Of a stretch of 64,000 bases of DNA, positions 1 to 64,000 are shown one piece after another. Below the pieces are notes generated by a model. The model did no database searches and was not told where the DNA came from. It saw only the letters and a list, made by a program, of their open reading frames with translations. The translations under genes and the position numbers were made by a program. Each line of letters starts with the position of its first letter. The first letter of the stretch is position 1. The DNA comes from an uncultured Rhodospirillales bacterium. Lineage in GTDB: Bacteria; Pseudomonadota; Alphaproteobacteria; Acetobacterales; Acetobacteraceae. The stretch is from positions 1 through 64,000 of the forward strand of contig CAIJTR010000062.1 of assembly GCA_903823665.1 (NCBI GenBank), written 5' to 3'.

Positions 1-893
1 CCGATGAAAGGCGGCTGCTGGTGCGCCGCATCCCCCGCAATAAACACCCGCCCGCGCCGCCACTCCTCCGCCAGCAGCGCATGAAACCGATAACTCGTCG
101 CCCGCCACAGCGTCCCATCCGCTGGCGAAATCCAGCGCGCGAGAAGGTTCCAGACCGCATCTGGATGCTCCATCGCAAACCGGTCCTCGCCAGGCAGCAG
201 CATAATCTCCCAACGCCGATGCAGCCCCGGTCCCAGCAGATACGTCGTCGGCCGCTGCGGCTCACAATATTGCCGCGCCTTATCCGGCAACTTGGAAGCG
301 GCCTCCAGGTTCAACAGCACGTCAATCACCAGCCAAGGCTCGTCAAACACCAGATCTTCCAGCGCAATGCCCATCTGCTTGCGCACCAGGCTCGAAGCAC
401 CGTCGCACCCGATCACGTAGCCCGCGCGCACAACTCGCTCCGCGCCCTCGGGCGTCCGCAGATGCAACGTCACACCGTCCGCATCCTGCTCCAACCGCTC
501 CGCCGCCGTGCCGAGCGCCACCTCAACGCACTCAAACCCCGCCACATGCGTCCGCAGCGCCTGCTCCACCGGCGGCTGGGTGAACACCATGCTCGGCACA
601 TAGCCCATCGGATAAGGGGCTGGCACCATATCGATCCGTCGGATCAACTGCCCTTCCGCCCCGAAATGCTCGGACGCGGTAAACGGCGCTGTATGCGGCA
701 ACACCTCGCCCGCCACCCCCATATTGTCGAACAGCCGCATGATCTCGTGATCCACTGCAATCGCGCGCGGCTTGGGATAAATCTCGGCGGTCTTGTCGAT
801 GGCCAGCGTCGTAATGCCCGCCTGCCCCAGCAACCCCGCCAGCACGGCACCCGACGGGCCAAAGCCGATCACCGCAACCTCAACGTCGATCAC
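1..893 (-). CDS. FAD-dependent aromatic monooxygenase (MhpA/PheA/TfdB type), 3' end cut by window
   Basis: Flavoprotein hydroxylase expected to add one oxygen to a phenolic or aryl-acid substrate using NAD(P)H, FAD and O2. The N-terminal Rossmann motif GFGPSG (about residues 10-15), the DG motif GCDGASS and the FAD-ribose motif GDAAHQQPP are all present; the last one is at the window edge, so the C-terminal third is missing. The start is a GTG at 893, one base after the stop of the upstream dioxygenase gene, so the two are translationally linked. The closest named pattern is MhpA, 3-(3-hydroxyphenyl)propionate hydroxylase, but the substrate cannot be read from sequence. It is the last visible gene of the TRAP/dioxygenase operon. 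Confidence 0.85.
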   Translation of the reverse strand, partial: MIDVEVAVIGFGPSGAVLAGLLGQAGITTLAIDKTAEIYPKPRAIAVDHEIMRLFDNMGVAGEVLPHTAPFTASEHFGAEGQLIRRIDMVPAPYPMGYVPSMVFTQPPVEQALRTHVAGFECVEVALGTAAERLEQDADGVTLHLRTPEGAERVVRAGYVIGCDGASSLVRKQMGIALEDLVFDEPWLVIDVLLNLEAASKLPDKARQYCEPQRPTTYLLGPGLHRRWEIMLLPGEDRFAMEHPDAVWNLLARWISPADGTLWRATSYRFHALLAEEWRRGRVFIAGDAAHQQPPFI

Positions 894-894
894 C

Positions 895-1773
895 TCAGAC
901 AAAGGGCACCGCCAACTGGGCTTGCTTCACATGCTCAGGCTTCGGCGGTGCAATCCCCCAATGATCCGTCCGCCCCGGTGGCCAGCGCCATTCATCCGGT
1001 CCACGAAAACGATAGCTGTCATCCACCTGCAAAACCTCAGCGGTGTATTCAACAACCACGCCGAGCGGATCAACGAAATAGGCGAACACATTGTCCCCCG
1101 GCCCATGCCGCCCAACGCCCCAGCCAATCGGATACCCCGCATGCACCAGGCGCCCAGAACCACGCATCACCGATTCCAAATCAGGCAGCAAAAACGCCAC
1201 ATGGTTCAGCCCATTCACCGGAGCCTCGGCAATCACCACCGCATGATGATCCGCATTGCAGCGCACGAACGCCATCAGCTTCGAACGGTCCGTCAACTTA
1301 AACCCCAGCACGGACTGATAAAACGCAGAAGTCGCGTCCACATCGACACTGTTGACGTTCACATGCGCCAGCCGCAGCGGCACATTCGCCACCATCGCCG
1401 CATCCGAATGCCGCACATCGCCATGCACAAACCGCAGCGTCATCCCGCGCGGCTCGCGCAACGTCAGGCACACGCCCCCAGCAGGATCAGCCGCAGGGTT
1501 CGGCAGAATGGTGCAACCCTCAGCCCGCGCCGCAATGCCCGCCAGATCAGCCTCGGCCTCCACGCGAAACGCCGTCTCCCGCAACGCAGACCGCTCGCCC
1601 GCATGCAGCGCCAGCACATGATGATCGTCGCCGGAGGCACGCAGATACACCACGCCCTCATCTCGCGCCGAAACGCGCAGACCCCACTCCTCTGTATAGA
1701 ACGCCTCAGACTTCGCCAGATTAGGAGTATCCAGCGCCACACTGCGCAAAGCGCAAATCGGAAACCGCGTCAC
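895..1773 (-). CDS. Type I extradiol ring-cleavage dioxygenase (VOC superfamily)
   Basis: Predicted Fe(II) extradiol dioxygenase that opens a catechol-type ring beside the diol. It is 292 residues, the usual size for the two-domain BphC/catechol-2,3-dioxygenase family. The C-terminal domain keeps the metal triad: His137 in LAHVNVNS, His191 in LNHVAFLL and Glu242 in VVVEYTAE. The family stretch GRHGPGDNVFAYFVDP lies around residues 221-236. It starts at GTG 1773, which overlaps the amidohydrolase stop as GTGA. Together with the downstream hydroxylase it forms a hydroxylate-then-cleave pair. Substrate unknown; some VOC proteins of this layout act on non-aromatic substrates, but all three ligands are intact. 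Confidence 0.85.
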   Translation of the reverse strand: MTRFPICALRSVALDTPNLAKSEAFYTEEWGLRVSARDEGVVYLRASGDDHHVLALHAGERSALRETAFRVEAEADLAGIAARAEGCTILPNPAADPAGGVCLTLREPRGMTLRFVHGDVRHSDAAMVANVPLRLAHVNVNSVDVDATSAFYQSVLGFKLTDRSKLMAFVRCNADHHAVVIAEAPVNGLNHVAFLLPDLESVMRGSGRLVHAGYPIGWGVGRHGPGDNVFAYFVDPLGVVVEYTAEVLQVDDSYRFRGPDEWRWPPGRTDHWGIAPPKPEHVKQAQLAVPFV

Positions 1774-2795
1774 GCCGCCTCTCCCCGCCCCAGAAAGCGC
1801 ATCGCGTTGTCATACAACAGCCGCTGCTGCACCGCTTCGTCGCCAAACGCCGCCATCACTCGATCCACCGGCGTCCGGTCATGGAAATTGAACGGATAAT
1901 CCGTGCCGAGCATGATCTGCGTGTCGCCAAACCGCTCCACCAGATACCGCAGCGCCACCCCGTCAAACACCAACGCGTCGAAATACATCATTCGCGCCTG
2001 CTCGGTGGGTGACGCCATGAGCTTCTCCGCCAGCAACGGAAACACGCGCGCCCCCTCCGCCAGCCGAGGCAGCAACAACCCCAACGTCCCGCCACCATGA
2101 CTAAAACCAAGCCGCAGCGTCGGATGCCGGATGAGCAAATTCGTTGTAATGGCCGACGCTGCCGAAAGCCCAACATCACCGGGATACGCCAAAATCTGCT
2201 GCAATGCCGGCGGCCCAATCAACCGGTCCATCCCCGCCGGGCGCAGCGCATGAACAAACACGCTCGCCCCCAACGCCGCACACTCGGCAAAGAACGGCTC
2301 GAACTCCGGAGCCCCAATCGGCCGTCCGTTGATGTTGCTGCCCAACTCCACGCCCGAGAACCCCATCCGCAGCAAGCGGTGCAGCTCCGCCAGCGCCAGA
2401 TCCATGTCCTGCAACGGCACCCCGCCCAGCCCCGCCAACTTGCCGGATGACGCCGCCATCATCTCCGCAATCTGGTCATTGATGTAGCGCAGCAACTCGT
2501 CGGCAGGTGCGGCATCCATCCAATAGGACAGCAATTCCGGCATCGGTGAGACGGCCTGCAACTCAAGCCCCATCTCCGCCATATCCGCCACGCGCCGGCC
2601 CACATCCCAAGCACGATCAGAGACGGTGCGATATATCTTGCCGTTGATCATCACATGCCGATGACACGGCTGCGCGTCGGCCATAGAAGGCCAATCCGCA
2701 GGCACCGGCGATTTCAAATAGGCCGGAAAGCTCGCCGGAATGACATGCGCATGCACATCCACGCCGCACGCACACCGATGACTAAGACGCGCCAT
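1770..2795 (-). CDS. Amidohydrolase-family metal enzyme (ACMSD-like decarboxylase/hydrolase)
   Basis: 341-residue amidohydrolase-2 family protein, a TIM barrel that binds a divalent metal. Visible ligands are the N-terminal HxH (VDVHAHVIP, His15 and His17), a mid-barrel His in VFVHALRP, a later His in LGFSHGGG and the Asp of LGTDYPF. Family members include aminocarboxymuconate-semialdehyde decarboxylase and several aromatic-acid decarboxylases, which suits a place beside a ring-cleavage dioxygenase. ATG 2795 was chosen because a GGGGGTG ribosome site precedes it. It overlaps the dctM stop by 14 bases. GTG 2762 is a possible later start. Decarboxylation versus hydrolysis cannot be decided here. 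Confidence 0.82.
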   Translation of the reverse strand: MARLSHRCACGVDVHAHVIPASFPAYLKSPVPADWPSMADAQPCHRHVMINGKIYRTVSDRAWDVGRRVADMAEMGLELQAVSPMPELLSYWMDAAPADELLRYINDQIAEMMAASSGKLAGLGGVPLQDMDLALAELHRLLRMGFSGVELGSNINGRPIGAPEFEPFFAECAALGASVFVHALRPAGMDRLIGPPALQQILAYPGDVGLSAASAITTNLLIRHPTLRLGFSHGGGTLGLLLPRLAEGARVFPLLAEKLMASPTEQARMMYFDALVFDGVALRYLVERFGDTQIMLGTDYPFNFHDRTPVDRVMAAFGDEAVQQRLLYDNAMRFLGRGEAA

Positions 2796-4092
2796 ACAGC
2801 ACCCCCGGCAACCACAGCGCCAAGCCCGGAAACAGCAGCAGCAACACAATCAACACCAGCGGAGCCAGCAGGAACGGCAAAATCCCGCGATAGATGCTGC
2901 CAATCTTCACATCCGGTGCCTGCGCCTGAATAACGAACAAATTCATCCCCACCGGCGGGTGAATCAGCCCCACCTCCACCACAATCACCACAATGATTGC
3001 AAACCAGATCGGATCGTAACCGAAGCTTTTCACCAGCGGCAGAAACACCGGCACAGTGATCAAAATCATTCCAATGCCTTCAAGAAAGCAGCCCATCACG
3101 ATATACGCCAAAATCACCAGCGCCATCACCGCCAGCCCCGGCAACGCGAGCGATCTTGCAGCATCCGCCAGCAACGTCGGCAACTGCGTCTGCACCATCA
3201 TCGAGGAAAACACATTCGCCCCCATGATAATCGCAAACAGCGAACACGACGTGCGCACCCCCACAATCAGCGTGTGCCGCAACTGCCTGAAATCAAGCCG
3301 CCGCCCAATCGCGCCCAGCAGCACCGCCCCCGCCACACTCACCGATGCAGCCTCGGTCGGACTGAAAATCCCCGCATAAATGCCACCGATGCTGACGCCG
3401 AACAGCGACACAAACTGCCAAGGCTTCGACAACGCCCGCACCCGCTCGCCCATGCTGGCCGAGGGTGCCATCGGGCTGTCCTGCGGCCGCACATACGCCA
3501 TCACCACCGCCACCAGAATATACAGCAGCATCAGCACAATGCCGGGCAGCAATCCCGCCGCGAACAGCTTCGGCACGGACTGCTCAGAGATCGCCGCATA
3601 CAGCACCAGGATGATCGAAGGCGGGAACAAAATCCCCAAGGAACCGCCCGCCGCAATCGCCCCCGTCGCCACCGTGTCCGCGTAATCGGCGCGGCGCATC
3701 TCGCCGAGTGCAATCCGCGTCATCGTCGCAGCCGTTGCAATCGAAGACCCACACACAGCCCCAAAACAGGCGGATGCCACAATCGTCGCCACCGACAGCC
3801 CACCGCGCATACCCGACAGCAAAACCCGCGCCGCCTTGAACAGATCAGCGGACAATCCGGTTGTCGATGCCACGCCGCCCGCAATGATAAACAGCGGTAC
3901 CACCGACAGCGCATAGATCGAAGCCGTATCGAACGGCGTGGTGCCCAACAGCGCAAACGCACTGTCAAACCCGCTCAGCCCCATATTGCCAACGAAGCCC
4001 ACCAGCACCAGCGCCGCCCACACCGGCACCCGCGCGAACAGCAGCACGAACAGCACAACAACTGCCGCAGCACCCAGAATCGGAGGAGACAT
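2782..4092 (-). CDS. dctM: TRAP transporter large permease, DctM family
   Basis: 436-residue integral membrane protein that forms the translocation subunit of a tripartite ATP-independent periplasmic (TRAP) importer, using an ion gradient to bring in an organic acid. It is hydrophobic throughout. The hallmark segments are ALSVVPLFIIAGGVA near residue 60, an FGAVCGSS stretch, and the C-terminal HPPVGMNLFV typical of DctM. Start ATG 4092 shares ATGA with the dctQ stop. It belongs to the same operon as dctP, dctQ and the aromatic-type enzymes, so the cargo is probably the substrate of those enzymes. Confidence 0.93.
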   Translation of the reverse strand: MSPPILGAAAVVVLFVLLFARVPVWAALVLVGFVGNMGLSGFDSAFALLGTTPFDTASIYALSVVPLFIIAGGVASTTGLSADLFKAARVLLSGMRGGLSVATIVASACFGAVCGSSIATAATMTRIALGEMRRADYADTVATGAIAAGGSLGILFPPSIILVLYAAISEQSVPKLFAAGLLPGIVLMLLYILVAVVMAYVRPQDSPMAPSASMGERVRALSKPWQFVSLFGVSIGGIYAGIFSPTEAASVSVAGAVLLGAIGRRLDFRQLRHTLIVGVRTSCSLFAIIMGANVFSSMMVQTQLPTLLADAARSLALPGLAVMALVILAYIVMGCFLEGIGMILITVPVFLPLVKSFGYDPIWFAIIVVIVVEVGLIHPPVGMNLFVIQAQAPDVKIGSIYRGILPFLLAPLVLIVLLLLFPGLALWLPGVLYGAS

Positions 4093-4574
4093 CACGCGCG
4101 TGCCCGCCTCTGGCCAACCCACGCCGCCGCCATCGCACACACCGCACCGCCAATGGTCCCGCCAATGGCGAACGCCCAGATCACCCAGACCTTCAGACCC
4201 AGCTCCAGCTTGCGATCGCCATACTCAAACGCCTGCATCGCCGGGTCGAACATCGCCCACAGCATCAGCAGCAACGCTGCAATCGAAGCAAGATCACCAA
4301 ACGCCAGCAGCCCCCGCCGTGCCCGTCCGCCCACCAGATGATCCACCAGATCGATCACGATGTGCCCCCGGTCCAAAAACACCAGGGACATGCCGTTGAA
4401 CACAAACACCACCAGCATCGTCTCCACGATCTCATACGCCCCGTGGATCGGCCGCCCAAAGCCGTAGCGCAGCACAATGTCGGCAACCGTGCTGACCACA
4501 ATGATCAGCACCGCCAGCACAGCAAGCACCGTCTGCACCGCGCGGATGCCAAAGATCGCAGCCTGGAACAGCAT
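4092..4574 (-). CDS. dctQ: TRAP transporter small permease, DctQ family
   Basis: 160-residue four-helix membrane subunit of the TRAP importer. The hydrophobic segments begin at about residues 5, 50, 85 and 125. The motif ADIVLRYGFGRPIHGAYEI, an R-x-x-x-x-P-xx-xx-E pattern after helix 1, is the DctQ signature. Start ATG 4574 follows the dctP stop by one base, and the stop overlaps the dctM start. DctQ is needed for coupling between the binding protein and DctM; it carries no substrate information by itself. Confidence 0.9.
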   Translation of the reverse strand: MLFQAAIFGIRAVQTVLAVLAVLIIVVSTVADIVLRYGFGRPIHGAYEIVETMLVVFVFNGMSLVFLDRGHIVIDLVDHLVGGRARRGLLAFGDLASIAALLLMLWAMFDPAMQAFEYGDRKLELGLKVWVIWAFAIGGTIGGAVCAMAAAWVGQRRARA

Positions 4575-4575
4575 A

Positions 4576-5601
4576 TCAGCCCACGTAGGCGCGATGGAAC
4601 GCCTCAGCAGGCTTGCCCTGCGCCTCCAGCGCCGCCACCCGCTTGGCCAGCAGCGGAGCGACCGCCGCACGCATCTTCGCCATCTCGTCATCCGGCATCG
4701 TGGTGATCGTCACACCCTTGGCGATCATGTAGTCGCGCCCGACACCCTCAGCGGCATCAAGTGCCGCCCCAAAGCGCGTGGCCATCGCCTGCCCGGTCGA
4801 TTGCGTGATCAGCGCCGCCAAATCCGGCGGCAGCGCGTCAAACTTCTTCGGGTTCATCGCGGCCCCGAACGTGGCGGTGCTGATCCCCGGCTCCAACGTG
4901 TATTTCGCAACCGTTCCAATATCGAAGCTCTGCGCACCCTCATACGGGAAGGTCGCCCCATCGATAATGCCCTTCGCCAGACTGTCCTGCGTCTCCCCCG
5001 GCGGCACCGCCAGCGGCATCGCGCCAAGTGCTGTCACAATATCGGCGAACTGCTCACCGGCGTAACGGATGCGCAGGCCTTTGAAATCCTCCAGCCTTCG
5101 CAAGGCGACTTTCGTGGTGTGGAACTTCAGCGGAGACGTCACCATCATCCATAGCATCTTCACCCCGATATATTCCGCCGCCAGATACTGGTCATACAGC
5201 GAGGTGAGACGACGCGACATCACAGCACACGAACCACCCTCCGCTGGCGTCACATACGCCTCACTGATCAGATCCGTCATCGGGTAACGACCCGGCGTCA
5301 CACCCGAAAGACCGAACGCAATATCGGCCACACCCGAGCGAGCAAGATCAAACTGCCGTGGTGCCGGACCCAGCTGCCCCGCAGGATACATCTTCAGCTT
5401 CAGCCGCCCAGAAGAAGCCTTCTCAAGCTCATCACTCCAGATCAGGCACTGCTTCTGGAACGTGTGATTGGGCGGCAGAAAGTGCGACACTTTGAGCTCG
5501 ACGGGAGCGGACTGCGCACGAGCAATCGCAGGCGTGGCCAACGCCGCACCAGCGAGCAGCGCCACGCGCCTGCGAGTCAAACCCATGGATAAAGTGCGCA
5601 T
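4576..5601 (-). CDS. dctP: TRAP transporter periplasmic solute-binding protein, DctP family
   Basis: 341-residue periplasmic binding protein that captures the substrate for the TRAP permease. It begins with a twin-arginine-like signal (LTRRRVALLAGAALA) ending near AIARAQS. The family pattern is clear: VSHFLPPNHTFQKQ near the mature start, then MYPAGQLG, and the carboxylate-binding region around LRIRYAGEQFADIV. ATG 5601 has GGAGG seven bases upstream. It is the first gene of the leftward operon, and its control region holds two AT-rich palindromes (5663-5676, 5691-5704), probable sites for the neighbouring GntR protein. Ligand unknown; TRAP systems usually bind organic acids. Confidence 0.92.
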   Translation of the reverse strand: MRTLSMGLTRRRVALLAGAALATPAIARAQSAPVELKVSHFLPPNHTFQKQCLIWSDELEKASSGRLKLKMYPAGQLGPAPRQFDLARSGVADIAFGLSGVTPGRYPMTDLISEAYVTPAEGGSCAVMSRRLTSLYDQYLAAEYIGVKMLWMMVTSPLKFHTTKVALRRLEDFKGLRIRYAGEQFADIVTALGAMPLAVPPGETQDSLAKGIIDGATFPYEGAQSFDIGTVAKYTLEPGISTATFGAAMNPKKFDALPPDLAALITQSTGQAMATRFGAALDAAEGVGRDYMIAKGVTITTMPDDEMAKMRAAVAPLLAKRVAALEAQGKPAEAFHRAYVG

Positions 5602-5662
5602 TGGCCGCCCTCCCAATTTATCGTTACCGCTCTTGTGCCTTGGGCGAGGGAAGGCGTCAACT

Positions 5663-5676
5663 GAAATTATAAATTT
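5663..5676. promoter_or_regulatory. Candidate GntR operator 1 upstream of dctP
   Basis: The bases GAAATTATAAATTT resemble the perfect palindrome GAATTTATAAATTC at 5691 with two differences. The site is strongly AT-rich against a GC-rich background and lies 62 bases upstream of the dctP start. It is 28 bases centre-to-centre from operator 2, close to three helical turns. Binding by the adjacent GntR regulator is inferred. Confidence 0.5.
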
Positions 5677-5690
5677 TCCCACTGGCCTCC

Positions 5691-5704
5691 GAATTTATAA
5701 ATTC
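5691..5704. promoter_or_regulatory. Candidate GntR operator 2, perfect 14-bp palindrome
   Basis: GAATTTATAAATTC is a perfect palindrome located between the dctP promoter region and the 3' end of the GntR gene (its stop is at 5716). It is one of three related sites in this locus. FCD-type GntR regulators bind short palindromes as dimers, so this is the best candidate site for autoregulated control of the TRAP operon. Confidence 0.6.
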
Positions 5705-5715
5705 TTGCGCAAACC

Positions 5716-6423
5716 TTATGGTTCAAGAGAATCAAAAACCTCGCCATCCGCCAGGATCACATTCGCACTCGCCTGGAAATGCGCCATCAGCTGAGCCACC
5801 GCCCGATCCGCATTCCCATCCACCACAGCACGCGTGATCGCCTCATGTTCCTCATACAAATTCCGCACCGGAAACGCCTTGCGGGCGGAGAGCTGGCGAT
5901 AGCGATAGAGCAGATCAACCTGTTGATCGATATAGGTAATCAGCCAACGCGAGCCACAGCCGATAATCAACTGCCGGTGAAACAGCCGGTGCAGCCGCTC
6001 CCATTCCGGATTGCTCTCCAACCCCGTATCCGACAACGAGCGCCGGGTTTTTGAAAGCCGGTGCCACGCCAGCACCACGCCCTCCTCCCACGCAGCCGAG
6101 CCCTGCCGCATCGACTCGCGCAAAGCCCGCTCCTCCAGCCATGAGCGCGTCAGCGTCAGCTCCCGCAATTCCTCGGCGCTGATACCGGTCACGGTAAACC
6201 CGCGCTGATCGCGCAAGGCCACCAGCCCCTCTGATGCCAGCCGGTTCAGCGCCTCACGAATAGGCGTCTGCCCCACCTGATACTGCTGCATCAGAAACTT
6301 CAACTGCAGCTTCTGCCCAGGTTTCAGGCGGCCTTCCAGCAAATCAACCCGCAGCCGGTCGCACAGCGTGCTGGCCTGCGTCACAACAGGATCGGCAGAA
6401 ATAAGCGGCGGGGTGATATCCAT
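5716..6423 (-). CDS. GntR-family transcriptional regulator, FCD (FadR) subfamily
   Basis: 235-residue DNA-binding regulator. The N-terminal winged helix spans about residues 15-75 and includes VGQTPIREALNRLASEGLV, the family's recognition-helix region. The FCD effector domain follows, with LTRSWLEERALR and metal/ligand histidines in RLHRLFHRQLI and EEHEAITRAV. It lies between the TRAP operon and the divergent lyase gene, with related palindromes on both sides, so it most likely controls both in response to the catabolic substrate. ATG 6423 was chosen; an in-frame TTG at 6438 would add five residues. Confidence 0.9.
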   Translation of the reverse strand: MDITPPLISADPVVTQASTLCDRLRVDLLEGRLKPGQKLQLKFLMQQYQVGQTPIREALNRLASEGLVALRDQRGFTVTGISAEELRELTLTRSWLEERALRESMRQGSAAWEEGVVLAWHRLSKTRRSLSDTGLESNPEWERLHRLFHRQLIIGCGSRWLITYIDQQVDLLYRYRQLSARKAFPVRNLYEEHEAITRAVVDGNADRAVAQLMAHFQASANVILADGEVFDSLEP

Positions 6424-6506
6424 CTGATCTCGCGGCAAGAGGTATGTGGGCTGAGCTTAACAGAGGCCCCGGCATAAAAGCCGATACATTCCACCAATAC
6501 ACGCTA

Positions 6507-6520
6507 GATTTTATAAATTC
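6507..6520. promoter_or_regulatory. Candidate GntR operator 3 upstream of the lyase gene
   Basis: GATTTTATAAATTC differs from the perfect palindrome at 5691 by one base. It sits 97 bases before the lyase start and 84 bases upstream of the GntR start, so one protein could control both directions. It is an isolated AT-rich patch in GC-rich DNA. Confidence 0.55.
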
Positions 6521-6616
6521 CTGACGGCGCAACGATAATGCCCCTCCTATCGGCCATGAATCGAATGCGACATAGTCGAGGCTTCGCGGTATCGCAGAAG
6601 CTGGGGCGCAACAGGC

Positions 6617-8158
6617 ATGAGCGTGTTTGAACTAGGTGCCACAAGCGCCACCATCGGCCTCATCCACGCCACCAGCGCCCCCGGCACCCGCATCACGCTC
6701 GCTGATACCGCATGGCAACGCATCCACGCCGCCCGCGAAGTCGTCGACCGCCTCGCCGCCGGTGACGCCCCCGTTTACGGCCTCAACACCGGCCTCGGCG
6801 GCAATGTCAGCTATCGCCTCTCACCCACCGAGATCGAGGCATTCCAGGTCCAGATGATCCGAGGCCGATGCATCGGCGTGGGCGAGCCATTCCCCGAGCC
6901 CCTCGCCCGCATGATGCTGCTCTGCCGGATTATCGGCCTCGCCCAAGGCGGCTCCGGCATCTCCCCACACGTGCTCGCACTAATGCTGGCGATCTTCAAC
7001 GCAGGCCTCACCCCCGTCATCCCCAGCCGAGGCTCCATCGGGGCCGGTGATCTCGGCCTATGCGCCCATATCGGTGCCGTCGTGATCGGCGAAGGACACG
7101 TCTTCGCTAACGGCCAAACTCGGCCTGCCCACGAAGCACTGACACAGACCGGACTCTTGTCAGCCAAACTCGGCCCGAAAGATGCGCTCGCCATCCTCAA
7201 CGCCAGCTCAATCACAACCGGACATGCCGCCGCCGTCCTCGCTGAACTTTGTGAGTTGCTAAGCTTATCCGCCGTCACCGCTGCCCTCACGGATGAAGGC
7301 TACGCCGCCAACCCCGCCATCTTCGATGCAAGGCTTGCCACAGCCCGCCCCGCCTCCGGGCAGGAACGCGCCGCCGCCATGTTTCGCGGACTGCTGCACG
7401 GCAGCTACCTGCACGACCCCGGTGCCCCCCGCTCCATCCAGGACGCACTCAGCTTCCGCGTCCTGTCGCAAATCTACGGCCCCACGATCACCAGCGTAGA
7501 AGCCGCCATCGAAGCCGTTGAAACGGAACTCAATGCGCAATCCGACAACCCGCTGGTGCTGACAGAGCCCGGCCTCATCCTCTCCACCGCCAATTTCCAC
7601 ACCCCGGCAATAGCACTCGCCTTCGACACGCTGGCCATAGCCCTCACCCATCTGGCAACCGCCGCGTCCTACCGGATCATCAAGCTGATGAACCCCGCCC
7701 TCTCCGGCCTTGCAAAATACCTCTCCCCCATTGGCGGGGCCCCCGTCGGCTTCAACTCACTGCAGAAAACCGTAGCCGCCCTGCACGCCGAAATCCGCCT
7801 GCGCGCCACACCCGCCAGCCTCGACTCGCTGCCTGTGTCGGACAGCGTCGAGGACCACGCACCCCACACGCCGCTCACCATCCGCAAGCTGGAAGAACAG
7901 CTCCTGCCGTTCCGTCTGCTGATCGCCATCGAAGCACTCGTGGCCGCCCAAGCCGTCGATATGCGCGGCCAGCCCCGCCTCGCCGCCCCCACCAGCCTGC
8001 TCTACGACGCCATCCGCGCTCAAATCCCAATGCTCACCGAAGATCGCGCCACCGGCCCCGATGTCGATGCCACCGCCGCCCTCATGCGATCACCAGACCT
8101 CCTCGCCCGCATCATCACCGCCGCCGGCCCAGATTGGGCCATTCCCCGCATCATCTGA
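6617..8158 (+). CDS. Histidine/phenylalanine ammonia-lyase family protein lacking the MIO serine
   Basis: 513-residue member of the aromatic amino acid lyase family, normal length for bacterial HAL. Kept features: the catalytic-loop tyrosine in VYGLNTGLG (Tyr54), Asn195 in AILNASS, SDNPLVL, and the late EDH of SDSVEDHA. The MIO-forming region reads GSIGAGDLGLCAH (residues 139-151) instead of the usual GSVGASGDLAPLAH: the Ser of Ala-Ser-Gly is absent by one residue, so the usual MIO cofactor cannot form. The second active-site motif QDxYSxR is QDALSFR, losing its Tyr. Fold and ancestry are secure; ammonia-lyase chemistry is doubtful. It is followed after 15 bases by an OCD homologue and probably controlled by the GntR protein. 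Confidence 0.85.
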   Translation: MSVFELGATSATIGLIHATSAPGTRITLADTAWQRIHAAREVVDRLAAGDAPVYGLNTGLGGNVSYRLSPTEIEAFQVQMIRGRCIGVGEPFPEPLARMMLLCRIIGLAQGGSGISPHVLALMLAIFNAGLTPVIPSRGSIGAGDLGLCAHIGAVVIGEGHVFANGQTRPAHEALTQTGLLSAKLGPKDALAILNASSITTGHAAAVLAELCELLSLSAVTAALTDEGYAANPAIFDARLATARPASGQERAAAMFRGLLHGSYLHDPGAPRSIQDALSFRVLSQIYGPTITSVEAAIEAVETELNAQSDNPLVLTEPGLILSTANFHTPAIALAFDTLAIALTHLATAASYRIIKLMNPALSGLAKYLSPIGGAPVGFNSLQKTVAALHAEIRLRATPASLDSLPVSDSVEDHAPHTPLTIRKLEEQLLPFRLLIAIEALVAAQAVDMRGQPRLAAPTSLLYDAIRAQIPMLTEDRATGPDVDATAALMRSPDLLARIITAAGPDWAIPRII

Positions 8159-8173
8159 CCGAAAGGAGCCCGC

Positions 8174-9175
8174 ATGCACCCGCTCTACCTCACCTATCTC
8201 AACCGCTTCGACATCGAGGCCCTCGCCATCACCAATGACGAAATCCTCGAAGCCATCGAGAGCAGCCTCGCCATCCAGGGCCGTGGGGAGGCGGTGATCG
8301 AGCCGCGTATGCATCTCGAACCCGGCGTCGCCCGCGGCCATTTCAACGTCCTGCGCGGCGCATTGAAGGAACCCATCGACTACGCCGGCGTGAAGGTCGT
8401 CGGCGACTTCGTAGACAACTACAAATTAGGTTTCCCCTCCGAACTCGCAGTCCTACTCCTGATGGACCCACGCATGGGCGCACCCCGCGCCATTCTCGAC
8501 GCCAGCGGCATCACCGACATGCGCACCGGTGCCATGACAGCCGTGGGCGCCAAATACCTCGCCCGCAAGAACTCCAAGGTGCTCGGCCATATCGGCGCAC
8601 GCGGCAGCTCCTACTGGAACGTCCGCCTGCTCGACCACCTCTTCAACTTCGACGAAATCCGCGTTCATTCCCGCAGGCCAGAAAGCCGCGAGGCATTCGG
8701 CGAGAAGCTTGAGCGTGATCTCGGCAAAAAGATCATCGTCACGTCCGATTGGCAAAGCTGCATCGAGGGTGCGGACATCGTCGTCGAAGCCTCGCGCCTC
8801 GAAGCACCGGAGCCGATGCTACGCACCGAGTGGATCACGCCCGGTGCGTTCGTCGTGCCCTACGGCACCATGTCCGCCATCGAACTCTCCCTCACCGACA
8901 TCATGTCCAAGCTCATCGTCGATGACTGGGGCCAATGCAAAGGCGGCAAATTCGGCAGCCTGCGCGCCCATGTGGAGGCCGGCAAACTCTCCGAACAAAC
9001 GCTCTACGCCGAAATGGGCCAGATCGTCGCAGGCCTCAAACCCGGCCGGGAAAATGATGCGGAAACGATCCTGTTTTGGCATCGCGGCCTGTCACTGTCC
9101 GACATCGCCCTCGGCCACGCCATGCTGAAAAAAGGCGAACGGCTCGGCATCGGCCAAAGGCTCCGCTTCGCCTAA
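8174..9175 (+). CDS. Ornithine cyclodeaminase / mu-crystallin family oxidoreductase
   Basis: 333-residue NAD(P)-dependent protein of the OCD/mu-crystallin family, whose members deaminate ornithine cyclically or reduce cyclic and alpha-imino acids. Visible features are Arg45 in EPRMHL, the catalytic Lys74 in YAGVKVVG, the DMRTGAMTA motif with Arg117, and a Rossmann glycine motif GHIGARG (residues 138-144). AGGAG lies just before ATG 8174, and the gene follows the lyase by 15 bases, so they form one unit. The pairing suggests one enzyme makes or uses an amino/imino acid handled by the other. The exact substrate is not deducible; OCD names are often wrong for divergent members. Confidence 0.85.
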   Translation: MHPLYLTYLNRFDIEALAITNDEILEAIESSLAIQGRGEAVIEPRMHLEPGVARGHFNVLRGALKEPIDYAGVKVVGDFVDNYKLGFPSELAVLLLMDPRMGAPRAILDASGITDMRTGAMTAVGAKYLARKNSKVLGHIGARGSSYWNVRLLDHLFNFDEIRVHSRRPESREAFGEKLERDLGKKIIVTSDWQSCIEGADIVVEASRLEAPEPMLRTEWITPGAFVVPYGTMSAIELSLTDIMSKLIVDDWGQCKGGKFGSLRAHVEAGKLSEQTLYAEMGQIVAGLKPGRENDAETILFWHRGLSLSDIALGHAMLKKGERLGIGQRLRFA

Positions 9176-9178
9176 CCG

Positions 9179-9946
9179 CTATTTTCCAAACGGCCAGATG
9201 AACTGTCCCGGCAAATTGGCCGGGACTGGCGTATCCACCCCATACGCCTCAGGCCAAGCCGATTTCGGCAAATAATACGTGCCGAAAATCCGGTCCATCA
9301 TCGGCAACATCGCCGCATAGTTACGGTTCACCACGCCGCCACTCGTGTGGTGCCAGTGATGAAACGCCGGTGTGGTGATCAAAAGCCGAAGCGGACGCAT
9401 CTCCCGCCGCAGATTGGCGTGGATCAGAAAGCTCCAGAATGTGCCAACAAGCGTGATGAAAAGCCCGATCATCCCACCAGAAGTCGACGCCGGGTTGGCA
9501 AGGCCAAGTGCATAAACCGGCATCAGCGTCACCATTCGCGCGATGAACAAATCAACTGGGTGGCCGCGTGTGTTGACCTGAAAATCCATACTCTCCGCGC
9601 TGTGATGGATCGCATGGAACCGCCACAAAAACGGCACCTCATGGCTCAGCCGATGGATCCAATAATAGAACACCTCACCGACCACCAACCCGGGCACGGC
9701 GCAAGCCATAATGTGCGCAGCATAAGCCGCCATACCCAGCGGCACAGCAACAATCGCGGTCACCACCGTGTTTTTGATGAAGTAATAGGCCGGATCAACC
9801 ATGATCTGACGACGCCAGATCTTCTGCGAACGCAGCGCAAACAGGCGTTCAAGTGGCACAAAAACTGCGCTCAGGAGTGTCAGCCAAATAAGGAGCCGGC
9901 CCTGGCTGAGCACCCAGACCGGCATGTCATGCACAAAATCGCTCAT
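9179..9946 (-). CDS. Sterol desaturase / fatty acid hydroxylase family membrane protein
   Basis: 255-residue membrane di-iron enzyme that would hydroxylate or desaturate a lipid. The histidine clusters are intact: HRLSH (98-102), HAIHH (111-115), His176 in LIHANL and HHWHH (196-200). About four hydrophobic segments surround them. ATG 9946 has GAGG six bases upstream. Its stop lies three bases beyond the convergent OCD gene's stop, with no terminator visible in between. Possible lipids include hopanoids, fatty acids or ornithine lipids; nothing nearby decides this. Confidence 0.85.
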   Translation of the reverse strand: MSDFVHDMPVWVLSQGRLLIWLTLLSAVFVPLERLFALRSQKIWRRQIMVDPAYYFIKNTVVTAIVAVPLGMAAYAAHIMACAVPGLVVGEVFYYWIHRLSHEVPFLWRFHAIHHSAESMDFQVNTRGHPVDLFIARMVTLMPVYALGLANPASTSGGMIGLFITLVGTFWSFLIHANLRREMRPLRLLITTPAFHHWHHTSGGVVNRNYAAMLPMMDRIFGTYYLPKSAWPEAYGVDTPVPANLPGQFIWPFGK

Positions 9947-9986
9947 GCAAACCTCAAAGCCTGCGCGGCAATTGCGCCGCCTCGTC

Positions 9987-10889
9987 TCAAGCCTTCTGGC
10001 GGCGACGCCACATTGCAAGGCTCACCGCAGCCAGGCCGACAAAGAACATGGCGAGGCTGGCAGGCACTGGGGCCTCAACGAGCGAAACGTCAGACAGCAA
10101 CACAACCGGCGGCAAGCCGTTGGGAGTTCCCAATGCGGTGAACGATTACACCTCACTGGCGGCCGTGGCCACGAACTGCAGCGACACCAAGCTCCAGCCA
10201 ACCGAGCTTTGTGCAGCGGTCGTCATCAGCGGCGAAGTGGCCGTCGAACTGCCCAGGCTCACCCGCCACCGTTCCGTGGTCGCACCGTAGAAACTATATT
10301 CCTCAGCCGCCGCTTGGTAGAAAGACAGGTCATAGATGGAGCCCGGATTTAGGCCGTTGATCGTTTGCGATAGCGTCGATGTGTGGTTTGAATCTCCATC
10401 GATCGCGACAACATTGCCGCCACCGGGTGATGCCAACGTTGAGCCAAGAACATTGTTCCAGTAGAGCCCAATTCCCGGCGAGTAGCCGAAGTTGAATTGC
10501 GAAATCACCACCTTGCCACCAGATTTGATCGCGGCAATGTCAGTTCCGAACAGCAAGGTCGACGGAGCATTGGTGCCTTGGCAGCCAAAGGTTGGGCAGG
10601 TGGTCGTCCAATTGGTCAATGCCGATGTACAGTTTGACGTGCCACCCGGACTTGGGACGGCGCAAAGATAGGTGTCCTGTGTGGCACTCGTGTTCTGGAA
10701 CGTTCCGTCCGTGATAAGGTCAACCGGCAGCGCTTGGGCCTGCGGTACCGTCAATCCAAACGCAATAATGCCCACGGCAACAAGTCGCACAAACACATGC
10801 AATTTAAGATGAGAACTTCCAGCCAGCAGGGCCATACCGTGCCCTACCATATTCCGAAAATAGAAAAACATCAGACGCATCTCACCCAT
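9987..10889 (-). pseudogene. PEP-CTERM-type secreted protein interrupted by an in-frame stop
   Basis: The first 247 codons encode a secreted protein: a signal peptide (hydrophobic VRLVAVGIIAFGLTV, cleavage near AQA-LPV), then a Ser/Thr/Gly-rich domain starting DLITDGTFQNTS, with several Cys. A TAA at 10146-10148 follows FVATAASEV. The same frame then stays open for 52 more codons, through SFTALGTPNGLPPVVLLSD to a typical PEP-CTERM sorting tail: APVPAS, a hydrophobic helix and terminal RRRQKA, ending at TGA 9987. The stop therefore removes exactly the sorting/anchoring signal. A point mutation (TTA to TAA fits), a sequencing error or readthrough could explain it. An exact start cannot be fixed; ATG 10835 is also possible. 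Confidence 0.75.
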
Positions 10890-11043
10890 TGATCCAGATG
10901 AGCGGAACTAGTTGCAGATTGATATTATTTTTATATACAAATTGTTTGAAAAACGCTATTTTTATTCCAGATCAATTTTATAAAGTATATTTTCATAAAT
11001 CCGATTGACGTTTTATAAAATCATTTTATTTCATGCTATTGGA
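10890..11043. other. AT-rich intergenic stretch upstream of the PEP-CTERM gene
   Basis: From about 10917 to 11040 the DNA is dominated by A and T runs, far from the composition of all neighbours. No gene is visible. It lies upstream of the broken PEP-CTERM gene and after the end of the molybdenum-enzyme operon, so it may hold a promoter or a nucleoid-protein (H-NS/MucR-like) silencing region of a transferred gene. No clean -35/-10 pair can be assigned. Confidence 0.5.
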
Positions 11044-11081
11044 GAAAAACAACGCGATCCGCCCGGCCAATGACCGGGCGG
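11044..11081 (-). terminator. Rho-independent terminator of the paoABC-like operon
   Basis: CCGCCCGG (11059-11066) pairs with CCGGGCGG (11074-11081) around a seven-base loop. In the leftward direction of transcription the stem is followed within about ten bases by a TTGTTTTT run. It begins nine bases after the stop of the molybdenum subunit gene. Confidence 0.7.
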
Positions 11082-11089
11082 GCCAGCAA

Positions 11090-13342
11090 TCAGAGCAGCC
11101 GATCCAGCGTAATCGGGAAGCTTCGCACACGAATACCCGTGGCGTGCCACACCGCGTTGGCAATCGCCCCCACCGTGCCGGTGATGCCAATCTCGCCCAC
11201 ACCCTTGATGCCAAGGGCGTTCACATGCTCGTCGCGCTCCTCCACCATAATCGCTTCAATGCTCGGTACATCGGCATTCACGCTGACATGATACTCGCCG
11301 AAATTGGCGTTCATCACCCGGCCCGAGCGCTTGTCGGTCACCGCATGTTCATGCAGCGCGAAAGAAACGCCCCAGATCATGCCGCCATAATACTGGCTCT
11401 GCACCATACGCGGATTGACGATGGTACCAGCGGCAAACGCGCCGACCAGCCGCGTCACCCGAATTTGGCCGAAATCCGGGTCCACCTTCACCTCGGCAAA
11501 CACCGCCCCATGCGCGTGCATGGCGTAGCTGGAGCGCAAGACCGGATCGCCCGCCCCGGTGCCCATGCCCTCAATGTCATCCAACCCGGCGCGCGCCAGA
11601 ATCTCGCCGTAGCTCTCGCTGCGCGCCTCATCATCGCGCCGATATAGCCGCCCAGCCCGCGCAATCACGCCCGCATTGCCCGCCCCAAACAACGGCGACC
11701 GCGCATCGTTCATGGCGAGATCAGCAAGCTTGCCAATCACATCCGCCCCCGCCCCATCAATGGCAGCACCGGCGGTGGCCGTATGCGCGGATCCACCAGC
11801 AATCCCCGCATCCGGCATGTGCGATGCGCCGGAGCGGAATTCGATCTGATCCAGCTCCAACCCAAGCGCGTCAGCCGCAATCTGCGCCAGCCCCGTCCAG
11901 GCTCCCTGCCCCATATCGTGCGCCCCAATCTCCAACACGCCGGTGCCATCGCGCAGCAGCCGGGCGCGGGCCTGCCCCTGGAACATCAGTGCCGGGAAGA
12001 CCGCCGTCCCCATGCCCCAGCCCACCAACATGCCATCGGCATCGCGCATCTGCCGTGGCTCCATCGGCCGCTTCGCCCAACCAAAACGTGCAGCCCCCTG
12101 CTCGTAGCACTCACGCAGCGCCTTGGACGAGAACGGCTTGCCCGTGGTTGGTTCATATTCGGCGTAGTTCGCCAGACGGAACACCAGCGGATCCATCCCG
12201 CAGGCCAGCGCCATCTCGTCAATCGCACTCTCCAGCGCCGCACTGCCAGGAGCCTCGCCAGGGGCGCGCATGAACATCGGCGTTCCCGTGTCCAGCCGCA
12301 CCGCGTCGTGCGACGTCGCAATCGCCGGGCTCGCATACAGCGAGTGCGAGGAATTGGCGGCAGGCTCAAAGAAATCATCAAACGAACTCGTCGCCGTCCG
12401 CGCATGATGGCTCAGCGCCGTCAGATGCCCGGTCCCGTCAGTGCCCATTCGCAACGTCTGGCGCGTCGGCGCACGATGGCCAACCGGCCCGAACATCTGC
12501 TCGCGCTTCAGCACCAACTTCACCGGCCGGCCCACCAGCTTCGCCGCCATAATGCCCAAAATCTGCGGCCCCACGCCGAGTGCCTTGGAGCCGAAGCCGC
12601 CGCCCAGATGTGGGCTGCGAATAGCGATGTTCTCGGCGGGAATGCCGAACAGCCCGGCAATCCGCCCCTGCGTCATCGCAAAACCCTGAGTCGGCATGTC
12701 GATCGAAAGCGTGTTGCCCTGCCACTCCACCACAATGGAATGCGGCTCCATCGCATTGTGATACTGCGCTGGCGTGTCATAGGTGGCCTCCATCTTGACG
12801 ACCGCCGCATCAAGCCCGCCTTCCACGTCGCCATGGCTCTCAGACGCCGTGTGACCAGCGCCAACAGCGGCCGGGACGAAGCTGTCATCAGCACCCAGAT
12901 CGGTTCGTGCCGGCTCAACCTCATAGGTCGGGGCGAGCAGCGCCGCACCCTCGGTCGCGGCCTCCAACGTCTCGGCCACCACCACTGCAATCGGCTGATG
13001 GTGATACCGCACGCGGTCGTTCTGCAGCAGATCAAGACGGAACATAAAGCCGTGCAGCTTGGCATCCGGGTCCATCGCAAGCGGAGGCGCATTGGCTGGT
13101 GTCATCACCTCGATCACCCCGGGATGCGCGCGGGCAGCGTCCACGTTCAGCGAGGTCACGCGTCCACGTGCCACATCACTGCCCGCAATCGCGGCATAGA
13201 CCATACCAGCAGGGTGATTATCGGCGGCAAAACGCGCCGCACCGGTCGTCTTCAACACGCCCTCACGACGCGTCAAATTCTGCCCGATGCTGGAGCCCAT
13301 ACGCATATGCGTGGGTCGGGCCGGGAGCGTGATGTCAGACAT
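11090..13342 (-). CDS. paoC: Molybdenum-binding subunit of periplasmic-type aldehyde dehydrogenase (PaoC-like)
   Basis: 750-residue xanthine oxidase family large subunit carrying the molybdopterin cofactor, where the aldehyde or heterocycle is oxidised. The cofactor loop HLGGGFGSK and the catalytic Glu717 in IKGVGEIGITG are present, along with QGAWTGLAQIAADALGL in the C-terminal half. ATG 13342 (GGAG upstream) overlaps the FAD-subunit stop by eight bases. Subunit order and the iron-sulfur FAD subunit match E. coli PaoABC rather than classical XDH, so an aromatic aldehyde is a reasonable substrate class. No Tat signal is seen here; in E. coli the small subunit carries it. Confidence 0.88.
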   Translation of the reverse strand: MSDITLPARPTHMRMGSSIGQNLTRREGVLKTTGAARFAADNHPAGMVYAAIAGSDVARGRVTSLNVDAARAHPGVIEVMTPANAPPLAMDPDAKLHGFMFRLDLLQNDRVRYHHQPIAVVVAETLEAATEGAALLAPTYEVEPARTDLGADDSFVPAAVGAGHTASESHGDVEGGLDAAVVKMEATYDTPAQYHNAMEPHSIVVEWQGNTLSIDMPTQGFAMTQGRIAGLFGIPAENIAIRSPHLGGGFGSKALGVGPQILGIMAAKLVGRPVKLVLKREQMFGPVGHRAPTRQTLRMGTDGTGHLTALSHHARTATSSFDDFFEPAANSSHSLYASPAIATSHDAVRLDTGTPMFMRAPGEAPGSAALESAIDEMALACGMDPLVFRLANYAEYEPTTGKPFSSKALRECYEQGAARFGWAKRPMEPRQMRDADGMLVGWGMGTAVFPALMFQGQARARLLRDGTGVLEIGAHDMGQGAWTGLAQIAADALGLELDQIEFRSGASHMPDAGIAGGSAHTATAGAAIDGAGADVIGKLADLAMNDARSPLFGAGNAGVIARAGRLYRRDDEARSESYGEILARAGLDDIEGMGTGAGDPVLRSSYAMHAHGAVFAEVKVDPDFGQIRVTRLVGAFAAGTIVNPRMVQSQYYGGMIWGVSFALHEHAVTDKRSGRVMNANFGEYHVSVNADVPSIEAIMVEERDEHVNALGIKGVGEIGITGTVGAIANAVWHATGIRVRSFPITLDRLL

Positions 13343-14384
13343 GAGCGGCGGCTCCTGAAAAAGGTGACGCGGGAAGCGCAGGCACACGATCCGGCGTGCC
13401 AGCCGCAGCAAGACCCAGCGCGCGGGTGACAATCCGGCGCGCCAGTTCAATCTTGAACGCGTTGCCTCCAGAAGGGGTCGCATCGGCCAATGCCAAGGCG
13501 GCAGCAGCACGAAAATACGAGGCATCAGCGGGCTTGCCCACCAGCGAAGCCTCCGCCGCCCGCGCCCGCCACGGCTTCAGCGCCACACCACCCAGCGCGA
13601 TCCGCGCCTCCACAATCACGCCACCCTCCAGTCGCAACGAAGCCGCAGCCGAGGCCACCGCAAACGCGTAAGACGTGCGCTCGCGCACCTTCAAATAACG
13701 CGTGTGGCCAGCAAACCCAGCCGCATCGGCAGGCAACCTTACACCGGTGATGATCTCACCCGGCACCAGCACAGTCTCGCGCTCCGGTGTGGACCCCGGC
13801 AGCAGATGAAACGCCTCCAGCGTCACCTCCCGCTGCCCTGCCGGACCATCGATTTCAACAACGGCATCGAGTGCCACCAGCGGCACGCAGAAATCCGACG
13901 GATGCGTAGCGATGCAATGCTCGCTCCAGCCGAGAACAGCGTGCAGCCGGTTCTCACCGCCACGCGCATCACAGCCGGTGCCAGGTGCCCGCTTGTTGCA
14001 GGCACTCGCCGTGTCAAAGAAATACGCACACCGCGTCCGCTGCAGCAGATTGCCCGCCGTCGTCGCAGCATTGCGAAGCTGCGCGGAAGCACCCGACAAA
14101 ATCGCCTCCGCCACCGACGGATACCGCTTGGCAAAATCTCGGTCATACGCAAGGTCAGCATTGCGCACCAATGCGCCGATCCGCACCGCGCCGTCGTCCA
14201 GATGCTCAATCCGGTCGAGCTCCGGCAGACGACTGATATCGACCAGATGCGCAGGCCGAGCGATGCCGCCCTTCATCAAATCCATCAGATTGGTGCCGCC
14301 CGCCAGGAACACCGAGCCCTCAGCGGCACCCGCTGAAATCGCCTCTGCCAGCGTGGCCGGGCGTGCATATTCAAAGCGGTTCAT
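13335..14384 (-). CDS. paoB: FAD- and [4Fe-4S]-binding subunit of the aldehyde dehydrogenase (PaoB-like)
   Basis: 349-residue middle subunit that passes electrons from the iron-sulfur subunit to FAD. The FAD loop is FLAGGTNLMDLMKGG (about 26-40), and QLRNAATTAGNLLQRTR marks the second flavin contact. Four cysteines (119, 129, 138 and 157, in RCAYFFD, ACNKR, TGCDA and EHCIA) match the extra 4Fe-4S cluster insertion known from E. coli PaoB. ATG 14384 overlaps the small-subunit stop as ATGA. Confidence 0.9.
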   Translation of the reverse strand: MNRFEYARPATLAEAISAGAAEGSVFLAGGTNLMDLMKGGIARPAHLVDISRLPELDRIEHLDDGAVRIGALVRNADLAYDRDFAKRYPSVAEAILSGASAQLRNAATTAGNLLQRTRCAYFFDTASACNKRAPGTGCDARGGENRLHAVLGWSEHCIATHPSDFCVPLVALDAVVEIDGPAGQREVTLEAFHLLPGSTPERETVLVPGEIITGVRLPADAAGFAGHTRYLKVRERTSYAFAVASAAASLRLEGGVIVEARIALGGVALKPWRARAAEASLVGKPADASYFRAAAALALADATPSGGNAFKIELARRIVTRALGLAAAGTPDRVPALPASPFSGAAAHV

Positions 14385-14878
14385 GCCGCGTCCCTCCGAC
14401 TCGCATCGTTCATATTTCGCTCGGCCTCCAGCACCGCCTCGGTGATGCCAATATAGGCCCCGCAACGGCACAGATTGCCGCTCATGCCCTCGCGCACCCG
14501 CTCCGGATCGCCGTCCGTCTGGCCCTCATGGATCAGCCCGATGGCGCTCATGATCTGCCCGGGCGTGCAGAAGCCGCACTGAAACCCGTCATGCGCGATG
14601 AACGCCGCCTGCACCGGATGCAGCACGTCCCCCTGCGCCACGCCCTCAATGGTCAAAATCTCCGCACCGTCGAGACTGACGGCCAATGCGAGGCAGGAAT
14701 TGACCCGCCTTCCGTTGACCAGAACCGTGCAGGCCCCGCACTGGCCACGATCACAGCCTTTCTTCGCCCCTGTCAGATCCAGCCGCTCGCGCAGCAGATC
14801 GAGCAGCGTCACGCGCGGATCGTCCAGCGGAATACTGCGTTGGGTGCCATTGATCCTAAGCTGGATTGACAGGCTCAT
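14381..14878 (-). CDS. paoA: [2Fe-2S] subunit of the aldehyde dehydrogenase (PaoA-like)
   Basis: 165-residue two-domain ferredoxin subunit. The plant-type cluster cysteines are 42, 47, 50 and 62 (KGCDRGQCGACTVL ... NSC); the second cluster uses 101, 104, 137 and 139 (QCGFCTPGQ ... NLCRCG). There is no Tat signal in front of MSLSIQLRING, unlike E. coli PaoA, so this complex may be cytoplasmic. It is first in the operon, with GGAG before ATG 14878 and a promoter overlapped by the TetR operator at 14917-14933. Confidence 0.92.
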   Translation of the reverse strand: MSLSIQLRINGTQRSIPLDDPRVTLLDLLRERLDLTGAKKGCDRGQCGACTVLVNGRRVNSCLALAVSLDGAEILTIEGVAQGDVLHPVQAAFIAHDGFQCGFCTPGQIMSAIGLIHEGQTDGDPERVREGMSGNLCRCGAYIGITEAVLEAERNMNDASRRDAA

Positions 14879-14911
14879 GCGATACTCCGATCAAATCTGG
14901 TGTTGTCAAAT

Positions 14912-14939
14912 GATATACGGAGGCACCCTCCGTTTACAA
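14912..14939 (-). promoter_or_regulatory. paoABC promoter with TetR operator in its spacer
   Basis: On the minus strand TTGTAA (14934-14939) and TATATC (14912-14917) are separated by 16 bases. A perfect inverted repeat, ACGGAGG-CAC-CCTCCGT (14917-14933), fills that spacer. A TetR dimer on it would block RNA polymerase directly. The site also lies just before the tetR start chosen here, which would give autoregulation. Promoter assignment is by eye. Confidence 0.6.
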
Positions 14940-14944
14940 GAGGC

Positions 14945-15532
14945 GTGATCCTGGACGAGTTCGTCATACCGCAAAAACCACGCAGGCCGCGCGCAGATAG
15001 CGTGCGCAACCGCCAGCGTGTGCTCGAAGCGGCCAAAGCCATCTTCGCCGCCGGTGGACCAGACGCAAGCCTGGAGGCGGTGGCACGCGAGGCCAGCGTC
15101 GGCATCGGCACGCTTTATCGTCACTTCCCCACACGGCACGACCTGTTCGAGGCGGTCTATCGCCAGGAGGTCGAACAGCTCGTCAGCCTCGCATCCCAGC
15201 TGGAGGCCGATCCCTCCCCGCTCCAGGCCCTGCGCACATGGCTGCACGCGCAGGTCGAATTCGTCGCCACCAAGAAAGGCATGTCCACGGCCCTTGCCGT
15301 CGCCGTCTCCGCCTCGTCCGAGCTCACGCGCCACTCCGTCGACCAACTCGGCCGGGCTCTCGAACGCCTGCTCCAACGCGCCATCGACGCCGGCGAAATC
15401 CGCTCCGACATCAACGCGGAGGACGTGCTGCGCGCCATCGTTGGCCTCTGCTACACGCACGAATCCGCCGGCTGGCAATCTCGCGTCATCCGCCTCGTGG
15501 ACGTGTTCCTTGACGGTATGCGCCGGACCTAG
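14945..15532 (+). CDS. TetR-family transcriptional repressor
   Basis: About 195-residue repressor. The N-terminal helix-turn-helix spans roughly residues 15-60 and contains LEAVAREASVGIGTLYRHFP, a textbook TetR recognition helix; the rest is a helical ligand-binding domain. It is divergent from paoABC and next to a perfect operator, so it probably senses an aldehyde or other toxic substrate and represses the dehydrogenase. GTG 14945 was chosen because the longer frame from GTG 14900 would run through the operator; the initiation codon is uncertain. Confidence 0.85.
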   Translation: MILDEFVIPQKPRRPRADSVRNRQRVLEAAKAIFAAGGPDASLEAVAREASVGIGTLYRHFPTRHDLFEAVYRQEVEQLVSLASQLEADPSPLQALRTWLHAQVEFVATKKGMSTALAVAVSASSELTRHSVDQLGRALERLLQRAIDAGEIRSDINAEDVLRAIVGLCYTHESAGWQSRVIRLVDVFLDGMRRT

Positions 15533-15738
15533 CGCTTGCGCGCCCGCCGCACGGCGCTCTCAACCAAAATCCCAGCGAGCCCCGCGAACAGCAGCAATGC
15601 CGGCAGCGGATCAGGCAAGCCGAGCCGTGGCAGCACCAGTGCCGCAATCAGCACCCACACCAAAATCGCCACCGCAAAACCCACATCATCGACGAACAGG
15701 CCGATGAACTCTGCGCCAACCGTCTTGAGCCACTCCAT
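15529..15738 (-). CDS. Small membrane protein, unknown function
   Basis: 69 residues starting MEWLKTVGAEFIG. One or two hydrophobic stretches (VGFAVAILVWVLIAALVL and LPALLLFAGLAGILV) and a basic tail (RRARKR) suggest an inner-membrane protein. Its ATG shares a base with the stop of the ExxE membrane protein gene, making it the last gene of the ABC operon. The stop overlaps the convergent tetR stop by four bases. No family recognised. Confidence 0.6.
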   Translation of the reverse strand: MEWLKTVGAEFIGLFVDDVGFAVAILVWVLIAALVLPRLGLPDPLPALLLFAGLAGILVESAVRRARKR

Positions 15739-16493
15739 CACGCAACCCCCGCCAGACGCCGCGCGCGGCACATCGATACCGCCCCAAACGCCGCCGCCAG
15801 AAAACCAGCCAACAGCCCCAGCAGCGACCAATCGGCACCCGGCCATTCCAGCCCAGCGCCCTCGCCCACCCAGAACGTGCCGAACGTGCTGAGCAGCACA
15901 CCCACCGTGAATTTCAGCGTGTTCTCCGGAATGGTGGAAACCGGCTTGTGCAGCACGAGGCCCAACGCCACCACCAGCAGCAACGCCGCAAGCGCCCCGA
16001 TGCTGGCGGGGATCAGCAGCCCACCGCCCGCGGCCCCCATCGCCACGATGATGAACACCACCTCGATGCCTTCCACCATCGTGATCTTGAACGAGGTCGC
16101 CACCGCCACCCGGTCCCAGCCCTGCGTCACACGGGCGAACCCCTTGAGTGTCGCCACCTCCTTCTCGAACAACGCGTCCTCATCATGCAGCGCCAGCACG
16201 CCCGCCGCCCGCAGGATCGCCTTGCGCAGCCAGCGCATCCCGAACAGCAGCAACAACGTGCCCACGCCCAGCTGCACCACATCCAGCGGAATGCGCGTCA
16301 AAGCCGGGCCGAGCACCACCACGATCACCAGCAACACCAGCAGCGCCAACCCGGTGCCGCCCAATGCACCCTTCCAGCCGCGCACCGCACCCACGGCCAA
16401 CACCACCGTCAGCGCCTCGATGAACTCCACCAATGACGCCAAAAACCCGGCGAGCATGGTGGGTGCCGCATGGCCCCAATCGATTGCGAACAT
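15738..16493 (-). CDS. COG4280-like integral membrane protein with two ExxE motifs
   Basis: 251-residue, mostly hydrophobic protein with about six or seven membrane spans. Two acidic motifs sit in equivalent positions of two halves: EFIEALTVV (Glu23, Glu26) and EGIEVVFII (Glu141, Glu144). Paired ExxE helices are characteristic of metal/cation permeases such as FTR1 (REGLE) and GDT1, so cation transport is a fair guess. The ATG shares one base with the ATPase stop, tying it to the ABC importer. It lacks the Arg of the FTR1 REGLE motif. Function is unproven. Confidence 0.65.
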   Translation of the reverse strand: MFAIDWGHAAPTMLAGFLASLVEFIEALTVVLAVGAVRGWKGALGGTGLALLVLLVIVVVLGPALTRIPLDVVQLGVGTLLLLFGMRWLRKAILRAAGVLALHDEDALFEKEVATLKGFARVTQGWDRVAVATSFKITMVEGIEVVFIIVAMGAAGGGLLIPASIGALAALLLVVALGLVLHKPVSTIPENTLKFTVGVLLSTFGTFWVGEGAGLEWPGADWSLLGLLAGFLAAAFGAVSMCRARRLAGVA

Positions 16494-17554
16494 CAAAAAT
16501 CTCTCCGTGGTTCGGCCTCGCGCGGCACCAAAGCGCAGCGATCCGGGGCAATGGAAAATGCGAGCGTCGTCTGCTCGGCCACGCGATGCGGCCAGTCAAT
16601 CTGAAACATGGTTGTATCCGCCCGCAGCGTCAGACGCCAGCAGCGGCCAATGAACATGCACGCCTCTACCACGCCCTCCAGCTGGTTCTGCGGGTAAGCC
16701 TCCGCCACCAGCGCATCCTCCGGCCGGAACATCAGCTCGACGAACGTGCCCGGAACCGGACAATTCGTGCGCATCTGCACCCCGCCGGCCGTGAACACGC
16801 TGCCCTCCATCACGCCCGCCAACGCATTCGCACTGCCCAAAAAGCTCGCCACGAACTGCGAGTTCGGCCTGCGATACAACTCCTCCGGCGCACCCGTCTG
16901 CAACAGCCTGCCATGCTGCATCACCGCGAGACGGTCACACAGCGCCATCGCCTCGCTCTGATCATGCGTGATGTAGATCGCCGTCGTGCCATGCGCCCGC
17001 ACCAGCTGCAAAATCTCCAGCCGCAAATGCTCACGCAACGCCGCATCCACATTCGACAGCGGCTCGTCGAGCAGCAACACCTCCGGCCGCATCGCCAACG
17101 ACCGCGCCAGCGCCAAACGCTGCTGCTGGCCGCCGGAAAGCTGATCAGGGAACCGGTCCGCCAACTCACCAATATGCACCGAGGCCAGCGCCTGCTTCAC
17201 CCGCAAATCCCGCTCCGCCCGGCCCAACCCCGCCATCTCCAGCCCAAACGCCACGTTCGCCGCCACAGTCATATGTGGCCACACGGCATAGTCCTGAAAC
17301 ACATACCCCACGCCCCGCCGCTCAATCGGCACGTTCACGCGCGGGCCGAACACCGCGCGGCCGGCGACGTCGATCTCCCCGCCATCCGGGTCCGCCAGAC
17401 CCGCAATCAACCGGATCAGCGTCGTCTTACCCGAGCCGGACGGGCCGAGAATGGACAAGATCTCGCCCTTCTCCACCGCAAGGTCGAGACCCTCCAGCAC
17501 CTGCTTGCCGCCCAGCCGCTTAGCGACCGCCCGGCATTCCAACCATGTCGCCAA
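16493..17554 (-). CDS. ABC transporter ATPase (FbpC/PotA-type)
   Basis: 353-residue energy-coupling subunit. Walker A is GPSGSGKTT, the Q-loop region YVFQDYAVWPHM, the signature LSGGQQQRLALARSLA, Walker B VLLLDEPLS, and the switch histidine is in THDQSEAM. A TOBE-like C-terminal domain follows. The start is taken as TTG 17554 (MATWLECRAV), with AAAGG just upstream, giving a 35-base overlap with the permease gene. It belongs with the downstream-encoded permease and binding protein as a COG1840-type importer for ferric iron, thiamine or 2-aminoethylphosphonate; cargo undetermined. Confidence 0.9.
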   Translation of the reverse strand: MATWLECRAVAKRLGGKQVLEGLDLAVEKGEILSILGPSGSGKTTLIRLIAGLADPDGGEIDVAGRAVFGPRVNVPIERRGVGYVFQDYAVWPHMTVAANVAFGLEMAGLGRAERDLRVKQALASVHIGELADRFPDQLSGGQQQRLALARSLAMRPEVLLLDEPLSNVDAALREHLRLEILQLVRAHGTTAIYITHDQSEAMALCDRLAVMQHGRLLQTGAPEELYRRPNSQFVASFLGSANALAGVMEGSVFTAGGVQMRTNCPVPGTFVELMFRPEDALVAEAYPQNQLEGVVEACMFIGRCWRLTLRADTTMFQIDWPHRVAEQTTLAFSIAPDRCALVPREAEPRRDF

Positions 17555-19268
17555 CGCCTTTCCCCCACACCGCCCGGCCCGCCGCACGCGCCGCAAGCCA
17601 CAGCAACCCTGCCGATCCACCCGTCGCCACAATCGCCAACAACGACAGCGCCGAGCCGATGCCGTCATTGTCATTGCCGAAATACCGCACAATCACCGAC
17701 GGGGCCGGAGCACCGCTCGTCGGCTGTAGCAACTGGCTGATCGGCAACTCAAACACCGTGCGCGTGAACACCAAAAGCACCGATGTGATCAGGCTGAGTG
17801 CAATCAGCGGCACCACAATCCGCACCAGCCGCGTGGCGGCCGAAGCCCCATAAAGCCGCGCCGCATCCAGCAAATTTGGCGAAATCTGGCCAATCGCCGG
17901 CAGCACCACCACCAACGCGTACGGCAGCCCGTGCGAGATATACCCCAGCACCAGCAGCGGCCACGTGCCGTAAAGCCCGCTTGCCGAGAACACCGGCAGC
18001 CGGTTCCACATCAGAATATAGCCCAGCCCCATCACCACGCCGGGAATGGCCATCGCCCCCATCGACACCGCCAGCACCGCATTGCGCAGCACCCGCCCGC
18101 CCTGATCCAGCCGCCATGCCAGCAACAGCGCCAGCACGCCACACACCAGCGCTGTGATCGAGGCGAACCCCAGGCTGCGCAACAGCGCCTGATTGGCCGG
18201 CAGCCCCAACGTCAGCGCCTGATCGATGTAGCGCCACGTCATGTTGCTCGAAACCAGCCCCTGCCCCAGCGTGCGCGCCATCGACCGCGCAATGATCGCC
18301 GCCATCGGCAGCCACACCGCAAGCAGGCTCACCAGCAACCCCACCGCCGCCACCGGATACCGCCACGCGCCGAGGCGATAAATCCGCGCAGGCCGTGCCC
18401 GCCCCGAAATCAGCCGCACCCGCCGCTGCCGCCGCAACATCCGGTCCAGCAGCAACGCCGCACTCAACATCGAAAGCAACACCAGCGCCTGACTGCCCGC
18501 CAACTGAAAATCCACCGGGAAATTCTCAATCGCCGTCGCAATCGAATACGTCAGCAACCCAAAATCGATGCTGCGCGCGATGGTGGACGCCATCCCAAAA
18601 TCCGACGCCACCTCAGCAAAAATCGCCAGAAACGCCAGCGCCAGGGCCGGAGCCAGCAGCGGCAGATTGACGCGCAGCCAAGCCCCCCGCGCACTCGCCC
18701 CCACCGTGCGCGCGGCATCCTCAAACTCGCCACCAAGCCCCGCCATCGCCGCACTCACCACAAAGCACGCAAGCGGAAACAGGTTCAGCGTGTGAACAAA
18801 CACCAGCCCACCAATGCCAAAAAACGCATCACTGGCAGCATCCGACAGCAGCCCGAATTGCGCTAGATACCCACCCGGTGACATCAACAGCACCCAGGCC
18901 AGCGCCTTCAAATAGCCCGGTGTGAGGAAGATCAGCCCCGGCGTGATGCTCAGCAGCCACCGGCACGCCACATCCGTGCGCGTCAACATCACGGCGTAAC
19001 AGAACCCCAGCAATGTCGCCGTCGTCGCCGCCAGTACACTCAGCAGAGCCGTGTGGGTGATCGCCGTGATACTGCGCGGGTTGGCAAGGCTATGCTGCAA
19101 CCCGGCCAAACTCAGATGCGGCACATGGCCTTCCAGCAGGTCCGGCAGCAGCGCCTGCCCCATCACCAGCGCCAGCGGCAGCAGCACCAGCAGCCCGAAC
19201 CCCAGCACCACGCCCAGCGTCAGCGCAACCTCACCCCCAGAGAGGCGGCGCGTGCGATCAGGGGACAA
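17520..19268 (-). CDS. ABC transporter fused permease, ferric iron/AEP type
   Basis: About 582 residues with two BPD_transp_1 domains in one chain (roughly 12 membrane spans), as in FbpB and PhnV-type permeases. Each half has an EAA-like loop: EDAARTVGASARGAW in the first and LLDAARLYGASAATRL in the second. The start is uncertain. The nearest good option is TTG 19268, which overlaps the binding-protein stop by 11 bases; the first ATG lies well inside helix 1. Confidence 0.85.
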   Translation of the reverse strand: MSPDRTRRLSGGEVALTLGVVLGFGLLVLLPLALVMGQALLPDLLEGHVPHLSLAGLQHSLANPRSITAITHTALLSVLAATTATLLGFCYAVMLTRTDVACRWLLSITPGLIFLTPGYLKALAWVLLMSPGGYLAQFGLLSDAASDAFFGIGGLVFVHTLNLFPLACFVVSAAMAGLGGEFEDAARTVGASARGAWLRVNLPLLAPALALAFLAIFAEVASDFGMASTIARSIDFGLLTYSIATAIENFPVDFQLAGSQALVLLSMLSAALLLDRMLRRQRRVRLISGRARPARIYRLGAWRYPVAAVGLLVSLLAVWLPMAAIIARSMARTLGQGLVSSNMTWRYIDQALTLGLPANQALLRSLGFASITALVCGVLALLLAWRLDQGGRVLRNAVLAVSMGAMAIPGVVMGLGYILMWNRLPVFSASGLYGTWPLLVLGYISHGLPYALVVVLPAIGQISPNLLDAARLYGASAATRLVRIVVPLIALSLITSVLLVFTRTVFELPISQLLQPTSGAPAPSVIVRYFGNDNDGIGSALSLLAIVATGGSAGLLWLAARAAGRAVWGKGVGDMVGMPGGR

Positions 19269-20280
19269 AGTTTTCCCGATACCAAGTCTTCCACTCGGTC
19301 TCGTGCGCAGCAGCAACAGCGTTGTCGAGCGTGATGAACTTGATGTCCGTCGTCCGCCCCGGCTTGGCCGTCACACCCTCGATGATCGGCACGAAGAAGA
19401 AATCACTGTCATCGCCGTCCAGCATCGCCTTCTGCCCCTCAGCGCTCAGCACGAACGAGACGAACTGCCGTGCCGCATCCAGGTTGGTCGTGCGCGCCGA
19501 AATCCCGATGGAGGAAGGCGTCGCCGCCACACCCTCACTCGGATACAGGCTCACCAGCGGCTCCCCTGCGGCAATCTTGCCGAACGTGGCACTGTCCTGC
19601 GTGATCGCCAGTTTCGCGTTGCCCGTCAGCAGCGCCTTGTTCACCGTCCCACCGCTCGGCAGGCCGGACAGGCTGCGATTGGTCAGCACCTGCTTCAGCA
19701 GCGCCTTGCCCTGAGCCTCACCCATCACCTGAAAGAACCCAGCCAGAAACTGAAACGCCGGGCCCGACAAGTTCGGATCTTTCGCCGCGATCACGCCAGC
19801 GAACTCCGGATGCGCCAGATCCGCCCAGCTTTTCGGATACTGCGCTGCCGGGATTTTCTTGCTGTTCACCGCAATGCCGGTGGTGCTGGCCGTCGCCGGA
19901 AAGAACATCGCACTCGCCGGCACAAGGCTACGACCCAGCGCGGTGTAGGGAGCCTTCTCGGCAATCTCCGGATGCTTGCCGAAGATGCCGGCCAGCCCCA
20001 TCCGTTCCATTACGGCGGAGCCTTCCAGCCACACCAGATCATATTGCGGCTTGTCGCCCTCCGCTGCGATCTTGCCGAGCACGCCGCCGGTGCCGCCCTG
20101 CTCCACCTTATCGACCGCAATGCCGGTCTTGGCGGTGAACGCCTTCGCAGCATTGCCCACGAAATCCAGCGAATCGTAGATCACCAAAGCAGGCGCTCCA
20201 GCGCGAGCAATCGTCGGGGCCGCCAACACAGTGGCGGTGGCGGCAAGCAGCGTGCGGCGTGACAACATGGATTGCGGCAT
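19258..20280 (-). CDS. ABC transporter periplasmic binding protein (COG1840 type)
   Basis: 340-residue extracellular solute-binding protein of family 1. A twin-arginine-like signal (LSRRTLLAATATVLAAP) ends near ARAGAP. The mature part starts ALVIYDSLDF and carries WADLAHPEFAGVIAAKDPN, a stretch typical of AfuA/PhnS/ThiB relatives. The paired tyrosines that bind iron in FbpA are not evident, so iron is not assured; aminoethylphosphonate or thiamine are alternatives. It lies 83 bases downstream of the nucleoside phosphorylase gene on the same strand. Confidence 0.85.
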   Translation of the reverse strand: MPQSMLSRRTLLAATATVLAAPTIARAGAPALVIYDSLDFVGNAAKAFTAKTGIAVDKVEQGGTGGVLGKIAAEGDKPQYDLVWLEGSAVMERMGLAGIFGKHPEIAEKAPYTALGRSLVPASAMFFPATASTTGIAVNSKKIPAAQYPKSWADLAHPEFAGVIAAKDPNLSGPAFQFLAGFFQVMGEAQGKALLKQVLTNRSLSGLPSGGTVNKALLTGNAKLAITQDSATFGKIAAGEPLVSLYPSEGVAATPSSIGISARTTNLDAARQFVSFVLSAEGQKAMLDGDDSDFFFVPIIEGVTAKPGRTTDIKFITLDNAVAAAHETEWKTWYRENFVP

Positions 20281-20363
20281 GATCGGCTCCCTGCGAACAG
20301 GGCGGAATAACAACGATACGCCGGTATCAGGTCCAGTTGCAGTTCTGTGACGTTTGCATCCGC

Positions 20364-21200
20364 CTAGCCACAACGAGGCTGGTGCGATCTCTCCGCGGGG
20401 TTGCAGGCACGCGCTGCTGCCACCAGCAACCGGATGGCATCATGCGCACCGCCAGCCTCGCCCTTTTCAAAATCACCCTCGGTTTGCGCCATCTGATTGG
20501 TCACGTGGGCGAAGCACAGCACCGGCCGGCCGCAGGCAGTGGCGAAGGCGTAAAGGGCGGCGGCCTCCATCTCCACCGCCAGAATGCCCCGCCCGCGTGC
20601 GGCTGCAATCGCCGCCTCGGTTTCGCGATACGGCGCATCCGTCGTCCACGTCGCACCCGTGATCACCCGCAGCCCGGTCTGCCCAAGCCCACCACGCGCC
20701 GCCTCCACCAAGTCCGCGCTCGCAAAGGCAAACGGTGCAGGCGGCAGATAATGATGGCTCGTGCCCTCATCGCGCAGCGCCCGATCAATCAGAATGAAAT
20801 ACGGCGTCGGCCCCACATCGGCGATCTGCCCGGACGACGTAATGCTGATCAGCAACCGGCAACCAGAGGCAAACATCTGCTCCGCAATCAGCACCGCGAA
20901 TGACGCACCCACAGCACAGCCAACCACGCCAAACGTGATCCCATCCGCCTCGAACTCGACCATATCAGTGTGATAGCAGCCCCACACCGCACTCTTGCGC
21001 CCCACCCCACTCGCCAGCAGATGCCGTACCAGATCGCCATCCGGGTCGAGCACGCAGATCGCGGGCACCGCCCCCTCCGGTAAATTCTTCTGCCGCCTTG
21101 CCTCGCGCAGCAGGTTCTCGGCACGAAACACCGACGGTGCCTCGTAATGCTTGTCCGTCAGCAGCGGCGTGCTGCCCGGTGCGTCTGCTCTATCGTCCAT
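20364..21200 (-). CDS. Nucleoside phosphorylase family protein (uridine phosphorylase-like)
   Basis: 278-residue PNP/UDP phosphorylase family enzyme that would cleave a nucleoside with phosphate. The family motif ILAVEMEAAALYAFA contains the Glu-Met-Glu that grips the ribose, and VGCAVGASFAVLIAEQ is the phosphate-loop region. ATG 21200 (MDDRADAPG) was chosen. It is divergent from an SDR gene and precedes the ABC operon by 83 bases, so it may be the first gene of that unit. Base specificity cannot be read. Confidence 0.85.
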   Translation of the reverse strand: MDDRADAPGSTPLLTDKHYEAPSVFRAENLLREARRQKNLPEGAVPAICVLDPDGDLVRHLLASGVGRKSAVWGCYHTDMVEFEADGITFGVVGCAVGASFAVLIAEQMFASGCRLLISITSSGQIADVGPTPYFILIDRALRDEGTSHHYLPPAPFAFASADLVEAARGGLGQTGLRVITGATWTTDAPYRETEAAIAAARGRGILAVEMEAAALYAFATACGRPVLCFAHVTNQMAQTEGDFEKGEAGGAHDAIRLLVAAARACNPAERSHQPRCG

Positions 21201-21304
21201 TTGTATGACCTTCGCTGCGCAGGAACGATAAAAACCAGAGCCACCGCCCTCGGTTGCCAACCGGCCGCAACGCGCGTAACCGCCAGTGCCGGGAGAAATA
21301 GTTC

Positions 21305-22132
21305 ATGGTGCAAAGCATGTCGAACGCGGATGACATCCAGCCGGTTGCCGTCATCACCGGCGGCGCGCGAGGCATCGGCCTCGCCATCGGCCAATGGTTC
21401 CTCGCCCACGGATACAAAATCGCCTTGCTGGATATCGACCGCGTCACCCTGGCCGACACCGAAGCATCGCTGGCCCTGCCAGACCGCGTGCTCACTCGCC
21501 CGTGTGACATCTCCAACCCCGTCGAGGTGCAGGAGGCCGCCGATGCCGTCATGGCGAAATGGGGCCGCGTCGATGCGCTGGTCAACAACGCAGGCGTCGC
21601 CGTCTTCAAGCCCGCGCTGGAAACCTCCTTCGCCGAATGGCGCCACGTCCTCGGCACCAACCTCGACGGCGTGTTTCTCTGCAGCCAGGCGTTCGGGTCC
21701 ATCATGAAGGCCCAGAAATCCGGCGCCATCGTCAACATCGCCTCGATCTCAGGCCTCAGGGCTAGCACGCTGCGCGTCGCCTACGGCACCAGCAAGGCCG
21801 CGATCATTCACCTCACCAAGCAATACGCGGTCGAGCTCGGCAATTTCGGCGTGCGCGTCAACGCCGTCTGCCCGGGGCCGGTCGAGACTGAAATGGCCAA
21901 GCTGGTCCATTCCGTCGCCATCCGGTCGGACTATTACGACACCATCCCACTCGGCCGTTACGGCACGCCGGAGGAGATGGCCGAAGTGGTCGGCTTCCTG
22001 TGCAGCAAGGCAGCCAGCTACGTGAACGGCCAGGCCTTGGCCAACGATGGCGGGTTCGACGCCGCTGGTGTCGGCCTGCCCACATTCCGCCGCCAGGCCG
22101 GTATCAATCAGGTGGGTGACGAGACGCACTAG
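21305..22132 (+). CDS. Short-chain dehydrogenase/reductase
   Basis: 275-residue classical SDR using NAD(P). The cofactor motif TGGARGIG, the NNAG motif and the catalytic Ser...YGTSK (Tyr in VAYGTSKAA) are all present, with CPGPVETEM after the active site. Asp-Ile-Asp after the second strand (LLDIDR) favours NAD over NADP. ATG 21305 follows GGAGA by seven bases. Substrate unknown; the next gene downstream encodes a peptide-type binding protein. Confidence 0.9.
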   Translation: MVQSMSNADDIQPVAVITGGARGIGLAIGQWFLAHGYKIALLDIDRVTLADTEASLALPDRVLTRPCDISNPVEVQEAADAVMAKWGRVDALVNNAGVAVFKPALETSFAEWRHVLGTNLDGVFLCSQAFGSIMKAQKSGAIVNIASISGLRASTLRVAYGTSKAAIIHLTKQYAVELGNFGVRVNAVCPGPVETEMAKLVHSVAIRSDYYDTIPLGRYGTPEEMAEVVGFLCSKAASYVNGQALANDGGFDAAGVGLPTFRRQAGINQVGDETH

Positions 22133-22219
22133 GCCGCCATAGTTGGCGTGCGCGCACCCACGCGATACCATCACAATTCGAGAAATATCCGGGGCACACC
22201 GGCAGCGGGGGAACAAGAC

Positions 22220-23797
22220 ATGAAGCGACGCACTCTCTTGGCAGCAGGGGCCACGTTGATGGCAATGCCCCGTACCAGCTTGGCTCAGGCAAAGACGGTG
22301 CTGCGCGTCATCCCGCAGGCCGATCTGGCCATCCTCGACCCCGGCATCACCACCGCCACCGTCACACGCAACCACGGCTTCATGGTATATGACACGCTCT
22401 ACGGCCTGAATGCCGCTGGCGAGCCGGTGCCGGAAATGGTGGAAGGCCACACGGTCTCCGAAGACGGCCTAACCTGGACACTCACCCTTCGTCCCGGCCT
22501 GCGCTTTCATGACAACAGCCCCGTCCGCGCATCTGACTGCGTGGCCAGCATCAAGCGCTGGGCGCGACGCGACGGTTTCGGCAAAACCCTCATGGGAGCC
22601 ACCGAGGAGCTTGCCGCCAGCGACGACCGCACGCTGCGCTTCAAGCTCAAACGCCCCTTCGCACTGTTGCCCCAGGCTTTGGCCAAAACCGTGCCCTACG
22701 TGCCGTTCATCCTGCCCGAACGCGTCATACCCGAAGACCCGTCCAAAGCCCTCACCGAGGTCATCGGCAGCGGCCCGTATCGCTTTGTGGCGTCCGAGCG
22801 TGTGCCCGGCTCGCGCGTCGTCTATGAGAAATTCGACGGCTACGTGCCCCGCCCCACCGGCACGCCGGGCCTGTCATCCGGCCCCAAGATCGCCCATTTC
22901 GACCGTGTGGAGTGGCACGTCATCCCCGATGCCGCGACGGCCCTTGCCGCCATCCGAAAAGGTGAGGTGGATTGGTGGGAACGCCCGATCCCCGACCTGC
23001 TGCCACTCGCCAAAACCGACAAGTCACTAAAGCTCGAAATCACCAACCGTGGCGGCACCATCGCCTTCCTGCAGTTCAACCATCTGCATCCGCCGTTCAA
23101 CAACGTGGCGATCCGCAGGCTCGTGCTGCAAACCATCAACCAAGCCGAGTTTGCCGAAGCCATCGGCGGCTCCGACCCCTCCCTGCGCGGCGGCAAAGTG
23201 GGCCTGTTTCTGCCCGGCGGCCCGATGGCAAACGAAGCCGGGCTGGAGCTGATGGCCGGACGGCGTGATTTCAACGCCCTCAAGCGTGAACTCGAAGCCG
23301 CCGGCTACAAAGGTGAGCGCGTGGTCATGCTCGTCGGCACCGACAGCGCGGTGAACAACGCCACCAGCGAGGTCGCAGCCGACCTGCTGCGCAAGATGGG
23401 CTTCAACGTCGATTACCAAACGATGGACTGGGGCAGCGTCGTCCAGCGCCGCACCAACCAGCAGCCGGTGGACAAAGGCGGCTGGAGCCTGTTTGCCGTC
23501 AGCGCCGATGGTGATTTCTTCCTCGACCCCACCGTCGTGCCGTCCATCCGCGCCAATGGCCGTGACGCCTGGATCGGCTGGCCCGACAGCCCCGGCGTCG
23601 AGGCACTCTACCGCGACTGGTTCCTCGCTCCGGACACCGCCAAGCGCCAAGCCATTGCCCGCGATCTGCAACTGCAAACCCTGCGTGACGTGACCTGGAT
23701 TCCAGTGGCGCAGGTATTCTTACCCACCGTGCTGCGCCAGGACGTAACCGGCGTGCTGCCCGGCTTCATCAAGGGCTGGAACGTGCAGAAAGCCTAG
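22220..23797 (+). CDS. Family 5 extracellular solute-binding protein (DppA/OppA type), orphan
   Basis: 525-residue periplasmic protein of the SBP_bac_5 family, which binds peptides, nickel complexes or glycosides. A signal peptide (MKRRTLLAAGATLMAMP...LAQA) is followed by the family start LRVIPQADLAILDPG and the motif VPEMVEGHTVSEDGLTWT. GGGGGAA precedes ATG 22220. No permease or ATPase gene lies beside it, so it must work with a transporter encoded elsewhere. Its stop overlaps the convergent kinase gene by 29 bases. Confidence 0.88.
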   Translation: MKRRTLLAAGATLMAMPRTSLAQAKTVLRVIPQADLAILDPGITTATVTRNHGFMVYDTLYGLNAAGEPVPEMVEGHTVSEDGLTWTLTLRPGLRFHDNSPVRASDCVASIKRWARRDGFGKTLMGATEELAASDDRTLRFKLKRPFALLPQALAKTVPYVPFILPERVIPEDPSKALTEVIGSGPYRFVASERVPGSRVVYEKFDGYVPRPTGTPGLSSGPKIAHFDRVEWHVIPDAATALAAIRKGEVDWWERPIPDLLPLAKTDKSLKLEITNRGGTIAFLQFNHLHPPFNNVAIRRLVLQTINQAEFAEAIGGSDPSLRGGKVGLFLPGGPMANEAGLELMAGRRDFNALKRELEAAGYKGERVVMLVGTDSAVNNATSEVAADLLRKMGFNVDYQTMDWGSVVQRRTNQQPVDKGGWSLFAVSADGDFFLDPTVVPSIRANGRDAWIGWPDSPGVEALYRDWFLAPDTAKRQAIARDLQLQTLRDVTWIPVAQVFLPTVLRQDVTGVLPGFIKGWNVQKA

Positions 23798-24716
23798 TCG
23801 GCATAGCCGCCCGCGGGATGATCGCCCCTCGGTGACGCACCACAACGCCAGCCAAGGCGTGACCCGCGCGTGCGGCAACCCCCGGTCTCTCGCCGCACAG
23901 CCGGGCCGCGAGATAAGCCGCCGCAAAGCTGTCGCCTGCTGCTGTCGTATCCACAACACCGGATACCGGCAGGGCGGTGACCTCTAGGTCTGCGCCGTCC
24001 GCCACCACCCGGCAGACAGGCGTTGCGTATTTCACAACGATCTCACCCACAGCGCACGCGCGAACATGATCGAGCACGGTGGCGGGATCAGCGTCCGTCA
24101 CCTCATGAAGCAGCGCATGATCATCCACGCTCGCGAACACCAAATCGGCATGCCCAAACGCACGCGCATAAACATCGCGAGCCACCGCGCGGTCAGGCCA
24201 GCCACGGGGCCGGAAATTCGTATCGAACGCCACCTTCACGCCCACGTCCCGCGCACGTGCCAGTACCGCGAACAACCGATCACGACTGACCGCATCGAAC
24301 AGCGATAGCGTGATGCCAGAAAGATAGATCAGCGTGGCCCCGCAAAGTGCGCGCTCAATAGCGCCGATTTGCGGCAACTGAAACAAGTGCCGCACCGGCG
24401 CGCTATCCCGCCAGTACAAGAACCGCCGCTCACCGGATGGATCGGTCCTGATCATGTAAAGCCCAGGCAACCGCCCCGGCACCCGAGCCACCAGACCAAT
24501 TCCGATCTCCTCGGCCGCCCAAGCCGACAGCATCTCATCACTGAGCGCGTCATCGCCCAGCGCCGTCACATAATCAGTGCGGACTCCAAGCCGGGCCAAA
24601 TAAAGTGCGGTGTTGAGCGTGTCACCGCCGAAGCTGCGCGACAGCGAACCGTCTGGCCGCTCCGAAAGCTCAACCATGCACTCGCCGATGCACGCAACCG
24701 GGCTGGCGTTGTCCAT
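23769..24716 (-). CDS. kdgK: PfkB-family sugar kinase, 2-dehydro-3-deoxygluconokinase-like
   Basis: 315-residue ribokinase-fold kinase. The N-terminal glycine pair sits in RSFGGDTLNTALYLARLG and the catalytic Asp in DTTAAGDSFAAAYLAARL near the C-terminus, both diagnostic of PfkB enzymes. CIGECMVEL at the start and FDTNFRPRGWPD in the middle resemble KDG kinases, so phosphorylation of 2-keto-3-deoxygluconate is likely. ATG 24716 (MDNASPVACIG) was chosen over the upstream TTG. No other Entner-Doudoroff gene is in view. Confidence 0.8.
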   Translation of the reverse strand: MDNASPVACIGECMVELSERPDGSLSRSFGGDTLNTALYLARLGVRTDYVTALGDDALSDEMLSAWAAEEIGIGLVARVPGRLPGLYMIRTDPSGERRFLYWRDSAPVRHLFQLPQIGAIERALCGATLIYLSGITLSLFDAVSRDRLFAVLARARDVGVKVAFDTNFRPRGWPDRAVARDVYARAFGHADLVFASVDDHALLHEVTDADPATVLDHVRACAVGEIVVKYATPVCRVVADGADLEVTALPVSGVVDTTAAGDSFAAAYLAARLCGERPGVAARAGHALAGVVVRHRGAIIPRAAMPTRLSARSSP

Positions 24717-24965
24717 CACCACGCGGCCTATGCCGTCATCGGGCAAACGCCAAGCAAGGTCTCAAGGTCCAACCCACGCATCACGCAAACCTCCAATGAA
24801 GCGAGGGACATAATGAACGCATAAGGCCAAAGCTCAAGGCGATCACGGAACGCCCAATTTGTTCCACTGCATGGAAGGGAGATTCCTGAACTTGCCGTCT
24901 GCCGGAACAGTCTGAGATCACCGATATTGTCCCGCAGCGGTATCAACATGCCGCGATGGAGGTTT

Positions 24966-25595
24966 ATGATGGGATATGATTTTGTTCAGCGCCTTTCCAC
25001 GCCATCCGTCAGAGCAGCATGCGCGGCAAATAACGGCATCGACTTCGACAACGACGAACCTCAAGACCGCCCCTCCGCAACGTTCGGGGAACGCGAAACC
25101 CTGTTCATCGCCGAGCGTGACAGCTTCTATTTAGCCAGCGCGTCGGAATCCGGATGGCCCTACATCCAGCATCGTGGCGGCCCCACGGGTTTCCTCGTCA
25201 TGCTCGATGACACCACGCTGGGCTTCGCCGATTTTCGGGGCAACCGGCAATATATCACGCTGGGCAACATCGCGGCCGATGACCGGGTGGCGTTGTTTCT
25301 AATGGATTACACCAACCGCCGTCGCCTCAAGATTCTGGCCCACATGACCGAGCATGATTTGTCCAAGGAGCCAGAGCTTACCGCGAAACTGATCACCCCC
25401 GGTTATCGTGGAAAGCCAGAGCGGGGCTTCACGTTGCGGCTGGAGGCGTTCGATTGGAACTGCCCGCAACACATAACCCAGCGTATTACCATGCCGGAGA
25501 TCGAGGTTGCCACCGAAGCGTTGCGAACCCGCTTGGCCGTTCTGGAAGCAGAAAACGCCCAACTTCGCGCAGCAGCAGAAAACGCAGGCCGGTAG
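24966..25595 (+). CDS. Pyridoxamine 5'-phosphate oxidase-family flavin-binding protein
   Basis: 209 residues with a split-barrel FMN-binding domain: [21 protein letters not shown], then [16 protein letters not shown], the pattern of the COG3576-type PPOX-like group. A C-terminal coiled-coil tail ([20 protein letters not shown]) is unusual and may drive oligomerisation. GGAGG precedes ATG 24966. The next gene starts 11 bases later. Redox partner and substrate are unknown. Confidence 0.8.
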
Positions 25596-25606
25596 GGGAA
25601 ATCCAG

Positions 25607-26080
25607 ATGACCGAAGCCCCTCGCCCACCGTTGCCACCCTTCACGCCCGAAACCGCCGCCAAAAAGGCGCGGCTCGCGGAGGACGCCTGGAACGGCCGTG
25701 ATCCTGTCCGGGTATCGCTCGCCTACACGCCAGACAGCCAATGGCGCAACCGGCATGAATTCCTGCGCGGCCGAGAACAGATCGTCACCTTTCTCACCCG
25801 CAAATGGGCGAGCGAGCTTGAATATCGCCTGATCAAGGAGGTGTGGGCCTTCACCGAAAACCGCATCGCCGCCCGCTTTGCCTATGAATGGCACAATGCC
25901 GAAGGCGCCTGGTTTCGCTCCTACGGCAACGAGCAGTGGGAGTTTGATACCAACGGCCTGATGGCGCGCAGGATCGCCAGCATCAACGATCTCTCCATCT
26001 CACCCGATCAGCGCCTGTTCCACTGGCCACAGGGACGCCGTCCCGATGACCATCCAGGCCTCAGCGAGATAGGGCTTTAG
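25607..26080 (+). CDS. DUF1348 / NTF2-like (SnoaL-type) protein
   Basis: 157-residue small alpha+beta barrel protein of the DUF1348 group, recognised by [37 protein letters not shown] and a terminal RLFHWP. Such proteins are of unknown function; the fold often binds small hydrophobic ligands. It forms a two-gene unit with the PPOX-like gene before it, and its stop overlaps the convergent lacI-type gene by 20 bases. Confidence 0.8.
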
Positions 26081-27149
26081 GCGCAGGAGCCGCTGCGGTG
26101 CTGTCACGATCAAGCAGCACCGCATCCAGCCGAACCCGCGCTTCCTCAGGTGCAATCGTCTCGCCCGCCATGGCGCGCAAGAGCAGCCCTGCCCCCATCC
26201 GCCCCAGCGCCTCTCGTGGCTGGCGAAACGTCGTCAGAGTCGGCTCAACGAAGTCAGCAAACTCAATGCCGTCAAATCCAATCAGCGAGACATCATCCGG
26301 CACCCGCAATCCCGCCGCCTGAATGGTTTTGAGAAACCCGATCGCCATCTCATCATTCGCCGCGAACACCGCGGTTGGACGCGGCACCGCCATGACAAAC
26401 GAGCGAGCCGCCAAAGCGCCGGAGGCCATGGTGAAGTCGCCCAAGAAAATCCATCCCGGCTGCAATTCGCAGCCCGCCTCGGCCAGCCCCTCTCGAAAAC
26501 CCGCCTGACGCTGCCGCTCCAGAATATTGCGCGCAGGCCCCCCCAAATACGCCACATGCCGATGGCCAAGCGCTGCTAAATGCGCACCTGCCTGCCGTGC
26601 CGCCTCATGGTTTCGCACCTCCACCTGCGGAAACGTAGCCTTCTCAATCGGCTCGCACACGGCGACAATGGGAATACCAAGTGCCGTCAGATCACGCCCC
26701 GCCTTGCGCGGAATATGGCCGTTCAACAGAACCACACCGTCAACCTGCCCCGCCTGCACCACACCCACAATCTGCGCCTGCTTTTCGTTATGCGGGCCAA
26801 TGTCACCGATCAGCAGACCATAGCCATGCTGCGACAACTCATCTTCAAGCCCGCGCAGCACGCCTGAAAAGAACGGATTGGCGATGTCCGGCACCACCAC
26901 CAGCACCACCATGCTGCGCCGCCCGCGCAGCGTGCGAGCGGCCACATTCGGCATATATCCGGTGCGCGCCACCGCCGCTTCAACCAAAGCAAGTGTCTCC
27001 GGCCGCAGCGCAGCCGACGCCGAAAGCGCCCGGCTGACGGTGGCTGTCGAAACGCCGGCCAACCGCGCCACATCAGCAATGGTAACGGCTTGCGTGCCCT
27101 CCCTTCGCAGACGCACCAAAATTGATCCTCCAACATGAAATGGAATCAT
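26061..27149 (-). CDS. LacI-family sugar-responsive repressor
   Basis: 362-residue repressor. The DNA-binding head is [22 protein letters not shown] (about residues 22-43) with the hinge around [10 protein letters not shown]. The periplasmic-binding-protein-like effector domain follows ([33 protein letters not shown]). ATG 27149 has AAGGAG upstream. It is divergent from the sugar ABC operon, and a near-perfect LacI-type palindrome lies between them at 27164-27177, so it very probably represses that operon and itself. Confidence 0.92.
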
Positions 27150-27163
27150 CTTGTAAGCTCCTT

Positions 27164-27177
27164 TGAAATCGATTACA
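27164..27177. promoter_or_regulatory. LacI-family operator between repressor and sugar operon
   Basis: TGAAATCGATTACA is a 14-bp palindrome with one mismatch pair and a central CG, the usual layout for LacI-type sites. It lies 15 bases upstream of the repressor ATG, overlapping the region where both divergent promoters must be. Confidence 0.65.
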
Positions 27178-27250
27178 TCTCAAATCCTGCCAGAATGGCA
27201 AAATAACCGGCGAACAATCCGCCGGAAGAACAAACATAGAGGGACCATCC

Positions 27251-28492
27251 ATGATCCGCTCCTTGCTTGCCAGCACCGCCGTGCTCGCTCTGCTGTCCGC
27301 AGCCCCTGCCAACGCCCAAACACCCGCACGCGCCGAAGTTATTCATTGGTGGACATCTGCCGGTGAATCAGCCGCCATCCGCGTTTATGCCGACGCCTTC
27401 AACAAAGCCGGCGGTCAATGGGTGGATACCGCCATCGCTGGCGGAGCCAATGCGCGCGCCGCCGCCGTGAACCGCACCGTGGGCGGTGATCCGCCGACCG
27501 CCATGCAGTTTAACACCGGCAAGCAGTTTGACGATCTGGTGGAAAACGATCTGCTCGCGAATGTGGACGGTCTGGCGAAGGCTCAGAACTGGAACACGGT
27601 TCTACCCGCCGCCATCCTAGACGCCGTTACCCGCAATGGCCACGTCTACGCGGTTCCGGTTGATATCCACGGCCAGAACTGGCTCTTCACCTCCAGCGCC
27701 GCCCTCGCCAAGGCCGGTGCAACACAGCCGAAGAACTTCACTGAACTGTTCGTCACCCTCGACAAGCTGAAGGCCGCAGGTCTCGTGCCGCTGGCATTCA
27801 GCAGCCAGAAAAACTGGGAGCGTGGTCTGTTCAACGCCGTACTCTCCGGCATGGGTGGCTCTGAAATGTTCACCAAGTTCTGGGCCAAGCGCGACGTGGC
27901 CCTGGTGAAATCACCAGAATTCCGCCACGTGGTGGACACCTATCGCCGTCTGCACGCCTACATCGACGCCGGAGCACCGAGCCGCAACTGGAACGACGCC
28001 ACCGCCATGGTCATCCAGGGCAAGGCCGGAATGCAGGTGATGGGTGACTGGGCGAAGGGTGAATTCACCTCCGCAAACCAAGTGGCAGGCCGCGACTATG
28101 GCTGCACCGTACTGGCAGATCACGAAATCACCTACCAGCTTGGCGGCGACATATTCGCATTCCCCAAGCCGAAAAATGCCACCGTGGCCGCAGCCCAAAC
28201 ACTGCTTGAACAGGTCGTAACAGACCCCGCCACGCAGGTTGCGTTCTCCGCCAAAAAGGGCTCGATCCCGCCACGTCAGGATGCCGACGTGGCCTCCCTC
28301 GATATATGCGCACGGCAGGCACATGACTGGCTGCGCGACAAGAACTCCCAGGTGGCCGCCAACGAACTGCTGTCACCGCCTGCGGTCACCGGTGCAATGG
28401 AAGATCTGATCAGCCAATTCTGGAACGATCAATCCGTCACGCCGGAAGTCTTCATCACCAAAGTCGCGGGCGTGTTCGGTCAGACCTTCTAG
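27251..28492 (+). CDS. Sugar ABC transporter substrate-binding protein (CUT1 family)
   Basis: 413-residue periplasmic binding protein, family 1. The signal peptide is MIRSLLASTAVLALLSAAP with cleavage near ANAQT. The mature N-terminus AEVIHWWTSAGESAAIRVYADAF closely follows the glucose/mannose-type binding proteins, and the ligand region includes YAVPVDIHGQNWLFTS. GAGGGA precedes the ATG. It is the first gene of the LacI-controlled operon, followed 13 bases later by the permease genes. The sugar is not identified; the resemblance is to glucose/mannose binders. Confidence 0.92.
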   Translation: MIRSLLASTAVLALLSAAPANAQTPARAEVIHWWTSAGESAAIRVYADAFNKAGGQWVDTAIAGGANARAAAVNRTVGGDPPTAMQFNTGKQFDDLVENDLLANVDGLAKAQNWNTVLPAAILDAVTRNGHVYAVPVDIHGQNWLFTSSAALAKAGATQPKNFTELFVTLDKLKAAGLVPLAFSSQKNWERGLFNAVLSGMGGSEMFTKFWAKRDVALVKSPEFRHVVDTYRRLHAYIDAGAPSRNWNDATAMVIQGKAGMQVMGDWAKGEFTSANQVAGRDYGCTVLADHEITYQLGGDIFAFPKPKNATVAAAQTLLEQVVTDPATQVAFSAKKGSIPPRQDADVASLDICARQAHDWLRDKNSQVAANELLSPPAVTGAMEDLISQFWNDQSVTPEVFITKVAGVFGQTF

Positions 28493-28505
28493 TCGGCCCA
28501 AACAA

Positions 28506-29399
28506 ATGGCCAAACGACGGCTCATTGGCTCGCGGGTGTCAGCGCAGGTGGCGCTGGCTCCCGCGCTGCTGATAGCACTCGTGATCTATTGCGGTTCCAC
28601 CTTGTGGACGTTGTGGATCTCGCTCACCACCTCACGCATGTTGCCGAACTCCGTATTCGTCGGGCTCCGGCAATATGAGGTGCTGGCCAGCAATGATCGT
28701 TGGCTCGCCTCCATCGTGAACCTCGCCGTGTTCGGCGTGCTGTTCATGGTGGCCGCCCTCACAGTGGGCTTTCTGCTCGCAGCCCTCATCGACTTCCGGG
28801 TGCGAGCGGAAAGCCTGTTCCGCTCCGTCTTTCTCTACCCGTTCTCGATGTCGTTCATCGTTACCGGTCTCGCCTGGCGCTGGATGCTCGATCCCACCTT
28901 GGGCTTTGAAAAACTGCTGCATGACGTAGGCTTTGCAGATGCCCATTTCAACTGGCTCGTCCGTCCTGATCGCGTTATCTACACGCTGGTGATCGCAGCC
29001 GTCTGGCACGCCTCCGGCCTCGTCATGGCGATCATGCTGGCGGGCTTGCGCGGGGTGGACCGCGAAATCTGGAACGCCGCCCGCGTGGACGGGCTGCCGG
29101 TCTGGCGCATTCTCGTGTTCATCGTCATCCCAATGCTGCGCGGAAGCTTCGCCACGGCCTTCGTGCTGCTCGCCACAAGTGTTGTCAGGCTCTACGACCT
29201 CTCAGTCGCCATGACCAACGGTGGACCCGGCATCGCATCCGAGGTGCCCGCCAAATTCGTCATGGATTATTTGTTCGAGCGCGGCAATCTGGCACTCGCG
29301 ACGGCTGCTGCCACAACCATGCTCATCACCGTGATTGCCGTCGTAGCGCCGTGGTATCACTGGCAAGGCCGCAAAACCCATGTAGGAGCAGCGCATTGA
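28506..29399 (+). CDS. Sugar ABC transporter permease 1 (MalF/GtsB type)
   Basis: 297-residue membrane protein with six spans. The EAA loop is REIWNAARVDGLPVWRILVFIVIP, where it contacts the ATPase. It pairs with the next gene to form the channel. The stop overlaps the second permease start. Confidence 0.92.
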   Translation: MAKRRLIGSRVSAQVALAPALLIALVIYCGSTLWTLWISLTTSRMLPNSVFVGLRQYEVLASNDRWLASIVNLAVFGVLFMVAALTVGFLLAALIDFRVRAESLFRSVFLYPFSMSFIVTGLAWRWMLDPTLGFEKLLHDVGFADAHFNWLVRPDRVIYTLVIAAVWHASGLVMAIMLAGLRGVDREIWNAARVDGLPVWRILVFIVIPMLRGSFATAFVLLATSVVRLYDLSVAMTNGGPGIASEVPAKFVMDYLFERGNLALATAAATTMLITVIAVVAPWYHWQGRKTHVGAAH

Positions 29400-30283
29400 C
29401 CGCAATGGCGCAACCGAACGGCAGGCGGCCCAAGCGCCTAAGTGCGGGACGCATCGGGCTCTACGCCTTCCTTGTGATCTCAGCGCTGTTCTTCCTCACG
29501 CCGCTCTACGTCATGCTCGTCACGTCGCTCAAGCCCATGTCCGAGATTCGCACCGGCAACATCCTCGCACTGCCAGCCGCACCGAGCCTCGCCGCCTGGA
29601 ACTCCGCTTGGTCGAGCGCCTGCACCGGCCTGCAATGCAACGGCATTCGCGTCGGCTTCTTGAACTCCATACGCATCCTGGTGCCTAGCGTAATGGCCTC
29701 AATCATGGTCGGAGCCGTAACCGGCTACGCACTGTCATTCTGGCGACCACGCGGAGCCCAATTGCTGTTCGCAACCCTCATGGTGATGGCGTTCATCCCT
29801 TATCAAGTCTTCATCTATCCACTGGTGCGGATGTTCTCTCAAGCCGGCATCGCCAACTCCCTACTCGGCATCGTCGTCGTCCACACCATCTTCGGCCTGC
29901 CGACCATGACACTGCTGTTCCGCAACCACTTCGTAGCACTTCCCATCGAGCTGTTCAAAGCCGCCCGCGTCGATGGCGCAGGGTTTTGGCGCATCTTCAT
30001 CCAGATCATGCTGCCCATGGCGGTGCCGATCATCGTCGTCGCCATCATCCTGCAGGTCACGGGCATCTGGAACGATTTCATTCTGGGCCTGGTATTCGCC
30101 GGGCGCGAGAACCTGCCCATGACCGTGCAACTCAACAACATCGTCAACACCACCCAAGGCGAGCGGACCTACAACGTGGACATGGCCGCGACCCTGCTCA
30201 CTGCATTGGTTCCACTCGCGGTTTATTTTCTCTCAGGTCGCTGGTTTGTGCGCGGCATTGCGGCAGGAGCGGTCAAGGGATGA
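29396..30283 (+). CDS. Sugar ABC transporter permease 2 (MalG/GtsC type)
   Basis: 295-residue six-span permease with EAA loop IELFKAARVDGAGFWRIFIQI. TTG 29396 was chosen: it overlaps the previous stop (TTGA) and has AGGAG seven bases upstream. ATG 29405 is the alternative. The C-terminal YFLSGRWFVRGIAAGAVKG is typical of MalG-like proteins. Confidence 0.9.
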   Translation: MTAMAQPNGRRPKRLSAGRIGLYAFLVISALFFLTPLYVMLVTSLKPMSEIRTGNILALPAAPSLAAWNSAWSSACTGLQCNGIRVGFLNSIRILVPSVMASIMVGAVTGYALSFWRPRGAQLLFATLMVMAFIPYQVFIYPLVRMFSQAGIANSLLGIVVVHTIFGLPTMTLLFRNHFVALPIELFKAARVDGAGFWRIFIQIMLPMAVPIIVVAIILQVTGIWNDFILGLVFAGRENLPMTVQLNNIVNTTQGERTYNVDMAATLLTALVPLAVYFLSGRWFVRGIAAGAVKG

Positions 30284-31347
30284 GCACAGTCTCGCTGCGC
30301 GGCGTGGAAATCGCCTTCGGCACCTTCAAAGTGCTCGACTGGCTTGATCTGGAAATCGCCCAGTCCGAGTTTCTCGTGCTGCTCGGCCCATCCGGCTGCG
30401 GCAAGTCCACCCTGCTCGCGGCCATTGCGGGGCTGTTGGAGATCGACCAAGGCGAGATCTGGATTGGTGGCCGCAACGTCACGTGGGAGGAGCCGAAAGA
30501 TCGCGGCATCGCAATGGTGTTCCAATCCTACGCGCTTTATCCACGCATGAGCGTCCGCCGCAACCTGTCCTTCGGCCTACAGGTCGCGGGCATGAAGCGT
30601 GATGAAATCGACCGCCGCGTGACCAAGGCGGCAACGATGCTGCAAATCGGCGAATTGCTCGATCGCAAGCCTGCCGAACTCTCAGGCGGCCAGCGCCAAC
30701 GCGTCGCCATCGGCCGCGCGCTGGTGCGCGACGCCAGCGTGTTCCTGTTCGACGAACCACTCTCCAACCTCGACGCACAGCTACGCGCCGAACTCCGCAC
30801 CGAGATCAAGCGCCTGCATGGCAGCCTGGGAGCGACGATGATCTTCGTCACCCACGACCAGATCGAGGCCCTCACACTGGCCGACCGCATCGCCGTGATG
30901 AAGGATCGCCGCATCCAGCAACTCGGCACACCACAGGAAATCTACCTCAAACCCGCCAACCGCTTCGTTGCCACCTTCGTCGGCTCTCCAGCGATGAGCT
31001 TCGTCTCAGGCCGTATCGGCGAACATGGCAATTTCGAAGCGAGTGGCTGGCAACTCCCACTCGCCGACTACGCCTTCGCGGCACCACCCGTCCGCGGTGC
31101 CACAGTCGATCTCGGCATAAGGCCCGAGCACGTGGTGCTCGCCCCATCAGACCCACACGCCCTTCCCGCCCGCGTTGAACTCGTCGAGCCCATGGGCAGC
31201 GATTTGCTCGCGTGGACCCGCATCGGGGAAGCCGCCATCTCCATCCGCCTTCCCGCAGAAACCCAGGTGGTCGCAGGCGACACATTGCCGCTTCTGTTCC
31301 CACCGCACCGGCTCAATCTGTTCGACGCACAGGGCCAGCGTCTTTGA
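30280..31347 (+). CDS. Sugar ABC transporter ATPase (UgpC/MsmK type)
   Basis: 355-residue ATPase with Walker A GPSGCGKSTL, Q-loop MVFQSYALYPRMSV, signature LSGGQRQRVAIGRALVRD, Walker B VFLFDEPLSNLD and switch THDQIEALTLAD. A TOBE-2 domain (LGIRPEHVVL onward) ends the protein, as in ATPases for CUT1 sugar importers. ATG 30280 overlaps the permease stop as ATGA. Confidence 0.95.
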   Translation: MSTVSLRGVEIAFGTFKVLDWLDLEIAQSEFLVLLGPSGCGKSTLLAAIAGLLEIDQGEIWIGGRNVTWEEPKDRGIAMVFQSYALYPRMSVRRNLSFGLQVAGMKRDEIDRRVTKAATMLQIGELLDRKPAELSGGQRQRVAIGRALVRDASVFLFDEPLSNLDAQLRAELRTEIKRLHGSLGATMIFVTHDQIEALTLADRIAVMKDRRIQQLGTPQEIYLKPANRFVATFVGSPAMSFVSGRIGEHGNFEASGWQLPLADYAFAAPPVRGATVDLGIRPEHVVLAPSDPHALPARVELVEPMGSDLLAWTRIGEAAISIRLPAETQVVAGDTLPLLFPPHRLNLFDAQGQRL

Positions 31348-31372
31348 TTTCTCCCGCACAGGACAGCCAACG

Positions 31373-32122
31373 ATGACACCTTCCATCTCCTACCAGCTCT
31401 ACTCCTCACGCAACTTCCCCGACCTCGCCCGTCAGGTGAAAATGCTGGCAGGGCTCGGCATCAAGCATGTGGAGCCATTTGGCGGCCTGTTCGGTGACAC
31501 AACGGCGCTGGCGGCGATTCTGGCAGAGAACAACCTCACCGCCCCCACCGCCCATATCGGTGCCCCCTCATGGCGCGATGATTTCGAGGGCGTGGTGACG
31601 AAGCTGAAGGCCCTGGGCGTACGCACCGCCTTCATGCCCGCTGTGCCTCCAGATGAGCGCGTGCAGGACCGTGAGGGCTGGCAAAAACTCGGCCACGAAC
31701 TCTCCGGCTATGCCAAACGGCTGGCCGATCACGGCATCCGCTTTGGCTGGCACAATCACAGCTTTGAAATGGTGACCTTATCAGACGGCTCCACGCCCCT
31801 CGAATGGATCCTCGGCGAAGATCAAGCTGTGCTCTGGCAGGTTGATATCGCCTGGGCCGTCCGCGGCAAACAAGACCCGGCAGCCCTCATCAAGCGCTAT
31901 GCCCCACGCGTGGCGAGCTTCCACGTGAAGGACCTCGCACGCGAGGGTGAGAACGCCAGTGAGGATGGCTGGGCCGACGTCGGCCACGGCATCATGGATT
32001 GGAAGGCCCTGCTGCCCGTCATGCGCGCCACATCGGCAGACGTTTGGGTGCTCGAACACGACAACCCCAGCGACGACGCCCGCTTCGCCCAACGCTCCAT
32101 CGCCGAAGTGAGGTCGTGGTGA
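31373..32122 (+). CDS. Sugar phosphate isomerase/epimerase-like TIM barrel, copy 1
   Basis: 249-residue AP-endonuclease-2/IolE-type barrel. Metal and active-site residues are visible in FGWHNHSFEM (His), LWQVDIAWA (Asp), ASFHVKD (His) and VLEHDN (Glu). Members of this superfamily isomerise, epimerise or eliminate from keto-sugars. It begins 25 bases after the ATPase gene and its stop overlaps the next oxidoreductase gene, so it works on the imported sugar or its oxidised form. Confidence 0.85.
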   Translation: MTPSISYQLYSSRNFPDLARQVKMLAGLGIKHVEPFGGLFGDTTALAAILAENNLTAPTAHIGAPSWRDDFEGVVTKLKALGVRTAFMPAVPPDERVQDREGWQKLGHELSGYAKRLADHGIRFGWHNHSFEMVTLSDGSTPLEWILGEDQAVLWQVDIAWAVRGKQDPAALIKRYAPRVASFHVKDLAREGENASEDGWADVGHGIMDWKALLPVMRATSADVWVLEHDNPSDDARFAQRSIAEVRSW

Positions 32123-33294
32123 GCGCCGCCTTGCCTCGCGCCAAAGCGCTTGGCGTGGGCGTGATCGGCACTGGCGTTATCGCCGGCGTCTACATGCAGA
32201 ACATGCCGCTGTTTGAAGGGATCGAACTGCGGGCCTGTGCCGATATCAGGCCGGAAGCTGCAGCAGCACAGGCAGCGAAATACAACACCGAGGCACGCAG
32301 CGTTGACGCGTTGCTGGCGTCGCCAGACATCGATCTCGTGCTCAACCTGACCGTTCCAAACGCGCACTATGCCATCAGCCACGAGGCCGTCAGCGCGGGC
32401 AAGCACGTGTTCTCGGAAAAGCCGCTCTGTGCCGGCCTCGCGGATGGCCGCAAGCTGGTGGCCGAAGCCGAACATCGCGGCGTTCGTCTCGGCTGCGCGC
32501 CAGACACATTCCTGGGCGGTGGCGGCAGGCTGGCGCGCCGGATGATCGATGAAGGCAAAATTGGCCACGTGCTCGCAGGCTCGGCATTCCTAATGTCACG
32601 CGGCATGGAGCATTGGCACCCTGACCCAGAATTCTTCTTCAAGCCCGGCGGCGGGCCGATCCTCGATCTCGGACCATACTATATCGGCGCTCTCGTCAAT
32701 CTGCTCGGGCCAATCACCAAGGTCCACGCCCTCACCTCGATCGGCCTGCCCGAGCGTGTCGTCACAACCGCAGGCCCCCGCACCGGCGATCGTATCAAGG
32801 TCGAAACGCCCACAACGGTGATGGCGCTGCTGCAATTCGCCGCCGGTGCGCAAATCAGTCTGGCAATGAGCTGGGACGTGCATCGCCACAGCCATCCAGG
32901 CATCGAGCTTTACGGCAGCGACGGCTCCATGCGCGTGCCAGATCCCAACTTCTTCGGTGGCACCGTGGAGTTTACCGAGGGTGCAGGTGACTGGCAGGGT
33001 GCCGATAGCTCCGGCATGGTCTTCGGCAAGCCCAACTGGCGCTCGCCCAATTGGCCCGCCACACGGGCAGATCAAGCGAATTACCGCTGCCTCGGCATTG
33101 CCGAATTGGCACGCTCGATCAGCCACGGCACACCGCATCGCAGTTCCGGCAAGCTGGCACTGCACGTGCTGGAAGCGATGTACGCCATTCTCCAATCCGG
33201 CGAGAGCGGCAGCCCCGTGGATGTCGGCAGCCCCATCGACCGGCCTGCCGAGATGCCGGAAGCCGAAGCGTTTTTGTTGATGAAGCAGGGGTAA
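32119..33294 (+). CDS. Gfo/Idh/MocA-family sugar oxidoreductase, copy 1
   Basis: 391-residue NAD(P)-dependent oxidoreductase. The Rossmann motif is GVIGTGVIAG near residue 14 and the EKP motif is HVFSEKPLCAG, both hallmarks of the family. GTG 32119 overlaps the previous stop (GTGA). It likely oxidises a hydroxyl of a sugar, sugar derivative or inositol. It forms a pair with the TIM-barrel gene before it. Confidence 0.88.
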   Translation: MSAALPRAKALGVGVIGTGVIAGVYMQNMPLFEGIELRACADIRPEAAAAQAAKYNTEARSVDALLASPDIDLVLNLTVPNAHYAISHEAVSAGKHVFSEKPLCAGLADGRKLVAEAEHRGVRLGCAPDTFLGGGGRLARRMIDEGKIGHVLAGSAFLMSRGMEHWHPDPEFFFKPGGGPILDLGPYYIGALVNLLGPITKVHALTSIGLPERVVTTAGPRTGDRIKVETPTTVMALLQFAAGAQISLAMSWDVHRHSHPGIELYGSDGSMRVPDPNFFGGTVEFTEGAGDWQGADSSGMVFGKPNWRSPNWPATRADQANYRCLGIAELARSISHGTPHRSSGKLALHVLEAMYAILQSGESGSPVDVGSPIDRPAEMPEAEAFLLMKQG

Positions 33295-33297
33295 GTC

Positions 33298-34359
33298 ATG
33301 GCCATGAAAACCATGCGCGGCCCCGCAATCTTCCTGGCCCAATTCGCAGGAGACGCCGCGCCGTTTAACACACTCGCCAATATTGCCGGTTGGGCCGCAG
33401 ACCTCGGCTACAAAGGTGTGCAGATTCCAAGCTGGGATGCCCGCCTGTTTGATCTGCAAAGGGCGGCGGAAAGCAAAACCTATTGCGACGAGGTTCTCGG
33501 CACGCTGGCTGCCGCTGGCGTGGCACTCACCGAGCTTTCCACGCATCTTCAGGGCCAGCTGATCGCGGTCAATCCGGCCTATGATCTGGCGTTTGACGGC
33601 TTTGCACCCGAGGCCGTTCGCGGCAAGCCCGCCGAGCGGCAGCTTTGGGCACAGCAGCAACTGCTCTATGCGGCCAAAGCCTCCGCCAATCTCGACCTTC
33701 GCGCCCACGCTACCTTCTCAGGCGCGCTGGCATGGCCCTATCTCTACCCATGGCCGCAACGCCCCGCAGGCCTGATCGAGACCGCATTCGACGAGCTGGC
33801 CCGGCGCTGGCGGCCCATTCTGGATGCGTTCGATGCAGCGGGCGTCGATCTCTGCTACGAAATCCACCCCGGCGAGGACCTGTTCGACGGCACCACGTTC
33901 GAGATGTTCCTCGACCGCCTCGGCCAACATCCGCGCTGTAATATCCTCTACGACCCCAGCCATTTCGTGCTGCAACAGCTCGATTATCTGGCCTTCATCG
34001 ATATCTATCACTCCCGCATCAAGGCCTTCCACGCCAAGGATGCCGAGTTCAACCCAACGGGCCGCCAGGGCGTTTATTCCGGCTATGCCCCATGGGCTGA
34101 ACGCGCCGGGCGGTTCCGTTCCCTGGGCGACGGACAGGTGGATTTCAGCGGCATCTTCTCCCGTCTCTCCCAATACGGCTTCGACGGCTGGGCCGTGCTG
34201 GAATGGGAATGCTGCATCAAGGACAGCGCACAGGGTGCCGCCGAGGGGGCTCCATTCATCGAGAGCCACATCATCGAGGTCGCATCCCGCGCGTTTGACG
34301 ACTTTGCCGATGGCGGCAGCGACCACGCGGCCATCCGCAAAATGCTGGGTCTCGGCTGA
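33298..34359 (+). CDS. Sugar phosphate isomerase/epimerase-like TIM barrel, copy 2
   Basis: 353-residue barrel of the same superfamily as 31373-32122 but longer by about 100 residues. Metal-site residues are in LCYEIHPGEDL (Glu, His), ILYDPSHFVLQ (Asp, His), IKAFHAKDAE (His) and WAVLEWECC (Glu). Overlap of one base (TGATG) with the following oxidoreductase gene shows tight coupling. The N-terminal MAMKTMRGPAIFLAQ gives two possible ATGs (33298 and 33304). Confidence 0.87.
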   Translation: MAMKTMRGPAIFLAQFAGDAAPFNTLANIAGWAADLGYKGVQIPSWDARLFDLQRAAESKTYCDEVLGTLAAAGVALTELSTHLQGQLIAVNPAYDLAFDGFAPEAVRGKPAERQLWAQQQLLYAAKASANLDLRAHATFSGALAWPYLYPWPQRPAGLIETAFDELARRWRPILDAFDAAGVDLCYEIHPGEDLFDGTTFEMFLDRLGQHPRCNILYDPSHFVLQQLDYLAFIDIYHSRIKAFHAKDAEFNPTGRQGVYSGYAPWAERAGRFRSLGDGQVDFSGIFSRLSQYGFDGWAVLEWECCIKDSAQGAAEGAPFIESHIIEVASRAFDDFADGGSDHAAIRKMLGLG

Positions 34360-35507
34360 TGGCACGGCGGCTCCGGCTTGGCATGATCGGCGGCGGACAA
34401 GGTGCCTTCATCGGTGCCGTGCATCGCATTGCCGCGCGTATGGATGATCGTTACGAACTAATTGCGGGCGCGTTGTCGTCTGATCCACAGCGCGGCCGGG
34501 CAAGTGCAGCCGAACTGCACATCGCCGAAGATCGTGTGTATGCCAGCGTCGAGGACATGATCACGCGCGAAGCGGGGCGGGCCCACCCTGTTGATGTCGT
34601 GGCCATCGTCACACCCAACCATCTGCACTACGCCGCCACCAAGGCGCTGCTGCGCGCCGGCATTCACGTGATCTGTGACAAGCCGCTCTGCCATTCGCTG
34701 GAAGAGGCGCTCGACCTGGAGCATGAAGTCGCCAAACGCCAGGCACTGTTCGCACTCACCCACAACTACACCGGCTACCCGATGATCCGCCACGCGCGGG
34801 CAATGGTGGCAGCTGGCGAGCTTGGCGATATCCGCGTGGTGCAGGTGGAATACGCGCAGGACTGGCTCGCAACCGCACTCGAAGCCAGTGGCCAGAAGCA
34901 GGCATCATGGCGGACCGACCCTGCCCGCAGCGGCGCCGGCGGCTGCATAGGCGACATCGGCACACACGCCTTCAACCTCGCGGAATTCGTCTCACGCGAG
35001 AAAGTCCAGAGCGTAGCAGCCGAGTTGACGACGTTCGTGGAGGGCCGGAGGCTGGATGACAACACCCAGATGATGCTCCGCTTCGAAGGCGGCGCTCGAG
35101 GCGCGCTGTGGTCGTCGCAGGTGACCGTGGGACAGGACAACGCGCTGCGGCTGCGCATCTACGGCAGCAAGGGCAGCCTCGAATGGGCGCAGGAAAGCCC
35201 GAACGAGTTACGTTTCACCAGACTTGGCGAACCGCCACAAACACTGCGCCGCGCAGGCCCGCACCTAGGGCCAGAAGCCGCCCACGCAACGCGACTGCCG
35301 CCGGGCCACCCAGAGGGCTATTTCGAAGCCTTCGCACAGCTCTATCGAGATTTCGCTGAGCAAATCAACGCAGTGCAGGAAGCCCGCACGCCAGATGCCG
35401 CCTCCCTTCTGGTGCCGGGGATCGAGGCGGGGGTGCGCGGCATGCGGTTCATCACGGCATCGGTCGCGTCCAGCCAGAACAACGCCGCATGGACCGCGTT
35501 GGAATAG
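34359..35507 (+). CDS. Gfo/Idh/MocA-family sugar oxidoreductase, copy 2
   Basis: 382 residues. The Rossmann motif LGMIGGGQGAFIGAVHR and EKP-equivalent ICDKPLCHSLEEAL mark the family; CDKP replaces the more common EKP. The group with GGGxGAFIGxVHR is frequent in sugar and inositol catabolic operons. It closes the LacI-controlled operon; the convergent CoA-transferase gene ends only six bases away. Confidence 0.88.
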   Translation: MARRLRLGMIGGGQGAFIGAVHRIAARMDDRYELIAGALSSDPQRGRASAAELHIAEDRVYASVEDMITREAGRAHPVDVVAIVTPNHLHYAATKALLRAGIHVICDKPLCHSLEEALDLEHEVAKRQALFALTHNYTGYPMIRHARAMVAAGELGDIRVVQVEYAQDWLATALEASGQKQASWRTDPARSGAGGCIGDIGTHAFNLAEFVSREKVQSVAAELTTFVEGRRLDDNTQMMLRFEGGARGALWSSQVTVGQDNALRLRIYGSKGSLEWAQESPNELRFTRLGEPPQTLRRAGPHLGPEAAHATRLPPGHPEGYFEAFAQLYRDFAEQINAVQEARTPDAASLLVPGIEAGVRGMRFITASVASSQNNAAWTALE

Positions 35508-35513
35508 CCGTCG

Positions 35514-37454
35514 CTACTTCGCCGACTGCACCATTGCCATAAAAGCCTGCGCCTCCGGCAGTGTCTCGAACACATGCGGGGCCAAAGCACGCTCTGCGAG
35601 GCTCGCCCCCAGCTTCAGCCGCATGAACGCACTCGTGGTATAGCGCGAGGCCGAGGTGTAATAGCGCTGCTGCAGATACGTGATCATTGAGAAGAACGTG
35701 TCTGACACGGCAGGATCGAGCGTGAACCCGTCATAATTGACAATGACCGCGATGCGATGGCCAATGGCACGGCAGCGGGTCTCAACCTCGCGGCGGACGA
35801 GATCAACATCGTCGGTGGTGCGAACGTGAAAGCCCTCATAGTTGATGAACATCGTGTCCCGCTCGGTATCAAAGCTGATCCGGTCGGTGAGCGACAGGCC
35901 CATCAATATCTGCTCCATGCCCATCGGTTCGGGCAGGAACAGTCGCCTATCCATCAGCGCGGGCGAGTTGATGATCGGCGTGAAGCCCATATGCGCGAGA
36001 ATGTCCCGATCAATATCGATGCCCGGTGCCACCTCCGCCAGTTCCATGCCCTCGGCGGTTCGGCGAAACACGCAGCGCTCGGTGACGTAGAGCACGCTCT
36101 GCCCGGTCTCACCCGCCAATTCACCACTGAAGGTGATGTGCTCGACGGCATCAATGAACTTACGCTGACGGCCTTCGCTGACGATGCGCAATTGGCCATC
36201 GTCCACCGCAACCACCAGCCCACCCGCAGTGAAGCAACCCGCCAGCACCAGCTTGCGCGCATTCTGGCTGATGTTGATGAAGCCCCCAGCTCCCGCCAGC
36301 CTTGTTCCAAACTTGCTGACATTGACGTTGCCAAGCCGGTCCGTCTGCGCAAGCCCAAGCACGGCAAGATCAAGCCCGCCACCATCGTAAAAGTCGAATT
36401 GCTGGTTCTGCTGAATTACGGCGGAGGGGTTGAGCGCCGCCCCAAAATTAAGCCCACCCTGCGGCATCCCGCCGATCACGCCTGGCTCCGCGGTTAGCGT
36501 CACGTATTGCAGCACCTTTTCCTCGGCGGCCACGGCAGCCACGCCCTCGGGCATGCCAATACCGAGATTGACGACGCCGCCCGGTGGAAGTTCCAGCGCC
36601 GCTCTACGGGCGATCACTTTCCGGTCATCCAGCGGCAGCACCGCAACGCGGTCCATCGGCACACGAATTTGACCAGAGAACGCGCCGTTATGTGCCACCG
36701 CATACGTCTGCTTGTGGTTCTCCAAATCCGCCAGCACCACGCAATCGACCATCACGCCGGGCACCTGCACCCGGCGCGCATCGAGCGAGCCTTCCTGGGC
36801 GATCCGTTCCACCTGACAAATCACCAAGCCGCCAGAATTCTTCGTGGCCATCGCAGCGGCAAGCGCATCGAGCGTGAGCGCCTCACGCTCCATGGTGATA
36901 TTCCCCGCAGTGTCAGCCGTGGTGCCGCGAATGAGCGCCACGTTGATGGGGAACGCCTTATAGAGCAGGTACTCTTTGCCGCCGATCACCAAAAGTTCGA
37001 CGAGTTCCTCCGTCGTGCGAGCATTCAGCTTGCCGCCATCCTGGCGCGGATCGACGAACGTGCGCAGGCCAACGCGAGACACCAGCCCCGCGCGATGCGC
37101 CGCGATATCGCGATAAAGCTGCGAAATGCAGCCGAGCGGCAGATTGTAGGCCTCGATCTGATTGTCCATCGCAAGCGCCGAAAGCTTCGGAACCAAACCC
37201 CAATGCCCACCGATTGCACGGCGGACGAGGCCTGCATAGGCGATGCGGTTCAGCCCCTTGTCACGCCCATCTCCGGGGGCCGCGGCAAAAACCAGCGTGA
37301 GATCACGCGGCTCACCGGTCTCTCGAAAGCGCTTCTCCAGAGCAATGAGCAACTCGTCCGGCGTGCCGATGCCCACAAAGCCCGCAACCGAAACAGTATC
37401 ACCTGATTGAATAACAGCAACCGCCTCGGCGGCCGAGACGATCTTGTTGTTCAT
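35514..37454 (-). CDS. Acyl-CoA:acetate/3-ketoacid CoA-transferase, fused subunits with C-terminal extension
   Basis: 646-residue family I CoA-transferase in which both half-subunits are joined, as in YdiF (about 530 residues). The catalytic Glu323 is in LTAEPGVIGG. It would move CoA between carboxylic acids, for example to a hydroxy acid. Residues about 500-646 extend beyond the usual end, with IAVIVNYDGFTLDP and a Tyr-rich stretch; this part may be a small alpha/beta domain. ATG 37454 overlaps the phaC stop as ATGA, so the enzyme is coupled to polyester synthase and may supply its hydroxyacyl-CoA monomer. Confidence 0.88.
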   Translation of the reverse strand: MNNKIVSAAEAVAVIQSGDTVSVAGFVGIGTPDELLIALEKRFRETGEPRDLTLVFAAAPGDGRDKGLNRIAYAGLVRRAIGGHWGLVPKLSALAMDNQIEAYNLPLGCISQLYRDIAAHRAGLVSRVGLRTFVDPRQDGGKLNARTTEELVELLVIGGKEYLLYKAFPINVALIRGTTADTAGNITMEREALTLDALAAAMATKNSGGLVICQVERIAQEGSLDARRVQVPGVMVDCVVLADLENHKQTYAVAHNGAFSGQIRVPMDRVAVLPLDDRKVIARRAALELPPGGVVNLGIGMPEGVAAVAAEEKVLQYVTLTAEPGVIGGMPQGGLNFGAALNPSAVIQQNQQFDFYDGGGLDLAVLGLAQTDRLGNVNVSKFGTRLAGAGGFINISQNARKLVLAGCFTAGGLVVAVDDGQLRIVSEGRQRKFIDAVEHITFSGELAGETGQSVLYVTERCVFRRTAEGMELAEVAPGIDIDRDILAHMGFTPIINSPALMDRRLFLPEPMGMEQILMGLSLTDRISFDTERDTMFINYEGFHVRTTDDVDLVRREVETRCRAIGHRIAVIVNYDGFTLDPAVSDTFFSMITYLQQRYYTSASRYTTSAFMRLKLGASLAERALAPHVFETLPEAQAFMAMVQSAK

Positions 37455-38554
37455 GCTGTGCCCTGATCGTGCTTTTCAAGAAATGAAGCGACAGCGGGTG
37501 CGAAGAGTTTCTGTGAACGCCCACCGACGAACACCCCCACATGGCCACCCGGCAACGGCAATTCGGTGTAGTCCTTCGTGCCGATGTGCTGCCCCAAAGC
37601 GCGAGACGTCGGCGGCGGAACGATGTGGTCATCCAGCGCGTAAACGTTGAGCACCGGCATGGTGATATCCGATAGGGTCACGACCCTGCCGCCCAGATGC
37701 CACTCCCCGCGCACCATCTGGTTTTGCTGATACAGATCCTTCAGCCATTGCCGGGCGGCCTCACCGGGATGATCCGGTCTATCAGATATCCATTTCTCCA
37801 TCCGCAGCCAGTTTAGCAGCTTGCCCTCGTCATCCACATCCAGCAGATCGAGGTTGTATTTCAACAGGCTGCGAATAGGGGACATCTGATTGAACACCGC
37901 CCCCATAAATGCCCCAGGCAAAGCGCCATGTGCGTCAATCAGCCGATCCACGTCATCGACAGACAGGCTGCGCGTCCAGATATTGATGAAACCATGGCCG
38001 GGCCTGGGGTCTTCAACATCGGCATGGAAATCAATCGGTGTGATGGTGGTGATGAGCGTGTTCACCCGCGCGGGCTCAAGCGCCGCAAACGCTGTGGTAA
38101 ACACGCCTCCTTCGCAAATACCGAGCAGATTGACCGCTTGCTGCGAAGAACGCCGCGCCATCTCGGCCACAATGGCGTCGAGGTAGCCCAGAATATAATC
38201 ATCCAACGTCAGGTAACGATCCGCCCGCGATGGGTTGCCCCAGTCGACCACGTAGAGATCGACACCAAGATTGAGCAGGTTGCGCACCAGCGAGCGATCA
38301 GGCTGCAGATCAACCATCGTCCAGCGACCGATCAGGCCATAACAAATCAACGCAGGCACGCCGACACGCTGCGCCGTAAGCGGCCGATAACGATACAGGC
38401 TCACCTTGTCCTGCCGCCACACCAAATCCTTCGGAGTGGTGGCGATCTGCACATCCTCATCGCACACGGAATGCAGCATGGAAGCGGAGTTGAGTATCCG
38501 CGCACCAAGATCGACGGCGTCTGCCACAATACTCGGTGGCACTGGTTTGCTCAT
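37451..38554 (-). CDS. phaC: Class III polyhydroxyalkanoate synthase catalytic subunit
   Basis: 367 residues, the size of class III PhaC (class I is about 590). The lipase-like nucleophile Cys147 is in LLGICEGG, the Asp in YALDDHIVPP (308/309) and the His338 in PGGHVGVF, giving the full triad. VVDWGNPSRADRYLTLDDY is a PhaC signature. It polymerises hydroxyacyl-CoA on the surface of granules and needs PhaE, encoded immediately upstream with an ATGA overlap. Confidence 0.93.
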   Translation of the reverse strand: MSKPVPPSIVADAVDLGARILNSASMLHSVCDEDVQIATTPKDLVWRQDKVSLYRYRPLTAQRVGVPALICYGLIGRWTMVDLQPDRSLVRNLLNLGVDLYVVDWGNPSRADRYLTLDDYILGYLDAIVAEMARRSSQQAVNLLGICEGGVFTTAFAALEPARVNTLITTITPIDFHADVEDPRPGHGFINIWTRSLSVDDVDRLIDAHGALPGAFMGAVFNQMSPIRSLLKYNLDLLDVDDEGKLLNWLRMEKWISDRPDHPGEAARQWLKDLYQQNQMVRGEWHLGGRVVTLSDITMPVLNVYALDDHIVPPPTSRALGQHIGTKDYTELPLPGGHVGVFVGGRSQKLFAPAVASFLEKHDQGTA

Positions 38555-39264
38555 GCGTGCTGTTTTTGAGGTTGGCTCTCAGCCAACTCGCGCTTGAGCG
38601 CCCGAAGTTCACGCCGCAACTCAGTCACTGTGCGATGCAGATCATCAACCTCCGTTCGAGTTGGAAAGCCGTAGAGCCTGCCGAACAACTCTCCAAGGTC
38701 CTGCTGCGCGAGACTGAGTTCAACGCCGGCACGCAGCGTGGCCGCCTGACTGGCCAGAAAAGCATCCGAACGCTGCGCCGTGATCAACACGCGATTGGCG
38801 ATTTCACTCCATTGCGCCATCATCGCGCGGCCATCTGCCGGAGGGTTTACTGCAATCACGCCGCTAAACTCGGCTGCCGCCTCCATCCATGCCGCCAACA
38901 CCACGGCGTGATGCAGGTCGGAGACACGGCGCATCTCCAGCACGGCTGCGGAAAGACGAGCGTATCGGCGCTCGATGTCCCACATATCGGCAAAGCGCGG
39001 CCCGTGCGCGATCTGATCAAGCGCCTCGTGCAAATCAGCCCCACCGGAAAGCCATGCGGCGGGATCAGCAATTTTGCGAAACAGTGCCGCCGTGTTGGCA
39101 TCACTGCCGGGCATCTGGCTGGCCATCTGGGCCATCATCGCAGTTGCCGACTCAAGAAGAGTCGCCATCGCCTCGCCGAGGCGCGCCACCTCCTCCGCTT
39201 CAGGCACAACCGCCTTCGGCAGCAGGGCCGCCCAAAAGGCAGTTGCGGCCTCGAATGGGTTCAC
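38551..39264 (-). CDS. phaE: Class III polyhydroxyalkanoate synthase subunit E
   Basis: 237 residues, helical and acidic at the start, with the conserved PhaE end LFGRLYGFPTRTEVDDLHRT followed by a charged coiled coil (VTELRRELRALKREL). It activates PhaC. It is shorter than the roughly 350 residues of the Allochromatium protein. GTG 39264 overlaps the alcohol dehydrogenase stop (GTGA). Confidence 0.85.
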   Translation of the reverse strand: MNPFEAATAFWAALLPKAVVPEAEEVARLGEAMATLLESATAMMAQMASQMPGSDANTAALFRKIADPAAWLSGGADLHEALDQIAHGPRFADMWDIERRYARLSAAVLEMRRVSDLHHAVVLAAWMEAAAEFSGVIAVNPPADGRAMMAQWSEIANRVLITAQRSDAFLASQAATLRAGVELSLAQQDLGELFGRLYGFPTRTEVDDLHRTVTELRRELRALKRELAESQPQKQHA

Positions 39265-40391
39265 CCAGGGAACTCAACCACCAGGCGCACCACACTGCCA
39301 GCATGCAGACGGTCGAAGCCTTCGTTGATCTCATCAAGCGAAATCTTGCCGCTCATCAACCTGTCCACCGGGAGCTTCCCGGTGCGGAACAAATTGATGA
39401 AGCGAGGAATGTCGCGCGTTGGAACGCAAGTGCCGATATAGCTGCCCTTCACCGTGCGCTCCTCCGCCACCAAATTGACCAGCGGCAACGCCAAAGCAGC
39501 CGTCGGCGGCGGCAGCCCAGCGGTGACAGTCGTGCCGCCGCGCTTGGTGATCTTGTAGGCAAGCTCCATCGCCCGCACAGCACCAGCCATCTCGAACGCG
39601 AAATCAACGCCGCCGGCGGTGATGGCGCGAACCTGCTCGGCCGCATCAGCATCTTTCGCGTTGACAGTGTGCGTGGCACCGAGTTCGCGAGCCAGCGCCA
39701 GCTTGTCGTCAGACAAATCAATCGCCACCACCTGCGCAGCGCCGGACGCAACAGCACCGAGCACCGAGGCGAGGCCCACGCCACCCAACCCGATCACCGC
39801 CGCTGTCTGCCCCGGTTGCAGCTTCGCGGTGTTCACCACGGCCCCCACGCCCGTCAGCACAGCGCAGCCGAACAATGCCGCCTGATCGAGTGGCAATTCC
39901 TTGTCGATCTTGACCATCGAACGACGCGACATCACCGCATGATCGGCAAAGCCGGAGACGCCGAGATGATGGTTCACCTCCGCCCCATCACAGTGCAGCC
40001 GCCGCTTGCCAGAAAGCAAAGTCCCCGCACCATTGGCCACCGCACCCGGCTCACACAAAGCCGGACGCCCCTCGGCACAGGGCAGGCAGTGCCCGCAGCT
40101 CGGCATGAACACCATGATGACGTGATCACCGACGGCCAGATCATCCACATCCTCGCCCAGCGCCACGACGACGCCGGACGCCTCATGTCCCAACGCCATC
40201 GGCATCGGGCGGGGACGGTCACCGTTGATCACCGAGAGATCGGAATGGCAAAGCCCGGCGGCAGCGAGCTTGACCAGCACCTCGCCATGGCCGGGGGCAT
40301 CGAGGTCCAGCGTGCGAATGCTCAGCGGCTTGCTGTCGGCGTAGGGGTGGCTTGCACCCATCTTGTCGAGAACGGCGGCGCGGATTTGCAT
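39261..40391 (-). CDS. Zinc-dependent alcohol dehydrogenase (class III-like MDR)
   Basis: 376-residue medium-chain dehydrogenase. Catalytic zinc ligands are in GLCHSD (Cys) and GHEASG (His, Glu); the structural zinc loop is CGHCLPCAEGRPALC; the NAD motif is GLGGVGLASVLGA. Members oxidise or reduce alcohols/aldehydes or glutathione adducts. It sits between the TPP enzyme and PhaE with a short gap and an overlap, suggesting it reduces a keto or aldehyde product to the hydroxy acid or alcohol used for polymer formation. Direction and substrate are inferred. Confidence 0.88.
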   Translation of the reverse strand: MQIRAAVLDKMGASHPYADSKPLSIRTLDLDAPGHGEVLVKLAAAGLCHSDLSVINGDRPRPMPMALGHEASGVVVALGEDVDDLAVGDHVIMVFMPSCGHCLPCAEGRPALCEPGAVANGAGTLLSGKRRLHCDGAEVNHHLGVSGFADHAVMSRRSMVKIDKELPLDQAALFGCAVLTGVGAVVNTAKLQPGQTAAVIGLGGVGLASVLGAVASGAAQVVAIDLSDDKLALARELGATHTVNAKDADAAEQVRAITAGGVDFAFEMAGAVRAMELAYKITKRGGTTVTAGLPPPTAALALPLVNLVAEERTVKGSYIGTCVPTRDIPRFINLFRTGKLPVDRLMSGKISLDEINEGFDRLHAGSVVRLVVEFPG

Positions 40392-40403
40392 GATTTTTTC
40401 CTC

Positions 40404-42068
40404 TTAGACCATCGCCGATTCAGCTGGCTGCTGAGCCACCCGCGCGCGCAGTTCTGTCACCAACACGCGGGTGTTCTCGGTGTAGTCTATCGGCACGGCC
40501 ACGAGATGCACACCACCGCCTTGGAACGCAGCCTCCAGCGCCGGGATCAGGCCCTCGGTGGAGGTCACTCGCGTGCCCTTCGCACCATAAGCCTCGGCAT
40601 AGCGGACAAAATCCGGATTGCCGAAGGTCAAGCCAAAATCTTCAAAATTATCCACCGCCTGCTTCCAGCGGATCATGCCATAGGCACCATCATCAAGGAT
40701 CAGCACCACAAGGTTGAGCTTGAGCCTGACAGCGGTTTCCATCTCCTGGCTGTTCATCATGAACCCACCATCACCGCACACCGCCATCACCCGGCGTTCC
40801 GGATACATCATCGCCGCCATCATCGCCGATGGCAGTCCAGCGCCCATCGTCGCCAGCGCGTTGTCGAGCAGCAACGTGTTGGCAACATAGGTGCGATAAT
40901 TCCGGGCAAACCAGATTTTATACATGCCGTTGTCGAGTGCCACGATGCCGTCTGCCGGAATGACCTGACGCACGTCATGCACAATGCGCTGCGGCGTCGG
41001 CGGCCAGCGATCTTCGGTGGCGCGGTCAGTGATGCGGGACAAAATGCCTTCGCGCAGGGTCAGCAAGGCACCCGCATTATGCAGCTTGCCCTCAAGCCGG
41101 TCTGCCAGCAGTTCCAGGCTCGGCCCCACATCGCCGATCACCTCGGCATGCGGGAAATACACCTGATCCACATTGGCCGAGCTGTAGCTGACATGGATCA
41201 CCTTCGGACCGCTCGGCCCCATGATGAACGGCGGCTTCTCAATCGTATCGTGGCCAATAGCGATGATGAGGTCCGCCTGATCGACGGCCTCATGCACATA
41301 GTCCCGCTCCGACAGCGCCGCGGTGCCCATATAGAGATTGCCGCCGCCGGGCACCGTGCCCTTGCCCATCTGCGTGGTGAAGAACGGGATCTGCAGCCTC
41401 CGCACGAATCCGGAAAGCCCCGCCGTGCTGCGCGGACGGCTGGTGGCAGCCCCTAACATGATCAGCGGTCGCTTCGCGGCCAGGATCATGTCCGCGGCAC
41501 GATCCAGGGCATTGCGATGGGCCACTGGGATCTCAATGGGATGGACGGGGATCGGCAGCAAATCCGGCCCTTCCTCGCCCGCCACGTCTTCCGGCAGCTC
41601 AAGAAGAACCGGGCCGGGGCGTTCTTCCATCGCCACGCGGAACGCATCGCGCACGATCGTTGGAATGCTGGCAGGGCTTGCGATCTGGCGCGACAGCTTG
41701 GTCAGCGGCTTGAAGGCGGCAACCACGTCCACAATCTGAAAACGTGCCTGCTTGCTGCTGTGGATGCCTTTCTGGCCGGTGATCATCACCATCGGCATCG
41801 CCCCCAGAAACGCATACGCGGCTGCGGTGGTGAAGTTCAGCGCCCCCGGCCCAAGCGTTGCGATGCAAACGCCGGGCTTGCCGGTCAGCCTGCCATAGGT
41901 GGCCGCCATGAAGGCCGCCCCCTGCTCATGGCGCGTGAGGATCAGCCGGATGCTGGAATTGCGCAGGCTTTCAACAACATCAAGGTTCTCTTCGCCCGGC
42001 ACGCCGAATATCCGGTCCACACCCTCGTTTTCGAGAGCAGCCACCAGCAGGTCTGATCCTTTGGACAT
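40404..42068 (-). CDS. Thiamine-diphosphate enzyme, acetolactate synthase-like large subunit
   Basis: 554-residue TPP-dependent enzyme. The catalytic Glu is in LTRHEQGAAFMA; the TPP motif is GDGGFMMNSQEMETA...ILDD. The overall layout is that of acetolactate synthases of the catabolic/AlsS-like branch without a regulatory subunit gene beside it; a true biosynthetic ilvI-ilvH pair is present at 48.7-51.1 kb, so this copy is likely specialised. Alternatives are other 2-ketoacid carboligases or decarboxylases. It is 12 bases upstream of the alcohol dehydrogenase gene. Confidence 0.82.
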   Translation of the reverse strand: MSKGSDLLVAALENEGVDRIFGVPGEENLDVVESLRNSSIRLILTRHEQGAAFMAATYGRLTGKPGVCIATLGPGALNFTTAAAYAFLGAMPMVMITGQKGIHSSKQARFQIVDVVAAFKPLTKLSRQIASPASIPTIVRDAFRVAMEERPGPVLLELPEDVAGEEGPDLLPIPVHPIEIPVAHRNALDRAADMILAAKRPLIMLGAATSRPRSTAGLSGFVRRLQIPFFTTQMGKGTVPGGGNLYMGTAALSERDYVHEAVDQADLIIAIGHDTIEKPPFIMGPSGPKVIHVSYSSANVDQVYFPHAEVIGDVGPSLELLADRLEGKLHNAGALLTLREGILSRITDRATEDRWPPTPQRIVHDVRQVIPADGIVALDNGMYKIWFARNYRTYVANTLLLDNALATMGAGLPSAMMAAMMYPERRVMAVCGDGGFMMNSQEMETAVRLKLNLVVLILDDGAYGMIRWKQAVDNFEDFGLTFGNPDFVRYAEAYGAKGTRVTSTEGLIPALEAAFQGGGVHLVAVPIDYTENTRVLVTELRARVAQQPAESAMV

Positions 42069-42092
42069 CAGCGTCTCCCGTTCAGCAATGGC

Positions 42093-43130
42093 TCAGATGC
42101 GGGCTAGCAAGGCTGTGGTGAATTCCTGGGTGGAAGCAGTGCCACCGAGATCGCGGGTGCGAACGCCATCTGTGGTCAGAACCATGTCGATGATATGGCG
42201 CAACTTCGTGGCAATCGCCACCTCGCCCACATGATCGAGCATCAGCCCGGCGGCCAACAGCAATGCTGTGGGATTGGCCAGACCCTTGCCGGCAATATCC
42301 GGGGCGGAGCCATGCACGGCCTCAAAGATCGCCGCCTTCTCACCGATATTCGCACCGGGTGCCGCACCAAGGCCGCCGACCAGGCCCGCGATGAGATCGG
42401 ACAGGATGTCACCAAACAGGTTGGTGGTGACAATCACGTCGAACTGCCACGGGTTCAGCACAAGCTGCATGGCACAGGCATCGATAATGCGATCATCGCA
42501 CTCGATGCGCCCCTCATATTCCTTGGCCATTTCGCGGCCCGTTTCAAGGAACACGCCGGTCAGCGCCTTGAGCACGTTGGCCTTGTGCACCAGCGTCACC
42601 TTCTTGCGGCCCAGCTTGAGGGCGTGCTCGAACGCAAAGCGGATGATCCGTTTGGCACCGTCGCGCGTGTTCATGCCGGTGGAAATGGCCACCGCGTGCG
42701 GATCATCGCCCACCGCAATGTAATGCTCGAACGCCACGTAAAGACCTTCTAGGTTCTCGCGCACCAGGATGAGATCGATATTCTCGAACCGCCCGCCAGG
42801 CACAAGCGAATGGGCCGGGCGAAGGTTGGCGTAGAGATGGAACTCCTCACGCAACCGAACATTCACCGAGCGAAATCCGCCGCCGACCGGTGTCGTCAGC
42901 GGTCCCTTGAGCGCGAGTTTGGTGCGCCGGATGCTGTTCAGCGTCGCCTCCGGCAGCGGATCACCGCCTGCCGCCACACCTGCAAGCCCGCCCTGCTGAA
43001 CGTCCCAGTCAAACGGCGCGTCGAGTTTCGCGAGGACAGCGACCACGCATTGGGTGATCTCAGGCCCAATGCCGTCCCCAGGGATGAGCGTGGCCGGGAT
43101 CATGCCGTCGGAATTACGCTCAAACATCAT
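42093..43130 (-). CDS. NAD-type isocitrate/isopropylmalate dehydrogenase family enzyme
   Basis: 345-residue beta-decarboxylating dehydrogenase. IPGDGIGPEIT opens the protein; GPLTTPVGGGFRSVNVRLR holds the substrate-loop Ser and Asn expected of isocitrate-type enzymes; the metal aspartates are in TTNLFGDILSD. NAD-isocitrate activity is favoured, with homoisocitrate, tartrate or isopropylmalate as alternatives. It is first in the PHA operon, followed by the TPP gene after 24 bases, which is an unusual partner for a TCA enzyme. GGAG precedes the first of two adjacent ATGs. Confidence 0.82.
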   Translation of the reverse strand: MMFERNSDGMIPATLIPGDGIGPEITQCVVAVLAKLDAPFDWDVQQGGLAGVAAGGDPLPEATLNSIRRTKLALKGPLTTPVGGGFRSVNVRLREEFHLYANLRPAHSLVPGGRFENIDLILVRENLEGLYVAFEHYIAVGDDPHAVAISTGMNTRDGAKRIIRFAFEHALKLGRKKVTLVHKANVLKALTGVFLETGREMAKEYEGRIECDDRIIDACAMQLVLNPWQFDVIVTTNLFGDILSDLIAGLVGGLGAAPGANIGEKAAIFEAVHGSAPDIAGKGLANPTALLLAAGLMLDHVGEVAIATKLRHIIDMVLTTDGVRTRDLGGTASTQEFTTALLARI

Positions 43131-43504
43131 GCAAAAGGTCTCCAGTACTAAAAAGCGATCAGCAACGGTGTCGCCGACCCAGTCGTGAGCTGGCGCAACC
43201 TATCTTCACGATAGACCAAAATGGCCGCCAACGGATGACAAAAGCCTTTTCGGACCGCGAGGAAATTTGCCCGACCGCCGCCACCTTCCTTGCTGAGACA
43301 GCATCAGCCAAGCGTGCATCGCGACCTCAAATGAGCACAGGCAACGATCGCTGAACAGGTTGAATGATCGGCGGGAGGCAGCATTCGGGCCAAAGGAGGA
43401 GGGGGAAGCCAATTACACATTTCGAAACTGTATAATTTTCAAAAATGTTGAGTCTTACGGTGTTTTCTTTATATACATCTCAATTTCGTTTTTCTGGAGC
43501 CTCC
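43131..43504. other. Divergent control region between the IDH/PHA operon and the YeeE/YedE gene
   Basis: 374 bases with no gene. The right half is AT-rich and carries the plus-strand promoter at 43448-43475. The left half should contain the leftward operon promoter, but no convincing -35/-10 pair was found. No clear operator palindrome was seen. Confidence 0.6.
43448..43475 (+). promoter_or_regulatory. Sigma-70-like promoter of the YeeE/YedE gene
   Basis: TTGAGT (43448-43453) and TATATA (43470-43475) are separated by 16 bases, and the ATG with its GGAG follows 29 bases later. The match is good for both boxes; assignment is by eye. Confidence 0.55.
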
Positions 43505-44683
43505 ATGTCCGGTGCCAATCTCACGCGTGCCCTTCCATCCCAGCCGTTTTCGCAGCCAGGGCTGAACGCGATAATCGCAGTTGCTGGAACAATCATGCTG
43601 ACCGCGCTTGCGTTTGCGGTCTGGACGCAGGACGGCGGCAATTGGCGGCTGGCCGCACTTGTGCTGGTTGGGGCCGGGATTGGTGCGGCGTTGCTGAGAT
43701 CCAGCTTCGGCTTTGCCGGCGCGTTTCGAGCGCTGGTGCAAGACGGGGATGCCACCGGGTTCCAGGCCCATGCCGTGATGATTGCACTCGCAAGCCTGCT
43801 GATGCTGCCGATGCTCGCACAGGGCAGCATACTCGGTGTCCCCATGCGCGGTGAGGCCACACCGGTAGGTATTGGCTTTGCGGTCGGTGCCATCATGTTC
43901 GGCGCGGGCATGCAGATCGGTGGCGGCTGTGCTTCGGGCACCTTGTTCTCCCTCGGCGGCGGCAACGGCAAACTGATAGGCACCGTCGTCGGTTTCGTGT
44001 TCGGCTCCGCACTCGGGGCTTGGAGCATGGGGTTCTGGTGGAGCCTCCCGGCCTTGCCGGGAGCCAACCTGCAGGGGCTGATCGGCTTCGGGCCGGCTAT
44101 CGCACTGCAACTTACAGTCCTGGCGGGCTTGTTCGCCTTGGCACGACACGGGTCGAAATCCATGCTGTCGCAAGGGCTGTTGATGGGCGGGATCGCATTG
44201 GCACTGCTCAACGCCGCCACGATGTTCCTGGCCGGCAAGCCATGGGGCGAGACATCGGCCTTTGCCTTATGGGGATCAAAGATCTTCACCTCCATCGGTA
44301 TCGACGCGCATCACTGGGCCTATTGGATGCGTCCGGGGTTCACGACGCAGATCGACGGATCGCTTTCGTTTGACGTGACGTCCTTGATGGATATGGCGAT
44401 TTTGCTTGGTGCCGCGATGGCAGCAGCCTTCGCAGGGCAGTTCCAGCCTCGCTGGGGTGGTGGCGTCCGCCCATGGGCTGGCGCATTGCTTGGCGGCATT
44501 GCCATGGGATACGGCGCGCGACTGGCCAATGGTTGCAACATTGGGGCCTATTTCAGCGCACTCTCGGTTGGAAATCTCTCAGGCTGGGCCTGGATGCTGC
44601 TAGCCCTCGCCGGCAGTTGGATCGGGATTAAGTTGCGCCCGTTTTTCGGTCTCGATACCAAGGCTGACGGACCTACTTGCTGA
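43505..44683 (+). CDS. YeeE/YedE-family thiosulfate/sulfur-compound transporter
   Basis: 392-residue membrane protein with about nine or ten spans. The paired conserved motifs with cysteine are GAGMQIGGGCASGTL (Cys142) and ARLANGCNIGAYFSALS, the positions that relay thiosulfate in the characterised YeeE (TsuA). GGAG six bases before ATG 43505 supports this start; an earlier ATG at 43445 lies inside the promoter. No sulfurtransferase or TusA-like gene is adjacent. Selenium- and thiosulfate-related roles are both possible. Confidence 0.88.
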   Translation: MSGANLTRALPSQPFSQPGLNAIIAVAGTIMLTALAFAVWTQDGGNWRLAALVLVGAGIGAALLRSSFGFAGAFRALVQDGDATGFQAHAVMIALASLLMLPMLAQGSILGVPMRGEATPVGIGFAVGAIMFGAGMQIGGGCASGTLFSLGGGNGKLIGTVVGFVFGSALGAWSMGFWWSLPALPGANLQGLIGFGPAIALQLTVLAGLFALARHGSKSMLSQGLLMGGIALALLNAATMFLAGKPWGETSAFALWGSKIFTSIGIDAHHWAYWMRPGFTTQIDGSLSFDVTSLMDMAILLGAAMAAAFAGQFQPRWGGGVRPWAGALLGGIAMGYGARLANGCNIGAYFSALSVGNLSGWAWMLLALAGSWIGIKLRPFFGLDTKADGPTC

Positions 44684-44721
44684 GAATCCGAGGAGAGGGC
44701 GAGCCCCCTCCCCGGTTCGTC

Positions 44722-46053
44722 TCACTCAACCAAAGTACGCTTGGCCGGGGCCACGCTCTCCAGCGAACTGTCGTGCTTCAGCAGAAGCACCGTCACCATC
44801 GAGATCAACACGAAACCAGCGATCAGCAGCAGGCCGCTGTTGTAATTGCCGGTGTAATCCTTCAACGCACCCATCGCGTAAGGCCCAGCAAAGCCAGAGA
44901 GATTGCCTAGCGCGTTGATGATGGCAATGCCCGCCGCTGCCGCCGGGCCGGATAGGAACGAGGTTGGCAGAGTCCAGAACACCGGTAGCACAGCAAATAC
45001 ACCGAACGCGCTGATCGAGAAGGCGGTCATCTTCATCAGCGGGTCCGTCGTGAGCGTGGCCGCAATCAGCCCCACGGCCGCGATCAGCAGCGCAACGGCA
45101 GCATGTCCCTTGCGCTCCACCTTCTCGTCAGAGCGCCTGCCATACCAGATCATGCCAACAGCACCGATTGCGTAGGGGATCGCCGTGATCAGCAAAGTGA
45201 TGGTGTCACTGTAGCCGAACGCCTTGACGATCTGCGGCATGAAGAAGCCAACGCCATAATTCGAAGCCACCGCACCGAAATAAACCAGCGCCAGCGCCAG
45301 CACGTGAGGGTTGAGGAGGGTTTCAACCACCGACATGCTGCGTGCTGCCTCGCGCTGACGAGCCTCAGCCGCGAGGGTTGAGGAGAGCCAAGCGCGCTCG
45401 TCATTCTCAAGCCACGTGGCTTCGGCCGGACTGTCGGTCAGGTAGGCCAGCACGGCCACAGCCATGATCAGTGCCGGTGCGGCCTCAACGATGAACAGCC
45501 ACTGCCAGCCTGCCAGACCCATCGCACCGTCGAACTGCAGCAGATAGGCCGAGATCGGCGAGCCGATCACGGTTGAAAGCGGGATCGCGGCCATGAACAT
45601 GCCGACGATGCGGGCACGATATACGCCGGGAAACCAGAGCGTCAGGAAGAAGATGATCCCGGGGAAGAAGCCGGCTTCAGCCGCACCCAGCAGCACGCGC
45701 ACAGCATAGAACGTGTATTCCGGCGAAAGTCCGGTGGCGTTAGAGATTTGCGGAATAAACGCCATGGCCCCCGATAGGATGCCCCACGTGATCATGATCC
45801 GGGCGATCCAGCGGCGCGCACCGAACTTTGCCAGGAAGAGGTTGGAGGGCACTTCAAAGAAGAAATACGCGATGAAGAAAATGCCCGCACCAAACCCAAA
45901 TGCGCTGGACGACAGGCCAAGAGCCTTGTTCATCGTCAACGCTGCGGAGCCCACATTCACGCGGTCCAGGTAGGCCACGAAGTAACAAACCACGAGGAAC
46001 AGCACGAGCCGTGCCGAGACCTTGGCGATTGTACGTTTTTCAATTTCTGACAT
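44722..46053 (-). CDS. MFS transporter, anion:cation symporter family
   Basis: 443-residue, 12-span permease of the ACS/phthalate-type MFS group, which carries organic anions. VCYFVAYLDRVNVGSAALTM after helix 1 and AAEAGFFPGIIFFLTLWFP in helix 4/5 are signatures of that group. ATG 46053 (MSEIEKRTIAKV) was chosen. It stands alone, convergent with the YeeE/YedE gene; the substrate could be an aromatic acid, tartrate or a similar carboxylate. Confidence 0.88.
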   Translation of the reverse strand: MSEIEKRTIAKVSARLVLFLVVCYFVAYLDRVNVGSAALTMNKALGLSSSAFGFGAGIFFIAYFFFEVPSNLFLAKFGARRWIARIMITWGILSGAMAFIPQISNATGLSPEYTFYAVRVLLGAAEAGFFPGIIFFLTLWFPGVYRARIVGMFMAAIPLSTVIGSPISAYLLQFDGAMGLAGWQWLFIVEAAPALIMAVAVLAYLTDSPAEATWLENDERAWLSSTLAAEARQREAARSMSVVETLLNPHVLALALVYFGAVASNYGVGFFMPQIVKAFGYSDTITLLITAIPYAIGAVGMIWYGRRSDEKVERKGHAAVALLIAAVGLIAATLTTDPLMKMTAFSISAFGVFAVLPVFWTLPTSFLSGPAAAAGIAIINALGNLSGFAGPYAMGALKDYTGNYNSGLLLIAGFVLISMVTVLLLKHDSSLESVAPAKRTLVE

Positions 46054-46329
46054 AAGTCGTTTCCCTGCCGCACCAGCCATTGATTGGCGGTTTTGGATGG
46101 CGCGAAATTCGACAATCCAAGCCCGCTTTGCAAGAGCCAACCGCTTGAAAAGTCAGCAGCCGGATGCGGCACGGCCGAGAGGCACTTACCAACGTGTTCG
46201 TACAACAAATCACAAATCTCAATTTTTCTAGGCAGGAATGATTCGGCGCTCTGTGTTTTATTTCACTAAGAGAAACAACCCATTGCGGCACGCGACGCAG
46301 CCAATATGGCTGTCGCAAAAAGATGAAAG
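46054..46329. other. Intergenic region upstream of the MFS gene
   Basis: 276 bases without a supportable gene. It should contain the leftward MFS promoter. A short AT-rich patch lies around 46205-46235. No palindrome or riboswitch-like structure was recognised. Confidence 0.5.
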
Positions 46330-46545
46330 ATGAACAACATGGCGACCACTTCGATGCAGTCTAGCGCAAAGCCACTTGGCCAGCGGATGCAAGCCGCGTT
46401 AAGCGGAGATGTGTGCGGCGTTCCCATGGCAATCGTCGTGATGCTACTGGCAGGAATGCTGGCGGGTGGCGTTGTGGCACTGACCACCAATTTCTTCGAA
46501 CCGCCCGCTCAGTCGGGCCGGCCTACGACCGCACCACGCATCTGA
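46330..46545 (+). CDS. Possible small single-span membrane protein
   Basis: 71 codons with one hydrophobic stretch (PMAIVVMLLAGMLAGGVVAL) and hydrophilic ends. The ribosome site is weak (GAAAG before the ATG). It could be a real small membrane protein because the span is clean and the gap would otherwise be long. No homologue recognised. Confidence 0.35.
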   Translation: MNNMATTSMQSSAKPLGQRMQAALSGDVCGVPMAIVVMLLAGMLAGGVVALTTNFFEPPAQSGRPTTAPRI

Positions 46546-46561
46546 TATCACAGATTCGGCG

Positions 46562-46592
46562 GCGTTCAGCCCTGCAAACTTTGGCTGAACGC
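46562..46592. other. Perfect 10-bp-stem hairpin between genes
   Basis: GCGTTCAGCC pairs perfectly with GGCTGAACGC around an 11-base loop. No T-run follows on either strand, so it is not a standard rho-independent terminator. It lies downstream of both the small ORF and mltA, so an RNA-stabilising 3' structure is possible. Confidence 0.5.
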
Positions 46593-46610
46593 TCACCGGC
46601 GCGGTTCAAA

Positions 46611-46635
46611 CGCTGGTTCTATCTCGGAACCAGCG
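46611..46635 (-). terminator. Hairpin spanning the mltA stop codon
   Basis: CGCTGGTTC and GAACCAGCG form a 9-bp stem with a seven-base loop that includes the mltA stop. Leftward, only TTT follows the stem, so termination would be weak. It may act with the second hairpin at 46562-46592. Confidence 0.4.
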
Positions 46636-47655
46636 TCCAAACCTGAACACGCGCATTTTGATGGCCACCGATTCGCTCAGCGTCTGGCCCCCAGCCGAAA
46701 AACAAATCAAGCCGCGCAGGCCCGGTGATCAGCGCTCCGGTGTCATGCGCAATCACCAGATGTGGCATACGAACCGTGTCAAACGCCTTGTTGGTGTTGA
46801 TCCACAGCATGCTGCCAAGCAACGTGTAGCTCGGGTCGATGGCCACGGACCGCATCGGCAGCAACGGCAATGAAAACGCCCCGTAGGCACCGTATTGCGG
46901 CCGCAAATCGGGAAGCTCACGGAAAAACGCATAGGCCTGATCACGCGCGAGCCTACCATTGGTCTGCGGCACATGATCGGCGGCCCAGGCGCGGATGCCG
47001 CTGATGGAAAGATCGCGGCCAGGAATCGGCGCTTCTCCAAACAAGCCCTCCAGCGGAATGCGACGCTGGCCGTTATTCGCAGCCGTACCGAGCCGCACCA
47101 GGCTACCATCAGGCATCACCACACGACCGGAGCCCTGAAGCTGCATGAAGTAGAGGTCGGCCTCGCTCTGCAGATACAGAATCTCAAGCCCCTGCCCCTC
47201 CAAAGCTCCACCCATGATATCGGGGCGCGGGTATCGATTGGGATAACGCGGCGGGGCATAGACCGGCACGTTGTAGGTGCTGTCTCGTCTGCGACTGCCT
47301 TTAACGGTCAGCTCGAAATATCCCGTCAGATAATCGGTGCCAACGAGTTGCGGGCGGAAATAGTGGATGAGGAACAGACGCGCCGCATCTTCGCTCCCAG
47401 CCGCCACACCACTCACAGCATTACAAGCGGGCCTAAAGCGGGGCTCGCGCATCACCGTGCAACCAACGGCGAAAGCGGCCACGACTGACGATTTCAGCTC
47501 GGTCCGCCAACCCGGCAGCAAATCAAACTCGCTGGCGGGATCATGCGTAAAGACAATGCGGGGGCCCTCGGGAACACCGATCTCCGGCTCCTTCGCGCAC
47601 CCCGCCAGCAAGGCCAGCAGGGCAAAGCCAACTCTAAGCTTTGCCCCGCCGAACA

Positions 47656-47656
<1 letters not shown>
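46619..47656 (-). CDS. mltA: Membrane-bound lytic murein transglycosylase A, lipoprotein
   Basis: 345-residue outer-membrane lipoprotein that cleaves glycan strands of peptidoglycan to anhydro-muropeptides. The lipobox LLALLAGC places the lipidated Cys at residue 20. The MltA domain shows LTGYFELTVKG, the LQLQGSG-like FMQLQGSGRVV, and the C-terminal 3D domain with the catalytic Asp in FFGWGPDAE. Its ATG shares a base with the ilvC stop (TGATG), so it is co-transcribed with the branched-chain genes, an odd but tight arrangement. Confidence 0.92.
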
Positions 47657-48693
<1,037 letters not shown>

Positions 48694-48721
48694 TTATAGA
48701 TAGGCTTGGATCGGGAACGCT

Positions 48722-49240
48722 CTAAAGAATGCGCGTCCCACGGGCAATGGCAGCAACGCCGGTGCGTGACACTTCGGCCAGGCCAAGTGGGCGCATCAGA
48801 TCGACAAACGCGTCGAGCTTCTCGGTCTGGCCGGTCATTTCAAACACGAAGCTGTCGATGGTGGCATCAACAACACGGGCACGGAACGCATCGGCCAGGC
48901 GCAGCGCCTCCGCACGGCTGTTGCCAGAGCCGACCACCTTCACAAGTGCCATTTCGCGCGCAATGTGCGGTCCGTCCTGCGTGAGATCCGAGACGCGATG
49001 CACCGGAACCAGCCGGTCCAACTGCGCCTTGATCTGCTCAATCACCATCGGCGTGCCAGACGTCACAACATTGATCCGGCTGCGACCACGATCGCCTTCC
49101 ACCGGGGCCACCGTCAGACTGTCGATGTTGTAGCCACGCCCAGAAAACAAGCCGATGACGCGCGCGAGCACGCCGGCCTCGTTCTCCACAAGGCAAGAAA
49201 TGGTCGCCGACCGGACGGTCGGGTCTTTGGGATCGATCAT
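48722..49240 (-). CDS. ilvH: Acetolactate synthase small (regulatory) subunit
   Basis: 172-residue ACT-domain regulatory subunit giving feedback control by valine. The ACT motif SCLVENEAGVLARVIGLFSGRGYNIDSLTV spans about residues 15-45, with the C-terminal domain (EMALVKVVG onward) present. ATG 49240 was chosen because GGAG lies about eight bases upstream; GTG 49249 would sit on the ribosome site. Confidence 0.96.
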   Translation of the reverse strand: MIDPKDPTVRSATISCLVENEAGVLARVIGLFSGRGYNIDSLTVAPVEGDRGRSRINVVTSGTPMVIEQIKAQLDRLVPVHRVSDLTQDGPHIAREMALVKVVGSGNSRAEALRLADAFRARVVDATIDSFVFEMTGQTEKLDAFVDLMRPLGLAEVSRTGVAAIARGTRIL

Positions 49241-49266
49241 GTCACTCACTCCAGCGCCGGTCTTGC

Positions 49267-51102
49267 TCAGACCAGCACCAGCCCTTCATCGGTAAGACCG
49301 GCAGCGCGGCCATCCTGCAACGCGGTGCCGTGCTCCGGCCCCAAAATCATGTCGTTATGCGCGGCACCAGACGGGATCATCGGATAGCAATTCTCTTTCT
49401 GATCCACACAAATATCGGCAATCACCGCACGCGGATTGGTCAGCATGGCGCGGATTACGTCATCGAGTTCATCAACACAGGTGGCGCGCATGCCAACGCC
49501 ATGGAACGCATCGGCCAGCTTCACGAAATCCGGCAGCGCCTCGCTATAGCTCTCGGAATAACGGCTGCCATGCAGCAATTCCTGCCACTGCCGCACCATG
49601 CCCATATACTGGTTGTTCAGAATGAACACCTTCACCGGCAGGCGATACTGCGCCAGCGTCGCCATCTCCTGAATGTTCATCAGGATCGAAGCCTCGCCGG
49701 CAACGTCGATACACATCGCCTCAGGGTGAGCAATCTGCGCACCCATCGCAGCAGGCAGGCCGTAGCCCATCGTGCCGAGACCGCCTGAGGTCATCCAGCG
49801 ATTGGGCTTGTCAAAGCGGAAATACTGCGCCGCCCACATCTGATGCTGGCCGACTTCGGTGGAGATATAGGTCTGCTGGCCGGTTTTCGCCTCGTGCTCC
49901 TGCGTGAGGTCATACAGGCGCTGAATGGCATATTGCGGCTTGATGATGCCGCCCTTGGCCTGCGTCTGGGTGAATTTCAGGCAGTTAACCGCCTTCCAGC
50001 CCTCAATCGTCGCCCACCACGACGCCACATCGGCGGTCTGCGGCGGGGCCGGATCGGCATCCCACGCATCGCACAAAGCCTCGAGCGCGTAAGCGGCGTC
50101 GGCGATGATCGGCACCTCAACCGCCACATTCTTGTTGATGCTGGACGGGTCAATATCGATGTGGATCTTCCGGCTATCCGGCGAGAAAGCGTTGAGCCTG
50201 CCGGTCACGCGATCATCGAAGCGCGCGCCGACGTTCAGCATCACGTCGCAGCCATGCATGGCCATGTTGGCTTCGTAGGTGCCGTGCATGCCGAGCATGC
50301 CGAGGAACAGCGGATCGTTCGACGGGTAGGCACCGAGGCCCATCAATGTCGAGGTAATTGGGAAGCCGGTTTTGCGGACGAATTTGGTCAGCGCCGCCGA
50401 AGCCGCATCACCCGCATTGATCACGCCGCCACCGCTATAGATAACAGGGCGCTTGGCGGCCTTGAGGAGTGCAATCGCGCGGCTGATCTGCGCGGCATCG
50501 GGGGCGGTCTGTGGGCGGTAGCTGCGATGCGGCGTTTCGGGCTTTTCCGAATAGGGCGCCTTGTTGATCAGGATGTCCTTCGGCAGATCGATCACCACCG
50601 GCCCCGGACGGCCGGACCGGGCGACGTAAAACGCCTCATGAACAACGCGAGCCAGATCCTCGGACTTCTTAACCAGGTAGTTATGCTTCGTCGCAGGCCG
50701 CGTGATGCCCGTGGTGTCCGCTTCCTGAAACGCGTCATTGCCGATCAGATGCGTCGGCACCTGCCCGGTCAGGCACACCAGCGGTATGCTGTCCATCAGC
50801 GCATCGACCAGGCCAGTCACAGCATTGGTGGCACCGGGGCCGGATGTCACCAGCACACACCCAACCTTGCCGGTGCTGCGCGCGTAGCCTTCAGCGGCAT
50901 GCACCGCCGCCTGCTCATGGCGCACCAGAATATGGCGAATGGCGTTCTGCTGGAAGATCGCATCATAGATCGGCAATACCGCACCACCGGGATAGCCGAA
51001 GATAACCTCTACGCCCTGATCTTTCAGCGCGCGGAGCAATACTTCGGCACCACTTTCAAGCGTGGTGGACGGGGGAGCCTGGAGAGTGTCGGTCTGGGTC
51101 AT
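49267..51102 (-). CDS. ilvI: Acetolactate synthase large (catalytic) subunit, biosynthetic
   Basis: 611-residue TPP- and FAD-dependent enzyme that condenses two pyruvates, or pyruvate with 2-ketobutyrate. The catalytic Glu is in LVRHEQAAVHAAEGYARS; the TPP motif region VAGEASILMNIQEMATLAQ has A-GEAS in place of the usual GDGSF, a notable change in the GDG element. MGLGAYPSNDP and MTSGGLGTMGYGLPAAMGA are canonical. It lies 26 bases upstream of ilvH and 36 bases downstream of miaA. Confidence 0.95.
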   Translation of the reverse strand: MTQTDTLQAPPSTTLESGAEVLLRALKDQGVEVIFGYPGGAVLPIYDAIFQQNAIRHILVRHEQAAVHAAEGYARSTGKVGCVLVTSGPGATNAVTGLVDALMDSIPLVCLTGQVPTHLIGNDAFQEADTTGITRPATKHNYLVKKSEDLARVVHEAFYVARSGRPGPVVIDLPKDILINKAPYSEKPETPHRSYRPQTAPDAAQISRAIALLKAAKRPVIYSGGGVINAGDAASAALTKFVRKTGFPITSTLMGLGAYPSNDPLFLGMLGMHGTYEANMAMHGCDVMLNVGARFDDRVTGRLNAFSPDSRKIHIDIDPSSINKNVAVEVPIIADAAYALEALCDAWDADPAPPQTADVASWWATIEGWKAVNCLKFTQTQAKGGIIKPQYAIQRLYDLTQEHEAKTGQQTYISTEVGQHQMWAAQYFRFDKPNRWMTSGGLGTMGYGLPAAMGAQIAHPEAMCIDVAGEASILMNIQEMATLAQYRLPVKVFILNNQYMGMVRQWQELLHGSRYSESYSEALPDFVKLADAFHGVGMRATCVDELDDVIRAMLTNPRAVIADICVDQKENCYPMIPSGAAHNDMILGPEHGTALQDGRAAGLTDEGLVLV

Positions 51103-51138
51103 GATGGACGCATGGGTAGAACGTTGCGCTGCACTGCG

Positions 51139-52080
51139 TCAACCATCATGCTGAATAAAATTGAGCAAACCACCCCATTCTCTTTCCGAAAATTGCGCAA
51201 GACCCGCAATTCGCGCATGGATCGTATGCACGCGGCTGACATCAGCCAATTTTTGGCCTCGAAACCATGTGGCTTGCCGCTTGATAAATTGTCCGGTGGC
51301 AAGGTTCGCCCGCGCCACCGCCGCGGCCAGATCGATCTCATCACGAAGATACGCCGCCAGCTCCGGCACCCCCAGCGCCCGCATCAACGGCAAACCGGGA
51401 TCGAGCCTCAGCGCCAACAGATCGCGCACCTCATCCAGCGCCCCAGCCTCCAGCATCGCATTGAAACGATGCGCGATTGCCTCACGCAGCCCATCTCGTG
51501 GCGGATCAAGCAGAACAACGCTGAACCGCCAATCGGACGGCGGCGTCGCATCAGACTGCCAATTTCGCAGCCCGCGCCCGGTGCTGCGCCACACCTCCCA
51601 AGCCCGCGCCACGCGCTGACCATCCGTCGAACGCAATCCAGCGGCAGTGACCGGATCAGCCTCCATAAGCCGGGCATGCAACGCGGCCACGCCAATCTCA
51701 TCCACCAACCCCCGCGCCTCCGCCCGCGCCCAGGTCTCCGGCTCAGGAATATCAGCAATGCCGCGAACGAGGGCGGAGAGATACAGCCCGGTCCCACCGC
51801 AAAGGATCGGCAGGCCCGAACATGCCTCCATCTCCGCCAGCGCCGCAGCACGCCACCATGCCGCATTCCCAGCCTCCGCAGCGGCACGCACTCCATAAAG
51901 GCGATGCGGAACGGCGGCTTCATCCGCCTCACTCGGCCGCGCCGTCACAATGCGCAGTTCACGATAAACCTGCATGGAATCAGCATTGATGACCGTGGCA
52001 CCCAGCCGCGCCGCCAAACCCATGGCCAGCGCCGATTTCCCGCTCGCCGTCGGCCCCGCCACAATCACCGCGTGGCGCAT
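51139..52080 (-). CDS. miaA: tRNA dimethylallyltransferase
   Basis: 313-residue enzyme that prenylates A37 of tRNAs reading UNN codons. The P-loop is GPTASGKSALAMGLA; NADSMQVYREL and ILCGGTGLYLSALV are the family's substrate motifs; RQATWFRGQ sits near the C-terminus. ATG 52080 has GGGGG five bases upstream; a GTG at 52101 is the other option. It is divergent from serB, as in many alphaproteobacteria. Confidence 0.96.
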   Translation of the reverse strand: MRHAVIVAGPTASGKSALAMGLAARLGATVINADSMQVYRELRIVTARPSEADEAAVPHRLYGVRAAAEAGNAAWWRAAALAEMEACSGLPILCGGTGLYLSALVRGIADIPEPETWARAEARGLVDEIGVAALHARLMEADPVTAAGLRSTDGQRVARAWEVWRSTGRGLRNWQSDATPPSDWRFSVVLLDPPRDGLREAIAHRFNAMLEAGALDEVRDLLALRLDPGLPLMRALGVPELAAYLRDEIDLAAAVARANLATGQFIKRQATWFRGQKLADVSRVHTIHARIAGLAQFSEREWGGLLNFIQHDG

Positions 52081-52116
52081 CTTGCCCCCACCCGCACTCA
52101 CCCGTAGACCCCTGGC

Positions 52117-52986
52117 ATGACCTATATCCTCACTCTGGTGGCCGACCGCAAAGCCACCACGCTCTCCCCCGCCGTCATCGACCGTGTTCGCGGAGCCATT
52201 GGCGGTGGCGAGCCCATCATTCTCTCACCCGGCGAGGCGTGCGACATCCCCTGCACCACCGCGCCAGAAAACGCCATCATCGAAGCAGCACTCGAACGGC
52301 TGCCAATCGACGCCATCACCACCAAAGCCCGAGGAAGACGCAAAGGCCTGCTGGTCGCCGACATGGACAGCACCATCGTCACCAGCGAAACCCTTGACGA
52401 ACTGGCGGCATTTGCGGGCGTACAGGCCGAGATCGTCGCCATCACCAAGCGCAGCATGAACGGCGAGATCGATTTCGCCACGGCGCTACGCGAGCGCGTT
52501 GCCATGCTGAAGGGGCTGACACTCGCAGCGCTGGAAAAAACCTGGGAAGCGACCATGCTCACCGAAGGGGCCGCCGAACTTGTGGCCACCATGCGCAAGC
52601 ACAACGCCACAACCGCCCTCGTCTCTGGTGGATTCACATACTTCACCGGTAGGGTGGCTGACAAGATCGGATTTGATGTTCACCGCGCTAACACGCTTCT
52701 GCATGAAGCCGAAGCGCTGACCGGCGAAGTCGCCATGCCCATTCTCGACCGTTTCGCCAAGCTGGAGATTCTGGAAGAACTGGCCGAGGCGCGTGGCCTC
52801 AAACTCACCGCCACATTGGCCGTGGGCGATGGAGCCAACGACCTCGACATGATCAAGGCTGCCGGCCTGGGCGTTGCCTATCACGCCAAACCCATCGTGG
52901 CAGAGGCGGCGAAAGCGCGGGTGGATCACGCCAACCTGCGGGCGCTGCTGTTCGCCCAAGGCTATCGGATCACAGATTTCGCCTGA
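52117..52986 (+). CDS. serB: Phosphoserine phosphatase
   Basis: 289-residue HAD phosphatase for the last step of serine synthesis. The nucleophile and acid are Asp82 and Asp84 in VADMDSTIV; motif II is ALVSGGFTYF, and motif III/IV GDGANDLDMIKAAGLGVAY. An N-terminal ACT-like domain occupies about residues 1-70. Only about 36 bases separate it from divergent miaA. Confidence 0.96.
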   Translation: MTYILTLVADRKATTLSPAVIDRVRGAIGGGEPIILSPGEACDIPCTTAPENAIIEAALERLPIDAITTKARGRRKGLLVADMDSTIVTSETLDELAAFAGVQAEIVAITKRSMNGEIDFATALRERVAMLKGLTLAALEKTWEATMLTEGAAELVATMRKHNATTALVSGGFTYFTGRVADKIGFDVHRANTLLHEAEALTGEVAMPILDRFAKLEILEELAEARGLKLTATLAVGDGANDLDMIKAAGLGVAYHAKPIVAEAAKARVDHANLRALLFAQGYRITDFA

Positions 52987-53001
52987 GGTTCGCACGCCGC
53001 C

Positions 53002-53364
53002 TCACCCGCAATGGTCGCCCTTCAGCGAATACGTCACCACCACGCCCCGCTCCACCTCAAGCGTCGTCTGGCAGCGCAGCTGATACGCCTCATACTGACC
53101 TTCGAAGCCAAGTTTTCGATAGCCGATGGTCCCATACCGGCCATAGCCGTCGAACATATTATATCCGCCGAACTGCTCGATCGGGGCTTGCTCAACGTAA
53201 GACAAATACTTCCGCTGGCCCGAGAGGCTGATATCCATGGGCGGCCCCATCACGCGGCGCGCCAGTTCCTCCGGCTTCCCCACCAGCTTGTCCAAATTGG
53301 AACGGCGATCCGGCACCTGCACGCATCCGGTCATCACCAGCAGAACAATCAGAACCCGCTTCAC
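53002..53364 (-). CDS. Small lipoprotein of unknown function
   Basis: 120-residue secreted lipoprotein: signal MKRVLIVLLVMTGC with lipobox Cys, then DKLVGKPEELARRVMGPP and an aromatic/Gly-rich middle (YNMFDGYGRYGTIGY), two late cysteines. GTG 53364 overlaps the epmA stop as GTGA, so it is the last gene of the phzF-epmA unit. It resembles small outer-membrane-assembly-type lipoproteins in outline only; function not recognised. Confidence 0.75.
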   Translation of the reverse strand: MKRVLIVLLVMTGCVQVPDRRSNLDKLVGKPEELARRVMGPPMDISLSGQRKYLSYVEQAPIEQFGGYNMFDGYGRYGTIGYRKLGFEGQYEAYQLRCQTTLEVERGVVVTYSLKGDHCG

Positions 53365-54293
53365 CGCCACATCACCTCGTCAATCCGATCCGCGCCACAA
53401 GCCAGCATCGCAAGCCGGTCAAACCCCAGCGCGATTCCGGCACAGGGTGGCATATACGCGAGTGCTTCGAGAAAAGCCTCATCCATCGGCCAGTCCGGCC
53501 CACCATAAATCGCGTGACGCCGCGCACGGTCATGCTCAAAGCGAGCGCGCTGCTCGGTGGGATCGGTGAGTTCCTCGAACGCGTTGGCGAGTTCCATACC
53601 GCCCATATAAAGCTCAAACCGCAACGCCACCCGCGGATCAGCCGGATCACGCCGCGCCAGCGCCGCCTGTGCCGTGGGCCAATGGGTCAGAAACACCGGA
53701 TGCGCGTGACCCACCACCGGGTCGATGCGCTCCAATATCAGCCGGAAGAACAAATCCTCCCACTCCTCACCGTCCCGCAATCGCGTCTCCGCCTGCGCCG
53801 CCAAAGCCACCGCATCCTCCGCCGTGCCGAGCAAATCCGCCCCCACGTAGCGCGAGAACGCCTCCGCCATCGTCAGCCGCTCAAACGGCGGCAGCGTCTG
53901 ACCCGGCAACACCGCCCGGATCAGCGCCTCCGTCTCATCCATCAAATCCGCCATGCTGGCACCGGGCCGATACCATTCCAGCATCGTGAACTCATGCGAA
54001 TGCCGCGCCGCCTGCTCCTCATTGCGCCACACGCGCGCCAGCTGGAAAATCGCGCCGGAGCCCGCCGACAGCAGCCGCTTCATGGCGAATTCCGGGCTTG
54101 TGTGCAGGAACAGCGCCTCACTCTCGCCGGTTGGCAGACGGCGGGAGGTCGCGAAAGCACGCAGATGCACCTCCTCCCCGGGCGTCGGCACCGCGTAAGG
54201 CGTCTCCACCTCCAAATACCCACGCGCATCGAAAAACCGGCGCACATCCTGCGCCAGACGAGCCCTCCGGCGCAGTTTGTCAATCACGCTCAT
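53361..54293 (-). CDS. epmA: EF-P--(R)-beta-lysine ligase (EpmA/PoxA)
   Basis: 310-residue class II LysRS-like catalytic core without a tRNA-binding domain. It attaches beta-lysine to a lysine of elongation factor P. Class II motifs are visible: motif 2 WRNEEQAARHSHEFTMLEWYR and motif 3 GIALGFDRLAML. VETPYAVPTPGEEVHLRAF is typical. Its ATG overlaps the phzF stop. The partner mutase EpmB is encoded 0.9 kb away on the other strand; efp itself is not in this window. Confidence 0.95.
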   Translation of the reverse strand: MSVIDKLRRRARLAQDVRRFFDARGYLEVETPYAVPTPGEEVHLRAFATSRRLPTGESEALFLHTSPEFAMKRLLSAGSGAIFQLARVWRNEEQAARHSHEFTMLEWYRPGASMADLMDETEALIRAVLPGQTLPPFERLTMAEAFSRYVGADLLGTAEDAVALAAQAETRLRDGEEWEDLFFRLILERIDPVVGHAHPVFLTHWPTAQAALARRDPADPRVALRFELYMGGMELANAFEELTDPTEQRARFEHDRARRHAIYGGPDWPMDEAFLEALAYMPPCAGIALGFDRLAMLACGADRIDEVMWR

Positions 54294-55153
54294 GGCAGCC
54301 GCAGAAACTGCCCCTCGGCCACCACCACCGCACCACCGCCAATCGAAACACCCGTCACGCTGCCGTCGGAAGCCCGGGTGATCTGCGCCACCAACCGGCT
54401 TGGCCGCCCCATTTCCACACCCTGATCGATGACGAGATGCGTGGCATCCGTGTCCATGCTCCCCGCAAGTGCAGCCGCGGCCGACCCGGTGGCCGGGTCC
54501 TCCGTAATGCCAAATTTCGGCGCGAACATGCGCGAGTGAATATGCGTCGTCGGTCCGTCATGCTGCGTCGCGGCGTAGATATAGACCGAGCGCCCACCCC
54601 ACAAATCCTGCGTCAGCGCGTGCCAGCGATCACCATGCAGCTGACTGCGTGCCACACCCTCGCGCCTGCGAACCGGCATAAACAGAAACGGCATGCCATA
54701 GCCCGCCTGCCACGGATCACCCGCCAAATCCGCCTCAGTCAGCCCAATCGCGTCGGCCAGCGCCACCGCCGCCACGCCATGCGGCCGCACCTCGGCAGGA
54801 CCATCCATGAACAACGTTGCCCCACCTTCACGCAGCACCACCCGAACCGGCCCTATATTCTCCTCCAGCACGATCTCGCTCAGCCCCGCCGTGCGTCCGA
54901 GATGAGCGAGCACCACCGAAGTGCCAATCGTCGGGTGGCCCGCAAACACCATCTCTGATGCAGGCGTGAAAATCCGCACCCGGAACCGCCCCGGAGCCGA
55001 GCCGGGCGTCACAAACGTGCTCTCGGCGAAATTCATCTCCCGCGTCAGCGTCTGCATCTGCTGCGTCTCCAGCCCCTCAGCGTCATAAAACACCGCCAGC
55101 TGGTTGCCGCCGAACGCCACGTCGGTGAACACGTCGGCGATGATGTATTTCAT
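54290..55153 (-). CDS. PhzF-family isomerase/epimerase-like protein
   Basis: 287-residue diaminopimelate-epimerase-fold protein. The PhzF signature is MNFAESTFV with catalytic Glu44, and the second domain has TEDPATGSAAAALAG. In phenazine producers PhzF isomerises a dihydroanthranilate, but no phenazine genes are here; most such proteins have no known substrate. It lies in the epmA operon and is divergent from epmB by 47 bases. Confidence 0.88.
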   Translation of the reverse strand: MKYIIADVFTDVAFGGNQLAVFYDAEGLETQQMQTLTREMNFAESTFVTPGSAPGRFRVRIFTPASEMVFAGHPTIGTSVVLAHLGRTAGLSEIVLEENIGPVRVVLREGGATLFMDGPAEVRPHGVAAVALADAIGLTEADLAGDPWQAGYGMPFLFMPVRRREGVARSQLHGDRWHALTQDLWGGRSVYIYAATQHDGPTTHIHSRMFAPKFGITEDPATGSAAAALAGSMDTDATHLVIDQGVEMGRPSRLVAQITRASDGSVTGVSIGGGAVVVAEGQFLRLP

Positions 55154-55200
55154 GTCGCACTCCGGTTGCTTGGCCGCGCGCGCAGGACTACACGCCGCCG

Positions 55201-56226
55201 ATGGACCAATCGATACCGCAAACGCTCCGCGATCCCCAGGCGCTGATCAACGCCGGCCTCGTCATGCCTGCCCAGCGTGAGGCCCTCGAAGCCGTGGGCC
55301 AACGCTACGCCGTGGCCATCCCGCCCGCCTTGCAGGCCCTGATCGACGACCCGTCCGGCCCCATCGGCCGCCAATTTATCCCCGATGCAGCCGAACTCAT
55401 CACCGCCGGGCACGAACGCCTGGACCCCATCGGCGATGACGCGCTCAGCCCCATCAAAGGCATCGTCCACCGCTATGCCGACCGCGCGCTGCTCAAGCCC
55501 CTCCTCATCTGCCCCACCTATTGCCGCTTCTGCTTCCGGCGCGAACACGTCGGCCCCGATGGCGGCCTGCTCACCGAGGCAGAACTCGCCGCAGCGTTGG
55601 ACTGGCTGCGCGCGAGGACCGACATCACCGAAATCATCCTCACCGGCGGTGACCCGCTGATGCTCTCACCCCGTCGTCTCGGCGAGATCATCGACGCACT
55701 CTCCGCCATGGACCACATCGCCATCATCCGCATCCACACCCGCGTGCCCGTCACCATGCCGGAGCGCGTGACGGCCGAACTAGCGGCGGCAATGCGCACC
55801 GAAAAGGCGATGTTCGTCGTCCTACACAGCAACCACGCCAGCGAGATCACGCCCGCAGCCCGCACAGCCCTACGTCGCATTCAATCCGAGGCCATCCCAG
55901 TCCTCGGCCAATCCGTACTCCTGCGCGGTGTCAACGACAGCGAAGCCGCCCTCGAAGCCCTGTTCCGCGCCATGCTCGCCGCCCGAGTAAAGCCCTACTA
56001 CCTCCACCAGCTCGACGCCGCCCCCGGCACCGCCCGCTTCCACGTCCCCATCGCCGAGGGCCAGGCCCTGCTGCGCGGCTTACGTGGACGTGTCACCGGC
56101 CTCGCCTGGCCCACCTACGTGCTCGACATCCCCGGCGGTGCTGGCAAAGTGCCGCTCAATCCTGGGTATTTGGAGGCGGACGATCATGTGCGAGACCCAA
56201 AAGGCACGATGCATCGTCTGGCGTAG
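55201..56226 (+). CDS. epmB: EF-P-type L-lysine 2,3-aminomutase (EpmB), radical SAM
   Basis: 341-residue radical SAM/PLP enzyme that turns L-lysine into beta-lysine for EpmA. The cluster cysteines are 104, 108 and 111 in CPTYCRFC. TGGDPLML is the SAM-binding GGDP motif; the PLP lysine is in PGGAGKVPLNPGY. The size fits EpmB rather than the longer clostridial aminomutases. Its last 41 bases overlap the start of the DUF3179 gene. Confidence 0.95.
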   Translation: MDQSIPQTLRDPQALINAGLVMPAQREALEAVGQRYAVAIPPALQALIDDPSGPIGRQFIPDAAELITAGHERLDPIGDDALSPIKGIVHRYADRALLKPLLICPTYCRFCFRREHVGPDGGLLTEAELAAALDWLRARTDITEIILTGGDPLMLSPRRLGEIIDALSAMDHIAIIRIHTRVPVTMPERVTAELAAAMRTEKAMFVVLHSNHASEITPAARTALRRIQSEAIPVLGQSVLLRGVNDSEAALEALFRAMLAARVKPYYLHQLDAAPGTARFHVPIAEGQALLRGLRGRVTGLAWPTYVLDIPGGAGKVPLNPGYLEADDHVRDPKGTMHRLA

Positions 56227-57568
56227 AGCCTCCATCGCGGCCCTGCTGCTGCTCGGCCTTCTCACATGTCCGGTCCGAACACAGTCCTCCGAACAGGACA
56301 CCGCCATCCATCAGGCCCTTAGCGGCACCGCGCGCGAACGACGAGCGGGGATGCAGTATCTGGTCCAGAACGCAGACCGTGGGTCGGTGGCACTCCTGAT
56401 CCAGTTGCTGCGTTTCCAGCCGGACGATGCCGACAGCCTCATCGCCAAATTGCAGGAGCTAACCGGCGCGGATCCTGGCGCGCAATGGTTCGAATGGATG
56501 CTCTGGCAGCAAGCGCACCCCGAAATCGTGCCCAATCCCGGCTACATCGCATTCCTCAGCACCATGCTGTCGCGCATCGACCCAACATTTCGGCGCTTCA
56601 TCCAACCAGACATGCGCCATGACATCCGGCCGGAGGAAATCGTCTGGGGCGGTGTCGCCGTCGATGGCATTCCAGCACTCGACAATCCAGCCCTGATCAC
56701 CGCCACCCAGGCCAGCTATCTCAACGCCTCCGATCAGGTGTTCGGCGTCGAGATCAACGGCGACGCCCGCGCCTATCCGCTGCGCATCGCCAACTGGCAC
56801 GAGATGATCAACGACGTGGTGGGCGGCGTTCCCGTAAGCCTCGCCTATTGCACGCTCTGCGGCTCCGGCATTTTGTTCGACGGACGCGTGGCCGGGCGCG
56901 CCCGGCCGTTCACCTTCGGATCATCCGGTCTGCTCTATCGCTCCAACAAGTTGATGTATGACCGACAGACAAACTCGCTGTGGAGCCAATTCAACGGCAA
57001 ACCCGTCGTGGGACAGCTCGTGGGCTCCGCCATCACGCTGACCGTCCTGCCGGTGGTGATCACGTCGTGGCAGCAATGGCGGTCCTTGCATCCGGGCACC
57101 CAGGTCCTCTCGCTCAACACCGGCTTTGCGCGGGATTACGGCACGGGCATCGCCTACCATGACTACTTCGCAAGCCCCGCGCTGATGTTCCCAGCTCTGG
57201 CCGGAGACCCAAGGCTTGCGGTGAAAGACCGCGTGTTCGGTGTTCGCCTCCCTGGTGGGGCCAAGGCCTTCAAACTCAGCACGCTTGCAGGCGGTGCTGT
57301 CATCAACGACCACGTGGGTCTGGCCGGCATCGTGGTGATCGGCGAGCCAGGCGGACAAGGTGCCCGCGCCTATCGCAGCGATGGCAGGCCATTCCAGCGC
57401 GGTTCAACGCCGGATCAGCTCATCGAAGGCAACACCATTTGGCATATTACCGAGGTCGCTTTGATCGGACCTGATGGTACGACACTGCCCCGCCTGCCCG
57501 GTCACGTCGCCTACTGGTTCGCATGGTCCGGCGCCTTTGAGGACGCACAGCTTGGCGCTGATCCGTAA
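56186..57568 (+). CDS. DUF3179 domain secreted/membrane-anchored protein
   Basis: 460 residues. An N-terminal hydrophobic segment (IAALLLLGLLTCPV) acts as signal or anchor, then a helical region (residues 40-110), then DUF3179 with AYPLRIANWHEMINDVVGG, CTLCGSGILFDG (Cys222, Cys225), and LYRSNKLMYDRQTNSLWSQ. The CxxC suggests a metal or redox site. Function unknown; the family is widespread in environmental bacteria. ATG 56186 has GGAGG eight bases upstream and overlaps epmB by 41 bases. Confidence 0.85.
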   Translation: MCETQKARCIVWRRASIAALLLLGLLTCPVRTQSSEQDTAIHQALSGTARERRAGMQYLVQNADRGSVALLIQLLRFQPDDADSLIAKLQELTGADPGAQWFEWMLWQQAHPEIVPNPGYIAFLSTMLSRIDPTFRRFIQPDMRHDIRPEEIVWGGVAVDGIPALDNPALITATQASYLNASDQVFGVEINGDARAYPLRIANWHEMINDVVGGVPVSLAYCTLCGSGILFDGRVAGRARPFTFGSSGLLYRSNKLMYDRQTNSLWSQFNGKPVVGQLVGSAITLTVLPVVITSWQQWRSLHPGTQVLSLNTGFARDYGTGIAYHDYFASPALMFPALAGDPRLAVKDRVFGVRLPGGAKAFKLSTLAGGAVINDHVGLAGIVVIGEPGGQGARAYRSDGRPFQRGSTPDQLIEGNTIWHITEVALIGPDGTTLPRLPGHVAYWFAWSGAFEDAQLGADP

Positions 57569-57580
57569 CGCCGCAGCCGC

Positions 57581-58189
57581 CTAAATCTCGACAATCCGGT
57601 TCGGCAGCTCATCCTTCGGCAGCGCCCCAGGCGGAAAATGCGTGGCCAGCACCGCACCACAGCGCTCAATGGCCGCGATAAACCCATCAGCGGGCTTGCC
57701 ATCCTTGATCGCCGCCACTAACGCACCCACCGCATCCGCCCAAACCGACGCATCCACCTTCGCATCAATCCCAGCATCCGCCGCAATCTCAACGTAATGC
57801 TCAGCAGCCGAGGCAAAGATCAGCACGCCGGTGCGCCCGGTGGTTTTGTCGATCCCCTGCGCCATAAACTGCCGTATCGCCTCTGCATGGGCATTTTGCT
57901 CCAGCGTGCGACGCGGGATAATACGGTATTTCACGGAGCGGATCGAAAACACCAGCGCCGCCACCACGAACACCGCAAGCTGGACGAGATAGACAATCCC
58001 GTCATCCCACTCCGTCAATGTCAGCATCGGCAGCGGGGCGAGCAACGCCAGGGCCGCCGCCCACGCCACCGGAACCAGCCGGTAATCGCTGGAATGCCGC
58101 GCGATCACGCAGAAAATCTCACCCGCGGTCTGGCTCTCAGCCGTTTGAATGGCCGCACTCACCCGCAGCTTGTCGGCGTCTGAGATCAT
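57581..58189 (-). CDS. TPM-domain membrane protein (YgcG/Psb32-like)
   Basis: 202 residues. The TPM domain starts [28 protein letters not shown] and is split by two hydrophobic helices ([19 protein letters not shown] and [15 protein letters not shown]), then continues with [18 protein letters not shown]. This split layout is the COG3762 type, usually next to COG1512 and LemA genes as here. It follows the next TPM gene by one base. Biochemical role unsettled; membrane quality control or phosphatase-like activity have been suggested for the domain. Confidence 0.87.
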
Positions 58190-58190
58190 C

Positions 58191-58988
58191 TCACCACTTC
58201 CCCGAACTGCCGCCGCCACCGAACGAGCCGCCGCCGCCGCCAAAACTCGGCCCACTCCCGCCCGAGCCGCCGCGCCCGCTGGAGGTCGCCGCCATGAAGG
58301 CCATCTGCGTCATAATCTGACACAGCACCCCGCCGCTGACGGCACAGTGAATGAGCAGAAACACAAACACCACGCCGCACGCGATGATAGCCCAAAGCGG
58401 AATACCACCGGTCTGCACGCGTGACACATGCTGAACCGGCTTGGCCACCGCACTGGCATCGCCACGCAGCAACTGAATAATCTGCGCCGTCCCACGCTTG
58501 ATCCCGGTCGGATAATCCCCGGTGCGAAATGCCGGCAGGATCGTGCTCTCGATGATCACCCGAGTGGCGGCATCGGTCAGCACGCCCTCCAGCCCGTAGC
58601 CCACCTCAATCCGCACCGCCCGCTCAGTCGGGGCCACAATCAGCAGCGCCCCCGTGTTGGTGTCCTTCTGGCCAATCTTCCAGAACCGGCCCAGTTGATA
58701 GCCGTAATCAGCGATATCCCGCCCTTGCAGCGACTTGACCGTGGCCACCACCACCTGACTGGACGTGGTGGCCTCCAACGCGGCAAGTGCATCTGAAATG
58801 GCAGCCTGATCCTGCGGCGGCAGCAACCCAGCCTGATCCACCACCCGCCCGGTCAGCGGAGGAAACACCAGCGCCGACGAAACGGGAGCAGAGGCCGCAG
58901 CAGGAGCCGGGGCCTGCGCCTGGACCTGGGCCAAAGCAGCACCAGCGAGGCAAACCCACGCCAGTGCCGCCAGGATCATGCGGCGCAT
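58191..58988 (-). CDS. TPM-domain secreted/membrane protein with glycine-rich tail (COG1512)
   Basis: 265 residues. A signal peptide ([20 protein letters not shown]), an Ala/Pro-rich linker, then the TPM domain ([34 protein letters not shown]), one membrane helix ([19 protein letters not shown]) and a very glycine/serine-rich end. The C-terminal low-complexity tail is standard in this family. It sits between lemA and the second TPM gene, with a five-base gap to lemA. Confidence 0.88.
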
Positions 58989-58993
58989 AGGCG

Positions 58994-59605
58994 TCAGAAC
59001 TTCACCGCCGGTGCCACCTTCGCGCTGTCGTCAATCGTGAACTCCTCCATCCGCTTATGCCCGGCATACAGCGTCGCCGCCCATAGGCGACCCGGGAAGG
59101 TGCTGATCTCGGTGTTATAAACCCGCACCGCCTCAATATAGTCGCGCCGAGCCACCGCAATCCGGTTCTCAGTGCCCTCAAGCTGGGACTGCAGAGCCAG
59201 ATAGTTCTGGTTCGACTTCAGCTCCGGATACGTCTCGGAAATGGCCAGCAACCGACCCAATGAGCCGGAAAGCTGAGACTGCGCAGCCTGGAACTTCTTG
59301 AACTGCTCCGGGTCGGTGATTGTGTCGCTATCCACCTTCACCTGCGTGGCGGACGCACGAGCCTTCACCACCGCCTCCAGCACGCTGCTCTCCTGCTTGG
59401 CGAACCCTTTCACCGTCTCCACCAGATTGGGAATCAGATCAGACCGCCGCTGATACTGGTTCAGCACCTCCGACCACTTCGCCTTCGCCAGTTCCTCATA
59501 GGTCGGGATGTTGTTCACCCCGCAACCGGACAGCACCAAGCACAGCAGCGGCATCAGCACCGCAAACCGGAACGAAAAACGGGGGCGGGCCGCGAGAGCG
59601 TGCAT
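58994..59605 (-). CDS. lemA: LemA family lipoprotein
   Basis: 203-residue LemA-type protein. It has a lipobox (LLCLVLSGC) and then the family run NIPTYEELAKAKWSEVLNQY, QRRSDLIPNLVETVKGFAKQ and EGTENRIAVARRDYIEAV. It is mainly long helices outside the membrane. GGAG before ATG 59605 fixes the start. It is first of a three-gene set with two TPM proteins, a conserved neighbourhood of unclear function. Confidence 0.93.
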   Translation of the reverse strand: MHALAARPRFSFRFAVLMPLLCLVLSGCGVNNIPTYEELAKAKWSEVLNQYQRRSDLIPNLVETVKGFAKQESSVLEAVVKARASATQVKVDSDTITDPEQFKKFQAAQSQLSGSLGRLLAISETYPELKSNQNYLALQSQLEGTENRIAVARRDYIEAVRVYNTEISTFPGRLWAATLYAGHKRMEEFTIDDSAKVAPAVKF

Positions 59606-59727
59606 GTCAAATCTCCAAGAAGGATAAAAGCCATTTAGCAGACAACCAGCCGTGATGAAATCGCGCCCCCGTTGGCGAGCCATCCGCATCCGGCGTAGCA
59701 TTTCCCCACACCAGGGGAGATGCCGCC

Positions 59728-62421
59728 ATGAACACCATCCCGGCCAAATCCGCCTCGACGCTCAACGAGGTCAACGATCCCGATCCCGCCGAAACCCGCG
59801 AATGGCTTGATGCGCTCGAAGCCGTTGTCCGCGTCCGCGGCAGCGAGCGCGCCCGCTACGTGCTCAACCGGCTGGAAGCCGCAGGCCAACAACTCGGCCT
59901 CATCCCACAGCCGCAGCCCTTCTCCGCCTATCGCAACACCATCCCCCTCGAACGCCAGCCGCCCTATCCCGGCAACCTCGCAATGGAAGAACGCATCACC
60001 GCCATCATCCGCTGGAACGCGCTGGTGATGGTCATGCGCGCCAACGCCGCCCACGGCGATCTCGGCGGCCATATTGCCAGCTTCGCCTCGGCGGCGGAAA
60101 TCTTCGAAGTCGGCTTCAACCATTTCTTCCGTGGAAGCAGCGCGGGGGGCAGTGATGCCGAGGGCGGCGGCGACCTCGTGTTCTTCCAGCCGCACTCCGC
60201 CCCGGGCATCTACGCCCGCGCCTTCCTCGAAGGCCGGCTGTCCGAAGACCAAATCGGCAACTACCGCCAGGAGCTCACCGGCAACGGCCTGTCCTCCTAC
60301 CCGCACCCCTGGCTGATGCCGGATTTCTGGCAGTTCCCCACGGGGTCCATGGGCATCGGGCCGATGAGCGCCATCTACCAGGCCCGTTTCCTGCGCTACC
60401 TCCGCGACCGTGGCCTCACCCCGGACACCGACCGCCACGTCTGGGGCGTGTTCGGTGACGGCGAGATGGACGAGCCTGAATCGATCGGTGCCCTCACCCT
60501 CGCCGTCCGCGAAAAGCTCGACAACGTCACCTTCATCATCAACTGCAACCTCCAGCGGCTCGACGGACCCGTGCGCGGCAACGGCCAGGTCATCCAGGAA
60601 TTCGAGGCGCTGTTCACCGGTGCCGGCTGGAACGTCATCAAGGTGCTGTGGGGCACCGAATGGGACGCACTTTTCGGCATCGACCACAAGCACATCCTGC
60701 TCAAAACCTTCGCCAACACCGTTGACGGCAAATACCAAACCCTCGGTGCCATGGACGGCCTCTACAACATCGAGCACTTCTTCGGCCAAGACCCGGAACT
60801 GAAAGCCCTCGTCGCCCACATGTCCGACCGCGAGATCGACGCCCTTCGTCGCGGTGGGCATGATTTGCGCAAACTCCACGCCGCCTTCGCCGCCGCCCGC
60901 GCCAACAAGGGACGCCCCACCGTCATCCTCGCCAAAACCAAAAAGGGTTTCGGCATGGGGGCCGCCGGTGAATCGCGCAACACCGCGCATCAGGCGAAAA
61001 AACTCGACGCCGCAGCCCTCCTCGCCTTCCGTGACCGCTTCGCCCTGCCGATGAGCGATGAAGCCGCCACCTCGCTTGCCTTCTTCCGCCCCGCCGAAGA
61101 CAGCGCCGAACTCCGCTATCTCCGCCAACGCCGCGAGGCCCTCGGCGGACCACTGCCCCGCCGCCGCCGCGAAGCGCCGGTGATCGCCGTGCCGCCCGTC
61201 GAATCCTACGCGCAGTTCGCGCTGGTGCCAGACGGGCGCGACATGTCCACCACCATGGCCGCCGTGCGCATGTTCCAGGCGCTGCTGAAAGACACAACGC
61301 TCGGCCCCCGCATCGTCCCCATCGTCGCCGACGAGGCCCGCACCTTCGGCATGTCCACCCTGTTCCGCCAGGTCGGCATCTATTCGCCCATCGGCCAGCT
61401 TTACGAACCCGAAGACGCCGGCTCCATGCTCTATTACAAGGAGGCCACCAACGGCCAGTTGCTCGAAGAGGGCATCACCGAAGCCGGAGCCATCTCCTCC
61501 TGGGTCGCCGCCGCCACCTCGTACTCCGTCAGCGGTGTGCCGATGCTGCCGTTCTACATCTACTACTCCATGTTCGGCTTCCAACGCGTCGGCGATCTCA
61601 TCTGGGCCGCAGCCGACCAACGCGCCCGCGGCTTTCTGTTCGGGGCCACCGCCGGCCGCACCACCCTCGGCGGTGAGGGCCTGCAACATCAGGACGGCTC
61701 AAGCCACATCGCAGCATCCTGCGTCCCCAACTGCCGCGCCTACGACCCGTGCTTCGCCGGCGAACTCGCCATCATCCTCGACCACGGCATGCGCTCGATG
61801 ATGGAGCAGCAGCGCGACGAGTTCTATTACGTCACCCTGATGAACGAGAATTACGCCCAAGCCCCGCTCCCCGAAAACGCTGCCTCAGACGTCATCGCCG
61901 GCCTCTACCAATTCCGCCGCGCCGAGAACGCCGCCATCCGCCTCATCGGCTCCGGTGCCATCCTGCGCGAGATCATCGCCGCCGCCGATCTGCTCCGCTC
62001 CGACTGGAACATCGACGCCGAAATCTGGAGCGCGACCAGCTTCACCGAGCTCGACCGCACCGCCCGCGAAGCCGCCCGCTGGAACCGTCTGCACCCCACC
62101 GAGCCGCCGCGCATCAGCCACGTCGAACGCTGCCTGCCCGGTGCCACCCCCATCATCGCCGCCACCGACTACGTTCGCGCCTACCCGCAGCTCATCGCGC
62201 CCCACCTGCAGGCCCGCATGATCACCCTCGGCACCGACGGCTTCGGCCGCAGCGACACCCGCGCCCGCCTGCGCCGCTTCTTCGAGATCGACCGCCACCA
62301 CATTGTAGTGGCCGCTCTCGACACCTTGGCGCGCGAAGGCAGCATCCCCCGCAACATTCCCCTCACCGCCATCACGCGCTATGGCATCAACCCGGACGCC
62401 CCGGCCCCATGGAGCGTCTGA
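59728..62421 (+). CDS. aceE: Pyruvate dehydrogenase E1 component, homodimeric type
   Basis: 897-residue TPP enzyme that decarboxylates pyruvate and passes the acetyl group to the lipoyl domain of E2. The TPP motif is FGDGEMDEPESIGALTLA with the closing Asn in INCNLQRLDGPVRGN. VILAKTKKGFGMG and the C-terminal YEPEDAGSMLYYKEATNGQ are typical AceE. Length is close to the E. coli enzyme (887). The next gene overlaps by one base but is only an E2 remnant, so a working E2 and E3 must be elsewhere. Most alphaproteobacteria use the PdhA/PdhB heterotetramer, so this form is a less common choice. Confidence 0.96.
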   Translation: MNTIPAKSASTLNEVNDPDPAETREWLDALEAVVRVRGSERARYVLNRLEAAGQQLGLIPQPQPFSAYRNTIPLERQPPYPGNLAMEERITAIIRWNALVMVMRANAAHGDLGGHIASFASAAEIFEVGFNHFFRGSSAGGSDAEGGGDLVFFQPHSAPGIYARAFLEGRLSEDQIGNYRQELTGNGLSSYPHPWLMPDFWQFPTGSMGIGPMSAIYQARFLRYLRDRGLTPDTDRHVWGVFGDGEMDEPESIGALTLAVREKLDNVTFIINCNLQRLDGPVRGNGQVIQEFEALFTGAGWNVIKVLWGTEWDALFGIDHKHILLKTFANTVDGKYQTLGAMDGLYNIEHFFGQDPELKALVAHMSDREIDALRRGGHDLRKLHAAFAAARANKGRPTVILAKTKKGFGMGAAGESRNTAHQAKKLDAAALLAFRDRFALPMSDEAATSLAFFRPAEDSAELRYLRQRREALGGPLPRRRREAPVIAVPPVESYAQFALVPDGRDMSTTMAAVRMFQALLKDTTLGPRIVPIVADEARTFGMSTLFRQVGIYSPIGQLYEPEDAGSMLYYKEATNGQLLEEGITEAGAISSWVAAATSYSVSGVPMLPFYIYYSMFGFQRVGDLIWAAADQRARGFLFGATAGRTTLGGEGLQHQDGSSHIAASCVPNCRAYDPCFAGELAIILDHGMRSMMEQQRDEFYYVTLMNENYAQAPLPENAASDVIAGLYQFRRAENAAIRLIGSGAILREIIAAADLLRSDWNIDAEIWSATSFTELDRTAREAARWNRLHPTEPPRISHVERCLPGATPIIAATDYVRAYPQLIAPHLQARMITLGTDGFGRSDTRARLRRFFEIDRHHIVVAALDTLAREGSIPRNIPLTAITRYGINPDAPAPWSV

Positions 62422-63017
62422 TGCCCGAAACGCCAGCCTATGCAGGCCCCACCGTCCGCAAACTCGCCCGGGAATTCGGCCTCGACCTCTCCCGCGTGGA
62501 AGGCACCGGCGAAGGTGGCCGCGTGCAAACCGAAGACCTCACCCGCCACGTCCAACAGGCCCTTGCCGGAAACCACGTCACAACCGCCGCCCTCACAGGC
62601 GAAGCCGACATCACCGCCCTCGAAGCCCTCCGCGAGCAATTCAACGAGCGAGACACATCCCCACCCGTCCCGCTGCTCAGCTTCCTCATCAAGGCAATCC
62701 CGCACGCCCCCATCACACTGATCCTCGAAACCCCCGACGGCCCGCACACCAAGATCATCACAAAATTGGAAACAAAAGGTTTACGCGCCATCACCGCCGA
62801 ACTCGAAACCCCGGCCCCCGCCACCACACACAAAACCACCCTCACCGCCGCCCAACCCGAAATCAAACCCATCTGGAGCGGCGAAACCTTCACCGCCCGC
62901 CGCATCCTCCCCCTCACCCTCACCTACGACCCACGCACCATGCCCCCAACCGAAGCCACGCATCTCCTAGCCCGCCTCACCACCATCCTCGCCGATTTCC
63001 GCCTCAGCCTGCTGTAG
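62421..63017 (+). CDS. Degenerate E2-like protein: E1-binding domain plus catalytically dead acyltransferase remnant
   Basis: 198 residues against 400-630 for real E2. There is no lipoyl domain. Residues 6-46 (AGPTVRKLAREFGLDLSRVE, then GEGGRVQTEDL) are a clear peripheral subunit-binding domain, which binds E1 or E3. After a linker, a shortened acyltransferase domain follows (LLSFLIKAI; RRILPLTLTYD). The active-site motif DHRxxDG reads DPRTMPP (170-176): both the catalytic His and the Asp are lost. ATG 62421 overlaps the aceE stop (TGATG), with GGAG upstream. It is translationally coupled and open throughout, so it is likely made; a scaffold or E1-regulating role is inferred. Confidence 0.8.
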   Translation: MPETPAYAGPTVRKLAREFGLDLSRVEGTGEGGRVQTEDLTRHVQQALAGNHVTTAALTGEADITALEALREQFNERDTSPPVPLLSFLIKAIPHAPITLILETPDGPHTKIITKLETKGLRAITAELETPAPATTHKTTLTAAQPEIKPIWSGETFTARRILPLTLTYDPRTMPPTEATHLLARLTTILADFRLSLL

Positions 63018-63028
63018 TCACGATTTCA

Positions 63029-63508
63029 TTAACTAACCGGAACGATTAGGACGCAAGTCGGCCCAGTAGCCAAACCGCGCGAAAAAAACGTGAAAAAAGC
63101 AAGCGGCTCTAACAGCCAATTCCGGTTCCAGCCATAAGCGAGCACCAGCTTGTCCGGCGGACGGATCAGCGCCGCCGTCACCACCGGGATCATCACGGCA
63201 AGCCCAAATCGCGTCACATGCCGCCACAGTAACACGCGCCCCTTGGGCGTCATGAAGCCGCGATAAAGCCCATCCTCACCGCCCCATCCATCCTCGACAA
63301 CACCCTGCTGCGCCTCAAACTCCAAGCCCGCATAACGTTCTTCAGTGGCCAGCCACGCCAGCAACGCGTGCCGGATCTGCGGGCAGAGATTGGCAATCAC
63401 CAACAACTGCATCAGCAGATTCCACTCCCCCGCGCTGCGCACAGCTCCGCCAATGAGGCAGAGCAGCGCCATCGGATCAGAGGTTGCGGAGGAGCGAGAG
63501 GCGGTCAT
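63029..63508 (-). CDS. Hypothetical protein, possibly membrane-associated
   Basis: 159 residues with weak hydrophobic stretches (LLMQLLVIANLCPQI, VTRFGLAVMIPVVTAALI, LEPLAFFTFFS) and an acidic centre (EDGWGGEDGLYRGFM). No family recognised. Frame openness and codon use look like the neighbours. The start ATG 63508 has only a weak ribosome site. It is convergent with the E2-like gene. Confidence 0.5.
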   Translation of the reverse strand: MTASRSSATSDPMALLCLIGGAVRSAGEWNLLMQLLVIANLCPQIRHALLAWLATEERYAGLEFEAQQGVVEDGWGGEDGLYRGFMTPKGRVLLWRHVTRFGLAVMIPVVTAALIRPPDKLVLAYGWNRNWLLEPLAFFTFFSRGLATGPTCVLIVPVS

Positions 63509-63666
63509 CAGGTGCGGTTCCTGTGTCAGAGAACGGGTTATTCTCTATGACACAAACCAACCCATGACGCAAGATAAATTAACACATCGCACCGCCGTAA
63601 GGTGCGTCGCGCCTGGGTGCCGCACCATGCTTCGCAGGGTCGCACATAGCTCAGGCACGCTTCACT

Positions 63667-64000
63667 CTACGCCCCCAAAACCGCGCGCAACGATGCCTCA
63701 ATCTGCCCACCGCAATACGCATCGCCATAGTCATGCCGCGCCTTCGCCGAAAGCTTCGCCAACGCCGGCAAAGCTGAAACCCGCCGCGTAACTCCAGCCG
63801 TCAAAGGCGCTGTCTCCTCCAACATCTCGCCAATTTTGGGAAACCGCTCCGCCATCGTGGACCACAACGTCGCCGTCACCACATCGGCCAATTCCGGCCC
63901 CTTGCTGCCCAGCAAAAAACCGGCATCCGCAGTCAATCCATGCCGCCGCCCAGTCTCCTCCCAGAACGACATCCACTTCTCCAAACGCGGCACAAACTTC
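63667..64000 (-). CDS. Glutathione S-transferase-like protein, C-terminal part, 5' end cut by window
   Basis: About 110 residues to the stop at 63667; the frame stays open through the right window edge (…KFVPRLEKWMSFWEETG), so the N-terminal thioredoxin-like domain is outside. The visible part is the helical GST C-terminal domain: LLGSKGPELADVVTATLWSTM and a LPALAKLSAKARHDYGDAYC end. Glutathione-dependent detoxification or isomerisation is the family role; specificity unknown. Confidence 0.7.
   Translation of the reverse strand, partial: KFVPRLEKWMSFWEETGRRHGLTADAGFLLGSKGPELADVVTATLWSTMAERFPKIGEMLEETAPLTAGVTRRVSALPALAKLSAKARHDYGDAYCGGQIEASLRAVLGA

What the first reader, a model, noticed from the sequence alone, without database searches (positions are those of the whole stretch)
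9987..10148. In-frame stop separates a PEP-CTERM anchor from its secreted protein
The frame before and after the TAA at 10146-10148 is the same. The downstream 52 codons encode a plausible continuation and a full sorting tail (APVPAS, helix, RRRQ). Loss of the tail would release the protein instead of handing it to exosortase. Either a recent nonsense mutation, a sequence error, or conditional readthrough is at work.
Basis: seen in the sequence. Interest (0 to 1): 0.55.

Follow-up and report, generated by a model that had tools for sequence, protein, structure and literature searches.

The report
Nonsense-truncated surface protein gene (likely pseudogene)
A gene for a bacterial surface protein carries a stop codon that cuts off the end of its extracellular part and its membrane-sorting tail, while relatives in other species run straight through, so this is most likely an ordinary gene broken by mutation.

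Summary
On the minus strand a 247-codon ORF ends in TAA (10148-10146); the same frame runs on for 52 codons to TGA (9989-9987), encoding the rest of a PEP-CTERM-type protein. The continuation is homologous: 58.2 bits to a profile of 43 homologous tails, against 11.9 for the best of 1000 shuffles. Of 47 homologues with a residue at the stop column, 46 have leucine, 1 valine. The genome has an XrtA exosortase and 11 PEP-CTERM signals above cut-off. Two corrections: the stop lies inside the extracellular part, 25 codons before the motif, removing 7 of 21 invariant columns outside the tail, so loss of function is likelier than clean release; and the tail is not full, having Pro-Val-Pro for Pro-Glu-Pro and scoring below both curated cut-offs. 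None of 46 tRNAs found reads a stop (set incomplete). Two same-genus genomes hold PEP-CTERM ORFs split by TAG and TGA. Best reading: a fairly recent nonsense mutation in a dispensable gene. Assembly error cannot be excluded without reads; programmed readthrough has no positive support.

The parts
10149..10889 (-). Truncated ORF, 247 codons (start codon not verified): N-terminal hydrophobic stretch and most of a 'choice-of-anchor C'-like extracellular domain
   Evidence: NCBIfam TIGR04362 29.7 bits (cut-off 120), profile 47-134 of 157; nearest homologue 51% identical, G198
10146..10148 (-). In-frame TAA stop; leucine in 46 of 47 homologues with a residue here, valine in 1
10080..10145 (-). Read-on part 1 (22 codons, residues 249-270, SFTALGTPNGLPPVVLLSDVSL): end of the extracellular domain; holds 7 of 24 invariant columns of a 14-protein alignment
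9990..10079 (-). Read-on part 2 (30 codons, residues 271-300): PEP-CTERM-like sorting tail with PVP in place of PEP, hydrophobic stretch, basic end WRRRQKA
   Evidence: below both curated cut-offs; Glu in 41 of 43 aligned sequences (this one, with Val, among the 43)
9987..9989 (-). TGA, the end of the read-on frame
9179..9946 (-). Next gene downstream on the same strand, fatty acid hydroxylase family; context only (ATG at 9946 is my choice of start)
   Evidence: PF04116 101.7 bits

Best explanation
This is a relative of the 'choice-of-anchor C' PEP-CTERM surface proteins, in a genome of the family Acetobacteraceae, that has been broken by a nonsense mutation. Shown: the frame, the stop, the homology on both sides of it, an exosortase A gene in the same genome, and no stop at this column in the homologues read. 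Inferred: translation ends at the TAA; the product lacks the last conserved part of its extracellular domain and the sorting tail, so it cannot be handled by exosortase and probably folds badly and is degraded. The gene is then a young pseudogene whose tail has lost its diagnostic Glu but is otherwise still recognisable.
For: The continuation is homologous and collinear across the stop. At the column 46 homologues have Leu and 1 Val; genome searches that read through and count stops show none inside any listed match but this one and one in G131 that lies upstream of its ORF. The stop removes 7 invariant columns of the extracellular part. PEP has become PVP, whereas 41 of 43 aligned sequences keep Glu and so do all 11 own-genome tails over cut-off (10 with PEP; one with AEP). 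XrtA exosortase 285.4 bits, cut-off 208, and 11 PEP-CTERM hits over cut-off: the pathway is present. Only TTA among leucine codons is one change from TAA; TTA is 19 of 1935 Leu codons in 49 long window ORFs, 0 of 47 homologue codons at the column and 0 of 23 Leu codons upstream in this gene, so more than one change is likely, which speaks against one miscalled base. Similar lesions exist: G006:C341 (TAG) and G002:C6 (TGA) in the genus, and a homologue in G386 broken into frames. No stop-reading anticodon among 46 tRNAs.
Against: No reads and no second genome of the same species could be examined; the nearest homologue is about 50% identical, so the age of the stop is not measured. The tail is not clearly faster evolving than the body: its share of tree length is 1.53 times the body's, rank 9 of 44, which also fits a tail still in use. 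The tRNA set is incomplete (no Ile-GAT or Ala-TGC seen). The structure model is too poor (mean pLDDT 38.7) to show misfolding. For the TGA case no homologue spanning the stop was found.
Confidence: 0.74

Rival explanations
1. Sequencing, assembly or strain-mixture error: the living cell has a sense codon here and the gene is intact.
For: The genome is a draft in 211 contigs; the rest of the frame is intact and the tail is not clearly accelerated.
Against: One miscalled base gives TAA from leucine only out of TTA, 19 of 1935 leucine codons in the window ORFs and 0 of 47 homologue codons at this column. The tail carries a second departure, PVP.
Confidence: 0.15
2. Functional truncation: the shortened protein folds and is released, an adaptive loss of the anchor like truncated internalin A of Listeria.
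For: Premature stops in inlA are reported to give a secreted instead of an anchored protein (PMC6162745, passages seen). The upstream frame is intact.
Against: The stop removes 22 residues of the extracellular part, 7 of them in invariant columns, not just the tail. No homologue ending at this point was seen.
Confidence: 0.08
3. Programmed or conditional readthrough of TAA makes a mixture of released and anchored protein.
For: Frame and tail homology are kept after the stop, and the tail is not clearly accelerated.
Against: No stop-reading anticodon among 46 tRNAs; arrangement not seen in the other genomes searched; the split ORFs of the genus use three different stops in different contexts; the sorting motif itself is altered.
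Confidence: 0.02

Closest known systems
PEP-CTERM/exosortase surface proteins (PF07589, TIGR02595; Haft et al. 2006, PMC1569441, passages seen)
   Same: Hydrophobic N-terminus, extracellular part, then short motif, hydrophobic stretch and basic end in the read-on frame; exosortase A in the same genome; about 200 bases between the ORF and the gene upstream.
   Different: An in-frame TAA cuts the domain before the tail; the near-invariant Pro-Glu-Pro is Pro-Val-Pro; scores below both curated cut-offs; a same-strand gene follows about 40 bases after the read-on frame.
Choice-of-anchor C family domain (NCBIfam TIGR04362)
   Same: Best named match of the body: 35.8 bits, E 8.5e-9, when read through the stop; three homologues score 37.5 to 47.7 bits.
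   Different: Far below the curated cut-off of 120 bits, as are the three homologues scanned; so related to the family rather than a member by its rule.
Nonsense-truncated internalin A of Listeria monocytogenes (PMC6162745, passages seen)
   Same: A premature stop removes a C-terminal sorting anchor from a surface protein.
   Different: InlA is anchored through LPXTG and its truncated form is reported to be secreted; here part of the extracellular domain is lost as well and no product is known.

Membership tests
PEP-CTERM protein (functional member) | Translated C-terminal tail with Pro-Glu-Pro, hydrophobic helix, basic end | tested here: not met
   Tail lies behind a TAA and has PVP; 16.2 bits vs 20.7, 15.6 vs 16. 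Hydrophobic stretch and basic end are present in the read-on frame.
PEP-CTERM protein (functional member) | Exosortase encoded in the same genome | tested here: met
   One PF09721 match in G000; XrtA, TIGR03109, 285.4 bits, cut-off 208
PEP-CTERM protein (functional member) | N-terminal signal peptide | tested here: inconclusive
   Hydrophobic stretch VFVRLVAVGIIAFGL seen in the translation and modelled as helix at pLDDT 63-77; no signal-peptide predictor was run
Choice-of-anchor C family (TIGR04362) | Score over the curated cut-off of 120 bits | tested here: not met
   35.8 bits read through, 29.7 as truncated
Nonsense pseudogene of a PEP-CTERM gene | Collinear homology on both sides of an in-frame stop that homologues lack | tested here: met
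Nonsense pseudogene of a PEP-CTERM gene | Relaxed constraint downstream of the stop | tested here: inconclusive
   PEP to PVP and 2 of 8 most conserved columns changed, but relative branch length only rank 9 of 44
Programmed stop-codon readthrough | Stop conserved among related species with conserved tail | tested here: not met
   46 Leu and 1 Val at the column in 47 homologues; no close relative was available
Programmed stop-codon readthrough | Stop-reading (suppressor) tRNA | tested here: inconclusive
   46 tRNAs found in G000, none reads a stop, but the set is incomplete and readthrough need not use a special tRNA
Programmed stop-codon readthrough | Extended product present in cells | not testable with these tools
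   needs proteomics

The most novel reading that the evidence does not exclude
The TAA is read through at low or regulated frequency, so the cell makes mostly a released protein and a little that is anchored, and PVP is still accepted by its exosortase A.
Probability: 0.02. Interest if true: 0.6.

Novelty: new member of a known kind. Interest (0 to 1): 0.12.

Why it matters
Mostly as an annotation point: the gene should be marked as interrupted rather than as a short secreted protein plus a stray tail. If nonsense lesions prove frequent among PEP-CTERM genes of this genus, that would fit a large, redundant and quickly changing surface repertoire, but the count here (at least 2 of 71 same-genus signals over cut-off, by hand, plus this gene) is small and has no matched control.

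Tried and rejected
Chance tail: rejected by the profile test with shuffles and post-stop controls. Homologues that naturally end at this point: none found. The short or stop-bearing matches were looked at. G041:C490 begins at a contig end and has leucine at the column. G104:C124 lies within about 110 bases of a contig end and seems to share mainly the tail. G480:C182 ends at a contig end. G131's counted stop lies upstream of its ORF. G042:C87 has an in-frame stop well upstream of the column and no recognisable homology before it, 132 bases from a contig end, so it may be another broken copy. G386:C184 is itself broken, with its tail in another frame. Stop-reading tRNA: none among 46. Sigma-54 motif upstream, as Haft 2006 reports for many such genes (abstract passage): two loose patterns found none in the 571 bases scanned; I do not weigh this. 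Shared gene order with the G198 homologue: no other shared ORF of 120 aa or more between the first 30 kb of the window and 14 kb of G198. Solved structures: best E 0.19. Structure model: too poor to use; no fold search was run. Plasmids: two weak protein matches (41.5% over 38%). Papers: in the held library no paper has PEP-CTERM together with 'premature stop codon', 'readthrough' or 'choice-of-anchor'.

Rows dropped: the homologue set is 48 ORFs from loci L062-L110, made unique by their last 60 residues, not all rows. They were cut out as stop-to-stop ORFs, so a homologue with a stop at the column would appear as an ORF ending there; the one ORF without a residue at the column is G386's. One search left out six ORFs (L085, L095, L105 and three of L092); one search left out five (L077, L079, L085, L095, L105). 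The 71 same-genus signals were counted by hand; I opened only some of them (16 regions, several from other genera), so 2 of 71 is a lower bound. For the TGA case (G002:C6) no homologue spanning the stop was found; for the TAG case (G006:C341) one was, G002:C38, 1-185 of 185, 32% identical.

Full report
What is there. On the minus strand of the window an ORF of 247 codons (10889..10146) begins ATG, has a hydrophobic N-terminal stretch, and ends in TAA at 10148-10146. The same frame continues for 52 codons to TGA at 9989-9987.

Is the continuation real? Openness alone means little: 46 of 105 stop-to-stop ORFs of 200 aa or more in the window, over all six frames, are followed in frame by at least 52 open codons. 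Homology is decisive. A search of 397 genomes of the family found matches in 42, the own genome included; the best other is 51% identical over residues 25-299 in G198 and has no stop inside. One other row, in G131, counts a TAA, which lies upstream of that ORF. A draw of 395 genomes of the order, overlapping the first, had matches in 32 and no stop inside any listed match but the window's own. A profile of 43 homologous tails, built without this sequence, gives the 52 codons 58.2 bits; the best of 1000 shuffles gives 11.9, and none of 74 post-stop control segments is in the top eight.

What stood at the stop. Among 48 distinct homologous ORFs, 47 have a residue at the column: 46 leucine, 1 valine; the one with a gap (G386) is itself broken. 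Their codons are CTG 29, CTC 9, TTG 6, CTA 1, CTT 1 and GTG 1. TTA, the only leucine codon one change from TAA, is absent there, absent from the 23 leucine codons upstream in this gene, and 19 of 1935 leucine codons in 49 long ORFs of the window, some of which may be shadow ORFs. So more than one change is likely, which makes a single miscalled base less likely but does not exclude it.

Where the stop lies. The stop is residue 248; the motif PVP is residues 274-276, so 25 codons lie between. Most of these are the end of the extracellular domain: the NCBIfam match (TIGR04362, choice-of-anchor C, below its cut-off) runs to profile position 146 of 157 when read through and to 134 when not. In a 14-protein alignment 24 columns are invariant: 14 before the stop, 7 in residues 249-270 and 3 in 271-300. 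Truncation therefore damages the domain as well as removing the anchor. That it misfolds is inference; the structure model was too poor to help (mean pLDDT 38.7).

State of the tail. The motif reads APVPAS. Of 43 aligned sequences 41 have Glu in the middle of Pro-Glu-Pro, this one has Val and one has Gly. Haft et al. 2006 call Pro-Glu-Pro near-invariant (PMC1569441, passages). All 11 own-genome tails over cut-off keep the Glu: ten have PEP, one has AEP. Departures from conserved columns, leave-one-out, over residues 150-300: at 90% conservation, 2 of 8 after the stop (4 of 42 others as many or more) and 1 of 12 before it (20 of 42); at 80%, 3 of 12 (8 of 42) and 3 of 18 (7 of 42); at 60%, 9 of 27 (2 of 42) and 12 of 39 (6 of 42). 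The sequence is thus rather diverged on both sides, a little more so after the stop. Its share of tree length after the stop is 1.53 times that before, rank 9 of 44. Relaxed constraint on the tail is not proven.

The pathway. The genome has one exosortase (PF09721), of type A (TIGR03109, 285.4 bits against a cut-off of 208), and 11 PEP-CTERM matches above Pfam's cut-off; this tail is not among the 19 rows listed even at E up to 10. The genome shows no other match to TIGR04362 at E up to 0.001.

Readthrough. Of 46 tRNA genes found in the genome, none has an anticodon that reads a stop; the set lacks Ile-GAT and Ala-TGC, so it is incomplete. Two other PEP-CTERM ORFs in the genus are split by an in-frame stop, TAG in G006:C341 and TGA in G002:C6, in unrelated contexts. 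A homologue spans the first without a stop; none was found spanning the second. That is at least 2 of 71 same-genus signals over cut-off (hand count: G000 11, G001 11, G002 20, G004 18, G006 9, G007 2; not all were opened). Three different stop codons suggest scattered nonsense mutations, not recoding of one codon.

Taxon. The G198 homologue's contig matches in length and coordinates a record titled as an Acetobacteraceae MAG from a bog, and G198 is listed as the same family as the window's genome; hence Acetobacteraceae, by inference.

Verdict. A real in-frame stop in a real PEP-CTERM-type gene, best explained as a fairly recent nonsense mutation in a dispensable surface-protein gene.

Noticed in passing
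L115 (G006:C341), minus strand, from 2068 down to 992: Another PEP-CTERM ORF of the genus split by an in-frame stop (TAG); a homologue in G002:C38 runs through.
   Followed up: partly
L117:974-1699, minus strand (G002:C6): PEP-CTERM ORF with an in-frame TGA 101 codons before its end; no homologue spanning the stop was found.
   Followed up: partly
L126 (G006:C694), minus strand: PEP-CTERM ORF whose upstream part looks out of frame, perhaps a frameshift; judged by eye.
   Followed up: no
L113 (G011:C310), plus strand; L114 (G011:C449), minus strand: Short frames of 59 and 55 codons that hold a PEP-CTERM tail behind a TGA and a TAA; the upstream parts are too short or unclear to judge.
   Followed up: no
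L095 (G386:C184), minus strand: Homologue of the window protein broken into pieces in different frames, tail TPEPATVAIL in another frame.
   Followed up: partly
L093 (G042:C87), minus strand, 964-1383: Homologue whose frame opens only after an in-frame stop, without recognisable homology before it, near a contig end; possibly another broken copy.
   Followed up: partly
window 10890-11060: Visibly A+T-rich stretch upstream of the interrupted gene in a window of 62% G+C; about 200 bases separate the ORF from the gene upstream.
   Followed up: no
window 6617-9175, plus strand: Aromatic amino acid lyase gene directly followed by an ornithine cyclodeaminase family gene, with a GntR/FCD regulator on the other strand (5716-6438).
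   Followed up: no
window 9347-10141, plus strand: Open frame of 264 codons opposite the fatty acid hydroxylase gene and the read-on tail; probably a shadow ORF.
   Followed up: no
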